From positions 2,298,501 to 2,362,500 of the forward strand of contig NZ_CP117435.1 of NCBI RefSeq assembly GCF_030687495.1: a stretch of DNA of 64,000 nt, written 5' to 3'. The stretch's first letter is position 1. Every line of letters starts with the position of its first letter. Under the pieces are notes generated by a model. That model worked only from the letters and a program-made list of their open reading frames with translations, was not told the origin of the DNA and made no database searches. Positions 1 through 64,000 of the stretch are shown here, piece by piece. This stretch comes from Pseudomonas sp. FP453. Lineage in GTDB: Bacteria; Pseudomonadota; Gammaproteobacteria; Pseudomonadales; Pseudomonadaceae. Made by a program: the position numbers and the translations under genes.

Positions 1-1432
1 GACCGGCCACGTCCAGGAACCATTTGTCGGTCAGGTCAAAACCCAAATCCAGGTAGCCGGCGACGTTGTTGCGGATCAGGCTGACTTCATCTTCCGGGCG
101 AATCGTCACCGCCGCCTGCGCGCCCGACGCGGCGGGGTAGGTGCCGGTGATATAGGCCTCGCGGTCACCGGCGAAGGTGCTGAAATGCTCCCAGCGATGT
201 TCCAGGCCGGCCGACACCTGCACCGGCGTGGTCAGGTTGAACAGGCTGTCGTAGCGGCGGGTGAAGTCGAGGTTGTTGACCCACTGTTCAAAACGAAAGG
301 TCGCCAGGTTGTCGAACTTGGTCGGCGACGCGGTGCCCAGGGACGGGTTGATATTCAGGTCGCTGGAGTGGTGCACGTTGTTGCGCCCGTAGGTGGTGCT
401 CAGGTCCCAGTTCCACTCGGCCAACTCGCCCTTGCCGCCAAACAGCAACTGGTAGTCGCGGTCCTTGATGTTGTTCAGCGGGAAGTAACCGTCGGGGAAC
501 ACCTCGGGCACGGCGGCGGTGCCGGTGGGCAGGCGGAAATAGTTGGCGGCTTCGGCATCCCGTTCGCCGTAGGTGGAGAACGAGTACAGCGTGAGGTTTT
601 CCAGCGGCAGTTCGGCGTTGTAGGCGAGGTTGAAGGCCTTGAGGTCGGGGTCGCCGTTCTTGATCGCCACGCGGTCCCAGGCCGCTTCCTTGGCCGGGTC
701 GTTGAAGGCCTTGACGCTGCTGTCGGCCTTGTCGTTCCACGACGCATTGCCGCGTTTGCGCGCATCGGCGGAGAGGTGGAAAAAGCCGCCCTGGCCCAGC
801 TCGAAGCCTTGGTCGCCAGCCACCTTGATCGTCTCGCCTTCGCCTGAAAACAGCTGGCCGTAGCTGGTTTCCAGATGGCCGCCGCTCTTGGTGTTTTTCA
901 GGATGATGTTGATCACGCCCGCCACCGCATCCGAGCCGTACTGCGCGGCGGCGCTGTCCTTGAGCACTTCGATATGGTCTACGGCGCTGACCGGGATCAG
1001 GTCGATGTCCACCGCATTGGCGCCGCTGTTGTCGATGGACCCGCGCTGGCCGGTGGCGCCGTTGTGCCGGCGTTTGCCGTTGACCAGCACCAGGGTGTAC
1101 GCCGGGCCCAGGCTGCGGTTGCTCAAGGGCCGCGTCACCGAGTTGTAGCCGGCGATATTGGTGCCGAAGTTGAACGACGGCAGCAACTTGGCAATCGCCT
1201 CGGACAACTCCGCGCGGCCGGTCTTGAGCAACTGGTCGCTGTTGATCACGTCAATCGGCGCCGGGCTGTCGGCCACGGTGCGCTCCTGGCCGCGCAGGCC
1301 GGTGGAGATCACGGTCACGGTGTCGAGCTTGGCGTCATCGGCAAACGACGGCGCGGCCGCCAAGAGCAGGGAACTGGTCAGCAAGGACAGGTGGAACTTC
1401 TTCAGCGGTAGGGCGCAGGTGATATCGGGCAT
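1..1432 (-). CDS. TonB-dependent receptor, 3' part cut by window edge
   Basis: Outer-membrane TonB-dependent receptor; 477 codons are visible before the left window edge removes most of the beta-barrel. The ATG at 1432 opens a frame with a signal peptide (cleavage likely after Ala31, PSFA|DD). The plug domain follows: a TonB-box-like LDTVTVIS near residues 36-43, NGKRRH at 118-123 and [18 protein letters not shown] at 159-176. The barrel begins after about residue 190. The ligand cannot be told from sequence. It is divergent from the receptor at 1832, with an AT-rich spacer between them. The family assignment is secure; substrate class (siderophore or other) is open. Confidence 0.9.
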
Positions 1433-1822
1433 GTCAGCAATAGTCCATTGATTCTGGTACTGGCCCGTGGCGTGGGTACAGCGTCGAAAGCGAGGTAGGG
1501 GAAACGATTAAGGTGGGGTTGAACTGAATTTATTACTATAAAAAACCTGAGTGAAATTCTTTTTTCGAATAAGCTAATTATTAAATATTGTTATTTAGAT
1601 AATTTATAAAATTATTAATTTTCATGATCGTTCCAGCACTCGGCGTGGGAACGATCAAATCGAAGTGGTGTGTGTTGAGTCGGATACATTTGACGGGTTA
1701 CGTCGCGAATGAGATGGATTATCAATTCTGTTTATTTCGGCATTTTTATCGCATAAACTCCGCCCCGCTGGCGTCTGGCCACCTTTCGCCTGCAGCAAAA
1801 ACAATAACTATCTGGCGTAGGG
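1433..1822. other. AT-rich divergent intergenic region
   Basis: This 390-base spacer separates two divergent TonB receptors. Bases 1500-1625 are strikingly AT-rich against the GC-rich surroundings, as expected for overlapping promoters. A stretch at about 1598-1616 is rich in GATAAT/ATTATTA and could be a degenerate Fur site, but the match is weak. A small inverted repeat follows at 1626-1656. No gene is seen in it. Confidence 0.5.
1626..1656. repeat. Small inverted repeat (GATCGTTCC...GGAACGATC)
   Basis: Perfect 9-base arms GATCGTTCC and GGAACGATC flank a 13-base GC-rich loop. The same arms bound the larger repeat at 14566-14677, so this is a short member of a dispersed palindromic family distinct from the GTGGGAGC-type REPs. 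Confidence 0.6.
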
Positions 1823-1831
1823 GTGCAGGGC

Positions 1832-3889
1832 GTGAATGTCAAAAAAACTACAATCGCGATGGCCGTAGGGTCCATGGCGTGCCTGGCGAACGGCGCCTGG
1901 GCGGCTGAGAGCAACAGCCTGGAAATCGCGCCGATCACCGTCAGCGGCGAAAAAATCAACCGCACCCTGGAACAGACCCAGTCCAGCGTGGTGGTGGTGA
2001 CCGAACAGCAACTGCGCGACAAGGCCGACCACAGCCTGGTCGACGTCTTCGCCCGTACGCCCGGTGTGTACAGCCAGGCCGGCAATGAAAACTGGGGGAT
2101 TCGCGGCGTGCCGGTGTCCGGTTTCGACGACCAGGGCCCGGCGACCCTCAATGGCGCGGTGTCGGTGTATGTCGATGGCGCCGTCCAGCCCAACCGTACC
2201 CTCACGCTGACGCCGACCGGCTTGTGGGATGTGGAGCAGGTCGAAGTGTTCCTCGGCCCGCAGTCCACCACCCAGGGCCGCAACTCCCTGGCCGGCGCCG
2301 TGGTGATCCAGACCCGCAACCCGACGTTCCAACCGACGTTTTCGGCGCAAACCAACGTCGGCAACTACGGTGAAAAAGGCGCGGCCGTGGCCGGTGGCGG
2401 GTCCATTGTCGACGACAAGATCGCCGGGCGTATCGCCCTGGACTATCAGGACGGCGACGGCTACATCGACAACATCGCCCTGGGCAAGGACGCCAACCCC
2501 CATCGCACCAGCAATGCGCGCGGCAAATTGCTGATCGTGCCCACCGACGACCTCGATGTGCTGCTGACTTACGCCCACAACGAGCACCGCCAGGGCGACA
2601 ACTCGGTGATGCGCAACAAGGACAAGGTGCGTTACTACAAGATTTCGTCCGACACCCAGGCCTACGACAACCTGATCCAGGACACCGTCAGCGCCAAGCT
2701 CGACTACCGCCTCGACGAGCACTGGTCGCTGACCAGCCTCACCGCCAACACCGCCTCCGACTACAACAACCGCCTGGACTTCGACCAGAACGCCGTCGAC
2801 AACGAAGTGATCCGCCGGCGCCAGGATGGCAACCTGTTCAGTCAGGAACTGCGCCTCAACTACAGCTCGGACACGGTGAAGAGTTTTGTCGGCGCCTACT
2901 ACGGCCACAACACCAACAACTTCCATGATCAGCTGTTGTTCGATGGCGATTTGGCGGCCACCGTCAAAGGCGCCACCACCATCGAAAACAAGGCATTGTT
3001 TGGCGAAGTCGACTGGACCTTCGCCCCGCGCTGGACCCTGATCACCGGCCTGCGCTACGACCGCGAGAGCAACGACACCAATATCAAGCAGGACGACTTG
3101 TCCGACGCAGGCAAGGTCAACAAATCCTTCGCGGCCTTGTTGCCCAAAGTGGGCCTCAACTACGAACTCGCCGCCGGCCAGTACCTCGGTTTCATGGTGC
3201 AGAAGGGCTATCGCGGCGGCGGCGTCAACGTGCGTTCCGGCAGTGGCCACGAGGCCTATGACCCGGAATACACCACCAACTATGAGCTGTCGTATCGCGG
3301 TTCTTTCTTCGACGACACGCTGCGCGCCCGCGCCAACCTCTACTACACCGACTGGAAAGACCAACAGGTCAGCGTGCGTCAGGCCAACACCAATATCATC
3401 AACGTGTACAACGCCGGTCGCAGCGACATCAAGGGCCTGGAAGTGTTCGTCGAAAAAGACCTCAGCGAACAGCTGACCCTGACCCTCGGCGGCGCGATCA
3501 CCGACAGCCAGTACAAGGACTTCGTCACCGACCGTGGCCAGGACCGCAGTGGCGAAGCCTTCCTGTATGCGCCGAAGTACAAGGGGTCGGTGGGCGCCCT
3601 CTACCGCGTCAACGAACGCCTGACGCTGAACACCGACGTCACCTATCAGAGCAGTGCGCCGTCGGCGTATGAATTCAACGCGGCCGGCAAGGTCACGGGC
3701 GAGCGTCGCAGCGACAACTATGTGCTGGCCAACTTCAGCGGCGAGTACAAGGTCACCCAGAATGTGGCGGTGTCGGGGTTTGTGAAAAATGCCTTCGACA
3801 AGCAGTACGTTACCAACAACCGCGACGACGAAATCATCGACGCTGGAGCGCCGCGTACCTTTGGTATGGCGGTGCGGTACGACATGTAA
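1832..3889 (+). CDS. TonB-dependent siderophore receptor (FyuA-like size)
   Basis: Full-length TonB-dependent receptor of about 685 residues. The likely start is the GTG at 1832, which has AGGGG eight bases upstream; an in-frame GTG at 1823 has no spaced ribosome-binding site. The signal peptide is cleaved near ANGAWAAE. The plug shows ITVSGEKINRT, LVDVFARTPGVYSQ, a WGIRGVPVSG motif and VEVFLGPQSTTQGRNSLAGAV. The protein ends in a barrel strand with terminal aromatic-rich context (FGMAVRYDM). Length and plug layout resemble yersiniabactin/pesticin-type FyuA receptors, but the ligand is inferred only weakly. It stands alone, followed by a REP pair. Confidence 0.88.
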   Translation: MNVKKTTIAMAVGSMACLANGAWAAESNSLEIAPITVSGEKINRTLEQTQSSVVVVTEQQLRDKADHSLVDVFARTPGVYSQAGNENWGIRGVPVSGFDDQGPATLNGAVSVYVDGAVQPNRTLTLTPTGLWDVEQVEVFLGPQSTTQGRNSLAGAVVIQTRNPTFQPTFSAQTNVGNYGEKGAAVAGGGSIVDDKIAGRIALDYQDGDGYIDNIALGKDANPHRTSNARGKLLIVPTDDLDVLLTYAHNEHRQGDNSVMRNKDKVRYYKISSDTQAYDNLIQDTVSAKLDYRLDEHWSLTSLTANTASDYNNRLDFDQNAVDNEVIRRRQDGNLFSQELRLNYSSDTVKSFVGAYYGHNTNNFHDQLLFDGDLAATVKGATTIENKALFGEVDWTFAPRWTLITGLRYDRESNDTNIKQDDLSDAGKVNKSFAALLPKVGLNYELAAGQYLGFMVQKGYRGGGVNVRSGSGHEAYDPEYTTNYELSYRGSFFDDTLRARANLYYTDWKDQQVSVRQANTNIINVYNAGRSDIKGLEVFVEKDLSEQLTLTLGGAITDSQYKDFVTDRGQDRSGEAFLYAPKYKGSVGALYRVNERLTLNTDVTYQSSAPSAYEFNAAGKVTGERRSDNYVLANFSGEYKVTQNVAVSGFVKNAFDKQYVTNNRDDEIIDAGAPRTFGMAVRYDM

Positions 3890-3933
3890 GCCGAACCCTG
3901 GTATTCCCCGGTTTCAATGTGGAACCGGGCTTA

Positions 3934-4022
3934 TGTGGGAGCTGGCTTGCCGGCGATAGCGGTCGGTCAGTTACAGGTGTGTTGTCTGATCCGCCGCCAT
4001 CGCAGGCAAGCCAGCTCCCACA
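3934..4022. repeat. REP pair (REPIN) after the receptor gene
   Basis: Two inverted REP sequences (TGTGGGAGCTGGCTTGCC... and ...GGCAAGCCAGCTCCCACA) separated by a short variable centre. It lies between convergent genes, the usual position of Pseudomonas REPINs. Confidence 0.85.
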
Positions 4023-4033
4023 GTTGAATCGAT

Positions 4034-5383
4034 TCACGCCTGGGCAATCCACACCGAAACACACAACCCACGCTGTGCCACCGGGTCGCTAAACCCCAGC
4101 TCCACCCGCGTCCCCGTGCGCTCGGCAATGGCCTTGACGATCGACAGCCCCAGCCCGGAACCCGCTTCATCCGTACCCAGGCTGCGATAGAACGGGTCGA
4201 ACACCCGCGCCTGTTCCGCCACGGCAATCCCAGGCCCCGAATCCTTGATTTGCAGCCGCACCGCGCCCGCCATCACCGCCACCGACAGATCGATGCGCCC
4301 GCCCTCCGGGGTATAGCGGATGGCGTTATCCACCAGGTTCTTCACCAGGGTGAACAGGTCCATTTCGTTGAAGCGCACCTGCACGTCCTGCGGGCTATCG
4401 ACGCCGATATCGATGCCCTTGCGCTCGGCCAGTGGCAGTAAATCCTCCAGCACCTGGCGATACACCTCATGCACCGAAAGCCCGCTTTGCACACGCTCCG
4501 AGGTGGCTTGCGCCGTCGCCAGGCTCAACAGCTGGTCGATCAGCTTGCGCCCGCGTTCGATGCCCCGGGACAACGGCACAAAACGCTCGCGGGCCTGGGG
4601 CGACAGGTCCGCGCCGGCCAGCCGGTCGGCCTGCAAGGCCAGCGCGGTCATCGGCGAGCGCAGCTCGTGGGCGGCGTCGGCGACAAAGCGCCGCTGGGCG
4701 TCCATCGACTGGCCGACCCGGGCCAGCAGGCGGTTGATCGCCACCACAAACGGGCGCACTTCGGTGGGCAGGTGTTGCTCGTCAATCGGGTGCAGTTCGT
4801 GCTCGGCACGCCGGTCGATCTGCGCCGCCAGGACGCCAATCGGGCGGAACAGCTTGCGCACCAGATCGCCGACCACCAGCAACAGCACTGGAAACAGGAT
4901 CAGGAACGGCAACAGGCTGCGCCACGCGCTTTCGCGGGCGTCCTTGTCCCGGGCCGCCGACTCCTGGGCCACGGCAATGCGCTCGCCGTGGGCGGTGGTG
5001 CGCACGAGCACGCGGAAGGCTTCGCCCGCCACCTCGACTGTGGAAAGGCCGTCGGCCAGGCTGGCGGGGAAGGGCAGCGGCAGGGCTTCATCGTTGCTGC
5101 CCGTGGCGTGCGCGCCATCACCGAGGTGCTGGATGATCAAGCGGGTTTCTTCATCGTCGCCGTCGATGGCCATGCCCTGCGGGTACTGCAAGGTCATCTG
5201 CTGGCGGTCGTACAGCATGGCCACCTGCCGCAAGGTCTCGTCCTGCTGTTCATGGGCCTCTTCAAAGGCCGAGACAAACGCAAACACGCCTGCCAGCAGC
5301 GCCACCAACAGAATCGCCAGGGACAGCGTCACCGACAGGCGCAGTTGCACCGATTCACTCAAACGCCTTTTGAAACCATCCAT
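4034..5383 (-). CDS. Sensor histidine kinase (QseC/TctE-like)
   Basis: Inner-membrane histidine kinase of 449 residues. The layout is: TM1 about 17-40, periplasmic sensor about 41-155, TM2 about 157-175, HAMP-like linker, then the catalytic core. His239 lies in DAAHELRSPMTALAL, the N box is NLVDNAIRYTPEGG and the G boxes are DSGPGI and GSGLGLSIVKAI. The start overlaps the end of the response-regulator gene by 25 bases, so the pair is translationally coupled. The same transcript probably begins at the membrane-protein gene at 7310. The periplasmic sensor is not recognisable, so the stimulus is unknown. Confidence 0.93.
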   Translation of the reverse strand: MDGFKRRLSESVQLRLSVTLSLAILLVALLAGVFAFVSAFEEAHEQQDETLRQVAMLYDRQQMTLQYPQGMAIDGDDEETRLIIQHLGDGAHATGSNDEALPLPFPASLADGLSTVEVAGEAFRVLVRTTAHGERIAVAQESAARDKDARESAWRSLLPFLILFPVLLLVVGDLVRKLFRPIGVLAAQIDRRAEHELHPIDEQHLPTEVRPFVVAINRLLARVGQSMDAQRRFVADAAHELRSPMTALALQADRLAGADLSPQARERFVPLSRGIERGRKLIDQLLSLATAQATSERVQSGLSVHEVYRQVLEDLLPLAERKGIDIGVDSPQDVQVRFNEMDLFTLVKNLVDNAIRYTPEGGRIDLSVAVMAGAVRLQIKDSGPGIAVAEQARVFDPFYRSLGTDEAGSGLGLSIVKAIAERTGTRVELGFSDPVAQRGLCVSVWIAQA

Positions 5384-6024
5384 CCCATGCCCCTGACGTT
5401 CTTGATCACATGAGTGCCCAACTTGCGCCGCAAGGCGTGAATCAGGAACTCGATGGCGTTGCTTTCCACTTCGTTGCCCCAGCCATACAGGCGGTCTTCC
5501 AATTCACTGCGCGACAGAATCGCCCCCGGGCGAATCAACAGGGCCTGCAACAACGCGAATTCTCGGCTGGACAGCGCCACGCCGGGTTGCCCGTCGAGGG
5601 TGGCCTGCTTCGACAGCAGGTCCAGCGTCACCACGCCATTGCCCAGCACCGACTGCGCGCTGCCGCCTTTGCGGCGCAAAACGGCGCGGATGCGTGCGAG
5701 CAGTTCGGGGATGTCGAAGGGTTTGAGCAGGTAGTCATCGGCGCCGCCATCCAGGCCGCGCAGGCGGTCGTCGAGGCTGTCGCGGGCGGTGATGATCAGC
5801 AGCGGCACGGGGTTGTTGCGCGCGCGGATCGTGTCCAGCACATCGAGGCCGTCCTTGCCGGGCAGGCCGAGGTCCAGCAGCACCAGGTCGTAGGGATGGG
5901 TGTCGAGGGCAGCCAGGCCGGTGAGGCCGTTCTTCACCCAGTCGGCGGCATAGCTCGCATCGCTGAGGGCGCGCTGGATCGCGTCGCCAATCATGGGGTC
6001 GTCTTCGACCAGCAATATGCGCAT
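5359..6024 (-). CDS. OmpR-family response regulator
   Basis: Two-component response regulator of 221 residues and partner of the kinase that follows. The receiver domain starts MRILLVEDDP, with the predicted phospho-acceptor Asp51 in DLVLLDLGLPGKDG. A winged-helix DNA-binding domain (about 125-220) ends with the family motif VRGMGW. The ATG at 6024 is chosen because it starts exactly at the canonical receiver beginning and has GGAG six bases upstream; the longer frame to 6084 would add an implausible tail. The gene follows the small lipoprotein gene by 75 bases. The regulon is unknown, but the neighbouring membrane protein and lipoprotein are obvious candidates. Confidence 0.94.
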   Translation of the reverse strand: MRILLVEDDPMIGDAIQRALSDASYAADWVKNGLTGLAALDTHPYDLVLLDLGLPGKDGLDVLDTIRARNNPVPLLIITARDSLDDRLRGLDGGADDYLLKPFDIPELLARIRAVLRRKGGSAQSVLGNGVVTLDLLSKQATLDGQPGVALSSREFALLQALLIRPGAILSRSELEDRLYGWGNEVESNAIEFLIHALRRKLGTHVIKNVRGMGWMVSKGV

Positions 6025-6099
6025 CGCGCTCTCCGCTGAAATAGCCAACGCGGCGAGGTGATCGCCGCGTGTGTAGTGAAGCATCTGCGGCGCCAGGCG

Positions 6100-6522
6100 T
6101 CAGCCTTTCATCGCGTCGAAGGCCTTGAGCAGGTCATCCATCGAGGCCTTGCAGTCGGCCCTGTTGGGGTTGCCGTCACGCAACGCCGAGAGCGCGCGGT
6201 CGATGGCCTTGTCCAGTACGTGCCAGTCGTTGGCGGCACGCGGCTTGATCCCGGCTTCGGCGGCGTCCCAGCTGCTTTCCAGGTCCTTGATGCGGGCTTT
6301 GGCGCCCGCCAGGTCGTTATTGGCGACGAGGGCGGAGACGTCCACGGCAATGTTGCGGAACTCCGACAGGTCGCCCAGCTTTGACGCCTGGCGTTGGCTG
6401 GTGGAAGGGCTGGTGGCGCTCGCCGGTTTGTCGGCCGGTTTCGAGCAGCCGGTGGCGATGCTCAGCAGGGCAATGGCGCCGGCGATGGCCGCGCGGCGAA
6501 TCAGGTTTTGCACAGGGCGCAT
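6100..6522 (-). CDS. Small predicted lipoprotein of unknown function
   Basis: Predicted 140-residue lipoprotein. The signal segment is followed by a lipobox ending IATGC (Cys26), then a Ser/Thr/Pro/Ala linker and a helical domain rich in paired Asp/Lys/Trp positions ([20 protein letters not shown]). I do not recognise a named family, although helical periplasmic histidine-kinase-associated domains have this look. The start at 6522 has AAGGAA upstream; an ATG at 6549 would overlap the preceding gene. It sits between the DUF347 gene and the two-component genes, so it may modulate that sensor; this is an inference. Confidence 0.75.
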
Positions 6523-6545
6523 AAGGTTTTCCTTGAGATGAGTCG

Positions 6546-7310
6546 TCATTGGGTAATGGTTTGGCGATTGCCGACACTGAGTTGCGCGACGGCCACCAGC
6601 AGCACGATCACGCAGAGGAAGATCGCGCTGGTCCAGTTGGCGCCCATGCCCAGGCCGCCGTAGGTCTTGGCTTGGGTCAGCAGGTCGCCAAGGGATGCGC
6701 CGAAGGGTCGGGTGAGGATGTAGGCGATCCAGAACGTCAACACCGGGTTGGCCCCCAGGCGCCAGGCCAGCAGGGCGACGCCGATCAGACCGGCAAAAAT
6801 CATCGCGCCCACGGTGAAGCCCAGGCCCAGCGCTTCGGTGGCCAGGTCGCCGGCGGCGGTGCCGAGGGCAAAGGTGCAGAGCACCGTGGTCCAGTAGAAC
6901 CACTCACGGCGCGGGGTCACGATGGCGCGGATCGACAGGCTGCGTTCAGTGCGGTACCAGACCATAAAGTTGAGGGCCAGCAGCACCGAGAAAATCGCCG
7001 TGCTGGTGTAGAGGCTGACGTCGAGTTTGTCGGTGAGGATGTCGGTGATTTGCGTACCGACGATGCTCACCAACACCACGGTCAACCAGTAGATCCACGG
7101 CGTATAGGCCTTGGTGCGCAGTTGGCCGAACAACGCCACGGCCAGCAGCGCGGCCATGCCGAGGCTGGTCCAGCCGGCGCCGAAGCCGGCCTCCACGGCG
7201 AGGTAGTCCGCGCCGGTCTCGCCCACGGTGGTGGACAGGATCTTGATCACCCAGAAGGCCAGCGTGACCTCGGGTACTTTGTTCAGCCAACGGGCTGCTG
7301 TGGCATTCAT
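6546..7310 (-). CDS. DUF347-repeat (COG4705-like) membrane protein
   Basis: Integral membrane protein of 254 residues built from four repeats. Each pairs an aromatic-start helix with a Gly...Asp signature: [54 protein letters not shown] and [18 protein letters not shown]. This four-fold pattern is that of DUF347/COG4705 proteins, whose function is not established to my knowledge. The repeated acidic residues inside membrane helices suggest an ion or proton pathway; that is inference. It is the first gene of the apparent operon that continues with the lipoprotein (24-base gap), response regulator and kinase. Confidence 0.85.
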
Positions 7311-7371
7311 CGGGCTTACCCCTCCTTGACCGCGCTGTGGTTGGCGCAGGAGAGAAGGTACGGCACGACAC

Positions 7372-8427
7372 TTAGCCGGGACTGAGGGCGCGGCTTTTAT
7401 TCAGGATATGCGCCAGGCCGAGGGTGGTCAGGTGCACCACGCTGCCCATCGGCGGCGCTTGCAGGCCGGAGCTGCGCACCAGGATCGCGTGGCCGTTGGC
7501 GTGCAGCTTGACGGTCAGCGTGCAGGTATTGCCGCCGAACTCGCGCTCGGTGACTACGCCTGGGCAGCCGGTAAGGTCGCTGGTGCTCAGTTGCAATTGT
7601 TCCGGGCGCAGCATGATGCGGGTGGCGTCGTGGTCGAGCTTGCTGTCCACCGCCACGCGCCCCAGGTCGCAGTGCGCCCAACCGGCTTCGACGCGGGCGG
7701 GCATGACCACGGCCTCGCCGAGAAACAACGCGGTCTGTTCGTCCACCGGGTATTGGTACAGGTCCATCGGATGGCCCGACTGCACCAGCCGGCCCTGGCG
7801 CATCACCGCCAACTGATCGGCGAACGACAGTGCTTCGCTTTGATCGTGGGTCACCAGGATGGTGGTAATGCCCGCGTCGCTGAGCAACCGCGCAACCATC
7901 TTGCGCATCGCCGAACGCAGCCCGGTATCCAGGGCGGAAAACGGTTCATCCAGCAACATCAGCCGTGGCTGTTGCGCCAGGGCGCGGGCCAGCGCCACGC
8001 GTTGCTGCTGGCCGCCGGAGAGTTCGTGGGGCCAGCGCCGCGCCATGTTGGCGTCGAGGGCCACACTGTCCATCAACTCGGCGATGCGTGCGCGGCGCGC
8101 CTCGCCCTGGCTCGCCAGGCCAAAGCCGATATTGTCGGCCACGGTCATGTGCGGAAACAGCGCGCCATCTTGCGGCACGTAGCCGATCTGGCGTTGGTGG
8201 GCGGGCACGGCGTGGGTGTTGTCCACCAGGGTCTGGCCGTTCAGCGTGAGGCTGCCGGTATCGGGAAATTCAAAGCCGGCGATCATCCGCAGCAAGGTGG
8301 TCTTGCCCGAGCCGGACGGCCCGACGATCACCGTGCGGCTGCCGGTGGGCACCGACAAGCTGACGTCCGCCAGGGCGCGCTGGGCGCCGAAGGATTTGCA
8401 GAGTGCGTTCAGTTCGAGGGCGTTCAT
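7372..8427 (-). CDS. Iron(III) ABC transporter ATP-binding protein (FbpC-like)
   Basis: ATPase subunit of 351 residues energising ferric iron import. Walker A is GPSGSGKTT, the signature is [15 protein letters not shown] and Walker B is [12 protein letters not shown], followed by the H-loop [11 protein letters not shown]-terminal TOBE-like domain (about 265-350) is present, as in FbpC and PotA/MalK-type ATPases. The ATG at 8427 overlaps the permease stop by four bases (ATGA), indicating coupling. With the permease and binding protein upstream it completes an FbpABC-type importer. Confidence 0.92.
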
Positions 8428-10016
8428 CGGCCTGCCGTGCGTTTGGATTGGTGGTAGAGAAGGCCGGTCAACGGCAGTGACAGCAGGATCATGATGAGCG
8501 CGTAGGGCGCGGCGGCGGCGTAGTCGATCTCGCTGGTCATCGCCCAGAACCCGGTGGCCAGGGTGCGCGTGCCGTTGGGCGCCAGCAGCAGGGTGGCGGT
8601 CAACTCGTTGGTGATCGCCAGGAACACCAGCGCCGCCCCCGCTGCGGCAGACGGCGCGGCCAGGCGCATGGTAATCAGCCATAACGCACGGCCCGGCGAA
8701 CGGCCGAGGCTGCGCGCCATGTTTTCCAGCTCCACTGGCGCCTGGGCGATGCCGGCGCGCAGGCTCACCAGCGCGCGGGGCAGGAACATCAGCAGGTAAG
8801 CGAGCAGCACGGTGAGGGTGGTCTGGTAGATCGGCCGGGCGAAGTGGATGGTCACCGTGACCAGGGCCAGCGCCACGACAATGCCGGGCAACGAGCTGGT
8901 GATGTAGTTGCAGCCTTCGAGGATGCGCTGCAAACGCCCCGGCGCGCGGATCGACAACCAGGCAATCGGCACCGCCGCGCAGGTGGTCAACAGCGCGCCG
9001 GCAATGCCCAGTTGCACGGTTTGCTGCAACGCCGGCAACAGCTCGCCGAACTGCCAGACTTCGCTGCCACCGGCGATCAGCCATTTGCCCAGCGTGACCA
9101 GCGGCACGCCGAGGGCCAGCGCGCAGGTCGCGGCTTGCAGGCAGAGGGCGAGCAGGGTGGTGCCGGTGTCCAGTTCGACGACGCGTTGCTCACGGGCGCT
9201 GCCGGAACCGACTCGCGCATAACGCGCATGGCCGCGTGCGGCGGATTCGACGGTGAGCATCGCCAGGCAACACAGGGCCAATACCGCCGCAAGCATATTC
9301 GCCGCCGGGCCGTTAAAGGTGGACTTGAATTGGTCGAAGATCGCCGTGGTGAACGTATCAAAACGGATCATCGCGTACAGGCCGTATTCGGCCAGCAAAT
9401 GCAGGCCCACCAGCAGCGCGCCGCCGCAGATCGCCAGGCGCAGTTGCGGCAACACCACCCGGAAAAACACCGCCCAGGGCTTGAGGCCCAGGGACTCGGC
9501 CACGTCTTCAATCGCCGGGTCCAGCCGACGCAAGGTCGCCGCCACCGGCAGGTAAAGAAAGGGGAAATAGGCAATCACCGACACCAACACCCCGGCCGGC
9601 AAGCCATGGATCGACGGCACCAAACTGACCCACGCATAACTGTGCACAAACGCCGGCACCGCCAGTGGCGCCACCGCCAACAACGACCACACGCGGCGGC
9701 CCGGCAGGTTGCTGCGTTCGGTCAGCCAGGCCAGGGCCACCCCCAGCGCAATGCACAAGGGCAGGGTGAGCAGCACCAGCAGCACGGTGTTGACCAGCAA
9801 TTCGCCGACGCGCGGGCGCCACACCAAGGCTTCGATCTGTGCCCAGCCGATCTGCCAGGACACGCCGATCACAAAGGCAATCGGCAGCAGCGCCAACAAC
9901 GAAACCAACACCGACAGGCTGGTGACCCACGTGCCGCCACGGCCCCTGAACAGGCCGTGGCGGCGTCTACGCGGCGCCGGGTGGGCGACGCCTTGGAGTG
10001 ACGTTTCAGGCAACAA
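8424..10016 (-). CDS. Iron(III) ABC transporter permease (FbpB-like)
   Basis: Fused permease of 530 residues with two homologous halves of about six membrane spans each. Each half carries an EAA-type coupling loop ([22 protein letters not shown] and [20 protein letters not shown], the second truncated here). This two-in-one layout is characteristic of FbpB/SfuB permeases. The only in-frame start near the preceding gene is a TTG at 10016, directly after the binding-protein stop; the ribosome-binding site is poor, so the exact start is uncertain and translation is probably coupled. The arginine/histidine-rich first 25 residues are likely cytoplasmic. Confidence 0.9.
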
Positions 10017-11030
10017 TCAGAGCAGTCCGGCCTGGGTCATCAACGCCACGGCTTTTTTGCTGTTGAGCTTGGACGCATCCACCTCTGGCGCGTCCAGCTG
10101 CGCCAGCGGCACCAGCTTGGGGTTGGACTGGGCGTTTTGGCCGACGGCGTACTCGAACGAATTGCCGTCCTTGAGGATCGCCTGGCCGTCTTTGCCGGTG
10201 ATCCACTTCACGAAGGCCTGGGCCTGTTCCTGATGTTTGCTGGAAGCCAGCACGCCGGCGCCGGAAATGCTCACAAACGCGCCCGGGTCCTGGTGCTTGA
10301 AGTAATGCAGCTGGGTGTTCTTGCTGTTTTCGCCGGTCTTGGATTGATCGACAAAGCTGTAGTAGTGATAGATCACACCGCTGTCCACCTGGCCGGCGTT
10401 GACCGCCTTGAGCACGGCACTGTTGCCACGGTAGATGCTGGCGTTGGCCTTCATCGCCTTGAGCCAGTCGAGGGTGGCGGCTTCGCCTTTGAGCTCCAGC
10501 ACAGCGGCGACGATGGCCTGGAAGTCGGCACCGGCGGGGGAGGCGGCCCAGCGGCCTTTCCAGTCAGGGGACGCGAGATCCAGCAGCGACTTGGGCAAGT
10601 CGGCTTCCTTGAGCTTGCTCGGGTTGTACACAAACACCGTGGAACGCGCGGCAATGCCGATCCACTTGCCATGGGCCGGGCGGTAGGCGGCGTCCACTTG
10701 TTCCAGGGTGGCAGGCGCCACCGGCGCGAACAGCCCGGCGTTGTCCACCAGCACCATGGCCGGCGAGTTCTCGGTGAGGAACACATCGGCGGGAGAGGCC
10801 GCGCCTTCCTGCACGATCTGGTTGCCCATCTCGGTGTCGTCGCCGTTGCGGATCGTCACCGGAATCCCGGTCTCCTGGGTGAACCCCTCGACCCACGCCT
10901 TGGTGAGGCTTTCGTGCTGGGCGTTGTACACCACGATGCCCACCGAATCGGCGGCATAGACATGCCCGGCGCTGAGCAGGGCAGTGGTGAGCAGGGCTGT
11001 TTTGAGGAAAGACGGAAGACGAGTGGTCAT
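10017..11030 (-). CDS. Iron(III) ABC transporter periplasmic binding protein (FbpA-like)
   Basis: Periplasmic ferric-binding protein of 337 residues. The ATG at 11030 (MTTRLPSF) gives a clean signal peptide cleaved after VYA|ADS, and GGAG lies upstream. The mature protein begins with the family hallmark IVVYNAQHESL and has a tyrosine-rich IYHYYSF segment around residue 220, matching the adjacent iron-coordinating tyrosines of FbpA/AfuA proteins. First gene of the binding protein-permease-ATPase operon. A weak Fur-like site lies about 65 bases upstream, consistent with iron repression. Confidence 0.92.
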   Translation of the reverse strand: MTTRLPSFLKTALLTTALLSAGHVYAADSVGIVVYNAQHESLTKAWVEGFTQETGIPVTIRNGDDTEMGNQIVQEGAASPADVFLTENSPAMVLVDNAGLFAPVAPATLEQVDAAYRPAHGKWIGIAARSTVFVYNPSKLKEADLPKSLLDLASPDWKGRWAASPAGADFQAIVAAVLELKGEAATLDWLKAMKANASIYRGNSAVLKAVNAGQVDSGVIYHYYSFVDQSKTGENSKNTQLHYFKHQDPGAFVSISGAGVLASSKHQEQAQAFVKWITGKDGQAILKDGNSFEYAVGQNAQSNPKLVPLAQLDAPEVDASKLNSKKAVALMTQAGLL

Positions 11031-11094
11031 GCGGTGAGCGCTCCGGTTTTTTATGGCTGCACGGGAAGTCCGCTGGTGGTCGATTGAGACTAGA

Positions 11095-11113
11095 CCAATA
11101 GGAATCATTTGCA
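11095..11113. promoter_or_regulatory. Possible Fur box upstream of the iron ABC operon
   Basis: Read on the minus strand this is TGCAAATGATTCCTATTGG, with AATGATTCCTATT resembling part of the Fur consensus GATAATGATAATCATTATC. It lies 65 bases before the binding-protein start. The match is partial and rests on motif resemblance plus operon function. Confidence 0.35.
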
Positions 11114-11257
11114 TGTTTGGGCGCGGCGAATGTAGAGCGAGGAATGAGAAAAAAACGTCAAAGAAACGGTTAACAAATGTGATGGGGGCTATCAGACACT
11201 GCCGATTCCAGAGGGGATGGCTGGTGTGCCTATTTTTTGAGCCAGACGCAATTCAAA

Positions 11258-11347
11258 TGTGGGAGCTGGCTTGCCTGCGATAGCTGTGGATCAGCCAGCA
11301 TTTTAGGCGACTGATACACCGCTATCGCAGGCAAGCCAGCTCCCACA
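11258..11347. repeat. REP pair next to the DUF3077/DUF6124-like gene, copy 1
   Basis: Inverted REP pair (TGTGGGAGCTGGCTTGCC / GGCAAGCCAGCTCCCACA). The 45 bases to its left (about 11213-11257) match the spacer that recurs between REP units at 12093-12409, so this unit belongs to the same array, interrupted by the small gene. The rest of the 11031-11351 spacer holds only the possible Fur box. Confidence 0.85.
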
Positions 11348-11351
11348 TTTT

Positions 11352-11648
11352 TTAACCGTGTTTCAGGCAGTTGATCGAGCGATCCACCGTGGTCCGGGCA
11401 ATCTCCAGTAGGTGCCACACCGCCAAAATCTTCGCTCGTTCGGGGCTCTCCAGCTGTTCACCACAATCCAGCGCAGTGGCCGACGCGCTATCGAGCAAAC
11501 TGGCGGTGTAGAGCAGGGCATCCTCGAAGCTCAAGTCTTCGTTGACCGAGTGGAAACCTTGGGTGGGCAGGTAATGATCGATGGCGCGGTTGAAGGCGGC
11601 GCGATCTTTGGCGGGGTCGAAGGGTGGATCGGGGACAACCTTGTTCAT
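11352..11648 (-). CDS. DUF3077/DUF6124-like small protein, copy 1
   Basis: Protein of 98 residues of a Pseudomonas-restricted type. The N-terminus (MNKVVPDPPFDPAKDRAA) is followed by a helical domain (FEDALLYTASLLDSASATAL, then a conserved leucine-rich C-terminal helix with ARTTVDRSINCL). It has no signal peptide or membrane segment. The domain pattern resembles DUF3077/DUF6124, whose function is unknown. A near-identical copy lies at 43715-44011. GGAG is eight bases before the ATG. Both copies share a long structured leader, and both lie between REP elements. The shared leader suggests post-transcriptional control of this gene. Confidence 0.85.
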   Translation of the reverse strand: MNKVVPDPPFDPAKDRAAFNRAIDHYLPTQGFHSVNEDLSFEDALLYTASLLDSASATALDCGEQLESPERAKILAVWHLLEIARTTVDRSINCLKHG

Positions 11649-11688
11649 GGTGTATCTCCAACTGGTAGGTAAGGAGCCGATCCCTTCG

Positions 11689-11845
11689 CGACTAAACGAG
11701 GGTGGCGGCTGTACGCAGGTTAGTCGACCGGCCAGTTGGCTCCGGCGCACCCGAAGGTGCCCTGCGCACAGCCACCATGAACACGGTGACAGCTTGCGCA
11801 CAACTGGATGTCGGGCGACTAAACCCGATCACTGATAAGCAGTGA
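11689..11845 (-). ncRNA. C4-antisense-like structured leader RNA, copy 1
   Basis: Read on the minus strand, the arm at 11776-11761 (GGTGGCTGTGCGCAGG) pairs over all 16 positions, with two G-U pairs, to 11719-11704 (CCTGCGTACAGCCGCC). The loop holds a hairpin with a cUUCGg tetraloop (11760-11747, GCACC-UUCG-GGUGC) and the sequence CGACTAAC. That octamer is complementary, with one bulged base, to GTTTAGTCG at 11824-11816 and again at 11697-11689, about 40 bases before the gene start. A further hairpin (TCACTG/CAGTGA) lies at 11845-11829. The UUCG orientation sets the strand. The architecture resembles phage P1/P4 C4 antisense RNA from memory; no database search was done. Confidence 0.6.
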
Positions 11846-11990
11846 CGGACCGCAGACTAGCCACCGATTCCAGCAGGCACAAGGCGGCAGGGATTGTCTA
11901 GGAAACGTCCTGCAATTTAAAGCGACACGGCTTGCTGGCCCTTTACAAACCATGACAAAACGCCAGCAACCCACCCAAGCCCCCTGATGC
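11846..11990 (-). promoter_or_regulatory. Conserved region upstream of the C4-like leader, copy 1
   Basis: About 140 bases beyond the structured leader are nearly identical to 44213-44338, including an AT-containing block (TTTAAATTGCAGGACG on the minus strand). Conservation across two copies in unrelated surroundings suggests this is the promoter part of the cassette. No convincing -35/-10 pair could be chosen by eye. Confidence 0.45.
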
Positions 11991-12003
11991 ATGGAGATCA
12001 AAA

Positions 12004-12500
12004 TGTGGGAGCTGGCTTGCCTGCGAAAGCGGTGGTTCGGCTGGCATTTTTGGCGACTGACACGCCGCCATCGCGGGCAAGCCGGCTCCCACAGGGGATG
12101 GCTGGTGTGCCTATTTCTTGAGCCAGGCGCAATTCAAATGTGGGAGCTGGCTTGCCTGCGAAAGCGGTGGTTCGGCTGGCATTTTTGGCGACTGACACGC
12201 CGCCATCGCGGGCAAGCCGGCTCCCACAGGGGATGGCTGGTGTGCCTATTTCTTGAGCCAGGCGCAATTCAAATGTGGGAGCTGGCTTGCCTGCGAAAGC
12301 GGTGGTTCGGCTAGCATTTTTGGTGACTGACACGCCGCCATCGCGGGCAAGCCCGCTCCCACAGGGGATTGCGGGTGTGCCTATTTTTTGAGCCAGGCAC
12401 ATATCCAAATGTGGGAGCTGGCTTGCCTGCGATAGCGGTAGTTCGGCTAGCATTTTTGGCTACTGGCACACCGCCTTCGCGAGCAAGCCCGCTCCCACAT
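12004..12500. repeat. Tandem array of four REP pairs, period about 135 bases
   Basis: REP pairs begin at 12004, 12139, 12274 and 12410, giving periods of 135, 135 and 136 bases. Each unit is TGTGGGAGCTGGCTTGCC..., a variable centre, its inverse, and a spacer ending in a conserved TTGAGCCAGGC. The first three units are almost identical, which points to recent tandem duplication. Open frames through it are repetitive and are not genes. With the C4-like leader this accounts for the gene-free stretch 11649-12632. Confidence 0.9.
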
Positions 12501-12632
12501 TGGATCTCCAGTGTTTGGAGGGACGATCCTGACATGACGAATTTTCACCACTGGGCTGACGAGCTTTCGCTTTTGGCTATCCCACAGGCCACGTTAAATC
12601 GCTGCCTTCGTTTCCCCTCTCAGCCGAGCCCC

Positions 12633-13481
12633 ATGGATAACTCAAACATCGCTATCACCCTGGTCCTGATCTCCGCCTTCCTGCACGCCACCTGGAACGC
12701 TGTTGTCCGTGCCGGAAGCAGCCGTTTCATGACCCTGGCCATGGTCGATGGCACGGCGCTGCTGATCTGCCTGGCCGCGCTGCCGATGGTCAATCTGCCG
12801 AGCCCGGAGGTATGGGATTATGTGGTGATTTCGGTGGTGCTCAATACGATCTATCGACTGTTTCTGATCAAAGCGTACGAAACGGGCGACTTTGGCCAGG
12901 TCTATCCGGTGATGCGCGGTGTACCGCCTGTTTTGGTCGCGCTGTTTTCCTACTTCATGTTGCATGAACAACTGTCGTTTCAGGCGATGGTGGGTGTGCT
13001 GCTGATTTGTGGGGGGATTATCAGCCTGACGTTTGTTCGCAAGATGACGGCGCACATGTTCAAGCCGATTCTGATGGCGGTGTGTGCCGGGGCCTTCATA
13101 GCGTCCTACACGGTGGTGGATGCCAAAGGGGTCAGGGCCAGTGAGACGGTGCTGCAATACATCATCTATCTGACGGTGTTCCAAAGCATCCCCATCCCGC
13201 TGCTGGCGTTTATCAAGCAGCGTTCGGCGCTTGCGCAAGCGGTTCGGAACCATTGGCGAATGGGTGCGATGGGGGGTGTGTTTTACCTGGCATCCTACGG
13301 CCTGGTGCTGTTCGCGCTGTCGTTGGACGCGGTTGCCAAGGTCTCAGCGCTGCGCGAAACCAGTGTTATTATCGGCGCGATCATCGCCGCGCTGTTCTTT
13401 CATGAACGCTTCGGCTGGCGGCGGATGCTTTCGGCGTTCGTCATTGTTTGCGGGATCATCCTGATCAAAGTGAGCGCTTGA
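12633..13481 (+). CDS. EamA/DMT-family transporter
   Basis: Predicted inner-membrane transporter of 282 residues with about ten hydrophobic helices in two EamA repeats. The N-terminal helix has the family-typical LHATWNAVVR. The ATG at 12633 is chosen because membrane helix 1 begins directly after it; the longer frame runs back through the REP array. EamA proteins usually export metabolites or amino acids, but the substrate here is unknown. The stop overlaps the start of the LysR gene by one base (TGATG), so the two are an operon. Confidence 0.87.
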   Translation: MDNSNIAITLVLISAFLHATWNAVVRAGSSRFMTLAMVDGTALLICLAALPMVNLPSPEVWDYVVISVVLNTIYRLFLIKAYETGDFGQVYPVMRGVPPVLVALFSYFMLHEQLSFQAMVGVLLICGGIISLTFVRKMTAHMFKPILMAVCAGAFIASYTVVDAKGVRASETVLQYIIYLTVFQSIPIPLLAFIKQRSALAQAVRNHWRMGAMGGVFYLASYGLVLFALSLDAVAKVSALRETSVIIGAIIAALFFHERFGWRRMLSAFVIVCGIILIKVSA

Positions 13482-14464
13482 TGGCCCAACGTCCGCCCCC
13501 TACACCCATGCTGCAAGCCTTTGTCAGTGCCGCAAAAACCGGCAGCTTTGCGCGTGCGGCTGCTGAGCTGAACCTGACCGCCAGCGCCATCAGCCATCAA
13601 ATTGCAGGGTTGGAGGAGTGGTGGGGCGTGCAGCTTTTCGAGCGGCATTCGCGGGGCGTCAAGCTGACGGTAGCGGGGCAGGCGCTATTGCCGGTCACCG
13701 ATGGGTTTTTCAAGGCTCTTGAGCAGGTACTGCATTCGCTTAACCCCAATAAATCCCAGCCGCTTTATCTTTCCTGCACGTCCTCGCTCTGTTCGACTTG
13801 GTTGATTCCCAGAATGCATGGCTCTCACACCGAGGCCTCATTCAACCTTGATCTGGTGTTGACCAGCGCGGATATGCACAGCGCCAACCTCGGCGCTCAT
13901 CAGTTCGATGTCGCGATTGTGATGGGGTACGGCGAGTATCCAGATCATCATGCTGAATTGCTGATGCGTGACGCAGTGTTCCCTGTGTGCTCGCCGCAGT
14001 TCTTGAAGGCCCACGGTGATATCGCATTGGCGGACATCCCACAGTACCCGCTGATTCATCGCGTTGACGATCAAGTGTGCCCAGGATGGGAAAGCTGGTT
14101 CGCGTTCCAGGGGTTGGCTGCGCCGCCGTATCATCATGGGCCGCGCTTCCCGGATTCCAGCCTGGCTATCAGCCTGGCGTTGAAAGGTGACGGGATTGCC
14201 TTGGGCCGCACAGCGTTGGTGTACGACGCATTGAAGGACGGTTCTTTAGTCGCCTTGAACGGTCCTGTGATGATGTCGCCCGCGGCGTACTACCTTATTT
14301 GCCGGAATGGGCGACAGTCAGAACCGAATATCGCCCGGATGTTTGACTGGCTCAAACATCAGGCACAAGTCTATGTGCAGGATGTGCAGGTTCAATATCC
14401 GCAGCTGAACGAAATCACACCCGCCCCACCAATTCCACCCGACACCCCGGCCCGGCATCACTGA
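13481..14464 (+). CDS. LysR-family transcriptional regulator (GcvA-like)
   Basis: LysR-type regulator of 327 residues. The N-terminal winged HTH (about 10-70) reads LQAFVSAAKTGSFARAAAEL and LTASAISHQIAGLEEWWGVQLF, followed by an effector-binding domain to about residue 300. GcvA-type wording (WWGVQLFERHSRGVKLT) is evident. The ATG overlaps the transporter stop, so translation is coupled, and the regulator probably controls its own transporter operon. The C-terminal proline-rich tail (PAPPIPPDTPA) is unusual but short. Confidence 0.9.
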   Translation: MAQRPPPTPMLQAFVSAAKTGSFARAAAELNLTASAISHQIAGLEEWWGVQLFERHSRGVKLTVAGQALLPVTDGFFKALEQVLHSLNPNKSQPLYLSCTSSLCSTWLIPRMHGSHTEASFNLDLVLTSADMHSANLGAHQFDVAIVMGYGEYPDHHAELLMRDAVFPVCSPQFLKAHGDIALADIPQYPLIHRVDDQVCPGWESWFAFQGLAAPPYHHGPRFPDSSLAISLALKGDGIALGRTALVYDALKDGSLVALNGPVMMSPAAYYLICRNGRQSEPNIARMFDWLKHQAQVYVQDVQVQYPQLNEITPAPPIPPDTPARHH

Positions 14465-14491
14465 CCGTCAGCTGCAAATCATGCAACCGTG

Positions 14492-14523
14492 CCACCGCTA
14501 TCGCAGGCAAGCCAGCTCCCACA
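14492..14523. repeat. Single REP sequence
   Basis: One REP half (GGCAAGCCAGCTCCCACA) without a partner, after the LysR gene. Confidence 0.7.
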
Positions 14524-14565
14524 GTTGAGCTGTATTGATACGACTGGTAGTGCCCGGCTCCAGTC

Positions 14566-14677
14566 GATCGTTCCCACGCTCTGCGTGGGAATGCATCCCC
14601 GGACGCTCTGCGTCCGTTCTGAAGGCGTGACGCAGAGTGTCACCGGCGGCATTCCCACGCAGAGCGTGGGAACGATC
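14566..14677. repeat. Large palindromic repeat with GATCGTTCCCACGC arms
   Basis: The arms GATCGTTCCCACGCTCTGCG and its inverse bound about 110 bases that contain further inverted ACGCTCTGCGT / ACGCAGAG segments, so the whole folds as nested hairpins. The arms match the small repeat at 1626-1656. It lies between convergent genes and may act in transcription termination. Confidence 0.75.
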
Positions 14678-14689
14678 ATCTGGCCAGTG

Positions 14690-16021
14690 TCAGCGCATAT
14701 GCAAAATGATCGGGCTGCTACTGGCCGGATCGGTATGCCCGCGCAACTTGCCCACCGCCTGCGCATCCACCGCGCCGCCGTGGTTGCCCCAGGTGATGCG
14801 CATATAGCTGAGGACTTCAGCAATTTCCTGGTCCGACAGCTGCTCACGAAACGCCGGCATGCGATAGGCGTCCGGCACACCCGCCGCCACCACCCGTTGC
14901 GAGCCGTTGAGGGTGATGTTGATCGCCGAGGCGCTTTCCTTGGCGAGGGCCGAGGTGGCGCCGGCCAGCGGTGGCATCCACTCGGGTTGGCCCTTGCCGT
15001 CCAGGCCATGGCAGGACGCGCAACGGGTCGCATAGGTGTGGGCGCCCGGGCCGGTGCTGGCGGTGGCTGGCTGGTATTGCCACGGCGTGCCGTCACGCTG
15101 TGGGTCGCCGGGCAGGGACTTGAGGTAGCGGGCGATGGCGCCCAAATCGTCGTCCTGCATGAACTGGGTGGAGTTGTTGAACGCTTCGGTCATCGAGCCG
15201 TAGACCACCGCGTGGGCGTTGCGCCCGGTCTTGAGGAATTGCACGATCTGCGGCTCGCTCCAGCGTCCCAACCCGGTGTTGGGGTCCTGGCGCAGGCTCG
15301 GTGCGTACCAGCCGTCGAGCAGGGCGCCGGCGAGGAACGGCGCGCCGGATTCGTCCAGCGCCTTCTCGTTGAACGCCAACCCGCGCGGCGTGTGGCAACT
15401 GCCGCAGTGGCCGGGGCCTTGCACGATATACGCGCCACGGTTCCACAGGGCGTCCTGTTCGGGTTTGGCCGCGTAGGGTGTGCTCGGCGCGAAAACACCG
15501 TTCCACAGCGCGATGGGCCAGCGCAGGTTGAGCGGCCAGGGGATGTCGCTGGGGATGTTCGGCTCGCTGGCCGGTTGCACGCCTTTCATGAAGAACGCGT
15601 ACAGCGCACGAATGTCGTCGTCGCTGAGCTTCACGTAAGACGGGTAGGGCATCGCCGGATACAGCCGGCGTCCGTCCGGTGTCACGCCATGGCGCACCGC
15701 ACGGTCGAAATCGGCCAGGGTGTAGCCACCGATACCGTGCTCCCGGTCCGGGGTGATATTGGTGGCGTGAATCGCCCCCAACGGCGTGGCCATCTCCAGG
15801 CCGCCAGCGAACGGCGTCTTGCCCGGCAGGCTGTGGCAGGCCACACAGTCACTGAGCCGGGCGACGTACTCGCCGCGGCTGACCAATGCGGCGTCAGCAC
15901 TTTGTGTTTGTTCAAAAGGCGAAGCGGGCTGGCGGGTGACATACCAGGCCAGCACGCCTGCGGCGACCAGGCAGGGCAGCACCAGCCAGCCTGCGGTTCT
16001 TGCGAATCGACGGTTGTTCAT
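14690..16021 (-). CDS. Tri-haem cytochrome c subunit of a periplasmic dehydrogenase
   Basis: Membrane-anchored periplasmic cytochrome c of 443 residues. After an N-terminal hydrophobic anchor (about 11-28) there are three haem-binding CXXCH motifs (CVACH, CGSCH, CASCH), one per cytochrome domain, with downstream Met-containing ligand segments such as YPAMPYPSY. This is the layout of the cytochrome subunit of aldehyde, gluconate and nicotinate-type dehydrogenases. The ATG at 16021 has AGGA upstream and starts 16 bases after the Mo-subunit gene ends. It would pass electrons from the Mo/Fe-S subunits to the respiratory chain. Confidence 0.9.
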   Translation of the reverse strand: MNNRRFARTAGWLVLPCLVAAGVLAWYVTRQPASPFEQTQSADAALVSRGEYVARLSDCVACHSLPGKTPFAGGLEMATPLGAIHATNITPDREHGIGGYTLADFDRAVRHGVTPDGRRLYPAMPYPSYVKLSDDDIRALYAFFMKGVQPASEPNIPSDIPWPLNLRWPIALWNGVFAPSTPYAAKPEQDALWNRGAYIVQGPGHCGSCHTPRGLAFNEKALDESGAPFLAGALLDGWYAPSLRQDPNTGLGRWSEPQIVQFLKTGRNAHAVVYGSMTEAFNNSTQFMQDDDLGAIARYLKSLPGDPQRDGTPWQYQPATASTGPGAHTYATRCASCHGLDGKGQPEWMPPLAGATSALAKESASAINITLNGSQRVVAAGVPDAYRMPAFREQLSDQEIAEVLSYMRITWGNHGGAVDAQAVGKLRGHTDPASSSPIILHMR

Positions 16022-16037
16022 GGGCAATTCCTGGCGG

Positions 16038-18257
16038 TTAGCTGAAGGTGTGACGGCTCATGGGCAGGCTGCGGATGCGCTGGCCGGTCAACTGCGCCAC
16101 CGCATTGGCCACGGCCGGTGCGACGGCCGGCAACGGCGGTTCGCCGATGCCACCCATCTTTTCGCCACTCTCGACGATCCGCACATGCACCCGCGCCATC
16201 CGCGACGGCGGCAGGATCGGGTACAGGTCGTAGTTGCGCGCCCGTGGCTTGCCGTCGATAAACACCGCTTCCTCCAGCAGCGTCTGGGACAAGCCCAGCG
16301 CCACCGCGCCATTCACCTGGGCTTCGACAATTGCCGGGTTGACGATGCTGCCCGGGTCAATCGCTTCCCAGATGTCATGCACCTTGACCTGGCCCTGTTC
16401 AATCGACACTTCGGCGATCACCGCCGCGTGGGAACCAAACGGCGACGCCATGGCCACGCCGCGCGCCCGGCGGCTGCCGTCTGCGGTGGTGAACGGCCCA
16501 CGTTTCCAACCGCCGGACAACTCGCCCACCGCTTGCAGCAGGGTGGTCAGCCGTGGGTTGTCGCGCAGCAGCAGGTGCAGGCGCAACTCATAGGGATCGT
16601 GGCCGCCTTTGTCGGCCAGCTCATCGAGAAACGCTTCATAGAAAAAGTCATTCAGCGAATTGCCCACCGAACGCCAGTAGCCCAGCATCGCCGGGCCCTT
16701 GACGTAGATCTGCGCAATGCGTTTGTTGGGGATGGCATACGACTTGCCCGACAACCCTTCCAACGCCGTGGGGTCGAGTTTGTCGCCCTGTTTGCCGGCA
16801 ATCGCTTCGGTCGGGCCTTCGGTGGCGCTCACCGCCTCGATGGCCACGGGAAAGCCTTTTTCATCCAGCGCGGCGCGGAATTTGACCACCGCCACCGGGC
16901 GCAGCACATCGCGCAGGAATTCTTCTTCGCGGCTCCAGATCAGCTTGATTGGCCGGCCGACCGCCTTGGCCAGCGCGATGGCCTGGGGATACGGACTGGC
17001 GGAGTCATACAGGAAGTGCCGGCCAAAAAAGCCGCCGAGCAACGGCGAGTGCAGATTGACCTGCGCCGGGTCGAGACCGGCGCGCTTGGCGATGTCGGCG
17101 CGGAACATGTCCGGCGCCTGGTTGGGCAGCCAGATGTCCAGCGTGCCGTCGGCGTTGAAGCGGGCGAGGGCGGACGGCGGTTCCAGCTGGGCGTGGTTGA
17201 CGTATTGGTTGTGGTAGGTGGCCTCGACGCGGGTCTTGGCGCCTTTCAGCGCGGCGGCGACATCGCCTTCGTTTTCATCGTCACGGGCTGGGCCTTGCTG
17301 GGCCGCGAGCACGTCGCGCCAGCCATCGCTGGAAAAGTCGGCGGGCATCACCCGCACGTTGGCGTCGGCACCGGCTTCCTGCCAATCGACCTGGATCGCC
17401 TCCACCGCACGCTTGGCGTGCCACCAACGTTCGGCCACCACCGCCACGGCGCCAGGCAACTGGTGCACCGAATGCACGCCTTTCATGCCTTCGACCTGCG
17501 CCTGGTTGCGCAGGCTGCCTACGGTCATGCCCAGGCGCGGCGCGTGTTGCACGGCGGCGTGGAGCATGCCGTCGACCTTCAAGTCGATGCTGTATTGCGC
17601 CTTGCCGGTGGATTTGTCGTAGGCATCGACGCGGCGCACCGGTTTGCCGATCCAGCGGAACTGGCTCGGATCACGCAGGGTGATGGTGGCCGGGTCCGGC
17701 ACCGGCATGTCCAGGGCGCGCCCGGCCAACTCGCCGTAGCCCAGGGAGCGCCCGGACGCGGCGTGTACCACGCGGCCGGGTTGGGTGCTCAGTTCGGCCA
17801 GCGGCACGTTCAATTGCTCGGCGCCGGCCTGTAACAACATGGCCCGCGCCAATGCACCGAGGCGGCGCATGGTCGGGTAGCTCATGCGCACCGACATGCT
17901 GCCGCCGGTGATGCGCATGCCGTTTTCCATCACCACATAGGCTTCGCCAGGCGGCGCGGCTTCGACAGTGAATGTGGCGGGGTCGGCGTCCAGTTCTTCG
18001 CCGACAATCTGCGCCATCGCCGTGTGCGTGCCTTGCCCACCTTCCATAAACGGGCTGAGCAAGCGCACGCTGCCGTCCGGGCGAATCTCCAGGAACGCCG
18101 GCACCTGGGTGCCACGTTCGGCGGTGGCGGCCTGCACCCTGGGCGAACCCAGCGGCAAACCGAAGCCGATCACCAGCGCACCCACCGCCGTACTCGCGAG
18201 GAAATGCCGGCGCGACAGGTTCACCGGGCCATCGAAAAAGTCATCGCGCGTCTTCAT
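16038..18257 (-). CDS. Periplasmic molybdenum hydroxylase large subunit (IorB-like)
   Basis: Xanthine-dehydrogenase-family large subunit of 739 residues binding the Mo-pterin cofactor. A twin-arginine signal (LSRRHFLAS) at the N-terminus indicates folded export. Conserved segments include GGFFGRHFLYDSA and, near the C-terminus, GGIGEPPLPAVAPAVANAV, whose Glu is the expected catalytic base. Family relatives are isoquinoline 1-oxidoreductase beta subunits and Fe-S/Mo aldehyde dehydrogenases; N-heterocycle or aldehyde oxidation is therefore likely, but the substrate is not readable. The ATG overlaps the small-subunit stop by one base (TGATG). Confidence 0.92.
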   Translation of the reverse strand: MKTRDDFFDGPVNLSRRHFLASTAVGALVIGFGLPLGSPRVQAATAERGTQVPAFLEIRPDGSVRLLSPFMEGGQGTHTAMAQIVGEELDADPATFTVEAAPPGEAYVVMENGMRITGGSMSVRMSYPTMRRLGALARAMLLQAGAEQLNVPLAELSTQPGRVVHAASGRSLGYGELAGRALDMPVPDPATITLRDPSQFRWIGKPVRRVDAYDKSTGKAQYSIDLKVDGMLHAAVQHAPRLGMTVGSLRNQAQVEGMKGVHSVHQLPGAVAVVAERWWHAKRAVEAIQVDWQEAGADANVRVMPADFSSDGWRDVLAAQQGPARDDENEGDVAAALKGAKTRVEATYHNQYVNHAQLEPPSALARFNADGTLDIWLPNQAPDMFRADIAKRAGLDPAQVNLHSPLLGGFFGRHFLYDSASPYPQAIALAKAVGRPIKLIWSREEEFLRDVLRPVAVVKFRAALDEKGFPVAIEAVSATEGPTEAIAGKQGDKLDPTALEGLSGKSYAIPNKRIAQIYVKGPAMLGYWRSVGNSLNDFFYEAFLDELADKGGHDPYELRLHLLLRDNPRLTTLLQAVGELSGGWKRGPFTTADGSRRARGVAMASPFGSHAAVIAEVSIEQGQVKVHDIWEAIDPGSIVNPAIVEAQVNGAVALGLSQTLLEEAVFIDGKPRARNYDLYPILPPSRMARVHVRIVESGEKMGGIGEPPLPAVAPAVANAVAQLTGQRIRSLPMSRHTFS

Positions 18258-18712
18258 CAGGCGTTCTCCTGCTGGGCCAGGTCGTTGACCGCCGCATGAA
18301 TCGCGTTGTACGTGCCGCAACGGCACAGGTTGACCATCGCCGCGTCGATCTGCTCAGCGCTGGGCTTGGGGGTGTGCTTGAGCAGCGCCGTGGCCGCCAT
18401 CACTTGCCCGGACTGGCAATACCCGCATTGCGCCACCTGATGCTCGACCCAGGCCGCGACCACATGCTTGCCCACCGCATCGGCTTCGATCGCCTCGATG
18501 GTGGTGATTTCACGCCCGACCACGCCGGCCACCGGGGTTACGCAACTGCGCACCACATTGCCGTCCACCAGCACCGAGCAGGCGCCGCACTGGGCCAGGC
18601 CGCAGCCGTACTTGGTGCCGGTCAGGCCGAGGTCATCGCGGATGACCCACAGCAACGGGGTATCGGCATCAGCATCGACCTGATAGGTCGTCTGGTTGAT
18701 TCGTAATTCCAT
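18257..18712 (-). CDS. 2Fe-2S small subunit of molybdenum hydroxylase (IorA-like)
   Basis: Electron-transfer subunit of 151 residues carrying two [2Fe-2S] clusters. The plant-ferredoxin-type cluster is formed by YGCGLAQCGACSVLVDG plus a later Cys, and the second by the four-helix domain with CGYCQSG and NLCRCGTY. It has no signal peptide, as expected if it is carried out with the twin-arginine-exported large subunit. First gene of the three-gene operon that continues with the Mo subunit and the tri-haem cytochrome. The 18713-18866 spacer upstream shows no clear operator. Confidence 0.94.
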   Translation of the reverse strand: MELRINQTTYQVDADADTPLLWVIRDDLGLTGTKYGCGLAQCGACSVLVDGNVVRSCVTPVAGVVGREITTIEAIEADAVGKHVVAAWVEHQVAQCGYCQSGQVMAATALLKHTPKPSAEQIDAAMVNLCRCGTYNAIHAAVNDLAQQENA

Positions 18713-18866
18713 GGCTCACCTGCTGATCGACGGTAGGTGCGGCCTTTATTTGATAGGAAATGCGTTGGCCGCTTAGTGTCGAACTTTAGACCACCGCGCA
18801 AGGGCCATGTGGCCGGCTGTCGTCAAGTCCGCAGGATCAGGCAAGGATTCGCGAGGAATGGGTCAG

Positions 18867-19622
18867 TCAGACAATGTCGTCGATGAGGATATGGTGCTGC
18901 CCCCGGCTACACCGCTCGATACGTGCCTCGACCTTGTACACCGCGCGCAACATCGCCTCGTTGATCACCTCATGGCTCGGCCCGCTGCCCTGGGCCGTGC
19001 CGTCGGCAATCACCAGCACCTGGTCGGCGAAGCGCAGGGCCTGGTTGAGGTCGTGCAGGGCGATAAACACGATGACCTGGCACTGGCGGGCGAGGGCGCG
19101 CATAAAGTTCAGCACCTGGACCTGGCGGTGCATGTCGAGGGCGCTGGTGGGTTCGTCCATCAGCAGCACTTCGGGCTCGCGCACCAGGGTCTGGGCGATG
19201 GACACCAACTGTTGCTGGCCACCGCTGAGTTCGCCGAGGTTGCGAAACGACAGGTCGCGGATGCCGAGGGCGTCGAGCATTTCATCCACCAGCTTTAGCT
19301 CGTCATCGTGCACCACCCAGCCCGGCGCCAGTTGCTTGCGCGCCAGCAGCACCGATTCGTACACCGTCAGCCGGGCACTGGCGTTAAGGCCCTGGGGCAT
19401 GTAGCTGATGCCTTGCACGCCCTGTGCCGAGCCTTGCAGGTTCACCTCACCGGGCCCGTCGATCAGCCCGGCGATGCGCTTGAACAGGGTGGATTTGCCC
19501 GCCGCGTTGGGGCCGACCACGGCGACCACCTGGCCGCCGACAAACCGCGCGGTGCTGACGCCGCGGATGATGGTGCGCGGCCCGTAGCAGGCGCCCACGT
19601 CGTCCAGCTGGATACTTACCAT
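18867..19622 (-). CDS. Siderophore ABC transporter ATP-binding protein (FecE-like)
   Basis: ATPase of 251 residues for ferric-siderophore import. Walker A is GPNAAGKST, the signature is LSGGQQQLVSIAQ, Walker B is VLLMDEPTSALD and the H-loop is IALHDLNQALRFAD. The Ala pair in Walker A (NAAGKS rather than NGAGKS) is a mild variation. The gene overlaps the permease gene by seven bases. Last gene of the apparent operon receptor-binding protein-permease-ATPase. Confidence 0.93.
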   Translation of the reverse strand: MVSIQLDDVGACYGPRTIIRGVSTARFVGGQVVAVVGPNAAGKSTLFKRIAGLIDGPGEVNLQGSAQGVQGISYMPQGLNASARLTVYESVLLARKQLAPGWVVHDDELKLVDEMLDALGIRDLSFRNLGELSGGQQQLVSIAQTLVREPEVLLMDEPTSALDMHRQVQVLNFMRALARQCQVIVFIALHDLNQALRFADQVLVIADGTAQGSGPSHEVINEAMLRAVYKVEARIERCSRGQHHILIDDIV

Positions 19623-20647
19623 GAGTTTTTCTTCCCGCTGAGGATCAGGGAGATAAAGAACGGCACGCCGATCAGCGAGGTGACCACGCCAATCGGGAAG
19701 ATCGCGCCGGGGATCAGGGTTTTGCTCACCACCGAACTGGCCGACAGGATCAGCGCGCCGGTCAGCAGCGAGGCGGGCAGGAAGAAGCGCTGGTCTTCGC
19801 CGATCAGCATCCGTGCGATGTGCGGCCCCACCAACCCGATAAAGCCGATGGTGCCGACAAACGCCACCGGGAACGAGGCGAGCAGGCTGACCATGATCAG
19901 CGTCTGGAAGCGCAGGCTGCGCACATTGATGCCGAAGCTGGCGGCCTTGTCATCGCCCAGGCGCAGGGCGGTGAGGGCCCAGGCGCGCTTGGCGAAGATC
20001 GGCAGGGTAATCAGGATCACCAGGCAGATCACCCCGAGCTTGGGCCAGGTGGCCTTGGTCAGGCTGCCCATGGTCCAGAACACCACGGCGGCGACGGCTT
20101 GCTCGGTGGCAAAGAACTGCACCAGCGCCAGCAGCGCATTAAAGGTGAACACCAGGGCGATGCCCAGCAGCACGATGGTTTCGGCGGTGACGCCACGGCG
20201 CAGGCTGAGGAAGTGGATCAGCAACGCACAGAGCATGGCCATGATGAACGCATTGAGCGGCACCATGTACTGCGCCGCCAGCGGAAACAACGCCACGCCA
20301 AACGCCAGGCCCATGGCCGCGCCGAAGCTGGCGGCGGCGGACAGGCCGAGGGTAAAGGGGCTGGCCAACGGGTTGTTGAGGATGGTCTGCATCTGCGCTC
20401 CGGCCAGGGACAGCGCGGCGCCCACCGCCACGGCCATCAGGGCCACGGGCAGGCGGATGTCCCACATCACCACGCGCACTTGCGGGGCTGCGCTGTCTGG
20501 CGAGAGCAGGGCGCCGAGCACTTCGCTGAGGCTGTAGCGCGCCGGGCCGAGGGCGAGGTCGAGCAGCACGCTGCCCAGCAACAGCACGGCCAGGGCGCAG
20601 AGGATCAGGCGTTTGCGCAGGACCAGGCGGCGGTAGGTCACGGTCAT
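19616..20647 (-). CDS. Siderophore ABC transporter permease (FecCD family)
   Basis: Permease of 343 residues with about ten hydrophobic helices and the FecCD/BtuC signature motifs (LAGAQMQTILNNPLASPFTLG and FIGLVGPHIARMLIGEDQR near the C-terminus; the first is shown only in part). A single permease serves this transporter and probably works as a homodimer. It overlaps the binding-protein gene by four bases (ATGA) and the ATPase gene by seven, so the three are translationally coupled. Confidence 0.93.
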   Translation of the reverse strand: MTVTYRRLVLRKRLILCALAVLLLGSVLLDLALGPARYSLSEVLGALLSPDSAAPQVRVVMWDIRLPVALMAVAVGAALSLAGAQMQTILNNPLASPFTLGLSAAASFGAAMGLAFGVALFPLAAQYMVPLNAFIMAMLCALLIHFLSLRRGVTAETIVLLGIALVFTFNALLALVQFFATEQAVAAVVFWTMGSLTKATWPKLGVICLVILITLPIFAKRAWALTALRLGDDKAASFGINVRSLRFQTLIMVSLLASFPVAFVGTIGFIGLVGPHIARMLIGEDQRFFLPASLLTGALILSASSVVSKTLIPGAIFPIGVVTSLIGVPFFISLILSGKKNSW

Positions 20648-21780
20648 GGCTTGAGGCTCACAGAGTAGCCCGGCTCATACGGCACCGGCAGGAAGCGTTC
20701 GTGCAGTTCGCGAAAGGACGCTTCGGGGTCGAGGTCGGCAAACAGCGTCGGGTGAAACCACTTGGCCAATTGCTGGATCGCCACGAACTGGTACGGGCTG
20801 TTGTAGAACTGGTGCCAGATGGCGTGGAACGCCAGGCTTTCCTGGGCCTTGATCCCGGCATAGGCCGGGCGTTGGGTGTACCACGCCAGTTTGCGCCGGG
20901 CTTCGTTCATGTCTGCACCGGGGCCGACACCCACCCAATGCCCACCCGGCGCGAACGCCTCCCAGTTGGCGCTGGTCACCACCACCTGCGCCGGGTTGGC
21001 GACGATCACCTGCTCGGGGTTCAACTGGCCGAACGTCGTGGGGATGATGCCCTTGGCGATGTTATTGCCGCCGGCCATCTCGACGAACAGGCCGAAGTTC
21101 TCATTGCCGAAACTCAGGCAGCAATCGTCGGTATAGCCGCCGATGCGCTCGATAAACACCGCCGGGCGCGCGGGTTGCTGCGCCGCGATCACGTCCGTAA
21201 CGCGGCGGATCTGTCTGTTGCGAAACGCGATAAACGCCTCGGCCTGCTGCTCCCTGCCGAACAGTTGGCCGAACAGGCGCATGGTCGGCTCGGTGTTGGT
21301 CATGGGCTGGTTGCGAAAGTCCACGTACACCACCGGGATGCCCAGGGCGTCGAGCTTCTCGATATAGCGCGCATCCTCGGTGGCGTGTTGCGCCTCGATA
21401 TTCAGGATGATCACGTCGGGGCGCTGGGAGATGGCTTGTTCGATGTCGAAGGTGCCGTCCTCAAAGCCGCCAAAGGTGGGGATCCTGGCAATGGCGGGAA
21501 ATTTGCGCAGGTAGGCGTTGTAGGTGTCGGGGTCGGACTGGATCAGGTCCTTGCGCCAGCCGACGATGCGTTCGATGGGGTTGTGCGTGTCCAGCGCGGC
21601 CACCAGGTACAGCTGGCGGCCCTCGCCGAGAATCACCCGTTGCACCGGCAGGTTGACCTTGACCTGGCGCCCGAGCAGGTCGGTGACCGTGGTGGGCGCA
21701 GCAACCGCCGGCATGGCCAGTAACCCGGTGAACAACAGCGCCGCCAGGACGTGGCCGCGTCGAACAATCGAAAGCATCAT
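20644..21780 (-). CDS. Siderophore ABC transporter periplasmic binding protein
   Basis: Helical-backbone (class III, TroA/FecB-like) periplasmic binding protein of 378 residues. Signal peptide about 1-28 (cleavage after AVAA|PT). The beginning VTDLLGRQVKVNLPVQRVI and the motif RPDVIILN are family features. Starts MM at 21780. It lies 18 bases after the receptor gene end and is coupled to the permease. The long insert with paired Cys (YTDDCCLSFGNENFG) differs from short FecB proteins and may reflect the ligand type. Confidence 0.9.
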   Translation of the reverse strand: MMLSIVRRGHVLAALLFTGLLAMPAVAAPTTVTDLLGRQVKVNLPVQRVILGEGRQLYLVAALDTHNPIERIVGWRKDLIQSDPDTYNAYLRKFPAIARIPTFGGFEDGTFDIEQAISQRPDVIILNIEAQHATEDARYIEKLDALGIPVVYVDFRNQPMTNTEPTMRLFGQLFGREQQAEAFIAFRNRQIRRVTDVIAAQQPARPAVFIERIGGYTDDCCLSFGNENFGLFVEMAGGNNIAKGIIPTTFGQLNPEQVIVANPAQVVVTSANWEAFAPGGHWVGVGPGADMNEARRKLAWYTQRPAYAGIKAQESLAFHAIWHQFYNSPYQFVAIQQLAKWFHPTLFADLDPEASFRELHERFLPVPYEPGYSVSLKP

Positions 21781-21797
21781 GGGAGCCCTTGCAGGTA

Positions 21798-24158
21798 TCA
21801 GAAATCGACCGTGGCCGAGAGGAGGAGGGTGCGTGGCGACGCCTGGGAGAACGCACCGTAGGAGGCCACGCCGGACCAGTACTGGCGGTCGAACAGGTTC
21901 TGCACCGTGGCGCGGAACGTGGTCGGCCGCTCGGCGATGCGCGTGCTGTAGCGCGCGCCGACATCGATGCGCGTCCAGGGATCGAGGCGTTGGGTGTTGG
22001 CCTGGTCGACGTACTGGCTGCCGGTGTAGATCGCGCCGCTGGTCAACGTCAGCCCGTCGACCCACGGCGTGTCGCATTCGCCCCACAGGTTGGCTTGCAC
22101 CTCGGGTACGCCCACCGGTCTATTGCCGCGGTTGGCGGCAATGCCGGTCTGGGTCAGCTGCGCATCCAGCAGGGTCACGCCCGCGAGCAGGCGCGTGCCG
22201 GGGGCGACTTCGCCAAACAGGTTCAATTCCAGGCCACGGTTGCGCTGTTCGCCCTGCACCGAGAAGCGCCCGGCGGCCAATTCGCCGCTGGGCTTTTCGA
22301 TCTGGAACAGGGCCAGGGTGGACATGAAGGTGCCGTAGTCGAGCTTGACCCCGACTTCATGCTGCCTGGACACGTACGGCGCAAAGATCTCCCCGGCATT
22401 CGCCGCGTTGGACGGCGCCACGTCGCCCTTGCTCAGGCCTTCGAGGTAGTTGTAGTAGAACGCCACGTGCTGCCACGGCTTGAGCACCACGCCGAACAGC
22501 GGCGTGGTCTTGCCGTCGTCGTAGGCCGTGGTCACCGCGCCGGCGCTGTTGTAGTTGTTGGACTGGATGCGCTGTTGGCGCAGGCCCACGGTGACTTGCA
22601 CGCGCTGGTCGAGCACGGACAGGGTGTCGGCGATGGCCACGCCGGACAGCTCGGTGGCGGAGACTTTCGGCGCGTCCGGCTTGGCAATCGACGGCTTGGG
22701 GCGGTCGACGGGGTGGTAGATATTCGACAACACCGAGGTGCCGGAAATAATCCCCCGCGACAGCTCATCGCGATAGCGGCTGGCTTGTACCACAGTGCTG
22801 TGGCTGACCGGCCCGGTGTCGAAACGCACGCGGGCGCCGGCGTCCACCGTGTAGCGCTGCACTTCGAAGCGGTAATAGCCCGGCGTCGAATCGGTGTCGC
22901 CGGCGGCGTTGATGATTTTCGGGGTCTGGTCGGACATGCGCGCCACCGCCGATTTGCCGCCACCGGCGTGGGCGAACAGGGTCAGGTTGTCGCTGAGGTC
23001 ATATTCGCCGCTGAGCAACGCGGATTTGTCGCGGGTGCGCGACCAGCCCCAGTCCTGGCTGACGTTGGTGCGGCCGTTGGCGGCGCTGGGAATGGCCACG
23101 CCGGGGGCGATCAGGAACGGGCGCGACGCGGCGTCGAATTCCTTTCCTCTTCCTGGGAGATCAGGTCCAGGCTGGTGCGCAGGCGTTCACCCTGATAATC
23201 CAGGGACAGCGCGCCAATCCCGACTTCACGGGATTGGTCATCGATCACCGTGTTGCCTTGCTGCACGCCGCCATTGAGGCGCAGGCCGAAACGGCGCTCG
23301 TCGCCAAAGCGGCGGCTGATGTCGATGCGGTTGCCGAGGTGCGAATCCTGGGCATAACTGGCGGTGTAGCGGGTGAGGTCTTCGTCGAGGGAGCGCTTGG
23401 GCACCACGTTGATCACCCCCGCCCACCGCGCTGTTGGGCGACATGCCGTAGAGCAAGGCGCCGGGGCCCTTGACCACTTCGATGCGCTCGGCGTACTCGG
23501 TGAACACGCGGTAGTTGGACGCTACGCCGTACACGCCGTCGAAGGCCAACTCGCCGAGGTTGCCTTCGCCGACCGGGAAGCCACGGATGAAAACCGAATC
23601 GACAATGCCGCCGGTCTGCCCGGTAGAGCGCACTGAGGAATCACGCTCCAGCAAGTCGCCGACGGTGGTGGCCTGTTGGTCCTTGATCAACGCGGCGGTG
23701 TAGGTGCTGACGCTGAACGGGGCGTCCATCACGTCGCTGTTGCCGAGCATGCCCAGGCGCCCGCCGACCGCGACCTGGCCGCCGGAGTACGCCGGTGGCA
23801 GGCTGTCGGCGCGCTGCTCGGTGGCGCTGACGGTGGTTTGTGACAGGGTGACGCGGCGTTGTACCAGGGTGTAGCTGCCGTCTTCGCGCAAGACCATTTC
23901 CAGGCCGCTGCCGGCGAGCAGGCGGGTGACGGCTTCTTCGGTCGAGTAGGTGCCGGACAGGCCCGGGCTGGTGAGGCCTTCGGTGAGGGCGGGGAGGAAC
24001 GACAGAGCGATGCCGGCGTCCACGGCGAAGCTCGACAGCGTGGCGCCTAGGGGGCCGGGGGTGATGTGGTAGGCGTGTAGGGTGACAGCGTCCAACTGCG
24101 CGGCCATGGCGGCGCTGGTGAGGGCCAGGCTGAGCAGTGCGCTGCGGATCACTAGCAT
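21798..24158 (-). pseudogene. STN-type TonB siderophore receptor with two compensating frameshifts
   Basis: FecA/FpvA-type receptor of about 785 residues if repaired. It has a signal peptide, an STN signalling domain (about 28-95: ITPGPLGATLSSFAVDAGIA ... ILV-type end DGSYTLV), a plug and a barrel ending SATVDF. The frame breaks at a C5 run at 23416-23420, where the paralogue at 28172 has one base fewer, and again near 23130-23145 with one base missing. The 300 bases between are still clearly coding in another frame (NVVPKRSLDEDLTRY ... LDLISQEE), so the shifts are recent or are sequence errors. Without repair, a stop falls at 23238. The STN domain implies signalling to the FecR/FecI pair upstream. 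Confidence 0.88.
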
Positions 24159-24192
24159 GGGTGGGGGGCCTGTGGGGTGGGGTTGATGTGTT

Positions 24193-24220
24193 TGCCAGTT
24201 GAGATTGGGAAAAGTATCAG
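24193..24220 (-). promoter_or_regulatory. Candidate ECF-sigma promoter of the STN receptor
   Basis: On the minus strand this reads CTGATACTTTT, eleven bases, then CTGGCA. The identical two blocks with identical spacing lie before the second receptor at 28105-28132. The CTGATAC block starts 62 bases before the ATG here and 67 bases there. Shared sequence and spacing in otherwise unlike leaders suggest a common promoter, most likely for the FecI-type sigma factor nearby. Confidence 0.55.
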
Positions 24221-24244
24221 CTGGGGGTGGTTTTTTTTTGAGGT

Positions 24245-24555
24245 GTACATATCCGTTATTTAGGTAACGGCGGCTTAGGGTTCCGCTCTTACAGCGGGTC
24301 ACTTTTGGAGGGACCCAAAAGTAACCAAAAGGTCCTCGCCCCAACACTCGGCACCTCGCCTAGGCTCGGTGTGCCCGAACGCAGGCTTGAATCCGTGGGC
24401 CGCCGCCACGCGCCATCCATGGCGCGGGGCGGCTAACCCGGCGTCCTGCCGGGTTGCCCACGGATTCAAGCCTGCGTTCGGCCAGCGTGTTTGACGGGGC
24501 GACCCCAGATCAAAAGCAAAAGCGCGGCGGCCTTAGAGCCGACCGGTATTTGTCC
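24245..24555 (+). repeat. Large dispersed repeat, arm A (forward)
   Basis: About 310-base element beginning GTACATATCCGTTATTTAGG and containing several internal palindromes, including CGCGCCATCCATGGCGCG and a duplicated ATTCAAGCCTGCGTTCGG-type inverted segment. Homologous elements occur inverted at 25047-25354 and in the second composite at 36101-36858. Not coding; frames across it are palindromic artefacts. Confidence 0.8.
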
Positions 24556-25022
24556 TGTCGAGCTCGGTTCATAATGTGGGAGCTGGCTTGCCTGCGATGC
24601 AGACACCTCGGTACATCAGAAACACCCAGTTGATGCCATCGCAGGCAAGCCAGCTCCCACAAGTTTTCGCTCTTGATCTCCACCACTGGATTAAAAACCA
24701 GAGCGCGGCGACCTTAAAGCCGACCGGTATTTGTCCTGTCGAGCTCGGTTTAAAATGTGGGAGCTGGCTTGCCTGCGATGCAGGCAACTCGGTACATCAG
24801 GCACACCCAGTTGATGCCATCGCAGGCAAGCCAGCCCCACAAGTTTTCGCTCTTGATCTCCACCACTGGATCAAAAACCAGATCGCGGCGACCTTAAAGC
24901 CGACCGGTATTTGTCCTGTCGAGCTCGGTTCAAAATGTGGGAGCTGGCTTGCCTGCGATGCAGGCAACTCGGTACATCAGACATACCCAGTTGATGCCAT
25001 CGCAGGCAAGCCAGCTCCCACA
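24540..25022 (+). repeat. Three tandem 180-base units, each with a REP pair
   Basis: The start GACCGGTATTTGTCCTGTCG recurs at 24541, 24722 and 24902 (periods 181 and 180). Each unit holds a REP pair (24575-24661, 24756-24840, 24936-25022). The middle unit has lost one base in its right REP (CCAGCCCCAC instead of CCAGCTCCCAC). These units lie between arms A and B of the composite element. Confidence 0.88.
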
Positions 25023-25046
25023 GGGGAACGCGTCAGCTCCAGAGAC

Positions 25047-25354
25047 CCGGTCGGCTACTAGGCCGCCGCGATTTGCTTTTGATTTTGATCTTAGGCGCCC
25101 CGTTAAACACGCTGGCCGGAATTCGGCATGGATTTGGGGGGTAAACCGGCAGGGATGCCGGTTTAGCCGCCCCGCGCCATGGATGGCGCGTGGCGGCGGC
25201 CCCCCAAATCCATGTCGGATTACGGGCACACCGAGCCTAGGCGAGGTGCCGAGTGTTGGGGCAAGAGCCCTTTGGTTACTTTGGGGCTTTTCCAAAGTGA
25301 CCCGCCGTAAGGGCGGAACCCTAAGCCGCCGTTACCGCAGCAACGGATATGTAC
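25047..25354 (-). repeat. Large dispersed repeat, arm B (inverted)
   Basis: Inverted and diverged homologue of arm A, ending AACGGATATGTAC at 25354. Together A and B bracket the tandem REP units, filling the 1.2-kb gene-free gap between the fecR-like gene and the receptor. The right end is only 22 bases from the fecR-like stop codon. Confidence 0.8.
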
Positions 25355-25375
25355 TCACTCCAAAAAAACCCAAGC

Positions 25376-26344
25376 TCAAGCCGCCGAAAGCGTCACCCAA
25401 TACCCACTCAAATGCCCCCTAACAACCACCGGATAAGTCCCCACCAACATATTCAACGCACGCTGCGTATCACCAACCGGAAACGCCCCAGAAATAAGCA
25501 AACCCGCAATCGCCGGATCACACCGCACAACCCCCCGCCGATACCGCGCCAGCTCCGCAACAAAATCCGCCAGGCGCATCTTGTCCGCCATCAACATCCC
25601 CTGAGCCCACGCCCCAACATTCCGGTCAGCAACCTCAACCCCACCAAACGTCTGCGCAGAAAAATCCATACGCTGCCCCGCATTGACCACCAACGGCGCA
25701 CCCTGCCGATTCTCAGCCAACACCACTTTCACCGCCCCCTCCAGCACCGCCAGATAAGTCCGCGAACCCAGTTCGCGCACGGTAAAGCGCGTCCCCAACG
25801 CCTGCATATGCCCCTGGCGCGTACTCACCAGAAACGGCCGCACAGCATCCGCCGCCGTCTGCACCAGGATCTCCCCCTCACGCAACTGCACCAGCCGCTG
25901 CTGGCTATCAAAACGCACATCGATCGCCGTGTCAGTGTTGAGCGTGATACGCGAACCATCGGCCAGCACCAGCTCCCGGCGCTCGCCGACGTGGGTGCGG
26001 TAATCCGCCGTCCACTGCTGCGACTGCGCCAGCTTCCAACCGCCCCAACCGACCGGCATCACCGCCAGCAACAACGCCAGCTTGCCCAGCGCCGCGCGGC
26101 GTTCAGGATGACTTGGACGATCCAGCGCCGACATCGCCAGCGCCGGCGGCAAACCGCCGAGCTTGCTTTGCAGCAACTGCGCCCGGGCCCAGGCGCGGTC
26201 GCGTTCGGGGCTGCTGACCTTCCAGCGCTCCCATTCGGCGCGTTCGTTGGCGCTGAGGTCGTTTTCGCTCAGGCGCATCAGCCATTCGGCGGCTTCTTCG
26301 AGGACGTCAGCGGGCAGCGGCGGTTCCTTGCGCAGGCTGAGCAT
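25376..26344 (-). CDS. FecR-family anti-sigma/sigma regulator
   Basis: Membrane-spanning regulator of 322 residues that relays the receptor signal to the ECF sigma factor. The N-terminal cytoplasmic domain (about 1-85) has the FecR_N pattern EEAAEWLMRLSENDLSANER and the key tryptophans (WERWKVSSPERDRAW). One membrane helix lies at about 86-104. The periplasmic FecR domain (about 115-322) includes HVGERRELVLADGSRITLNT and the LGTRFTVRE segment. The ATG follows the fecI-like stop directly. Beyond its stop lies composite element A/B, which separates it from the receptor it should serve. Confidence 0.93.
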   Translation of the reverse strand: MLSLRKEPPLPADVLEEAAEWLMRLSENDLSANERAEWERWKVSSPERDRAWARAQLLQSKLGGLPPALAMSALDRPSHPERRAALGKLALLLAVMPVGWGGWKLAQSQQWTADYRTHVGERRELVLADGSRITLNTDTAIDVRFDSQQRLVQLREGEILVQTAADAVRPFLVSTRQGHMQALGTRFTVRELGSRTYLAVLEGAVKVVLAENRQGAPLVVNAGQRMDFSAQTFGGVEVADRNVGAWAQGMLMADKMRLADFVAELARYRRGVVRCDPAIAGLLISGAFPVGDTQRALNMLVGTYPVVVRGHLSGYWVTLSAA

Positions 26345-26860
26345 TCATTCCACCAGCATCAGGCACTGCACAAACGCCTGTTTCATGTAGCGTTTGACGG
26401 TGATCAGCGACACGCCCAACTGTACGGCGATGTCGTCGTATTTGAGGCCGTTGAGCTGCGACAGCAGGAACGCGCGCTTGACCAGCGGCGGCAGCGCGTC
26501 GAGCATCGCGTCGATTTCGTGCAGGGTCTCCAGCACCATGAAGTGGGTTTCGGCCGACGGCGCCTCTTGCAGCGGCGCGCTGGCCAGGGCTTCCAGGTAG
26601 GCGCGTTCCAGCGCCTTGCGCTGGTACCAATTGACCAGGATGCCCTTGGCCACGCAGGTCAGGTAGGCCCGTGGCTGGTCGATCACCGTGACCTGGGAGG
26701 CGAGGATGCGCGTGAAGGTGTCCTGGGCCAGGTCCGCCGCATCCATGGCATTGCCGAGTTTGCGTTTGAGCGTGGCGTACAGCCAGCCGTGATGGCCGCT
26801 GTACAGCGCCTCGATTGCGCGCAGGTGCTGGGTGTGATCGGCTTCGAGGATTTCGCTCAT
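26345..26860 (-). CDS. ECF RNA polymerase sigma factor, FecI type
   Basis: Iron-starvation ECF sigma factor of 171 residues. Region 2 (about 10-80) contains LARDTF-like DLAQDTFTRILAS and PRAYLTCVAKGIL; region 4 (about 110-165) has LPPLVKRAFLLSQLNGLKYDDIA and a terminal HTH. The ATG at 26860 is preferred over an upstream TTG at 26869. A palindromic Fur-box candidate lies 17 bases upstream. It is expected to drive transcription of the STN receptor and probably the paralogous receptor at 28172, which share a promoter-like motif. Confidence 0.94.
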   Translation of the reverse strand: MSEILEADHTQHLRAIEALYSGHHGWLYATLKRKLGNAMDAADLAQDTFTRILASQVTVIDQPRAYLTCVAKGILVNWYQRKALERAYLEALASAPLQEAPSAETHFMVLETLHEIDAMLDALPPLVKRAFLLSQLNGLKYDDIAVQLGVSLITVKRYMKQAFVQCLMLVE

Positions 26861-26876
26861 GACGCGCAACCGTGCA

Positions 26877-26895
26877 ATTGAGAAGTATTCCCAAT
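26877..26895. promoter_or_regulatory. Fur box upstream of the fecI-like gene
   Basis: The 19 bases read ATTGAGAAGTATTCCCAAT, a near-perfect palindrome (ATTGAGAA/TTCCCAAT) resembling Pseudomonas Fur sites before iron-starvation sigma genes. It lies 17 bases before the start codon, in the expected promoter region. Confidence 0.55.
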
Positions 26896-26896
26896 G

Positions 26897-28069
26897 CTAA
26901 GGGACAACCCTGCGTGAGCGCAACGCGAGAATCGCAAGCAGCGCCAGCCCATAGGCCACGCAGACGAACAGGTAGGTGTACGCCAGCCCATACACCTGGC
27001 TGAGCAGGCCCCCGAGCGAGATGCCGGCAATCGAGGCGAATTGCGCCGTGCCCTGGGCGATCCCCAGCACGTGGCCCTGGCTTGTGCTGTCGGCGGTCTT
27101 GGAAATCAGCGCCATCAGCACCGGCGTGGTGGCGCCGAGCAACACGCCCCACACCAGGTAGCCAAGGGCAAACACCAGCGGGTTGCGGGTGATGCCGGCC
27201 AGGGCGGTGAGGGCGATGCACCCGAGCACCACCCAGGCGATGCGCTGCAGCGAGTCGGCTTGGCTGCGGCCTTCGAAGTGCCGCGCCCACGTGGTCGCGG
27301 ACAGGATGAAACCCAGCGCAAGCAAGCCGTAGCACAGGCCGACCCAGGCGTTGCTGACGTTGAAGGTGCTGCTCACATACAGCGCGAACGAGGTCTGCGG
27401 CAGCAGCCGCGCCAACAGCAGAATGCCCATCACCGCCAACAGCGGCAGCAGCGCCGAACCGCGCCACACCACGGCGCTGGACGCGGCCACGGTTTTCTTC
27501 TGCGGCGGCACGTCGGGCAAGGTCAACGCAGCGATCAGCGTGCACACCGCGCAGAGTGCGGCAGCGCTGAGGTTGATCCAGAAAAACGTCGCGTGATCAA
27601 GGATCAAGCCGCCGAGCACCGCGCCCAGCAGCGAGCCGACGTTGGTGGAAATCTGCAACAGCGCAAACAGGCGTGCGCGCCGCGCCGGCGCTTCGATGCT
27701 CACCCCATACGCCTGGGCCGGGGCGATATAGCCGGCGCATGCGCCCTGCAAAAAACGCAGCAACAGGATCGCCCAGATGTCGCTGACCAGCGCCAACGCC
27801 AACTGGGTCAGGGTCAGGCCGACCAAGGCGCGGATCATCATCAGCTTGTGCCCATGACGATCACCGATACGCCCCCAGAATGCGCTGGTCAGCAGGATGC
27901 CAAGCATCGGCCCGACGTACACGGCGATGCTGGCGAAACTGAACAGCGCATCGGAGTCAGTCATCCCACGCAGATGCACCGGCCAGAACGGCCCGCTCAT
28001 TTCCATCGCGCCCATCGACACGAGCTGGATCGCGAACAGCAGGGAAATCAGGACGCGGGTCGGTGGCAT
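26897..28069 (-). CDS. MFS transporter
   Basis: Major-facilitator protein of 390 residues with 12 predicted helices. The loop 2-3 motif appears as GRIGDRHGHKLMM and helix 5 as LGAVLGGLIL. Its position between the sigma/anti-sigma genes and the second receptor suggests a role with the same siderophore, either release of siderophore from the periplasm or cytoplasm, or inner-membrane uptake; MFS proteins serve both roles in related loci. No siderophore-synthesis gene is visible, so use of a foreign siderophore is plausible. It is divergent from the receptor at 28172. Confidence 0.85.
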   Translation of the reverse strand: MPPTRVLISLLFAIQLVSMGAMEMSGPFWPVHLRGMTDSDALFSFASIAVYVGPMLGILLTSAFWGRIGDRHGHKLMMIRALVGLTLTQLALALVSDIWAILLLRFLQGACAGYIAPAQAYGVSIEAPARRARLFALLQISTNVGSLLGAVLGGLILDHATFFWINLSAAALCAVCTLIAALTLPDVPPQKKTVAASSAVVWRGSALLPLLAVMGILLLARLLPQTSFALYVSSTFNVSNAWVGLCYGLLALGFILSATTWARHFEGRSQADSLQRIAWVVLGCIALTALAGITRNPLVFALGYLVWGVLLGATTPVLMALISKTADSTSQGHVLGIAQGTAQFASIAGISLGGLLSQVYGLAYTYLFVCVAYGLALLAILALRSRRVVP

Positions 28070-28104
28070 GGCTCAGTCTCGGTTTTCAAAAAATTCACAG
28101 GGGG

Positions 28105-28132
28105 CTGATACTTTTTCGCCGGTCGGCTGGCA
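28105..28132 (+). promoter_or_regulatory. Candidate ECF-sigma promoter of the second receptor
   Basis: CTGATACTTTT, eleven bases, then CTGGCA, matching exactly the blocks and spacing before the STN receptor (24193-24220, minus strand). A Fur-like stretch, GGAGTAATTCTCATC, follows at about 28135-28149, so iron and sigma control may be combined. Confidence 0.55.
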
Positions 28133-28171
28133 TCAGGAGTAATTCTCATCCGATCCAAGGACCCCGACGTC

Positions 28172-30337
28172 ATGCCCGTTGCCAGCCGGTTAACATTCGC
28201 CATCCGTACTGCCCTGTTGCTGGCCGCCGCCAGCGGCAACGCCTGGGCCGCCAGCGCCGAGTCGCACGACGACAGCGCGCAGAGCCTGACCCTTGACGCG
28301 ACGAACGTCAACGCCGTCTACAACGGCCCCACAACCCTGCCCGAGGTGTTCGCCGGTGGCCAGGTCGCCCGGGGCGCGCGCCTGGGCATGATGGGCAACA
28401 AGGACGTGATGGACACCCCGTTCAGTGTCACCAGCTACACCGCCAAGACCCTCGCCGACTTGCAAACCGTGACCGTCGCCGATGCGTTGGAGCGCGACCC
28501 TTCGGTGCGTTCCACCGGGCAGTCGGGCGGTATTGTCGACTCGTTTTTCGTGCGCGGTTTCGCAATTGGCGAGGGCAACCTCGGTGAGTTGGCGTTCGAC
28601 GGCGTGTACGGCGTGGCGCCCAACTACCGCGCGTTCACCGAGTACGCCGAGCGCATCGAAGTGCTCAAGGGCCCGGGTGCGCTGGTCTACGGTATCTCCC
28701 CCAACAGCGGCGTGGGCGGGGTGATCAATATCGTCCCCAAGCGCCCGCTGGACGAGGATTTGACGCGCTTTACCGGCAGCTATGCCTCCGACAGCCAGGT
28801 CGGCGGCCACCTCGATATCAGCCGTCGTTTCGGTGATGAAAACCAGTTTGGCGTACGTTTCAACGGCAGCCTGCAGGGCGGCGACACGGCCGTGGACAAC
28901 CAGAGCCGCGACGTCGGCATCGGCGCTATCGCCCTGGATTATCGCGGCGAACGCCTGCGTTTGAACCTTGACTACATCAGCCAGAAGGAAAGCTGGGAGG
29001 GCGCCTCGCGGCCGTTCACCATTCAACCGGGCGTGCAGGTGCCGTCGGCGCCGAATGGCCGCACCAGCCTGCCGCAAAAGTGGGGCTGGTCGGACACCAA
29101 GGAGCAGTCGCTGCTGCTCGGCGGCGAATATGACCTGAACGACAACCTCACGGTGTTCGCCCATGCCGGTGGCGGGCGTTCGGATGTGAAGCGCATGTCC
29201 GACCAGGTGCCGCGCATCCTCAATGACGCCGGCGACACCAGTAACACGCCGGGCTACTACAAATTCAACGTCGACCGCTCCACCGCCGATGTGGGCGCGC
29301 GCGGACTCTTTGCCACCGGCCCGGTGACGCACACCACCACGCTGATGGCGACCCGTTACACGGATGAATTGTCGCGGGGCATCAACAACGGCACGCTGAT
29401 CCGTTCCAATATCTACCACCCGGTGGACACGCCCAAGCAATACATCAACACGCCCAAGGTGCTGCGCATTTCCGAAACGGAACTGTCCGGCATCGCGTTG
29501 ACCGACACCCTGGGCATGCTCGACGACCGCATCCAGCTGACCCTCGGCATGCGCCACCAAGCCATCGAGTCGCGCAACTACAACGCCGCCGGCGGCGTCA
29601 GTGCGCGGTATGGCGCCAGCGCCAACACGCCGTTGCTCGGTGTGGTGGTCAAGCCGTGGGAGGACGTGTCGCTGTACTACAACTATGTCGAAGGCTTGAG
29701 CAAAGGCGACGCGGCACCCGGCACGGCGAGCAATGCCGGGGAAACCTTCGCGCCTTATGAGTCCAAGCAACACGAACTCGGTGTGAAGTACGAACACGGC
29801 ACCTTCATGACCACGGTGGCCTTGTTCCAGATCGAAAAACCCAGCGGCGAAACCGGTGCCAACGGCGTGTATTCGGTGCAGGCCGAACAGCGCAACCGCG
29901 GTGTCGAGCTGAGTATGTTTGGCGAAGTGGCCCCCGGCACCCGCCTGATGGGCGGCGTGACCTTCCTCGATGGCGAGCTGACCAAATCTGCCACCGCCGC
30001 CAACCGTGGCAACAAACCGGTGGGCGTGCCGGATATCCAGGCCAACCTCTGGGCCGAGTGGGACACCCCAGGGCTGGAAGGCTTTACCCTCACCGGCGGC
30101 GCGATCTACACCGACCGCCAGTTCGTCGACCAGGCCAACACCCAGCAGCTGGATTCATGGACGCGCATCGATGCCGGCGCGCGTTATGCGACGAAGATCG
30201 ACGGACGACCAACGACCTTCCGTGCCACGGTGCAGAACGTGTTTGATCGCGAATACTGGTCGGGCGTGGCGTCGTACGGCGCGTTTTCGCCGGGCTATCC
30301 GCGCACGTTGCAGTTGTCGGCCAGCGTGGATTTCTAG
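28172..30337 (+). CDS. TonB-dependent siderophore receptor without STN domain
   Basis: Intact receptor of 721 residues. The signal peptide (about 1-27, ending GNAWA|AS) is followed directly by the plug (GGQVARGARLGMMGNKDVMD, VTVADALERDPSVRSTGQ, VIEVLKGPGALVYGISPNSG-type block) and a 22-strand barrel ending QLSASVDF. It is closely related along its whole plug and barrel to the receptor at 21798-24158 but lacks that protein's STN signalling domain. It therefore transports but cannot signal to FecR. The ATG at 28172 has AAGGA upstream. Confidence 0.94.
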   Translation: MPVASRLTFAIRTALLLAAASGNAWAASAESHDDSAQSLTLDATNVNAVYNGPTTLPEVFAGGQVARGARLGMMGNKDVMDTPFSVTSYTAKTLADLQTVTVADALERDPSVRSTGQSGGIVDSFFVRGFAIGEGNLGELAFDGVYGVAPNYRAFTEYAERIEVLKGPGALVYGISPNSGVGGVINIVPKRPLDEDLTRFTGSYASDSQVGGHLDISRRFGDENQFGVRFNGSLQGGDTAVDNQSRDVGIGAIALDYRGERLRLNLDYISQKESWEGASRPFTIQPGVQVPSAPNGRTSLPQKWGWSDTKEQSLLLGGEYDLNDNLTVFAHAGGGRSDVKRMSDQVPRILNDAGDTSNTPGYYKFNVDRSTADVGARGLFATGPVTHTTTLMATRYTDELSRGINNGTLIRSNIYHPVDTPKQYINTPKVLRISETELSGIALTDTLGMLDDRIQLTLGMRHQAIESRNYNAAGGVSARYGASANTPLLGVVVKPWEDVSLYYNYVEGLSKGDAAPGTASNAGETFAPYESKQHELGVKYEHGTFMTTVALFQIEKPSGETGANGVYSVQAEQRNRGVELSMFGEVAPGTRLMGGVTFLDGELTKSATAANRGNKPVGVPDIQANLWAEWDTPGLEGFTLTGGAIYTDRQFVDQANTQQLDSWTRIDAGARYATKIDGRPTTFRATVQNVFDREYWSGVASYGAFSPGYPRTLQLSASVDF

Positions 30338-30402
30338 CGCACGGATGTCGATATCAGACGCATTCATGCCGCACCCAGGCTATTTTCGCTCCAGCCGGCC
30401 CG

Positions 30403-30464
30403 CGTAAGGTGACTCATCATTAAGAAATGATGATCGCCTGACTCTCCAGTCAGTACGCCTTACG
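30403..30464 (+). promoter_or_regulatory. Three-helix junction upstream of the amino-acid permease
   Basis: Three perfect helices nest in 62 bases: closing stem CGTAAGG (30403-30409) with CCTTACG (30458-30464); arm TCATCATT (30414-30421) with AATGATGA (30426-30433) around AAGA; arm CTGACT (30438-30443) with AGTCAG (30448-30453) around CTCC. The element ends 25 bases before the permease start. It may be a folded RNA leader or a set of operator palindromes; I do not recognise a known riboswitch class. Confidence 0.6.
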
Positions 30465-30489
30465 TCGATCACCGAGAATAAAAACAACG

Positions 30490-31899
30490 ATGAATAGCCT
30501 GAACACCAAGGATTCCAACGGCCAGTTGGCGCAGGGCTTCAAGCCGCGCCACGTCACCATGCTCTCCATCGCCGGGATTATCGGCGCGGGGTTGTTTGTC
30601 GGTTCCGGGCACGCGATTGCGGCGGCGGGGCCGGCGGTGATGCTGGCTTATCTGTTTTCCGGGCTGCTGGTGGTGCTGGTCATGCGCATGCTCGGCGAGA
30701 TGGCGGTGGCCAACCCGGACACCGGCTCGTTCTCGACCTACGCCGACCAGGCCATCGGCCGCTGGGCCGGCTTCACCATCGGCTGGTTGTACTGGTGGTT
30801 CTGGGTGTTGGTGATCCCCATCGAAGCCCTGGCCGCCGGGCATATCCTCAACCAGTGGTTCCCGCAGATCGACGCTTGGCTCTTTGCCTTGTTGTCGATC
30901 TTTTTGTTGGTGGTGACCAATCTGTTCAGCGTGTCCAAATACGGTGAATTCGAGTTCTGGTTCGCCATGGCCAAGGTGGTGGCGATCATCGGTTTCATTG
31001 GCTTGGGCTTTGCCGTGCTGATGGGCTGGATTCCCGAACGCGAGGCCAGCGGGCTCAGCCGCCTGATGGAGGAACACGGCGGTTTTGCGCCGAATGGGCT
31101 GTCGGCGGTGGTCGGCGCGTTCATTACCATCATGTTCAGTTTTATCGGCACCGAAGCCGTGACGATCGCCGCCGCCGAGTCGAGCAACCCGGCGCAGAAT
31201 ATCGCGCGGGCGACCCGTTCGGTGATGTGGCGCATCGGCGTGTTCTACGTGTTGTCGATCTTCGTGGTGATCTCCGTGGTGCCGTGGGATGACCCGCTGC
31301 TGGCCTCGGTGGGCTCCTATCAGCGCGCCCTGGAACTGATGAACATTCCCCATGCCAAGCTGCTGGTGGATATCGTGGTGTTGATCGCCGTCGCCAGTTG
31401 CATGAACTCCTCGATCTACATTGCCTCGCGCATGCTGTTTTCCCTGGGCAAGCGCGGTGATGCGCCCGCCCTGATGAAAAAGACCTCGGCCGCCAGCGTG
31501 CCACGGGGTGCGGTGATCGCCAGTACGGTGCTGGGCGCGGGCGTGACCTTGCTCAGCTACTTCATGCCGGCCGGACTGTTCCAGTTTCTGCTCGCCAGCT
31601 CCGGCGCGATTGCCTTGCTGGTGTACCTGGTGATTGCCGTGTCGCAGCTGCGCATGCGCAAGGTGTTGCTGCGCCGCAACGTCACGCTGACGTTCAAGAT
31701 GTGGCTGTTTCCCTGGTTGACCTGGTTGGTCATCGCGTTCATCTGTAGCGCGTTGACGGTGATGCTGGTCACGCCCGCGCACAGCTTCGAGGTGTCATCC
31801 ACCCTCGTGCTGGCCTTGCTGATTGCCCTGGTCGGCTTGATCACCGCGCGGCATCCCGAACCCCAACCTCAGGCCGTGTCCGCAGCCACCCAGCCATGA
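30490..31899 (+). CDS. Amino-acid permease (GABA permease-like, APC family)
   Basis: Inner-membrane amino-acid/proton symporter of 469 residues with 12 helices. The APC signature is clear in helix 1 (MLSIAGIIGAGLFVGSGHAI), and FSFIGTEAVTIAAAESSNPA lies in helix 6. The pattern matches the GabP/AnsP/LysP branch; GABA or a related amino acid is likely, but not proven. Its stop overlaps the next gene by four bases (ATGA), so permease and regulator form an operon. A three-helix element lies just upstream. Confidence 0.92.
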   Translation: MNSLNTKDSNGQLAQGFKPRHVTMLSIAGIIGAGLFVGSGHAIAAAGPAVMLAYLFSGLLVVLVMRMLGEMAVANPDTGSFSTYADQAIGRWAGFTIGWLYWWFWVLVIPIEALAAGHILNQWFPQIDAWLFALLSIFLLVVTNLFSVSKYGEFEFWFAMAKVVAIIGFIGLGFAVLMGWIPEREASGLSRLMEEHGGFAPNGLSAVVGAFITIMFSFIGTEAVTIAAAESSNPAQNIARATRSVMWRIGVFYVLSIFVVISVVPWDDPLLASVGSYQRALELMNIPHAKLLVDIVVLIAVASCMNSSIYIASRMLFSLGKRGDAPALMKKTSAASVPRGAVIASTVLGAGVTLLSYFMPAGLFQFLLASSGAIALLVYLVIAVSQLRMRKVLLRRNVTLTFKMWLFPWLTWLVIAFICSALTVMLVTPAHSFEVSSTLVLALLIALVGLITARHPEPQPQAVSAATQP

Positions 31900-32972
31900 G
31901 CGCGCGGCCGATCAACAGCCTGGTGTTTTTGCTGTTGGACCAGTTCACGCTGATCTCCTTGGCGTCGGCCCTGGAGCCACTGCGCATGGCCAACCAGTTG
32001 GCCGGCCAGGAGCTGTATCGCTGGCACACGGCAAGCCTGGATGGCAACCCGGTGTGGGCCAGCGACGGCGTGCCCATCACCCCGGACGGTTCGATCAGTA
32101 GCGTGCCGGTGGCCGACAGCGTGATCGTGTGCGGCGGTATCGGTATCCAAGGCACCGTGACCGGCGAACTGGTCAAGTGGCTGCGCAGCCAGGCGCGTTA
32201 CTCGAAACGCCTTGGCGGCATCTGTACCGGCAGCTGGGTGCTGGCGCGGGCCGGCTTGCTCGATGGTTATGAATGCAGCGTGCATTGGGAATGGCTGGCC
32301 GCGATGCAGGAAGCCTTCCCACGGGTGACACTCAGCACCAGCCTGTTCTCCCTCGACCGCGACCGCCTCACCAGCTCCGGTGGCACCGCGCCGCTGGACA
32401 TGATGCTGCACCTGATCGGCCGGGATCACGGGCATGAACTGTCCGCCGCGATTTCGGACATGTTTGTCTACGAGCGCATCCGCAACGAGCAGGATCATCA
32501 GCGTGTGCCCCTCAAGCATATGTTGGGCACGCAGCAACCCAAGCTGCAGGACATTGTCGCGCTGATGGAGGCCAACCTGGAAGAGCCGATCAACCTCGAC
32601 GAACTGGCCGCGTACGTGGCGTTGTCACGCCGCCAGCTGGAGCGGATGTTCCAGAAATACCTGCACTGTTCGCCTTCGCGCTACTACCTCAGATTAAGGC
32701 TGATCCGCGCGCGGCAGTTGCTCAAGCAGACGCCGATTTCCATCGTCGAACTGGCCGTGCTCTGTGGCTTTGTGTCCACGCCGCACTTCTCCAAATGCTA
32801 CCGCGAGTACTTTGGCGTGCCGCCCAGCGATGAGCGCTCGGCCACCGACAGTGAGCGCTCCATCGTGGTCAAGCCGATCCTTCACAGCGCGCCCGCGCCC
32901 ATGCCGATCAACGTGCTGGAGCAGGCGCGGGGCGAGTCGACGTTTGCCAGCATCAAGAACCTGAAGCCCTGA
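31896..32972 (+). CDS. GlxA-family AraC-type transcriptional regulator
   Basis: Regulator of 358 residues with an N-terminal DJ-1/PfpI-like amidotransferase fold (about 8-185, with GGICTGSWVLARAG around the usual nucleophile elbow, Cys present) and a C-terminal AraC HTH pair (about 220-315: INLDELAAYVALSRRQLERM and ELAVLCGFVSTPHFSKCYRE). Such GlxA proteins control catabolism of arginine, carnitine, glycine betaine and similar compounds in Pseudomonas. Co-transcription with an amino-acid permease fits nitrogen-compound sensing. The effector is unknown. Confidence 0.93.
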   Translation: MSARPINSLVFLLLDQFTLISLASALEPLRMANQLAGQELYRWHTASLDGNPVWASDGVPITPDGSISSVPVADSVIVCGGIGIQGTVTGELVKWLRSQARYSKRLGGICTGSWVLARAGLLDGYECSVHWEWLAAMQEAFPRVTLSTSLFSLDRDRLTSSGGTAPLDMMLHLIGRDHGHELSAAISDMFVYERIRNEQDHQRVPLKHMLGTQQPKLQDIVALMEANLEEPINLDELAAYVALSRRQLERMFQKYLHCSPSRYYLRLRLIRARQLLKQTPISIVELAVLCGFVSTPHFSKCYREYFGVPPSDERSATDSERSIVVKPILHSAPAPMPINVLEQARGESTFASIKNLKP

Positions 32973-32974
32973 CT

Positions 32975-33934
32975 TCAGATCGCTTGCGGTTTGAAGTCGC
33001 TGGCGGCGACCGGCATCACGCCTTGCATCAGTGCCACGGATTTTTCCAGGCCTTCGAGGCTGTTGAGCAGCACATCTTCGTGTTCGATGGACAACCAGCC
33101 ATCGTAGCCGGCCATTTTCAGGCGGTAGCAGAACTGGCGCCACCACTGTTCGCCGTGGCCGAAACCGAGGGTGATATAGGACCAGCTGCGCGCCGACACG
33201 TCCATCAGCGAGCCGTTTTCCAGCAGTGAATCCACCGCCTGTACCGGTGTGTTGAGCAGCGTGTCCTTGGCGTGTACGTGGTACAGCGCATCGCCGAGGG
33301 CGTCGGCGGCGGCCAGGGGGTCGGCGCCCATCCAGAACAGGTGCGACGGGTCGAGATTGGCGCCGATCACCGGGCCGATGGCGTCGCGCAGCTTGAGCAG
33401 CGAGCGCACGTTGTACACGCACTGGTTGCCGTGCAATTCGAGGGCGATGCGCTCCACGCCATGGGCCTTGGCCAGGTCGGCGATCTCGCCCCAGAACGGC
33501 AGCAGGCGTTCTTCCCACTGGTAGCGCAGCATGGTTTGTGTCTCCGGTGGCCACGAGGCGACGACCCAGTTGGGCATGCGATCGCCGGCCTGGCCCTCGG
33601 GCAGGCCGGACATGGTGCACACGGTCTTGACCCCCAGTTCACCGGCCAGGCGGATCGTATCCTTGAGGCACTGGGCCTGTTCCGGCTGGGTCGGGTGCAG
33701 CGGGTTGCCGTTGGCGTTGAGGGCGATGATTTCCAGGTTGTGCTGTTCGAAACTGCGGGTGAAATCGCGGCGAGCGGCGTTGCTGTCGAGCATCTGCTGC
33801 AGGTTGAAGTGCGGCGCGGTGGACCAGCCCCCGGTGTTCACTTCCAGGCCCGACAGGCCCATGCGTTCAGCGTGCTTGAGCACATCGCCCAATGGCAGGT
33901 TGCCGAGGGTATCGGTGACAAATCCCAATTTCAT
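32975..33934 (-). CDS. Sugar phosphate isomerase/epimerase (xylose isomerase-like TIM barrel)
   Basis: Cytosolic TIM-barrel protein of 319 residues of the AP-endonuclease-2/IolE-like superfamily. Metal-site candidates include the Glu of LSGLEVNTG, ELHGNQC, ANLDPSHLFWMG, HVHAKDT and SIEHEDVL. The ATG at 33934 has GGAG upstream. It is divergent from a LacI-type regulator, which suggests a sugar or polyol catabolic function controlled by that regulator. Exact reaction unknown. Confidence 0.88.
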   Translation of the reverse strand: MKLGFVTDTLGNLPLGDVLKHAERMGLSGLEVNTGGWSTAPHFNLQQMLDSNAARRDFTRSFEQHNLEIIALNANGNPLHPTQPEQAQCLKDTIRLAGELGVKTVCTMSGLPEGQAGDRMPNWVVASWPPETQTMLRYQWEERLLPFWGEIADLAKAHGVERIALELHGNQCVYNVRSLLKLRDAIGPVIGANLDPSHLFWMGADPLAAADALGDALYHVHAKDTLLNTPVQAVDSLLENGSLMDVSARSWSYITLGFGHGEQWWRQFCYRLKMAGYDGWLSIEHEDVLLNSLEGLEKSVALMQGVMPVAASDFKPQAI

Positions 33935-34123
33935 CGCGAAGCTCCTGACACGTGTTGTGGTTGTTATGGGGCGATTATTCGCAGTGGTTCGCCGGCGTTC
34001 AAGGACGAGCAAGGGCCAAAACTGATGGGATTTCCCTCAAGTTGCACTGCACAAAGAATTCTTAAAGCACGGGCATACGGTTTTATAAATGAGGGTATTC
34101 ACATCATTCAGGACGAGTCCGCC

Positions 34124-35147
34124 ATGTCTCAGCAAGCCCCTGTGCCATTCTGGGAAGGGCCCCACGGTGGAGCAGATCGCCAAGGTCGCCCGGGTCGGCG
34201 TCGCCACCGTGGACCGCGTGCTCAACCACCGTGCCGGGGTGCGCGAACAGACGCGGCTCAAAGTGCTGGCGGCGCTGGACAAGCTCAGGCAAGACCTCGC
34301 CAACGGCACGGCGACCCTGCAGATCAAACTGTTCTGCGACTCGGGGGAAACCTTCAACACGACCCTGGCCGAGGCACAGGAGACGGTGAACAGCTCAACG
34401 CCCGGCGTGCTTGTTGAAGGTCATTACGCCCCTAGCAACAGCGTCGATCCAGCAGCATTCGCCGATCGTGTGCAGGCCGATGGCGCCACCGCCGACGGCG
34501 TGATTGTGGTCTGCCGTGAACACCCGGCGATCAACCGCGCCGTGCGCGCCTTGTGTCGCCGAGGAATCCCCGTTGTCTGCCTCACCACCGACTTGCCCAA
34601 CTCCGGACGCAGCGCCTACGTGGGCAACGACCAGTACGCCGCCGGCAGCGTCGCCGGCTTGCTGATCGGCAACGCGCTGGCGCGGCAGAAGGCGAAGATC
34701 CTGCTGGTCACCAGCATGGCGTTCCGTTGCCAGCAGGAACGTGAGATGGGCTTTCGGCGGGTACTGCGCGCGGAGTTCCCGCACCTGAAGATCGATGAGC
34801 GGATGGTGTCTGACGACCGCCCGCAGACCACTGCCGAGCAGTTGCTGCGCTACTTCTCCAAACACGACTACCCGGCGGCGATCTACAACGTCGCCGGGGC
34901 CAACCGTGGCGTGGCGCAGGCCATCGGCACCATCCCCGGCGAACAGCGGCCGGTGTTCGTCGGGCACGAGTTGACCGGGCATACCCGCGCGATGCTTGAG
35001 TCCGGGGTGATGGACTATGTGCTGTCCCACGATTTTGTCGGCGAGGTGGCGGCGGCGGTGCGCTGGATTCGCGGGGCGCGGGAGGGTGCGCGGGCCGCGC
35101 CGGCGTTTACCCGGGTGTTGGTGCATACGCGCTACAACTGTGATTGA
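34124..35147 (+). CDS. LacI-family transcriptional regulator, start region frameshifted or misassigned
   Basis: LacI/GalR regulator of about 340 residues: HTH (VEQIAKVARVGVATVDRVLN) followed by a periplasmic-binding-protein-like sugar domain. The ATG at 34124 (MSQQAPVPFWEG) has a good GGACGAG ribosome-binding site but lies in a different frame; removing one C from the C4 run at 34160-34163 joins it exactly to TVEQIAKV. Alternatives that keep the sequence are GTG at 34167, with GAAGGG upstream, or ATG at 34089 without a ribosome-binding site. It probably represses the divergent isomerase gene. Confidence 0.8.
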
Positions 35148-35159
35148 CGGTAAAGACGT

Positions 35160-35186
35160 AAAAGTCCAGTATGGAATTATAAGTAC
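35160..35186 (+). promoter_or_regulatory. Candidate DauR operator before the amino-acid binding protein
   Basis: AAAAGTCCAGTATGGA followed within three bases by ATAAGTAC. The same arrangement, AAAAGTCCATAATGGA then ATAAGTTC, occurs on the minus strand before dauB (39635-39661). The core is a palindrome GTCCA..TATGGA(C). Shared use points to one regulator for both units. Confidence 0.6.
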
Positions 35187-35251
35187 AAAATGATCGTTGC
35201 AGCGTTTTCTTCTCTCTTGCCAAACCAACAACAACCCGCGAGAACCTCATC

Positions 35252-36028
35252 ATGAAGAAACTCCCCCTCATCACCGCCCTGGCCTTGGGCCTGTTCGCGT
35301 CCAGCCACCTGCTGGCAGCCGAAAAAACCCTGCGCATCGGCATTGAAGCGGCTTACCCGCCGTTTGCATCGAAGACGGAAAAAGGCGAGATCGTCGGCTT
35401 CGACTACGACATCGGCAATGCCCTGTGCGCGCAGATGAAGGTCAAGTGTGTGTGGGTCGAAGGTGAGTTCGATGGTCTGATTCCTTCCCTCAAGGTGAAG
35501 AAGATCGACCTGGCCTTGTCGTCCATGACCATCAACGAAGATCGCAAGAAGTCGGTGGACTTCACCCACAAATACTACTTTACGTCTTCGCGCCTGGTGA
35601 TGAAGGACGGCGCCATGGTGGATGACCAATACGCCAGCCTCAAGGGCAAGACCGTCGGTGTACAGCGCGCCACCACTACCGACCGCTATGCCACCGAGGT
35701 GTTTGAACCGAAGGGCATCAGCGTCAAGCGCTACAGCAACAACGAAGAGATCTACATGGATCTCGCGGCCGGGCGCCTGGATGCGATCTTTGCCGATACC
35801 ATCCCGCTGAATGACTTCCTGCAGATGCCACGGGGCAAGGGCTATGCGTTTGTCGGACCGGAGCTGAAGGACCCGAAATACGTGGGCGAAGGCGCGGGGA
35901 TTGCGGTGCGCAAGGGCAATGGTGAGTTGGTCAGTGAGTTGAACAAGGCGATTGACGGGATTCGTGCGAGTGGTGAGTACCAGAAGATTTCAGAGCAGTA
36001 TTTCAAGTCTGATATCTACGGCGATTGA
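35252..36028 (+). CDS. Basic amino-acid ABC transporter periplasmic binding protein
   Basis: Periplasmic solute-binding protein of 258 residues, lysine/arginine/ornithine (ArgT/HisJ) type. Signal peptide about 1-22 (SSHLLA|AEK). Family motifs: [35 protein letters not shown] and the Arg in [14 protein letters not shown] that holds the ligand carboxylate. No permease or ATPase gene is adjacent, so it must share a transporter encoded elsewhere. Together with dauBAR on the other side of the repeats, and a shared operator-like motif, it likely captures D- or L-arginine. Confidence 0.9.
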
Positions 36029-36062
36029 GGCTGAGCTGGGATGTTCGGGCTGAGTAGGTTGA

Positions 36063-36896
36063 TGTGGGAGCTGGCTTGCCTGCGATGGCGGTCTTTTTGT
36101 GTACATATCCGTTATTTAGGTAACGGCCACCTATGGTTCCGCTCTTACAGCGGGTCACTTTTGGAGGGACCCAAAAGTAACCAAAAGGTCCTCGCCCCAA
36201 CACTCGGCACCTCGCCTAGGCTCGGTGTGCCCGAACGCAGGCTTGAATCCGTGGGCCGCCGCAATGGGCCATCCATGGCCCAGTGCGGCTAACCCGGCGT
36301 CCTGCCGGGTTGCCCACGGATTCAAGCCTGCGTTCGGCCAGCGTGTTTGACGGGGCGACCCCAAATCAAAAGCAAGAGCGCGGCGGCCTTAGAGCCGACC
36401 GGTATTTGTCCAGTCGCTCACCATTCAACTGTGTGAACTGGCACCTGTGGGAGCTGGCTTGCCTGCGATGCAGACACCTCGGTACATCAGGCAAACCCAG
36501 TTGATGCCATCGCAGGCAAGCCAGCTCCCACAGGGAAACGCGCACGCTTCATCGATCAGGTCGGCTACTAGGCCGCCTCGCTGTGTTTTTGATCTTAGGC
36601 GCCCCGTTAAACACGCTGGCCGGAATTCGACATGGATTTGGGGGGTAAACCGGCAGGGATGCCGGTTTAGCCGCCCCGCGCCATGGATGGCGCGTGGCGG
36701 CGGCCCCCCAAATCCATGTCGGATTACGGGCATGCCGAGCCTAGGCGAGGCACCGAGTGTTGGGGCAAGAGCCCTTTGGTTACTTTGGGGCTTTTCCAAA
36801 GTGAGCCGCCGTAAGGGCGGAACCATAGGTAGCCGTTACCCAAATAACGGATATGTACACAGAAAGACCGCCATCGCAGGCAAGCCAGCTCCCACA
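36063..36896. repeat. Composite element: REP halves enclosing inverted large repeats and an inner REP pair
   Basis: Nested palindrome filling the gene-free 36029-36912 gap. The outer REP halves are at 36063-36093 and 36868-36896. Inside are a forward arm C (36101-36411, starting GTACATATCCGTTATTTAGG) and an inverted arm D (36557-36858, ending AACGGATATGTAC). The terminal inverted repeats extend about 50 bases (GTCTTTTTGTGTACATATCC versus the inverse with one change). An inner REP pair lies at 36446-36532. It is a sister of the 24245-25354 element. The outer REP appears split by insertion of the C-D unit. Confidence 0.82.
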
Positions 36897-36912
36897 GGGA
36901 ATAGAGGTGTGC

Positions 36913-37543
36913 TCAGATACCTTTTAATTCTTTGAGGTGCTTGTAGACCGTCGCCCGCCCCATCCCCAGCACATTGGCCACATAGTTCGAAGAACTCTTG
37001 CCCTTGAACGCACCCTCGGCATGCAACGCCAACACCAGCTCGCGTTTATGATCCCGGGTCAGCAGGTTCAAACTCAACTGCCGCTCACGCATCCAAGCAT
37101 GCAAAAACGTATTGATCCGCTCCTGCCAGTCATCGCGAAACAACGAGTCCGGCTGCGGGATCAGCTTGCTCGGCGAGAGGAACAAATCCAACGCCGCCTT
37201 GACGTTTTCAAACAGCGAAATATTCAGGTTGATGCACAACACCGCCAGGCGCGTCGACCCTTGTGGTCGTGCAGCACGGTGCTCAGGCTGCGAATCTTCT
37301 GGCCGTCCCAGTTGAGCTTTTCATACGGGCCGATATTCACCTCGCTGACGTCATCACTGAGCATGTCCTCCAGCGCCGAGTCATCGCCAATCGCCCGTTT
37401 CGACAGGTTGTTGGCGATGTAGTCGACCTTTTGCGAGCGCAAATCGTGCAACACCGCTTCGGCGTGGGGAAAGAACAACGTGGCGATGGCGTCGGCCATC
37501 GCACGGAAGTTCTGCATGCTCTGTTCTTGTTCGGCGCTGTTCA

Positions 37544-37544
<1 letters not shown>
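36913..37544 (-). pseudogene. dauR: DauR-like regulator (YheO family), frameshifted
   Basis: The N-terminal PAS-like half (37544 to about 37255: MADAIATLFFPHAEAVLHDL ... STVLHDHKG) and the C-terminal HTH half (LAVLCINLNISLFENVKAAL ... NVLGMGRATVYKHLKELKGI) lie in different frames, broken around 37245-37265 near CGACGCGCC. One lost base (or two gained) restores a protein of about 210 residues. The gene follows dauA with a one-base overlap, exactly the dauB-dauA-dauR order of P. aeruginosa, where DauR senses arginine and represses the operon. If the break is real, the operon may be deregulated. Confidence 0.85.
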
Positions 37545-39618
<2,074 letters not shown>

Positions 39619-39634
39619 GGAAATCTCCGTGATT

Positions 39635-39661
39635 GAACTTATTTGTCCATTATGGACTTTT
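39635..39661 (-). promoter_or_regulatory. Candidate DauR operator before dauB
   Basis: On the minus strand AAAAGTCCATAATGGAC is followed by ATAAGTTC. The core GTCCATtATGGAC is a perfect palindrome. The site is shared with the region before the binding-protein gene at 35160-35186. Confidence 0.6.
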
Positions 39662-39686
39662 AGTTCTGCCGGGCAAGCGATAAACC

Positions 39687-40625
39687 TCACCCCACGTAGC
39701 GAAATCCACCCGACAGTTTTTCCTTCAGGTAGCCCACCAACACACTCACCGACTTCGGCACATGGGGCGAATACGGCCGGATCAAGTAGATCTCATCGGC
39801 AAACGCACCCTTGAGTGTCCAGCCCTTGAGCACCTGCACCAACTTGCCGCTGGCCAGTGCGGTGTGGGCGCTGAAATCCGGGAGCAGGGCGATGCCCAGG
39901 TGGTTGAGGGCGGAATCGCGCAGGGCCTCGCTGTTGTTGGTGGCGAAACTGCCGGAGATGGGCACGGTGAGGCGTTCGACGTGTTTGCTGCCGCGCTCGA
40001 AGGTCCAGGCGGGCTGGTCGGTGCCGCGCGGGTAGAACAGGCAGTTGTGCGTGGACAAATCGCCAGGCTCACGCGGTTCACCGTGGCGTTGCAGGTAGTC
40101 CTGGGTGGCAACCAGAACGGAACCGGTATCGCACAACTTCCACGCCACGTGGGTTTCCGGCACCTGGAAACCGTGGCGCACCGCAAGGTCGTAGCCCTCG
40201 GCCGCCAGCGAACTCAAGGCATCCGACACATCCAGCTGGATGCGCACCTGCGGGTACAGCTGTAAAAACTCCGACAGGTGCGGCACCAACTGCTGACGGG
40301 CGAATGCCACCGGCGCTGTCAGCCGCACCAGCCCGCGAATCTCCCCCACCGAGTCGCGTACCGAGGAGAAGCTGCGGGCGATCTGCTCGTAGGCGCTGCG
40401 CACTTCGCGGGTCAGCGACAACCCGGCGTCCGTCAGGCGCACGCTGCGCGTCGTTCGAGTGACGAGGCTTGTACCAGTGGCCTTTTCCAGGTCGGAAATG
40501 CGCTGGCTCACGGCCGACTTGCTCACGCCCAAACGTGCGGCGGCGGCGGTGTAGGTGCCGTGCTCTTCCAGCACTGACAGCCAGTGGATATGGGTCCACA
40601 GCCCTTCGATTTCAGCCTTTTCCAT
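39687..40625 (-). CDS. LysR-family transcriptional regulator
   Basis: LysR regulator of 312 residues: HTH about 10-65 (LSVLEEHGTYTAAAARLGVS and KSAVSQRISDLEKATGTSLV) and an effector domain of the CrgA-like branch (VRLTAPVAFARQQLVPHLSE). The ATG at 40625 begins at the usual distance before the HTH; the longer frame to 40736 overlaps the divergent gene. It faces the aldehyde dehydrogenase gene across 109 bases and probably controls it. Convergent with nothing nearby; dauB promoter lies beyond its stop. Confidence 0.91.
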   Translation of the reverse strand: MEKAEIEGLWTHIHWLSVLEEHGTYTAAAARLGVSKSAVSQRISDLEKATGTSLVTRTTRSVRLTDAGLSLTREVRSAYEQIARSFSSVRDSVGEIRGLVRLTAPVAFARQQLVPHLSEFLQLYPQVRIQLDVSDALSSLAAEGYDLAVRHGFQVPETHVAWKLCDTGSVLVATQDYLQRHGEPREPGDLSTHNCLFYPRGTDQPAWTFERGSKHVERLTVPISGSFATNNSEALRDSALNHLGIALLPDFSAHTALASGKLVQVLKGWTLKGAFADEIYLIRPYSPHVPKSVSVLVGYLKEKLSGGFRYVG

Positions 40626-40734
40626 GATTGTATTGTTCGCGTAGGTGGACAATAAGTTCAGGATTCTGCTCTGGTTTGGAACAAAGCGAAAGCCTATCGT
40701 GTGTCCAACGCTTATCCACCTGGGATCGACTGCC

Positions 40735-42234
40735 ATGACAATTACAATCGAGCACTACATCAACGACCAGCGCGTGTCCCGCGATGACCGTTATCAGGAC
40801 GTCTTCAACCCGGCCACCGGTGAAAAGACCGGCCGCGTCGCCCTGGCCAGCCGCCAGACCGTGGACGAAGCCGTTGCCGCTGCCCAGGCTGCTTTCGACG
40901 GCTGGGCCGACACGCCGCCGATCCGCCGCGCGCGGGTGTTGTTCGAATACCTGCACCTGCTGCGTGCGCGCAAGGACGACCTCGCGCGCATCATCGTCGC
41001 CGAGCATGGCAAGGTGTTTACCGATGCCCAGGGTGAAGTGGACCGTGGCATCGACATCCTCGAATTCGCCTGCGGCATTCCCAACCTGCTGAAAGGTGAG
41101 TACTCCGACCAGGTTTCCCGGGGCATGGACAACTGGACGATGCGCCAGCCGCTGGGCGTTGTCGCGGGCGTGACGCCGTTCAACTTCCCGGTGATGGTAC
41201 CGATGTGGATGTACCCGATTGCCATCGCGGCGGGTAACACCTTTATTCTCAAGCCAAGCCCGACCGATCCAAGCGCCTCGTTGTTCATGGCCGAACTGCT
41301 GCGTGAAGCCGGCCTGCCCAAAGGCGTGTTCAACGTGGTGCAGGGTGATAAGGAGTCGGTGGACGCGCTGATCGAACACCCGGACGTCAAGGCCGTGAGC
41401 TTTGTCGGCTCGACGCCGATTGCCCAATACATCTACGAAACCGGCGCCCGTCACGGCAAACGCGTGCAAGGCCTGGGCGGGGCGAAAAACCACATGGTGG
41501 TGATGCCCGACGCCGATATCGAAAAAACCGTGGATGCCCTGATGGGCGCCGCCTACGGCAGTGCGGGCGAACGCTGCATGGCCATCTCCGTGGCGGTGTT
41601 GGTGGGGGATGTGGGTGACAAAGTCATCGCCGCCCTGACCGAACGTGCCAAGCAACTGCGCATCACCGACGGCCGCGATTTGAAAGCCGAGATGGGCCCG
41701 ATTGTGTCCCGCGCGGCTCTGGAGCGCATCAGCGGCTATATCGAGCAAGGCGTGCAGGCCGGCGCCCAACTGCTGCTGGATGGCCGTGACTACGTACCGA
41801 CCGAAGCCGGCCTGGAAAATGGCTTCTGGCTGGGTGCGACGCTGTTCGACCACGTGACCCGCGAGATGAGCATCTACCGCGAAGAAATCTTCGGCCCGGT
41901 GCTGGCCTGCGTGCGCGTCAGCGACTTCGGCGAAGCCGTAAAACTGGTCAACGACCACGAGTTCGGCAACGGCGTCAGCTGCTTCACCCGCGACGGCAAC
42001 ATCGCCCGCGAGTTCGCGCGGCGTATCCAGGTGGGCATGGTCGGCATCAACGTGCCCATCCCGGTGCCGATGGCGTGGCACGGTTTTGGTGGCTGGAAGA
42101 AAAGCCTGTTTGGCGACATGCATGCCTATGGCACTGAGGGTGTGCGCTTCTACACCAAGCAGAAGTCGATCATGCAGCGCTGGTCGGAGAGCATCGAGCA
42201 AGGCGCCGAATTCGCCATGCCGGTCTCCAAATAA
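40735..42234 (+). CDS. mmsA: CoA-acylating methylmalonate-semialdehyde dehydrogenase
   Basis: Aldehyde dehydrogenase-family enzyme of 499 residues, the usual MmsA/IolA length, converting (methyl)malonate semialdehyde to acyl-CoA in valine, beta-alanine or inositol breakdown. The catalytic Cys lies in [11 protein letters not shown], the NAD-site motif is [13 protein letters not shown], and [13 protein letters not shown] is distinctive of the MMSDH branch. The Glu in GERC, where many MmsA have Gln, is a minor variant. No mmsB follows, and a LysR gene is divergent, so this is probably a second, specialised MmsA. Confidence 0.92.
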
Positions 42235-42259
42235 CCCCAGGTTGTAGAAGATCCAATGT

Positions 42260-42361
42260 GAGCGGGCTTGTGTGGGAGCGGGCTTGCTCGCGAATGCGGA
42301 CTGTCAGTCACCTCTGTTTCGACTGATACACCGCATTCGCGAGCAAGCCCGCTCCCACATT
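42260..42361. repeat. REP pair after mmsA
   Basis: Inverted REP pair of the GTGGGAGCGGGCTTGCTCGC subtype, centred on about 42315, in the 250-base spacer before an unknown gene. The remainder of the spacer (42362-42484) shows no recognisable site. Confidence 0.82.
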
Positions 42362-42484
42362 TTTTTACCCGTCTCCAGCAGATGCCCCAGCGCCAGGAAC
42401 CGGGCGCTTGCCCTACTTGAAGGAACTTGGCACGCTCACCCAGCGAGCGACCACAGTCAAATCAATCAATAGGGAAATGCCACG

Positions 42485-43222
42485 TTGAGCTGGGTAAAAT
42501 TCGGAGTATTGCTGGCGTTGCCGGGGGCACTGCTGTCAGTCCTGAGCATTTATGTGGTGCTAAAGGACGACAACAAACTCGAAGCCGATCTTTCCTACCA
42601 ATACGACAGTGCGCCACGTCTATTCACCGAGCGCTTGGATACGGTCAAGGAACACCTCGATTACACGCGCCTGTATGACAACATCAAGCAGGCCGGCAAC
42701 GGTGCCCTCAGCCACGAACAGATCAACAAGATCGTTGACCTGAGCCAGGCCCCCTATCTGGCCTTGTTCGACGCGCCGTTCGAAAGGGGGCCTGACAACT
42801 ACCCGGTCAGGCTGTTGATAACCCTCAGGAACACCGGCAGCAAGGTCATCAAGGAAGTGCACATCAAGCTACCTGAGAAAGGCGTCGTTCAGATCCGCGA
42901 CGAATCACGTATCGATACCCTCAAACCGGAGTTGATGAGCAGCGTGGAGATTCCGGCGATTGTGCAAAACGGCGTCTACCGGATCTGGGTTTATTTTCAG
43001 GGTGATCTGAAAACGCTCATGGAGAAAGACGTGCACATCGGCTACAGCGATGGTGTGGCACAGGTTCGCGTGTCTGAGGAGGTCATTGGCCTCGACGCGT
43101 ATATGGCCCGATACGGGGTTTTCTGGTTGTCTATCCTGACGCTGGTTTACGCGTTGCTGGTCGCCCTCTACCTGCTGATTTCGGCTTATAAAGACGATGA
43201 AACCAGCCCGGCGTCACGGTAA
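42485..43222 (+). CDS. Membrane protein of unknown function with periplasmic domain
   Basis: Predicted 245-residue protein, probably starting at TTG 42485 with AGGGA upstream. The nearby ATG at 42478 runs into a stop after three codons. One N-terminal helix (about 6-27) and one C-terminal helix (about 212-235) enclose a domain of about 180 residues rich in beta-strand and charged residues (VRLLITLRNTGSKVIKEVHI). I recognise no family; the central part has the look of a small beta-sandwich. It is followed 29 bases later by a lipoprotein gene, so the two may work together at the envelope. Confidence 0.7.
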   Translation: MSWVKFGVLLALPGALLSVLSIYVVLKDDNKLEADLSYQYDSAPRLFTERLDTVKEHLDYTRLYDNIKQAGNGALSHEQINKIVDLSQAPYLALFDAPFERGPDNYPVRLLITLRNTGSKVIKEVHIKLPEKGVVQIRDESRIDTLKPELMSSVEIPAIVQNGVYRIWVYFQGDLKTLMEKDVHIGYSDGVAQVRVSEEVIGLDAYMARYGVFWLSILTLVYALLVALYLLISAYKDDETSPASR

Positions 43223-43251
43223 ATGACTTTCCCTTTCCATTGGAGAATGCG

Positions 43252-43584
43252 TTGAAAACAATCATGGGTATCGCCTTGTTGGGCACGTTGCTGGCCGGTT
43301 GTGCACCGTCTTATTCGGTATGGACGGGCGGTATGAACGCCTTTGTCGGCACGCGCTTCGATGCCCACCTCTATGACGATTGCAGCCGTGGCTGTGGCGA
43401 TTCCTATTGGTCCCCGGTCAACAAGAACAAGGTCTACGACCAGGTTGTGAAGGAGGGCGACGGCCAGCGCTACTTCGTGACCTGGATCCGCGACTGTCGA
43501 TACTCTGTGCTCGTCTCGGGCGAGGGCATTATCCAGTCGTGGCGCTACGAGAATGAAGACCGTAGCAGTTGTTACGTTTTTTGA
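43252..43584 (+). CDS. Small cysteine-rich lipoprotein of unknown function
   Basis: Predicted lipoprotein of 110 residues. The TTG at 43252 is preferred because GGAG lies six bases upstream and the signal peptide starts properly (LKTIMGIALLGTLLAGC, lipobox LAGC). The mature part has four more cysteines (DDCSRGCGD, RDCRYS, SSCYVF), suggesting two disulfides. No family recognised. It is the second gene of a two-gene unit with the membrane protein upstream. Confidence 0.7.
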   Translation: MKTIMGIALLGTLLAGCAPSYSVWTGGMNAFVGTRFDAHLYDDCSRGCGDSYWSPVNKNKVYDQVVKEGDGQRYFVTWIRDCRYSVLVSGEGIIQSWRYENEDRSSCYVF

Positions 43585-43623
43585 TCGTTCCCCACATAAC
43601 CAAAGCCTGTACACGGTCAAATT

Positions 43624-43713
43624 GTGGGAGCGGGCTTGCCCGCGAATGCGGAGTGTCAGTCACCTGTTTTTCGACTGATAGACCGCTATCGCAGGCAAGC
43701 CAGCTCCCACATT
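43624..43713. repeat. REP pair next to DUF3077/DUF6124-like copy 2
   Basis: Inverted REP pair whose two halves are of different subtypes (GTGGGAGCGGGCTTGCCCGCG and GGCAAGCCAGCTCCCAC, the first shown whole). It touches the 3' end of the small gene, as in copy 1. Confidence 0.83.
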
Positions 43714-43714
43714 T

Positions 43715-44011
43715 TTAAACGAGTTTCAGGCAGTTGATGGAGCGGTCCACCGTGGTGCGGGCAATCTCCAGCAGGTGCCACACCGCCAGAATCTTCGCCC
43801 GTTCGGGGCTCTCCAGTTGTTCACCACAATCCAGCGCCGTCGCCGAAGCACTGTCCAGCAAACTGGCGGTGTAGAGCAGGGCGTCTTCGAAACTCAGGTC
43901 TTCGTTGACCGAGTGGAAGCCTTGGGCTGGCAGGTAATGGTCGATGGCGCGGTTGAAGGCGGCGCGGTCTTTTGCCGGGTCGATAGGTGGGTCGGGTAGG
44001 GCTTTGTTCAT
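43715..44011 (-). CDS. DUF3077/DUF6124-like small protein, copy 2
   Basis: 98 residues and nearly identical to the protein at 11352-11648. The visible differences are a few residues at the N-terminus (MNKALPDPPIDP versus MNKVVPDPPFDP), Pro-Ala for Pro-Thr near residue 29, and the last two residues (LV versus HG). As with copy 1, it has no secretion signal and carries the C4-like leader. Identity across gene and leader, and location between REP pairs, indicate a duplicated or mobile cassette 32 kb apart. Function unknown. Confidence 0.85.
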   Translation of the reverse strand: MNKALPDPPIDPAKDRAAFNRAIDHYLPAQGFHSVNEDLSFEDALLYTASLLDSASATALDCGEQLESPERAKILAVWHLLEIARTTVDRSINCLKLV

Positions 44012-44050
44012 GGTGTAACTCCTTGTGTGATTGGGAGCCGACACCTGTCG

Positions 44051-44212
44051 CGACTAAACGAAGGGTGGCGGCTGTACGCAGGTTAGTCGACCGGCCACAA
44101 GGAAATCCGGCGCACCCGAAGGTGCCCTGCGCACAGCCACCATAAAACTTCATGTGACCATGCGCCTTGTGTCATTCCGGGCGACTAAACCCGATCACTG
44201 AATGAGCAGTGA
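44051..44212 (-). ncRNA. C4-antisense-like structured leader RNA, copy 2
   Basis: All elements of copy 1 recur: 16-base arms at 44141-44126 and 44082-44067, cUUCGg hairpin at 44125-44112, loop octamer CGACTAAC (44089-44082), matching targets GTTTAGTCG at 44190-44182 and 44059-44051, and hairpin TCACTG/CAGTGA at 44212-44195. The loop spacers between the hairpins differ in sequence and length while both stems are unchanged, which is what a functional RNA fold predicts. Conserved promoter-side sequence continues to about 44338. Confidence 0.6.
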
Positions 44213-44354
44213 CGGACCGCAGACTAGCCACCGATTCCAGCAGGCACAAGGCGGCGGGGATTGTCTCGGAAACGTCCTGCAATTTAAAGCGACACGACTT
44301 GCTGGCCCTTTACAAACCATGACAAAACGCCAGTAACCCCATGGGAGCACGGTC

Positions 44355-44448
44355 AAAATGTGGGAGCGGGCTTGCTCGCGAATGCGGTGTGTCAGTCAAA
44401 GATATATTCACTGATCCACCGCATTCGCGAGCAAGCCCGCTCCCACCT
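44355..44448. repeat. REP pair after the second leader
   Basis: Inverted REP pair of the GGGAGCGGGCTTGCTCGCGA subtype. It separates cassette copy 2 from a remnant of a third copy. With the leader it accounts for the gene-free stretch 44012-44519. Confidence 0.82.
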
Positions 44449-44454
44449 TTTTTA

Positions 44455-44502
44455 ATCGAGTTCCAGGCAATGTAGAGCAGGGCGTCTTCGAAGCCCAGGT
44501 CA
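44455..44502 (-). pseudogene. Remnant of a third DUF3077/DUF6124-like gene
   Basis: CGAGTTCCAGGCA matches the 3' end of copy 2 (CGAGTTTCAGGCA at about 43721-43733) and is followed directly by TGTAGAGCAGGGCGTCTTCG, which matches the middle of copy 2 (about 43872-43891). About 140 bases between are missing, so this is an internally deleted leftover. Confidence 0.65.
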
Positions 44503-44519
44503 AAGCAGATCAGCAGCCA

Positions 44520-45935
44520 CTAACCGACCCGTTGAACCACCCGCCTGGCAATCAGCACACCCACCACCGGTGCCAGCGCAAATATCCCAAACAACCACAC
44601 CGCCGCGCTTGCCGTGCCTTCGATTCCGCCGGGTTCAGTGAGGCCCGCGATGTTCGCGACCATGCCCGCCAGTGCTGCGCCGAACGCGGTGGCGAACAGT
44701 TGCACCGTGGTAATCGACGCAGAGGCCAGGTCCTGTTCGCCGGCGGGTGCCACTTGGAACACCCGGGTCAACAAGTGTGGCCATGCCAGGCCTACCCCCA
44801 GGCCGATCAGGACAAGGGCCACGCAGATCGGCACAAGCGTCTGCGCATCGCCATGGCTTTCGCCAGGCATCAGCAGCGCCAGCGCCAGCATGCCCAGCAC
44901 ACCCAGGAACGGTCCGGCCAGGATCGCCCGGCGAACATTCGCGCCCGTTATGCCGGCGCTGGCGATTGACCCCAGCGTCCAGCCGGCCGCCATCAGTGCG
45001 GCAAGATAACCGGCCAGCAGTGGCGACTGGTGGTGCAGGACTTGCAGGAACAGCGGTACAAAAATTTCGCCACTGGTGACTGCGACGGCCAACAACGCCA
45101 TCGTGGCGTACAGCGCGCCAAGCGCAGTGGCCAGCCGAAAGGCTCCGGCGGGCAACAGTCGATGGCGGGCGCGGCTTTCCGTGAGGATCAGCAGCCCAGT
45201 GAACAGGGCGGCCGCTGCGAGCCCCAAAAGGTTCAGGAGCAGGGTGGACGAGACACTGCCGGCCGACACCGCCAGCACCGCCGCCGTCAGCCACCCCAAC
45301 TGCGTGATCGGCAACGGTGTGGGCGCAACGCGGTCTGTGCTGCGCCCAGGCAGGACTGCGGCGGCCAGCACGGCGAACAACCCGGCCACTGGGATCAAGG
45401 CCCAGAACGCCGCCCGCCAGAGGCCCAGTTCGGCAAACACGCCGCCCACTGCGGGCCCGACCAGCGTTGCGACACCCCACATCCCCGAGACCAACGCCAT
45501 TGCCCGTGGCCACAAGCGTTCATCGAATACCAGGCGAATCATCGCGTAGGACAGCGCGAACAAGAACCCACCGCCCAGGCCCTGTACCAGCCGTCCGACC
45601 AGCATCACCGGCATGGACGGCGCAAACGCACAGGCCAATGCTCCGCCGGCGAATACCAGGCTGGCAACCAGGTACGCCCCGCGCGGCCCCAGGCGCCCCA
45701 GCAAGCGCGCAGACAACGCCGAACCGAGGATCGAGGCGGCGACAAACAGCGTGGTGTTCCAGGCGTAATAGTCGATGCCGCCGATGTCCTGCACCACTGA
45801 CGGCAGAATCGTGGTGGCGATGTAGACGTTGATCGCATGCAGCACCACGCCGCCTGCCAGGGCCAGTGAGCGTACGCCGTTTGCACCGGACAGCAAGGCC
45901 GCCCAGTTGGAAGGAGAGGTTTGCGCTGTGTTCAT
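44520..45935 (-). CDS. MFS drug transporter, SoxR-controlled
   Basis: Major-facilitator exporter of 471 residues with 12-14 predicted helices (DHA-type). Motifs: [14 protein letters not shown] in loop 2-3 and [19 protein letters not shown] in helix 5 (antiporter motif C). It is divergent from soxR, and its promoter contains a SoxR palindrome in a 19-base spacer, so expression should rise with redox-cycling compounds such as phenazines. Substrate not readable from sequence. Confidence 0.9.
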
Positions 45936-45985
45936 GGAGACTCCATGTCAAAGGAATGAAGGCTTGCCAGGACAAGCCGACACTC

Positions 45986-46016
45986 TTTATAAGACCTCAT
46001 GTATAGATGAGGTCAA
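45986..46016 (-). promoter_or_regulatory. SoxR-type promoter with 19-base spacer
   Basis: On the minus strand -35 TTGACC (46016-46011) and -10 TATAAA (45991-45986) are 19 bases apart, the overlong spacing used by MerR-family activators. The palindrome GACCTCAT-6-ATGAGGTC (45993-46014) fills the spacer and resembles the SoxR operator. It can serve both the pump and soxR. Confidence 0.8.
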
Positions 46017-46023
46017 GGCGCCG

Positions 46024-46476
46024 ATGGCAGCGAAAATCGATGTGCACATCCCCCTCGGGGTCGGCGAAGTGGCGCGGCGTAGCGGGGTGACCGTGGCGAC
46101 GGTGCATTTCTACGAAGCCAAGGGTTTGATCCACGGCCAACGCAGCCCAGGCAATCAGCGGCGCTACCACCGTGACGTGCTGCGCCGCATTGCGGTGATC
46201 AAGGTGGCGCAGCGCGCGGGGATTCCATTGGCCACCATCAAGGCGGCACTGGAGGAACTGCCGCAGGGGCGACCGCTGACGGCCAAGGACTGGACGCAGC
46301 TCTCTACGCGTTGGCGCGACCTGTTGAATGAGCGAATCAACAGCCTCACCCAACTGCGCGACCAGCTCGATGGGTGCATCGGCTGCGGGTGCCTGTCCCT
46401 GGCCGACTGCCCGCTGCGCAATCCGGGGGATCGGTTGGGGCAGGAGGGCGACGGGGCGGTGTTATTGGGACAATAA
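46024..46476 (+). CDS. soxR: Redox-sensitive transcriptional activator SoxR
   Basis: MerR-family regulator of 150 residues. The HTH is [20 protein letters not shown] near the N-terminus, followed by the dimerisation helix. The [2Fe-2S] cluster ligands Cys118, 121, 123 and 129 lie in [12 protein letters not shown], the SoxR hallmark. The ATG at 46024 is ten bases from the operator edge, so the protein may repress itself. In Pseudomonas SoxR responds to redox-cycling compounds and controls efflux; the divergent pump fits. Confidence 0.96.
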
Positions 46477-46481
46477 AGCTC

Positions 46482-47618
46482 TCAGCGTCTACCGGTGCGC
46501 GTACTCACATCCACCCACACCGCCAACACCAGAATGCTGCCCTTGACGATCATTTGCCAGTAGCTGTCCACGTCCAGCATCGACATGCCGTTGTCCAGGC
46601 TGGTAATCACCAACGCCCCGAGCAGCGCGCCATACACGGTGCCCGAGCCGCCGCGCATCGAGGTACCACCGATAAAACACGCGGCGATGGCGTCCAGTTC
46701 GCCCATGTTGCCCGCCGACGGCGAACCCGCCGCCAGGCGCGCCGTGTTGACCAGCCCAGCCAGCGCGCACATCACGCCCATGATGCCGAAGATCCACAAC
46801 TTCACCGCCTGCACGTTGATTCCCGACAGGCGCGTGGCTTCCATATTGCTGCCCACCGCATACACGCGGCGGCCGAACACGGTCTGGCTGGTGACGTAGC
46901 TGAACACGCCCAGCAGCACCAATAACAGCAGCACCGGCACGGGAATGCCGTCGTAGCTGTTAAGGGTGGTGACGAACCCGGCGAGCACGGCGCCAATCAC
47001 CGCGACGCGCAGCAGATCCCGCGCCAGCGCGTGTGCCGCCAAGCCATGCAAGGCGCGATTGCGCCGCTGTTTCCAGGTCAGAAACACCGTCAGCGCAAAC
47101 AACAAGACCCCGAGCCCAATGCCCACCGAATGCGGCAGATACCCCTGGCCCATATACACCAGCGACGGCGACACCGGCGCAATAGTGGTGCCGCCCGTGA
47201 TCCCCAGCAAAATCCCGCGAAACGCCAGCATCCCGCCCAAGCCGACGATAAACGACGGGATGCGCAGATAGGCCGTCATATACCCATTGGCCAGGCCAAT
47301 CATCAGCCCGCACAGCGCCACCAGACTCAGGTTGGCCAGCAACGGCACGTGATACACCACGTCCAGGATCGCCGCCAACCCGCCGAGCAACCCGAGCAGC
47401 GAGCCCACCGACAAGTCGATCTCGCCGCTGATGATCACCAGCACCATGCCGCACGCCAGAATCCCGGTGATCGACATCTGCCGCAGCAGGTTGGACAGGT
47501 TGCGCGGCGTGAGGAACCCGCCCTCGGTCTGCCAGCTGAAAAACACCCAGATCACCGCCACGGCAATCACCAGGGCGAGCATTTTGTAGCGGCTGAACAG
47601 TTGTTTGACCTGATTCAT
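46482..47618 (-). CDS. xylH: Xylose ABC transporter permease XylH
   Basis: Inner-membrane permease of 378 residues of the RbsC/XylH branch with about ten helices; NLLRQMSITGILACGMVLVI and SGEIDLSVGSLLGL are typical. The start immediately follows the xylG stop (TAGATG). Last gene of xylA-xylF-xylG-xylH. The larger size than RbsC (about 320) matches XylH. Confidence 0.93.
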   Translation of the reverse strand: MNQVKQLFSRYKMLALVIAVAVIWVFFSWQTEGGFLTPRNLSNLLRQMSITGILACGMVLVIISGEIDLSVGSLLGLLGGLAAILDVVYHVPLLANLSLVALCGLMIGLANGYMTAYLRIPSFIVGLGGMLAFRGILLGITGGTTIAPVSPSLVYMGQGYLPHSVGIGLGVLLFALTVFLTWKQRRNRALHGLAAHALARDLLRVAVIGAVLAGFVTTLNSYDGIPVPVLLLLVLLGVFSYVTSQTVFGRRVYAVGSNMEATRLSGINVQAVKLWIFGIMGVMCALAGLVNTARLAAGSPSAGNMGELDAIAACFIGGTSMRGGSGTVYGALLGALVITSLDNGMSMLDVDSYWQMIVKGSILVLAVWVDVSTRTGRR

Positions 47619-49175
47619 CTACGCGGTCTTCCGATCATTATTATTGTTGTGGCTGAGCGCAGCGGCGAGCACCTGTTCCTGGGTGAGCCCGGCGTTGATG
47701 AAGTCGCCGCGCAACTGGCCCTCGCCGATCACCAGCACACGGTCAGACACCCCCAGCACTTCCGCCAGTTCCGACGAGACCATGATGATCGCCACACCAG
47801 CGGCCGCCAGCGCGCCCATCAGCTTGTAGATCTCATACTTGGCGCCCACGTCCACGCCGCGGGTGGGTTCGTCGAGGATCAGCACCCGGGGCTTGGCCAT
47901 CAGCATTTTCGCCAGCACGGCCTTTTGCTGGTTGCCACCGGACAGGCTGGTGATGGGCAAGAACGGGCTGGAGGTCTTTAGGTGCATGCGCGCGATCTGC
48001 TGGTCGATGCTGCCCAGTTCGGCTTCGGCGTCGATGCGCGTCAGGTGGGCGTAGGTGTCGAGCACCGCCAGGGTGATGTTCTGGCCCACGCCGAGGTCGG
48101 GGATGATGCCTTGGCGCTTGCGGTCTTCGGGCACCATGCACAGCCCGGCGCGGATCGCCTTGAGCGGCGTGCGCGTGTCGATCACCGCGCCGTCCAGCCA
48201 CACCTCGGCGCTGTAGCGCCCGGGGTAGGCGCCGAACAGCGCCGACACCAGTTCCGTGCGCCCGGCGCCCACCAACCCGGCGATGCCGAGGATTTCGCCG
48301 CGCTTGAGGGCAAAGGAAATGTCGTCGACACGCTTGCGCCTGGGGTTGTCGACGTCATAGCAGGTGACGTGGCGCGCCTCGAAAATCACCTCGCCGATGT
48401 CGTGCGGCTCGGTGGGGTAGAGGTTGCTCATCTCGCGGCCGACCATCTGCGTGATGATCTGCGCAATGTCCATGTCGGCCATGGCCGTGGTCGCGATGTG
48501 CTTGCCGTCGCGGATCACCGCGCTGGTGTCGCACACCGCCGCCACTTCATCGAGCTTGTGGGAGATGTACACGCAGGCCACACCCTTGGCCTTGAGGCTG
48601 CGGATGATGTCCAGCAGCACTTCGATCTCCGAGCGGGTCAGGGCCGAGGAGGGCTCGTCGAGGATCAACAGGCGCGCCTGTTTGTTGAGGGCCTTGGCGA
48701 TTTCCACCAGCTGCTGGTAACCGCCGCCGTACTGCGACACCGGCAGTGCCACGTTCATGTCCGGCACCTTGAGCTCGCGCATCAGGGCTTCGGCGCGGTG
48801 GAACATCGCCGGGTAGTTCATGCGCCCACCCGGCAGGGTCAGTTCGTGGCCCATGAAGATGTTTTCGGCCACCGAGAGGTCGGGCACCAGGGTCAGTTCC
48901 TGGTGGATGATCACAATGCCCGCCGCCTCGGTTTCGCTGATGGACTGCGCTCTGAGCGGTTGCCCGTCCCAGAGGATTTCGCCGTCCCAGGTGCCGTGGG
49001 GATAGACCGCCGACAGCACCTTCATCAGGGTGGATTTGCCGGCGCCGTTCTCGCCGCACAGGCCGATGCATTCCCCCGGCCGCACCTTGAGGTCGATGCC
49101 GTTGAGGGCGTTGACACCGCCAAAGGTTTTGACGATGCCCTTCATTTGCAGCAGGTAGTCGGCCATGGCGGTCAT
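47619..49175 (-). CDS. xylG: Xylose ABC transporter ATP-binding protein XylG
   Basis: Double-ATPase of 518 residues. The first domain has GENGAGKST (Walker A) and [15 protein letters not shown] before [11 protein letters not shown]. The second has the degenerate Walker [10 protein letters not shown] and the signature [15 protein letters not shown] with [12 protein letters not shown], as in all RbsA/XylG proteins. The ATG at 49175 overlaps the xylF stop by four bases. Confidence 0.94.
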
Positions 49176-50164
49176 TGCCCGGCGATCTGCTCTTTGGTGT
49201 AGAACCCGTCCTTTTCCAGCAGGTCGATATTGGCCTTGGTCAGTGGGGTGGGGGTGAGCAGGATGGTGTCGACTTTCTTGCTGCCGTTATCGTATTGCGA
49301 GCTGTAGGCCGGTTTCTCACTGCGCGCCAGTTGCACCGAAAGCTTGGCCGCTTCGCTGGCGATCAGCTTGAGCGGCTTGTAGACGGTCATGGTCTGGGTG
49401 CCGTCGATCACGCGCTTGATCGCGGCGAGGTCGGCGTCCTGGCCGGAGATCGGCACCTTGCCCGCCAGTTTCTGCGCGGCCAGGGCCTGGATCGCGCCGC
49501 CGGCGGTGGCGTCGTTGGAGGCGACGATGGCGTCGATCTTGTTGTCGTTACGGGTCAGGGCATTCTCGACAATGCTCAGGGCTTCGGTGGGGTTCCACTC
49601 CTTGACCCATTGCTGGCCGACCACCTTGATATCGCCCTTGTCGATGGCCGGTTGCAGCACCTTCATCTGGCCTTCGCGCAGCACCTTGGCGTTGTTGTCG
49701 GTGGGCGCGCCGCCGAGCAGGAAGTAGTTGCCCTTGGGCGCCGCTTGCAACACGCCGCTGGCCTGCATCTCGCCGACTTTTTCGTTATCGAAGGAAATAT
49801 AGGCGTCGATGTCGGCATTGAGGATCAGGCGGTCATAGGACACCACCTTGATCCCGGCCTTCTTCGCTTCGGCGACGGCGTTGGTGAGTACGGTGGCGTT
49901 GAACGGCACGATGACGATTACATCGACGCCACGGGAGATGAGGTTTTCGATCTGCGAGATCTGCTTTTGCTCGTTGGCATCGGCCGATTGCACGAAGACC
50001 TTGGCGTCGAGTTTTTCGGCGGCGGCGACAAAGTAATCGCGGTCGCGGGACCAGCGTTCCAGGCGCAGGTCATCGATGGAGAAGCCGATCTTCGGGTGCG
50101 CCGGGTCGGCCATCACCGGCAGGGCGAGCAGGGCCAGGGCAGTGGCGATAAGTGTGCGTTTCAT
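49172..50164 (-). CDS. xylF: Xylose-binding periplasmic protein XylF
   Basis: Periplasmic sugar-binding protein of 330 residues. Signal peptide about 1-19 (LPVMA|DP). Family features: [50 protein letters not shown] and [20 protein letters not shown]. These match E. coli XylF closely, including the Arg/Asp sugar contacts. Overlaps xylG by four bases; 48 bases after xylA. Confidence 0.94.
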
Positions 50165-50212
50165 GGTTTGTGTGTCCTTTTATTGTTGTTGGAAGACTCA
50201 AAACAAACACGG

Positions 50213-51529
50213 TCAGCGATAGATAAACCGATTGACGATCCCTTCAAGCATCTCCTGGCGGCCACTCACCGCCTGCGGGTTCAACTCCTGGGCAAACGCA
50301 TGCAAGGCCAGCGATTCCAGGCTGAACTCACCGGCCAACACCGCCTGGCCCAACGGCTGCTGCCAACCGGCATACCGCTGGTCCTTGAACTGCTGCAAGC
50401 GATCGTTCTGCACCATCGCCGCCGCGCGTTCCAGGGCCAGCGCCAGGACATCCATGGCCGCCACATGCCCGTGGAACAGGTCCACCTCGTCCAGGCTCTG
50501 GCGGCGCACCTTGGAATCAAAGTTATAGCCGCCATTCTTGAACCCGCCAGCCTTGAGGATTTCATAGGTGGCCAGGGTCATCTCTTCAACGCTGTTGGGG
50601 AACTGGTCGGTGTCCCAGCCGTTCTGCGGGTCGCCACGGTTGGCGTCGATGCTGCCGAAGATCCCCAGGGACACCGCCGTGGCGATCTCATGGTGAAAAC
50701 TGTGCCCGGCCAACGTCGCATGGTTGGCCTCGATATTCACCTTGATCTCCTGCTCCAGCCCGTACTCGTGCAGGAAGCCGAACACCGTGGCGCTGTCGTA
50801 ATCGTATTGGTGCTTGGTCGGCTCCTGGGGCTTGGGCTCGATCAGCAGGTCGCCCTTGAAACCGATCTTGTGCTTGTGCTCCACCACCATGCGCATAAAG
50901 CGCCCGAGTTGTTCGCGCTCGCGCTTGAGGTCGGTGTTGAGCAGGGTTTCGTAGCCTTCACGGCCGCCCCACAACACATAGTTGGCGCCCTTGAGCCGCA
51001 GCGTCGCATTCATCGCGCTGTACACCTGGGCGGCGGCCACGGCGAACACTTGCGGGTCCGGGTTGCTGGCGGCGCCGGCGGCAAAGCGCGGGTTGCTGAA
51101 GCAGTTGGCGGTGCCCCACAGCAGCTGGATGCCGGTCTGTTCCTGATGGCGTTCGAGGTGGTCGACCATCTGCGCAAAGTGGTTGCGGTACTCCTTCAGC
51201 GAGCTGCCTTCGGGGGCCACATCGGTGTCGTGGAAGCTGTAGTAGTCGATGCCCAGCTTGGAGAAAAACTCAAACGCCGCCTCGGCCTTGCCGATGGCCA
51301 GTTCCATCGGGTCGCCGCTGCGCTGCCACGGACGCTTGAAGGTGCCGACGCCAAACATGTCCGCTCCCGGCCAGACAAAGGTGTGCCAATAACAGGCGGC
51401 CATGCGCAGGTGTTCGCGCATGGGTTTGCCGAGGATCAGCTTGTTCGCGTCGTAATGGCGAAAGGCGAGGGGACTGTCGCTGCTGGGGCCTTCGAAGCGG
51501 ACCTTCTCGACACCGGGGAAGTACGGCAT
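50213..51529 (-). CDS. xylA: Xylose isomerase XylA
   Basis: D-xylose to D-xylulose isomerase of 438 residues (E. coli 440), first gene of the operon. The catalytic histidine region is [20 protein letters not shown], and metal ligands lie in [17 protein letters not shown] and [25 protein letters not shown] is six bases before the ATG. The divergent xylR probably activates it with xylose. No xylulokinase gene is in the window, so it must lie elsewhere. Confidence 0.96.
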
Positions 51530-51595
51530 GGCGTTTTCCTTATTGTTCTTGGCGGTGGCTCGATACTAGCAACGGCGTTGGCCCTGGCGATTATG

Positions 51596-51622
51596 AAAAT
51601 CACCAACGGGTGGTGCGATTTT
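51596..51622. promoter_or_regulatory. Candidate XylR operator between xylA and xylR
   Basis: Imperfect palindrome AAAATCACCA-ACGGG-TGGTG-CG-ATTTT centred between the divergent genes, 67 bases from the xylA start and 47 bases from the xylR start. Assignment to XylR is by position. Confidence 0.45.
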
Positions 51623-51668
51623 GCGTGGCGGGGGCTAGGCTGTGGCGACCGGCCCGAGGATAAAAACA

Positions 51669-52844
51669 ATGAAAACCCTACCGCCCGTGCACCGCATTGC
51701 CTTGTTGTTCAACGGCAGCAAGATCTACGACCGCGGCATCATCGCCGGCATCGGCAATTACCTGAGCAGCACCCGCGCGTCCTGGGACTTGTTCCTCGAA
51801 GAAGACTTCCTGTGCCGCCTCAAAGGCATCGAGCGCTGGCAGGGCGACGGCATCATTGCCGACTTCGATGACCCGCTGATCGGCGAGGCGCTGGCCGGGA
51901 TCAAGGTGCCGGTGGTGGCGGTGGGCGGTTCCTACGCAGATGCGCGGGCCTATCCGCAGGGCATTCCCTATGTGGCCACCGATAACCATGCCCTGATGAA
52001 GCTGGCCTATGAGCACCTGATCGAAGCCGGGCTCACGCGCTTCGCCTGTTTCAGCCTGCCCGAAGCCCAGGCCAACCGCTGGGCCCAGGAGCGTGAGAAA
52101 GCCTTTCGCCGCCTGCTGCAACGCGATGGTCTGCACGTCGAGGTCTATCGCGGCCTGGGCACCAGCGCGCCGCTGTGGGACAGCGCCGTCGAGCAACAGA
52201 TTGCCTGGCTGCACAGCCTGCCCAAACCCATCGGCATCATCGCCGTCACCGACGCCCGCGCCCGGCAGCTCTTGCAGGCCTGCCTCACTGCCGGCATTGC
52301 GGTGCCGGAAGAGGTGGCGTTGATCGGCATCGACAACGACCCGCTGACCCGCACCCTCACGCGGGTGCCGCTAAGTTCGGTGATCCAGGGCACCGAGACC
52401 ATGGGCCGCACCGCCGCCGCGCTGTTGCACCAGATGCTGCACGGCAAGCCGTGCGCGGGGGAGCAGATCCTGGTGCCGCCGGATGCGATCAACGTGCAAG
52501 CCTCCAGCCTGCACCAACCCTTGGGCGACCCCTATGTGATGCAGGCACTGTTGTTTATCCGCCAGTACGCCTGCCAGGGGATCAAGACCGCCCAAGTGGC
52601 GGCGTACGTGGGTATCTCGCGCTCGTCCCTGGAGTCGCACTTTCGCCAGGTGCGCGGCTGCAGCGTGCATGACGAGATCCTGCGCTTCAAACTCGCCGCT
52701 GCGGCCAAGGGCCTGGAAAGCCGCGACCAGGCGATTGCCGACATTGCCCAGGCCTGTGGTTTCAAATCGGCGCAGTACCTGCACACGGTGTTTCGCCGGG
52801 AGTTTGGTTGTACGCCACGGGAGTACCAGCAGGCGGTGATCTAG
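51669..52844 (+). CDS. xylR: Xylose operon activator XylR
   Basis: AraC-type activator of 391 residues (E. coli XylR 392). The N-terminal two-thirds is a periplasmic-binding-protein-like xylose sensor (HRIALLFNGSKIYDRGIIAG, VAVGGSYAD). The C-terminal AraC domain (about 285-390) includes VAAYVGISRSSLESHFRQV and DIAQACGFKSAQYLHTVFRR. The ATG at 51669 has GAGGA upstream. Divergent from xylA. Confidence 0.94.
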   Translation: MKTLPPVHRIALLFNGSKIYDRGIIAGIGNYLSSTRASWDLFLEEDFLCRLKGIERWQGDGIIADFDDPLIGEALAGIKVPVVAVGGSYADARAYPQGIPYVATDNHALMKLAYEHLIEAGLTRFACFSLPEAQANRWAQEREKAFRRLLQRDGLHVEVYRGLGTSAPLWDSAVEQQIAWLHSLPKPIGIIAVTDARARQLLQACLTAGIAVPEEVALIGIDNDPLTRTLTRVPLSSVIQGTETMGRTAAALLHQMLHGKPCAGEQILVPPDAINVQASSLHQPLGDPYVMQALLFIRQYACQGIKTAQVAAYVGISRSSLESHFRQVRGCSVHDEILRFKLAAAAKGLESRDQAIADIAQACGFKSAQYLHTVFRREFGCTPREYQQAVI

Positions 52845-52845
52845 C

Positions 52846-52862
52846 TGAGGAAATTTCCTACA
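52846..52862. promoter_or_regulatory. RcsB-box-like palindrome before the fimbrial cluster
   Basis: TGAGGAAATTTCCTACA, just after the xylR stop and 140 bases before the first fimbrial gene. Nearly the same sequence recurs at 59329-59345, and a related palindrome lies at 55245-55260. It resembles the RcsB/LuxR-type response-regulator consensus (TAAGAATATTCCTA). Confidence 0.5.
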
Positions 52863-53002
52863 AGCTGGTGGGAAATGAGCTACGGGTAAGGTGATGTCGA
52901 TTCCCGATAATCACCCCTCATCCGGTCTTCGTGCCCGACTCCGCTCATCTGCCAGGCTGACGGCCACTCCTGCCTGCAGTCGCTTTTACCAGGGCTTCAA
53001 TC

Positions 53003-54052
53003 ATGATTTTCAGACCCTCACTTGCCTGCGCTTTGTTGCTCGCGGCGGCACCGGCGATGGCCGATTGCAGCTGGGCCTCGGGCAACAACGCGGTCAAGCC
53101 GCTGATGTTCAACGCCGGCACCTTCTTCGCACCGCGCGACATCCCCGCAGGCAGTACGTTGAACAATCACCCGGTACCGGCCCAGGTCATCAACTTCGGT
53201 GACACCCTCAGGTGCAGCGCACCGTCGTTCTACACCGCCACGTTGATCGGCCCGCTGGCGGTCAGTACACCGGTGGACTACATGACGATCCCCGGCAATG
53301 CGTTGTTGCAGACCAACGTGCCCGGGGTGGGCCTGGCCATCTACATGACCGGTTTTTCGCCGCAGTGGAATGCGCCGGCAGACAACCCCAACCGGTTTAT
53401 CCCGGTCACGCTCACCTACGACAACCCCACGCCGGTGACGATGCCCAACCTCCAGTTTCGCTACGCCTTGGTCAAGACCGGCGAGATTGCCCCCGGCAGC
53501 CACAGCGTCAACCAGGTGGTCGCCTCCGGCACGTCGGATATGGGCCCCATGTTCGACCTGACCTTTGCCGCCACCATCACCGTGGCCGGCTGTTCGATGC
53601 CAGCCGCGCCCGGCAACCAGATCGACGTACCCATGGGCACCTGGGAAAAGCGCGTGTTCAACGGCAAGCACTCCACCACGCCGGCGCAAGCATTCGCCAT
53701 CACCCTCAATGCCTGCATTGCCGGCAGCAACTACCCCAACAACCCCGGCGGCGCCTTTACCGGCAACTACGCCAACATCCAGATCGACGGCAACAAGACC
53801 TCCAGCATCCTCGATGCGGCCAACGGCATTCTCAGCCTGTCGAGCGATTCCACCGCACAAGGCGTGGCCATCCAGGTGTTGAACGCCGACGACTCGCCGA
53901 TGAACCTCGGCCGACCGGTACGCCTCAGCCGTATCGTCAACGGCACCACCACGGTGCCGCTCAAGGCACGCTACATCCAGACGGCCGACGGCGCGACGCC
54001 GATGCCGGGCTCTGCCAACGGCTATGCGAGCTTTTCAGTGACCTATCGCTGA
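53003..54052 (+). CDS. Two-domain fimbrial adhesin-like protein, copy 1
   Basis: Secreted fimbrial protein of 349 residues. The signal peptide is about 1-20 (PAMA|DCSW). An N-terminal domain (about 21-195) with paired Cys (DCSW, LRCSAP) would be the receptor-binding part. A C-terminal pilin domain (about 200-349) starts at TVAGCSMPAAPG and ends with the donor-strand-type motif GYASFSVTYR. This two-domain layout is that of tip adhesins of chaperone-usher fimbriae. The neighbour at 54086 is a tandem duplicate. It is unusual that adhesin-type genes precede the pilin gene. Confidence 0.82.
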   Translation: MIFRPSLACALLLAAAPAMADCSWASGNNAVKPLMFNAGTFFAPRDIPAGSTLNNHPVPAQVINFGDTLRCSAPSFYTATLIGPLAVSTPVDYMTIPGNALLQTNVPGVGLAIYMTGFSPQWNAPADNPNRFIPVTLTYDNPTPVTMPNLQFRYALVKTGEIAPGSHSVNQVVASGTSDMGPMFDLTFAATITVAGCSMPAAPGNQIDVPMGTWEKRVFNGKHSTTPAQAFAITLNACIAGSNYPNNPGGAFTGNYANIQIDGNKTSSILDAANGILSLSSDSTAQGVAIQVLNADDSPMNLGRPVRLSRIVNGTTTVPLKARYIQTADGATPMPGSANGYASFSVTYR

Positions 54053-54085
54053 GTCGACTACGGCGCTTCTACGAGGACTTCAAGC

Positions 54086-55147
54086 ATGAATCTCAGATCA
54101 AGACTTGCCAGGGCGCTGGGTGCATCGGCGCTGTTGCTGGCGGCGGCACCGGCGCTGGCCGATTGCCGTTGGACCTCGGGCAGCACCACGGTCAAGCCGC
54201 TGGCGTTCAACATGGGCACGGTGTTCGCCCCGCGCGATGTGCCCGTGGGCACCACCTTGAACAACCCTTCGCCGATCCGTGCGATCAACTTTGGCGACAC
54301 CCTGCAGTGCGGCATTTCGGCGTTCTACAACACCACGCTGATCGGCCCGCGCGCGCCGGATATCCGCGTGGATACGCTCAGTGTCCCGGCCGGCTCGTTG
54401 TTGCAGACCGACGTGCCGGGCATCGGCCTGGCCATCTACATGACCGGCTTTGCCGCCGCCTGGCGTGGCCCGGCCGACAACCCCAGCCGCTTTATCCCGG
54501 TCAACCTGACCTACAACTCCGGCACCTGGGCGAGCATGCCCTCGGCGATGTTTCGCTTCGCCCTGGTCAAGACCGGTGACATTGCCGCCGGCACCCACAG
54601 CATCAACCAACTGGTCGCCAGCGGCTCCTCGAACATGGGCGCGATGTTCGACCTGACCTTCAGGGCCACCGTCACCGTGGCCGGCTGTTCGATGCCCGCC
54701 GCGCCCGGCAACCAGATCGACGTGCCGATGGGCACCTGGGAAAAGCGCGTGTTCAACGGCAAGCACTCCACCACGCCGGCCACGTCGTTCGCCATCACCC
54801 TCAACTCGTGTACGGCGGGCAGCAACTACCCGAACAACGCCGGCGGGTTTTTCAATGGCAACTTCGCCAACATTCAGATCGATGGCAACAAGACCTCCAA
54901 CATCATCGATGCGGCCAACGGCATCCTCAGCCTGTCGAGCGACTCCACCGCCCAGGGCGTGGCCATCCAGGTACTCAGCGCCGACGACAGGCCAATGAAC
55001 CTGGGGCAACCGGTGCGCCTCAACCGCATCGTCAGCGGCACCACCTCGGTGCCGCTCAAGGCCCGCTATATCCAGACCGGCGACGGGCCGACGCCCGAGC
55101 CAGGCTCGGCCAATGGTTATGCGAGTTTTTCGGTGACCTATCGCTGA
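54086..55147 (+). CDS. Two-domain fimbrial adhesin-like protein, copy 2
   Basis: 353-residue duplicate of the preceding protein, 33 bases downstream. The signal peptide is a little longer (about 1-25, PALA|DCRW). The N-terminal domain differs at many positions, whereas the pilin domain is nearly the same, with an identical stretch from AGCSMPAAPGNQIDVPMG through the KRVFNGKHSTTPA segment at almost the same DNA sequence. This suggests gene conversion or strong constraint on the subunit interface, with the exposed domain free to vary. Confidence 0.82.
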   Translation: MNLRSRLARALGASALLLAAAPALADCRWTSGSTTVKPLAFNMGTVFAPRDVPVGTTLNNPSPIRAINFGDTLQCGISAFYNTTLIGPRAPDIRVDTLSVPAGSLLQTDVPGIGLAIYMTGFAAAWRGPADNPSRFIPVNLTYNSGTWASMPSAMFRFALVKTGDIAAGTHSINQLVASGSSNMGAMFDLTFRATVTVAGCSMPAAPGNQIDVPMGTWEKRVFNGKHSTTPATSFAITLNSCTAGSNYPNNAGGFFNGNFANIQIDGNKTSNIIDAANGILSLSSDSTAQGVAIQVLSADDRPMNLGQPVRLNRIVSGTTSVPLKARYIQTGDGPTPEPGSANGYASFSVTYR

Positions 55148-55244
55148 GTGAGCAGGGTTGTTTCCACGCTTTACCGCCAACGCCACAGCCCGGTTTGCCA
55201 GGGGTGTGGCGTTGGCGTTCATGGCTGCACGGCACGCTGCATTC

Positions 55245-55283
55245 GTAGGAAATGTCCTACGCGCACAGCGACGTTTCCTACAG
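55245..55283. promoter_or_regulatory. RcsB-box-like palindrome and half-site before the first pilin gene
   Basis: GTAGGAAATGTCCTAC (55245-55260) is a perfect palindrome around AATG; a half-site GACGTTTCCTACAG follows at 55270-55283. They lie in the 266-base spacer between adhesin copy 2 and the pilin, which probably holds a separate promoter for the strongly expressed major subunit. No gene is seen in that spacer. Confidence 0.5.
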
Positions 55284-55413
55284 ATGCTTACCTCTTGCCT
55301 TTCGATAATGACCCCAGACGAAACGCGCTACCCCGCAGCCGGGTTGCCACGTCGATCCGTCTGAAGGCCTGAACATGGCTTACAGACACTTCTCTATTTC
55401 TGTGGATGTGATC

Positions 55414-55962
55414 ATGAAAAAGTTTGCTCTCAAAGGTTTGACCCTGGCCCTGGTACTGGCAGGCGCATCGCAAGCTGCCATGGCGGCAGACGGCGAAATC
55501 AACTTCATCGGCAGCGTCACCGACAACACCTGCCCGGTGGTGGTTTCGGACCTCAACGGTTCGGCCGGTGCCGGTGATGTGGGCCTGGGCAGCGTGCCCG
55601 CGACCTCCCTGGCCTCGGCTGGCCAAGTGGGCGGCGGCGGTGCCTTCACCCTGACCATCGACACCACGGCCCCGGGTTGCAGCGTCACCGGCAAAAAAGC
55701 CGTGGTCAAGTTCCTGTCCCTCAGCGGCAACGCCGGTGCCAGCGGCCAGTGGATCGGCCTGACGCCTGACGCCGGCGTGGCCACCAACGTTGCCGTGCAG
55801 ATCAAGGATGCCACCGGCAAGGACGTGCAACTGGGCCTGGAGTCCTCGCCGTACCTGGACCTGACCCAACCGCTGCGCTTCACCGCCAACTACATCGCCA
55901 CCGGCGCCGCGACCGCAGGTCCGGCCAACGCCAAGGCCGCGTTCACCGTCGACTACCAGTAA
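55414..55962 (+). CDS. Major fimbrial subunit, cluster 1
   Basis: Type 1 pilin-like subunit of 182 residues. Signal peptide about 1-24 (QAAMA|ADGE). Pilin features: NFIGSVTDNTCPV with the first Cys, a second Cys in APGCSVTGKK, and a C-terminal chaperone-binding strand (AKAAFTVDYQ) with the penultimate Tyr. The ATG at 55414 is chosen for the signal peptide and upstream GGAT; the longer frame adds an unlikely leader. Confidence 0.92.
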   Translation: MKKFALKGLTLALVLAGASQAAMAADGEINFIGSVTDNTCPVVVSDLNGSAGAGDVGLGSVPATSLASAGQVGGGGAFTLTIDTTAPGCSVTGKKAVVKFLSLSGNAGASGQWIGLTPDAGVATNVAVQIKDATGKDVQLGLESSPYLDLTQPLRFTANYIATGAATAGPANAKAAFTVDYQ

Positions 55963-56016
55963 ACCTTGTGCCACGCCTCAACCCTGTCGGGTTGGGGCGC
56001 CAAGAGGATGATCGAG

Positions 56017-56757
56017 ATGAAACGTTCTGCGACCCCTTTCAAAACCACAGCGGTGTTGGCCGTCTTGCTGGGCAGCGCGCTGCTCAGCGTTGCCAGCCAG
56101 GCCGGTGTGATGCTCGGCGGCACGCGCATCGTGTTCGACGGCAACAAGCGCGACGCCTCCATCAGCGTCGGCAACACCACGGCGCAACCCTACGCGGTGC
56201 AGACCTGGATCAACACCGAGGCCGACGACAACAGCACCGCCACACCCTTCGTGGCCACGCCGCCGCTGTTTCGCCTGGACCCGCGCAAAGAACAGATGGT
56301 GCGCATCCAGAAGGTCCCCGGTGCATTACCCGAGGATCGTGAGTCGGTGTTTTATTTCAACGCCCAGGAAATCCCGGTAGCCGGCAAGGCGGGCGAGAAC
56401 ACCCTGAAGATCGCCATGCGCACCCGCATCAAGTTGTTCTATCGCCCGGCCGGCCTCCAGGGCAACCCGCTTGAGGCACTGCCACAACTTCGTTGGAGCC
56501 TCGCGCAGGAGCAGGGCAAAAGCGTGTTGGTGGTGAACAACCCTTCGGCGTTTCACGTGTCCTTCATTGGCGTGAAGGTGATCGCGGGCGCGCAGACCGT
56601 CGAGGTCGAAGAACCGAAGATGGTCGCCCCGATGAGCAGCCAGCGTTATGCGTTGCCCGGTTTCAGCGGCCGCAGCGGTGACGTGCTGTTCTCCGCGATC
56701 AACGACTACGGCGGTTACAGCGAGCCTGCAAAAGTCTCCCTGAACAGCGCGCCCTGA
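56017..56757 (+). CDS. Periplasmic fimbrial chaperone, cluster 1
   Basis: PapD-like chaperone of 246 residues. Signal peptide about 1-31. The G1 strand/cleft residues appear in RKEQMVRIQKVPGALPEDRE and the family signature in ESVFYFNAQEIP; MRTRIKLFYRPAGL follows with the conserved Lys/Arg cleft positions. The ATG at 56017 is preferred to 56008 because AGGA is better spaced. It stabilises the subunits of this cluster before hand-over to the usher. Confidence 0.93.
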   Translation: MKRSATPFKTTAVLAVLLGSALLSVASQAGVMLGGTRIVFDGNKRDASISVGNTTAQPYAVQTWINTEADDNSTATPFVATPPLFRLDPRKEQMVRIQKVPGALPEDRESVFYFNAQEIPVAGKAGENTLKIAMRTRIKLFYRPAGLQGNPLEALPQLRWSLAQEQGKSVLVVNNPSAFHVSFIGVKVIAGAQTVEVEEPKMVAPMSSQRYALPGFSGRSGDVLFSAINDYGGYSEPAKVSLNSAP

Positions 56758-56832
56758 CACCCCAGCCCTTTTCCTCGCGAACGAGCCCCCGCGTTGCCCC
56801 TGCAACGTGGCGGCAGCGTATTGAGTATTGTC

Positions 56833-59331
56833 ATGCGAATCGATGCCCTGAACCTTGACGGCCCGTCCGTGCATTTTGCCCCGCTGCGTCTGTCCGTTGC
56901 CATTCTGGCGGCGTTGCTGGGCACGGCGGCGTACGCCGATGAACCGATGAAGTTTGACGCCAGCTTCATGCAGTCATTTGGCGGCACTGGTACCGGGCCG
57001 AACCTGGATCTGGACGCGATTGCCAACAGCGGCAGCATCGGCCCCGGCACCTACCCGGTGCTCATTCGCCTGAACCAGAGCTTTTTTGATCGGCGCGACA
57101 TGACCTTCATCAAGGATGAGCAAAGCGGTGAAGTACGCGCGTGCCTGTCGGAGGCATTCCTGACCGAGCTGGGGGTGAAGCTCGAAGCGTTCCAGGTGCC
57201 AGGTGAAACCCTGCCGGACTGCGTGGACCTGGCGACCCTGGTGGACGGCGCGTCGGTGAGCTTTGACGCGAACTACCTGGCCCTCGATATCAGCGTACCG
57301 CAGATCGCCTTGCGCCGTGACGCGGCCGGTTATGTCGCGCCGCAAGACTGGGACCGGGGGATCAATGCGAGCATGCTCAACTACCAGTTCTCGGCATCGC
57401 AGACCCAGTCCGATGCACGGGGCAGCACCAGCCAGTACAACCTGTACGCCAACGGTGGTTTCAACCTGGGCGACTGGCGCTTTCGCACCAGCACGTCGTT
57501 TCTCCAGGACGAAGAGGGCAGGCGCGATTGGCAGCGCAGCAACACCTACGCGCAGCGTGACGTGACGGCTCTCAAGGGCACGCTCACCGTCGGCGAAAGC
57601 TTCACTCCGGGCGATGTGTTCGACAGCGTTCCGTTTCGCGGCGTGCAGCTGGCCTCGGACATGGGCATGTTGCCGGATTCGATGCAGGGCTACGCGCCGA
57701 TCATCCGCGGCATCGCGGAAACCCAGGCCAAGGTCGAGGTGCGCCAGAACGGCTATTCGCTGTACACCACCTACGTCGCACCGGGCGCGTTCGAGATCAA
57801 CGACCTCAACGCCGCGTCGGGCAGCGGCGACCTGGAGGTCGTCATCACCGAGGCCGACGGCCGCGAGCGGCGCTTCACCCAGCCTTACGCGACCCTGGGC
57901 AATATGCTGCGGGAAAAAACCTGGCGCTACAGCATGACCGTCGGCGAATACAACGCGGTGGACGGCGGGCAGCGCCCGGCGTTTGCCCAGGCGTCGCTGG
58001 CCTACGGCTTGCCTTTCGACCTGACCCTGTATGGCGGCCTGCTCGGCGCCGACTTCTACCGCGCCGGCGTGGTGGGCATGGGTAAAAGCCTCGGCAGCCT
58101 GGGCGCGGTGTCGCTGGACGTCACCGGCGCGCAAACCGATGTGCCGCAGGCCCAGGGCAACCAGAAGGGCCACAGCGTCAGCGTGCGGTACGGCAAGGCG
58201 TTCGAGAGCGGCACCTCGGTGCGCTTCGCCGGTTATCGCTACTCCACCGAAGGCTATCGCGACTTCGACGAGGCCGTGCGCCTGCAAGCGCCGGATGACG
58301 ACTACGACCTGTCCCGCCGCAGCAAGGTCGAGGCCAGCGTCAATCAGGCCCTGGACCGCTACGGCTCGTTCTACCTGAACATGAGCCAGCAGAACTACTG
58401 GGGCTCGTCGCGCCAGGACAAGCAGATGCAGGTCGGTTTCAACACCCAGTTCAAAGGCGTGACCTATGGCGTGTATGCGAGCAAAACCCTCACCGACACT
58501 TACGGCCAGAGCAATCAGGTGGTGTTGACCGTGTCCATGCCCCTCGGCCAGACCCGCAGCACCGGCACCTACGCCGTCACCCGCAACACCGACGGCAGCC
58601 TGGACCAGCGTGCCGGCCTGAGCGGGCGCGATGGCGAGGTCACCTATAACGTCAACGCCAACCGCTCGGAAAACGCCGGCAATAACGGCTCGGCCTTGCT
58701 CGGCTACCGCGCGCCGTTCGCCCAATTGGGCGCGGGTGTCAGCGTCGGCAGCGGCTACCGGCAGACCTCGGTGAGCGCCGCCGGCTCGGTGTTGGCCCAC
58801 GGCGATGGCGTGGAGTTCGGCCAGACCCTTGGCGAGACCGTGGCCCTGGTGGAAATCAAGGACACGCCCAACGTCGGCGTGCTCAACGCGCCCGGCACCT
58901 TGACCAACAAGCAGGGCTACGCCCTGGTGCCGTACGTCATGCCCTATCGCAAGAACCGCGTGGCGCTGGACACCGGCGAGCTGGACACCGACATCGATAT
59001 CGAGGACGGCGTGACCAATGTGGTGCCGCGTCGCGGCGCGGTGGTCAAGGCCACGTTTGCGGCCAGCCGTTCGGAAAAAGTCGTGCTCAATGTGCGCTTG
59101 CAGGACGGTGGTTTGCCGCCGTTCGGTACCTCGGTACTCGACGCCAAAGGCATCAGCGTCGGCGTGGTCGGGCAGGCCGGGCAGGTGTTGATGGCGGTGG
59201 GCGAGAGCAAGGTGTTCAACATGAAGTGGGGCGACAAGGCCGCGCAGAGTTGCACGTTCGAACTGGACATCAGCAAGACCGCACCGGTGGATGGCTACCG
59301 GGTGATGGAGGCGATCTGTTCAATACAGTGA
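56833..59331 (+). CDS. Outer-membrane fimbrial usher, cluster 1
   Basis: FimD/PapC-type usher of 832 residues. The signal peptide (about 1-37) is followed by the N-terminal chaperone-docking domain (FDASFMQSFGG ... PGTYPVLIRLNQ), a 24-strand barrel with plug (GYAPIIRGIAETQAKVEVRQ and YVAPGAFEINDLN), and C-terminal domains ending with the disulfide-type CTFELDIS ... VMEAICSIQ. The start is weakly marked; the ATG at 56833 gives the best signal peptide. Its stop codon lies within the RcsB-like box of the next unit. Confidence 0.93.
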   Translation: MRIDALNLDGPSVHFAPLRLSVAILAALLGTAAYADEPMKFDASFMQSFGGTGTGPNLDLDAIANSGSIGPGTYPVLIRLNQSFFDRRDMTFIKDEQSGEVRACLSEAFLTELGVKLEAFQVPGETLPDCVDLATLVDGASVSFDANYLALDISVPQIALRRDAAGYVAPQDWDRGINASMLNYQFSASQTQSDARGSTSQYNLYANGGFNLGDWRFRTSTSFLQDEEGRRDWQRSNTYAQRDVTALKGTLTVGESFTPGDVFDSVPFRGVQLASDMGMLPDSMQGYAPIIRGIAETQAKVEVRQNGYSLYTTYVAPGAFEINDLNAASGSGDLEVVITEADGRERRFTQPYATLGNMLREKTWRYSMTVGEYNAVDGGQRPAFAQASLAYGLPFDLTLYGGLLGADFYRAGVVGMGKSLGSLGAVSLDVTGAQTDVPQAQGNQKGHSVSVRYGKAFESGTSVRFAGYRYSTEGYRDFDEAVRLQAPDDDYDLSRRSKVEASVNQALDRYGSFYLNMSQQNYWGSSRQDKQMQVGFNTQFKGVTYGVYASKTLTDTYGQSNQVVLTVSMPLGQTRSTGTYAVTRNTDGSLDQRAGLSGRDGEVTYNVNANRSENAGNNGSALLGYRAPFAQLGAGVSVGSGYRQTSVSAAGSVLAHGDGVEFGQTLGETVALVEIKDTPNVGVLNAPGTLTNKQGYALVPYVMPYRKNRVALDTGELDTDIDIEDGVTNVVPRRGAVVKATFAASRSEKVVLNVRLQDGGLPPFGTSVLDAKGISVGVVGQAGQVLMAVGESKVFNMKWGDKAAQSCTFELDISKTAPVDGYRVMEAICSIQ

Positions 59332-59606
59332 GGAAAATTCCTACACGTCGGACGGAACGGGATTACATTTGCAGTTATGCGTACAGCCCATTATTTGTCC
59401 CGCACTAGAAGCACTTGAACGTATCAACCAGCAACACCGATGACCGCACTTGAACTGACTGAACAGCAAAAACAATCAAGTAAAGACTTGAACTGTTTTA
59501 ACGGATGAAAGCTGTTCTTCGGGGGGGATCTTGTTAAGTGTCGGTAACGTTGAGTTGAGCGCAAGTAGCTTCAAGGCAACTAATCAATTACCTAAGAGTT
59601 GTACTC
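59329..59606 (+). promoter_or_regulatory. Promoter region of the second fimbrial cluster with RcsB-box-like site
   Basis: TGAGGAAAATTCCTACA at 59329-59345 (its TGA is the usher stop) nearly repeats the box at 52846. The following 260 bases hold no gene, are AT-richer than the surroundings (about 59460-59510), and end close to a G7 run at 59520-59527. This is a long untranslated leader or promoter region for the abundant pilin. Confidence 0.5.
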
Positions 59607-60140
59607 ATGAAAAAGCTTGTCGCTGTTACTGCCGCTACTGTTGTTATGGGTCTTGCTTCCTTCGCCAACGCCGCGACGCCGGGTACCGGTAACCCGGGCA
59701 CCGTGCGTTTCATCGGGGAAATCGTTTCCGGCGCTTGCGGGATTGACGCCAACTCTTTGGACCAGACCGTGTCCCTGGGCCAAGTGCCATCGAACCAGTT
59801 CCGTGCGATCGGTGATCGTTCGACGCCGACCAAGTTCGACATCATCCTGACCGAGTGCGACACCGCCACCCAGAAAAACGCGCGCTTCACCTTCAGCGGC
59901 GTGCAAGACCCAGTGGTTCCAGGCCTGTTCGCCACCACCGGTCTGGCACAGAACGTCGGTATCCGCCTGCAAGCCAGTGCCGGTGAAATGCTCGACAACG
60001 GCACTGAACAAGTTGCCCCAGTCGTGCTGCAAGACGGCAACAACACCGTCACCTTCGCCGCCATGTACGAAGCCACCGCGGCATCGGTGACCACCGGTGA
60101 AGCAGACAGCGTTGCCAACTTTACCGTTGCCTACAACTGA
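59607..60140 (+). CDS. Fimbrial subunit (pilin), cluster 2
   Basis: Type 1 pilin-like protein of 177 residues. Signal peptide about 1-22 (FANA|ATPG). Pilin pattern: GTVRFIGEIVSGACGI with the first Cys, LTECDTATQ with the second, and the terminal strand VANFTVAYN with penultimate Tyr. Followed by a strong terminator, so pilin can be made in excess of the usher genes downstream. Confidence 0.93.
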   Translation: MKKLVAVTAATVVMGLASFANAATPGTGNPGTVRFIGEIVSGACGIDANSLDQTVSLGQVPSNQFRAIGDRSTPTKFDIILTECDTATQKNARFTFSGVQDPVVPGLFATTGLAQNVGIRLQASAGEMLDNGTEQVAPVVLQDGNNTVTFAAMYEATAASVTTGEADSVANFTVAYN

Positions 60141-60167
60141 TAGTGCTTTATGCGTTGTTGTAAAGAA

Positions 60168-60190
60168 GGGGCGCGAGCCCCTTTTTTATT
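60168..60190 (+). terminator. Rho-independent terminator after the cluster 2 pilin
   Basis: GGGGC-GCGA-GCCCC hairpin (60168-60181) followed by TTTTTTATT. It lies 28 bases after the pilin stop and would limit read-through to the usher gene. Confidence 0.9.
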
Positions 60191-60223
60191 ACCTGTCACA
60201 GTACTGCCAAAAGGGTCACTCCC

Positions 60224-62674
60224 GTGTGCTGCCGCAAACTTCTGGTGTCTTGCGTATTTCTCTGCTGCGCGCGTAATAGCGAGGCGTTGGAGTTCAATAC
60301 AGAGTTTTTGAATATCGACGGTAACGACGGTGTCAGCCTCGGCCAGTTTACCCACGCGCATTACACCGTGCCCGGCAGTTACTTATTGGATGTTGTAGTC
60401 AACCAACGTTATTTCGGTACCCGTTCCATCGAATTTAAAAGTGGCAGCCAGCCGCAGCAAAGTTATGCCTGCCTGCCCGAAGAACTGGTCGCGACCTTTG
60501 GTCTCAAGCCCGAACTGTTCAGCGCACTGCCACGCCTTGCCGAGGGCCAATGCGTTGACCTCAGTGGCATCGCCAACGCCAGCGTCAATTATGCGCAGAA
60601 CCTCGGCCGGCTGCTGATCAGCCTGCCCCAGGCGTCATTCGAATATGACGACCCCAACTACATTCCGCCCGCCGCCTGGAGCGAAGGCCTGGATGGCGCG
60701 CTGCTCGATTACCGGGTGATCGCCAACCGCCGCGAGACCTCGGGCGCGGCGGCGGCCGGCGATTCCACCACGCTGCAAAGTTACGGCACTGCCGGCGTCA
60801 ACGTCGACGCGTGGCGCCTGCGCGCCGACTATCAAGCCCAGCAAACCAGCGGCAACGAAGGCGGCCAGGTCAACGCCAAGGCGTTCCAGTTGAACCGCCT
60901 GTATGCCTACCGGGCGCTGCCGTCGATCCGTTCGAAACTGTCGGTGGGCGAGGACTACCTCAACTCCGACGTGTTCGACACCTTCGCCCTGCGCGGCGCC
61001 AGCCTGAGCAGTGACGACCGCATGTTGCCGCCGAACCTGCGCGGCTACGCGCCGCTGATCAGCGGCCTGGCCCGCACCAACGCCACGGTGACGGTGTCGC
61101 AACAGGGCCGCGTGCTCTACTCGACCACCGTGACGCCGGGCGCGTTCAGCCTGCAGGACATCAACAGCAGTGTGCAAGGCACGCTGGACGTGAAGGTGCG
61201 CGAAGAAGACGGCAGCGAACAGACCTTCACCGTGACCACGGCGGCGGTGCCATTCCTGTCCCGCGAAGGCGAGTTGCGCTACAAGCTGTCGGCGGGCCAG
61301 CCCCGGCTGACCGGGCGCGGCGGCACCGAGCCGGGCTTTGTTGCCGGCGAATTGGCCTATGGTTTGTCGCGGGACTGGACGGCGTACGGCGGCGTGTTGA
61401 CCGCGACGGACTACATGTCCCATGCGGTCGGCGTCGGCCGCGACCTTGGCGTGTTCGGCGCGGTGTCGGCCGACGTCAACACTTCGCGGGCCAAGTTGCG
61501 CTGGACCGGCGAGACGGCGGTGGGCAACTCCTACCGCATCAACTATTCCAAGCACTTCGACGCCATTGGCACCGACCTGCGCTTTCTCGGCTATCGCTTT
61601 TCCGACCGCACCTTCACCAACTTTTCGCAGTTTGTCGGCGACCCCGAATCCTATGGCTTGAACTCGGGCAAGCAACGTTACTCGGTGATGCTCGCCAAGC
61701 GTTTTTCGTGGTTGTCGACCAGCCTGTCGTTTGATCACTCGACCTATTGGGACGCCGCGCCCTCGGACCGTTTCGGCCTGACGCTGGCGCGCAGCTTCAC
61801 CCTGGGCAATGTGAAGAATATCAACCTCAACCTGTCGGCCTACCAGACGCGCAATGCGCAGAACAGTGACTCGCAGCTCTACCTCGGCGTGAGCATTCCC
61901 CTGGGCGGCCGCTCGATGATGTCGACCAACCTGCAACGCAGCACGTCGGGGGCGTCGTCGGCCAGTGTCGGCTTCAGCCACGATGACGGCGAGGGCATGA
62001 ACTACCAGGTGTACGGCGGGGTGGGCGACAACAAATACGTCAACGCCTACGTCGGCCAGCGCGCCTCGACCTACCGCGCGAATGCCTCGGCGACCACCGA
62101 TGGCAGCACCTACCGCTCGTTCACCGGCGAACTCGACAGCTCGCTGGTGCTGACCCGTCATGGCGTGACCGCCCACGGCAACGGCTCGAACGGCGACACG
62201 CGCTTGCTGGTGTCCACCGAAGGCGTGCCCGACGTGACCTTCACCGGCCAGGCGCGCACCAACAGCCGGGGCTACACGGTGATGGACGGCCTGCCGTCGT
62301 TCCAGGCCTATGAGGCGCGGGTCAACCTGGAAAAACTGCCGCTGAAGACCGAAGTGTCCAACCCGATCCAGCGCCTGGCACTGACCGAGGGCGCTATCGG
62401 CTACGTCAGTTTCGCCGCCGCCCAGGGCCACAACGCCTATGTCGAGCTGATCCAGCAAAACGGCCAGCCGGTGCCTTTCGGCGCCTCGGTCCAGGACAAA
62501 CACAACCATAAGGAAGTGGGCATCGTCGGGGAGGCGGGCATCACCTATTTGCTGGGCGCCAAGACCGGCGCCGAACTGGTGGCGCGCTGGGATGACAGCC
62601 AGACCTGCGCGCTGGCGGTATTACCCGACGAAGACGTCGTCACCAACGTCGCCACGCCCGTGCGCTGTTTGTGA
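60224..62674 (+). CDS. Outer-membrane fimbrial usher, cluster 2
   Basis: Second usher, 816 residues, starting at GTG 60224 with AGGG upstream. The Cys-rich signal sequence (VSCVFLCCARNSEA) is odd but ends before LEFNTEFLNIDG, the usual usher start. The barrel and plug carry GYAPLISGLARTNATVTVSQ and VTPGAFSLQDINS; the C-terminus has CALAVLPDED with the final Cys pair. It is clearly diverged from the cluster 1 usher, so the two systems assemble separate fimbriae. Confidence 0.92.
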   Translation: MCCRKLLVSCVFLCCARNSEALEFNTEFLNIDGNDGVSLGQFTHAHYTVPGSYLLDVVVNQRYFGTRSIEFKSGSQPQQSYACLPEELVATFGLKPELFSALPRLAEGQCVDLSGIANASVNYAQNLGRLLISLPQASFEYDDPNYIPPAAWSEGLDGALLDYRVIANRRETSGAAAAGDSTTLQSYGTAGVNVDAWRLRADYQAQQTSGNEGGQVNAKAFQLNRLYAYRALPSIRSKLSVGEDYLNSDVFDTFALRGASLSSDDRMLPPNLRGYAPLISGLARTNATVTVSQQGRVLYSTTVTPGAFSLQDINSSVQGTLDVKVREEDGSEQTFTVTTAAVPFLSREGELRYKLSAGQPRLTGRGGTEPGFVAGELAYGLSRDWTAYGGVLTATDYMSHAVGVGRDLGVFGAVSADVNTSRAKLRWTGETAVGNSYRINYSKHFDAIGTDLRFLGYRFSDRTFTNFSQFVGDPESYGLNSGKQRYSVMLAKRFSWLSTSLSFDHSTYWDAAPSDRFGLTLARSFTLGNVKNINLNLSAYQTRNAQNSDSQLYLGVSIPLGGRSMMSTNLQRSTSGASSASVGFSHDDGEGMNYQVYGGVGDNKYVNAYVGQRASTYRANASATTDGSTYRSFTGELDSSLVLTRHGVTAHGNGSNGDTRLLVSTEGVPDVTFTGQARTNSRGYTVMDGLPSFQAYEARVNLEKLPLKTEVSNPIQRLALTEGAIGYVSFAAAQGHNAYVELIQQNGQPVPFGASVQDKHNHKEVGIVGEAGITYLLGAKTGAELVARWDDSQTCALAVLPDEDVVTNVATPVRCL

Positions 62675-62704
62675 CGCCACTTTCAACCCTATTGGAGCAC
62701 CCTG

Positions 62705-63430
62705 ATGTCTCGCATGATGTTTACCCGTTTGGCCCGCCTGGCGCTGGTCTGTGTGCCGTTGGTGGCGAATGCCGCCGTGGTACCCGACCGCACCCGGGTG
62801 ATTTTTGAAGAAAGCGCGACCTCGGTCAGCGTCACCGTGAGCAACAAGAACCTGCAACTGCCGTTTGTGGTGCAGTCGTGGATCGAGGACGCCAACGGTA
62901 AAAAGATCAGCGCGCCGTTTATGGTGCTGCCGCCGTTGCAGCGCATCGAACCGAATGAAAGCAGCATGCTGCGCATCGTCAAGCTGCCGGAGACCTCGCT
63001 GCCCAAGGACCGCGAGTCGGTGTTCTACCTCAACATCCGCGAGATCCCGCCCAAGAGCGAAGCGGTGAATGCGATGCAGATTGCCCTGCAATCGAAGATC
63101 AAGCTGTTCTACCGCCCGGCGTCGGTGAAGCGCGAACGCGGGGCCGACCTGGCCCAGGGCCTCAACCTGACAATCGACAGCGTCGGCAAGCAGCTGCTGA
63201 TCGACAACCCGACGCCGTTCCACATCACCGTGGTCGGCCTGCTGGCCGGGCCGCAACAGGACAAAATGCCGGTGGAGACCATCATGATCGCCCCCCACAG
63301 CGGCGCACGCTTGCCGTTGAGCAGCCTCACCTTCAGTGAGTTGCGCGTGTCGAACATGAATGATTTCGGCGGCCAGACCGACACCTTGTTCCACTGCGCG
63401 GCCGAGGCATGCAAGGCTGTGGCGCCGTGA
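62705..63430 (+). CDS. Periplasmic fimbrial chaperone, cluster 2
   Basis: PapD-like chaperone of 241 residues. Signal peptide about 1-23 (VANA|AVVP). Conserved segments: VVPDRTRVIFEESATSVSVT, LPKDRESVFYLNIREIPP and SKIKLFYRPASV. A C-terminal Cys pair (HCAAEACKA) is noteworthy, since extra disulfides occur in some FGL/FGS chaperones. Overlaps the next gene by four bases (GTGA). Confidence 0.92.
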   Translation: MSRMMFTRLARLALVCVPLVANAAVVPDRTRVIFEESATSVSVTVSNKNLQLPFVVQSWIEDANGKKISAPFMVLPPLQRIEPNESSMLRIVKLPETSLPKDRESVFYLNIREIPPKSEAVNAMQIALQSKIKLFYRPASVKRERGADLAQGLNLTIDSVGKQLLIDNPTPFHITVVGLLAGPQQDKMPVETIMIAPHSGARLPLSSLTFSELRVSNMNDFGGQTDTLFHCAAEACKAVAP

Positions 63431-64000
63431 ACCTCAAGCCGCTGCTGAGGTTGGGGATGGCCGTGCTGATGCTGGGGTTTTCCACGGCATCGTGGGCGCT
63501 GGTGTGCAAGTCGCAGACCGATGGCGATTTTCTCAGCGAATACATCGGCCCGGTGTCGGTGCCGGACACCGTGCCCGACGGCACGATCATCTGGCGTTCG
63601 AAGACCCACGTGGTGCCGGCCAACTGCTGGAAACTGCGGGACATTCACTACAACGAAGACGACCCGATCTATTTCTACGGCAACCCGGCGGGCCTCAATG
63701 CCACGGCCTGGGGCATCGAGTTCGGGCTGGTGTACCGCCAGGTGACGGCATGGGATGGTGATTGGAGTTCCGACCCGACCCAGGGCGTGAACACCGGGTT
63801 TGTGTCCCGTGGCTGCCCAGACGCGACCAACAATGCGGAGATGTTGCCGTGCTCGTTGGCCACGCCGAACATTGCGTTCCAGGTGGTGATCCGCAAGCGC
63901 GGGCTGCTGCCGTTGCAACGCCCGTCGCAGGATACGTATGACGTGTTCCAGTTTGACGGCCAGTACGGCCTCAATGGCGGCATGGGCAACCCGTTCAACA
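63427..64000 (+). CDS. Fimbrial adhesin, cluster 2, 3' part cut by window edge
   Basis: Starts with GTG overlapping the chaperone stop and stays open to the window end (191 codons visible). Signal peptide about 1-25 (TASWA|LVCK). The visible part is a Cys-containing N-terminal domain (CKSQTDGDFLSEYIGPVSVP, PANCWKLRD, SRGCPD, MLPCSL) with many aromatic residues, as expected for a lectin-like tip adhesin; the pilin domain would lie beyond the edge. Gene order pilin-usher-chaperone-adhesin supports this. Confidence 0.8.
   Translation, partial: MNLKPLLRLGMAVLMLGFSTASWALVCKSQTDGDFLSEYIGPVSVPDTVPDGTIIWRSKTHVVPANCWKLRDIHYNEDDPIYFYGNPAGLNATAWGIEFGLVYRQVTAWDGDWSSDPTQGVNTGFVSRGCPDATNNAEMLPCSLATPNIAFQVVIRKRGLLPLQRPSQDTYDVFQFDGQYGLNGGMGNPFN

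Follow-up and report, generated by a model that had tools for sequence, protein, structure and literature searches.

The 64,000-nt stretch of Pseudomonas sp. FP453 analysed here (the window) carries two cassettes on the minus strand, copy 1 at 11882-11352 and copy 2 at 44249-43715, in each of which a C4 antisense RNA stands at the head of a small DUF6124 gene. This C4 is a member of a known RNA family in a new setting: it is chromosomal, much multiplied, privately coded and placed before DUF6124/DUF3077 genes, which, judging from base complementarity, are probably kept off by this immunity-type RNA. Both copies show the same order of parts, namely a sigma-70-like promoter, the target boxes a1 and b1, the C4 with its antisense boxes b' and a', the target boxes a2 and b2, and the DUF6124 gene (Table 1). 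In both copies the loop b' of C4 is complementary to b2, the box that contains the Shine-Dalgarno sequence of the gene behind it, and the segment a' is complementary to a2, which lies upstream of b2 in a hairpin loop. Both target boxes are repeated 5' of C4 as a1 and b1.

Table 1. Cassette features of the two copies, with positions in the window
Feature	Position	Strand	Basis
Copy 1 promoter: TTGTGC 11882-11877, 17-nt spacer, TAGTCT 11859-11854	11854..11882	-	sequence
Copy 1 c4-a1b1 element (RF03163): hairpin and a1 hairpin	11808..11860	-	cmscan 38.8 bits, E 1.6e-8, gathering 46.7
Copy 1 a1 box GTTTAGTCG, in the loop of the second leader hairpin	11824-11816	-	sequence
Copy 1 b1 box CCAGTTG, complementary to loop b' of C4	11801..11807	-	sequence
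Copy 1 C4 antisense RNA, 85 nt	11698..11782	-	RF01695 74.2 bits; fold z -5.88
Copy 1 b' box GGAGCCAACTGG	11743-11732	-	loop within C4
Copy 1 a' box CGACTAA	11726-11720	-	within C4
Copy 1 a2 box GTTTAGTCG, target of a'	11689..11697	-	sequence
Copy 1 b2 box CCAGTTGGAG, includes the Shine-Dalgarno sequence, target of b'	11656..11665	-	sequence
Copy 1 DUF6124 gene, 98 aa	11352..11648	-	PF19619 38.6 bits, cut-off 27
Copy 2 promoter TTGTGC-N17-TAGTCT, identical to copy 1	44221..44249	-	sequence, alignment
Copy 2 c4-a1b1 element	44174..44227	-	RF03163 42.8 bits, E 9.7e-10, gathering 46.7
Copy 2 a1 box	44190-44182	-	sequence
Copy 2 b1 box CACAAGG	44165..44171	-	sequence
Copy 2 C4 antisense RNA	44061..44147	-	RF01695 86.4 bits; fold z -6.50
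Copy 2 b' box ATTTCCTTGTGG	44106-44095	-	loop within C4
Copy 2 a' box CGACTAA	44089-44083	-	within C4
Copy 2 a2 box GTTTAGTCG	44051..44059	-	sequence
Copy 2 b2 box CACAAGGAG, includes the Shine-Dalgarno sequence, target of b'	44019..44027	-	sequence; covariation
Copy 2 DUF6124 gene, 98 aa	43715..44011	-	PF19619 38.7 bits, run on 43718-44011

Alignment of the two copies leaves the -35 and -10 hexamers, a1, a', a2 and both C4 stems unchanged, and the leader changes cluster in b1, the spacer that follows it, the loop b' and the a2-b2/start region. The spacers next to the boxes also differ; the three boxes are nonetheless still complementary. An initial annotation of this DNA had described the second copy as having changed linkers and unchanged stems, and the alignment agrees, the stems being identical. 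The changed linkers are the point, as they hold the putative C4 boxes and their matching targets. That annotation named neither the promoter, the antisense boxes nor the repeated targets a1/b1, and did not recognise the private codes.

The C4-antisense-like identity proposed earlier was borne out by the Rfam C4 model (RF01695), to which both copies score above the cut-off of 45 bits (74.2 and 86.4). The outer stem of 16 bp, two of them G-U, and the inner cUUCGg hairpin were likewise seen at 11698-11782 (-). The octamer loop of the initial annotation did not hold as a fixed feature, the Rfam structure giving a 12-position loop that has 10 nt in copy 1 and 12 in copy 2; the sequence of this loop is the antisense box b'. 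The predicted folds reach -51.3 kcal/mol in copy 1 (z -5.88) and -51.0 kcal/mol in copy 2 (z -6.50), with 0 of 200 shuffles as good in either case. Among 55 C4 copies, 14 of the 21 predicted stem pairs show compensatory change, the covariation that the proposed fold predicts; the b' hairpin as such was not recovered in the consensus fold of these copies. The c4-a1b1 model (RF03163) is above its cut-off in six of 20 other loci, and the window copies reach 38.8 and 42.8 bits against 46.7. The isrK model (RF01394, cut-off 50) overlaps the a1/b1 leader, with 18.1 and 30.6 bits in the window (30.6 in copy 2), and exceeds its cut-off in three of the 20 loci scanned.

The pairing of boxes with targets was examined in three genomes: the home genome (G000), with 13 C4 matches, all 13 above the Rfam cut-off; G010, with 36 matches, 35 of them above it, of which 35 were used and one partial match was left out; and G019, with 42 matches, all used, one of them below the cut-off and 41 above. 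The main score compares loci in pairs and takes the strongest ungapped helix that the registered C4 boxes of the one can form with the registered target boxes of the other, the helix windows and the measure having been chosen after the sequences had been inspected. For a' and b' together against the downstream a2 and b2, the mean for own targets was -29.4, -28.6 and -28.3 kcal/mol in G000, G010 and G019, respectively, and that for the targets of other loci was -18.1, -18.4 and -18.0 kcal/mol; in each of the three genomes, 0 of 20,000 permutations reached the own mean. The own downstream target was the best one for 13/13 copies in G000, 24/35 in G010 (22 uniquely, 2 ties) and 31/42 in G019. Because 11 of 35 copies in G010 and 11 of 42 in G019 have a better downstream target at another locus, insulation is not absolute by the helix score. 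The own target ranks second to sixth in 18 of these 22 copies; those of G010 are L093, L095, L096, L099, L100, L105, L106, L116, L178, L180 and L181, among which L178 and L181 look broken. Against the upstream a1 and b1 the own means were -24.5, -25.4 and -25.9 kcal/mol and the others -19.1, -19.3 and -19.5 kcal/mol in the same genomes, a signal weaker than the downstream one, yet reached by 0/20,000 permutations in all three. Taken singly, b' against b2 gave -16.9 kcal/mol for own and -9.9 kcal/mol for other loci in G000, and a' against the downstream a2 beat the permuted pairings in each of the three genomes (0/20,000).

Matrices of long-window RNAduplex scores were dropped as too permissive, because G+C-rich stem pieces pair anywhere, and the ungapped helices of registered boxes were used instead. 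The long-window score for a and b together has the same sign (0/20,000 permutations), with the own target best in 4/13, 2/35 and 9/42 copies; for a' downstream in G010 it gives no signal (4339/20,000 permutations). The count of longest exact complements points in the same direction, with many ties. When the loci were restricted to named species and a single close protein subfamily, b' against b2 scored -16.1 for own and -9.3 for other pairs (0/20,000), and the own b2 was best in 22 of 39 rows, a few of these rows being the same loop with a shifted cut. The upstream pairing of a' shows no signal in the named-species set (1665/20,000 permutations), where a' varies little by eye.

The cassettes are most likely self-silencing units, built like those of P1 C4 and P4 CI. 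A single sigma-70-like promoter would transcribe the leader (a1, b1), C4 (b', a'), a2, b2 and the DUF6124 or related gene; the C4 part would be cut out or released from this transcript and would then base-pair with the mRNA of its own cassette, b' binding b2 and a' binding a2. The box b2 overlaps the Shine-Dalgarno sequence, and C4 pairing there would block ribosome binding. Pairing with a1/b1 could act as a second check, earlier in the transcript, and the gene would be expressed whenever C4 runs short, as might happen soon after the arrival of a cassette in a cell. We infer repression of the gene by C4 because the boxes are complementary, and complementarity alone fits both a free antisense RNA and pairing within the same transcript. 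A leader switch acting in cis only, in which C4 stays in the mRNA, the boxes pair intramolecularly and no free RNA is made, predicts identical covariation, and its parts do share one strand and span about 250 nt. Pairing is also possible between the 3' arm of C4 and a downstream segment, where own pairs modestly exceed those with other loci (own -16.0, -13.6 and -12.8, other -14.2, -12.7 and -11.7 in the three genomes; 118, 283 and 12 of 20,000 permutations). The predicted leader fold of copy 1, which pairs the C4 5' flank with the start-codon region, tells both ways: it keeps the C4 structure and leaves b' unpaired with b2, and pairing of the C4 5' end with the start-codon region was rejected as a candidate in the three genomes, where it shows no covariation and no own-over-other signal (7218, 11449 and 2084 of 20,000). 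Targets occur twice, before and after C4, a duplication that would be superfluous for pairing in cis; moreover, P4 CI is described as arising by processing and the Salmonella isrK RNA as acting in trans. Taken together, we regard a purely cis-acting switch as clearly improbable and keep to the self-silencing unit with a released C4.

The codes formed by b' and a' are mostly private. A distinct (b', a') code was found in 89 of the 90 copies of the three genomes, with shifted cuts allowed for, and the sole shared code belongs to L102 and L110, a pair about 700 nt apart in G010. Codes differ also between paralogues whose proteins are up to 99% identical. In 29 paralogue pairs with proteins at least 85% identical (1, 9 and 19 in G000, G010 and G019), the mean b' identity is 0.67, little above the 0.61 found in all 1500 within-genome pairs. 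One of the 29 pairs has a common b', but a different a'; a' is identical in 12 of the 29, so that b' carries most of the code difference. Distinct loops also occupy corresponding sites of different genomes. In the copy-1 neighbourhood of other Pseudomonas, 10 distinct b' loops occur among 13 loci, of which one was matched on both flanks and 12 on one; three of the ten loops are only one to three bases apart. The copy-2 neighbourhood has 9 distinct b' loops among 17 loci with a called C4 (an eighteenth, L292, was left out, its C4 overlapping the match start), and the named-species loci have 35 in 71, these counts merging copies that differ only by a shifted cut. A code may have evolved at its own site or may have been taken over from a paralogue. 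In the named set, a test for selection of mutually avoiding codes within genomes was not significant, the mean cross-pairing being weaker than in shuffles, yet not by much: 396 of 5000 shuffles were as weak when P. orientalis was left out, and 891 of 5000 when its two identical records were included. Nearly every copy is thus privately coded, and most look able to silence themselves and to spare close sister copies. Since an RNA mostly matches its own transcript better than the transcripts of its paralogues, tens of largely independent cassettes could share one genome.

Promoter-like sequences are retained in most cassettes. A TTGnnn and a -10-like hexamer, mostly 17 nt apart, were found in 77 of 91 loci, against an average of 2.75 of 91 in mononucleotide shuffles (119 loci were given, 97 anchored and 91 long enough, and the regular expression was written after examples had been seen). 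In many loci of G010 and G019, and also in G000, a 24-nt box CCTACAACTACGCCAGAATCCGCC ends 3 nt before the -35 hexamer (L103, L140 and L011 are examples). With up to three mismatches allowed, it has 40 copies in G000, G010 and G019 together, 39 of them within about 260 nt 5' of a C4, and the reversed control pattern has no match in these three genomes; the window copies do not match the box pattern. The box may be the site of a shared regulator, or may reflect recent common descent. Other loci have, by eye, TTCCGAC...GTCGGAA-like dyads around the -35 in place of this box. A terminator-like stretch that could act after b1, as in P4, precedes C4 in 6/13, 5/35, 4/42 and 15/29 loci of four sets, compared with 9/130, 10/350, 14/420 and 7/290 control stretches of the same sets; both window copies lack such a stretch between the upstream target and C4.

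The initial annotation had spoken of several copies, which understates the 13 C4 of the home genome. C4 was found at E <= 0.001 in 138 of 149 Pseudomonas genomes (137 above the cut-off), a survey in which at most 27 candidates per genome were scored. In a sample of the class, 24 of 369 genomes, the home genome included, have C4, mostly in one to four copies and, outside the home genome, in ten copies at most. DUF6124 was detected in 47/59 Pseudomonas genomes, and the highest number of matches in a single genome is 43; P. fluorescens SBW25 has at least one such gene, PFLU_3586. C4 and DUF6124 go together: a DUF6124 HMM match starts within 400 nt 3' of C4 for 10/13 C4 in G000 and 34/42 in G019. 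DUF6124 matches without a C4 of their own number 3/13 and 9/43 in these genomes, and the position of several of those in G019 marks them as the second gene after a C4-headed first one. In named species, C4 is kept where the gene is kept, as had been expected earlier: it lies upstream in 72 of 78 loci, in 71 of them 47-57 nt 5' of the protein match, and among the other six, three are partial matches, one runs into a contig end, one falls in a masked stretch and in one C4 extends over the beginning of the protein match. Of the DUF3077/DUF6124-like gene annotated on the same strand, the DUF6124 part stands for both copies (38.6 and 38.7 bits, cut-off 27), and the DUF3077 part is reduced to a sub-threshold match (12.3 bits in copy 2, cut-off 21).

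The first ORF after C4 was clustered in 143 loci (144 examined, three more contig-edge loci being left out; clusters were named via Pfam on examples). The DUF6124/DUF3077 cluster accounts for 81 loci, a 52-aa family for 16, a further small-protein cluster for 12 and a Bro-N cluster for 9, followed by two clusters of 2 and 21 singletons, some of which may be wrong, the ORF picker being simple. The 52-58-aa family, beginning MHALNPSKIRAAAHRAMALAALHANSS, stands behind C4 in these 16 of 143 loci (L001, L014-L017, L020, L151 and others), and the one member run against Pfam gave no match. In G019, a selenocysteine tRNA gene (L122:410-501) and a C4 cassette are separated by about 1 kb.

The proteins of the two window copies agree at 92 of 98 residues, and their coding DNA at 260 of 294 bases. 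The AlphaFold model consists of an N-terminal helix and a long helical hairpin (mean pLDDT 80.7, pTM 0.55), with blocks above pLDDT 90 from residue 41 to 90. A structure search with this model gave 0 matches at E <= 0.001 in PDB or among viral models, the sequence profile gave a best E of 0.22 against PDB, and the protein has no match in NCBIfam. In phage P1, Icd is itself under C4 control. A relation of type I toxin-antitoxin kind, in which DUF6124 is harmful, C4 serves as antitoxin and addiction keeps the cassettes, would be compatible with self-silencing and would suit the antisense control of a small protein, the many copies and the private codes; Icd, from the C4 region of P1, is also described as blocking cell division, and the Salmonella isrK locus as controlling a toxic protein. 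Neither Pfam nor NCBIfam, though, gives a toxin-family match, and the helical hairpin has no significant structural match. We consider a toxic role rather unlikely, and the self-silencing reading does not depend on it.

The initial annotation had placed the C4 outside any prophage with no phage gene near, and this stands. Of nine flanking ORFs, eight encode transport, regulator or enzyme proteins (ABC transporter parts, EamA, LysR, aldehyde dehydrogenase, MFS, MerR and a permease) and one is without a Pfam match. PHROGs matches of the flanking ORFs are of unknown function, with two weak exceptions, a QacE-like match of the EamA protein (E 2.8e-4) and a transposase match of the MerR protein (E 2.1e-4). 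A phage immunity region before an antirepressor is not the setting here, the next gene being DUF6124; such a position is a matter of setting and no structural criterion of the C4 family. The DUF6124 protein of copy 1 found no match in phages or plasmids, and that of copy 2 none confirmed in viral contigs. The copy-1 leader DNA gave partial matches in eight phage and ten plasmid records, and three of the phage records were examined. One of the three, the prophage record DVM-2008 of Pseudomonas fluorescens Q8r1-96 (L301, EU982300.1), has a C4-DUF6124 cassette at its edge, adjoining the repressor prtR; the cassette may belong to chromosomal flank.

A phage setting of C4 is visible elsewhere, and is perhaps the ancestral one. 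Three C4-headed genes of other genera belong to AntA, Rha and Bro-N (Pfam); the C4-headed gene in phage PAJU2 is Bro-N, which also occurs in several Pseudomonas loci; and in the 10-kb record of vB_Pae_U10 (L303) the gene after C4 starts, by eye, like the 52-aa family. These antirepressor-type genes and phages, together with the few cassettes that look broken (L018, L178, L181), would be expected if the cassettes were leftovers of decaying prophages or satellites without present function. Decay does not account for the retained promoter-like sequences, for compensatory stems and boxes that change along with their targets, or for the regular 47-57 nt between C4 and the protein match, and the examined neighbours of both window copies are ordinary host genes. 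It is highly improbable that the cassettes are mere remnants, and functioning self-silencing units fit these features better.

Repeats and other motifs were also seen in the window. A tandem array at 12001-12499, of 3.7 copies of a 135-bp unit with the REP-like GTGGGAGCTGGCTTGC, lies beside cassette 1, and REP-like GTGGGAGCTGGCTTGC sequences also flank cassette 2. As general borders of the cassettes they were rejected, being present on both sides in only 5/13 loci of G000, 10/63 of the named set, and 0/34 and 0/42 of two further sets. Four TwoAYGGAY motifs (RF01731) lie at 24368-24488 (-), 25108-25234 (+), 36224-36344 (-) and 36609-36740 (+), with 58.6-65.6 bits against a cut-off of 43, forming two oppositely oriented pairs about 12 kb apart.

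C4 (RF01695) and c4-a1b1 are recorded for proteobacteria and phages by Weinberg 2010 (PMC2864571), and tables of transcriptome or annotation data list C4 for Burkholderia cenocepacia and Xylella; because of these records, C4 beyond P1/P4 is not new. The term DUF6124 was not found in the open-licence literature searched, and for DUF3077 one paper was found, which reports a mutation in one such gene of P. putida. Among the open-licence matches listed, the available text links C4 RNA neither to chromosomal DUF6124/DUF3077 genes nor to private codes.

In the genus Pseudomonas, C4 is accordingly a widespread multicopy structured RNA of free-living bacteria, attached to uncharacterised protein families, and this link gives a practical starting point for work on DUF6124/DUF3077. 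Together the copies amount to a natural collection of privately coded RNA regulators, in which the evolution of antisense specificity after duplication, and the number of independent RNA locks per cell, could be studied. More tentatively, and at somewhat less than an even chance, the cassettes may be a host-resident, 'heteroimmune' family derived from a phage immunity RNA, in which codes are renewed, the protein stays nearly constant and a new copy switches on only if its code is absent from the cell. If so, the chromosome would hold tens of mutually independent RNA locks, with perhaps one shared transcription factor reading the common box upstream of many promoters.

Among the closest known systems is the C4 of P1. 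The boxes of P1 are ordered a1-b1-C4(b',a')-a2-b2, as in the window cassettes. The same covariance model (RF01695) covers the C4 of P1/P7, whose a1/b1 targets are described by RF03163, and in both settings there are boxes at the ribosome binding site of the gene that follows. PMC12197685 presents C4 as a phage immunity device, which in P1 pairs with the ant mRNA in the region of its ribosome binding site. Unlike P1/P7 C4, the window cassettes lie outside an immunity region, are followed by DUF6124 and not by icd/ant, and belong to a family with up to tens of copies per Pseudomonas genome that carry different codes. The CI RNA of P4 is described (PMC4825925) as an antisense RNA processed from a leader, with the targets seqA and seqC, which are situated on either side of CI as the targets of C4 are here; some Pseudomonas loci, the window copies not among them, resemble P4 also in a terminator-like stretch between a1/b1 and C4. 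P4 differs in that pairing there causes premature transcription termination of replication genes. A third relative is the isrK - orf45/STnc1160 - anrP region of Salmonella Gifsy-1, whose isrK model (RF01394) overlaps the Pseudomonas a1/b1 leader. In Gifsy-1, however, the short RNA is described as making a prophage transcript translationally active, whereas here the C4 heads a DUF6124 cassette amid host genes.
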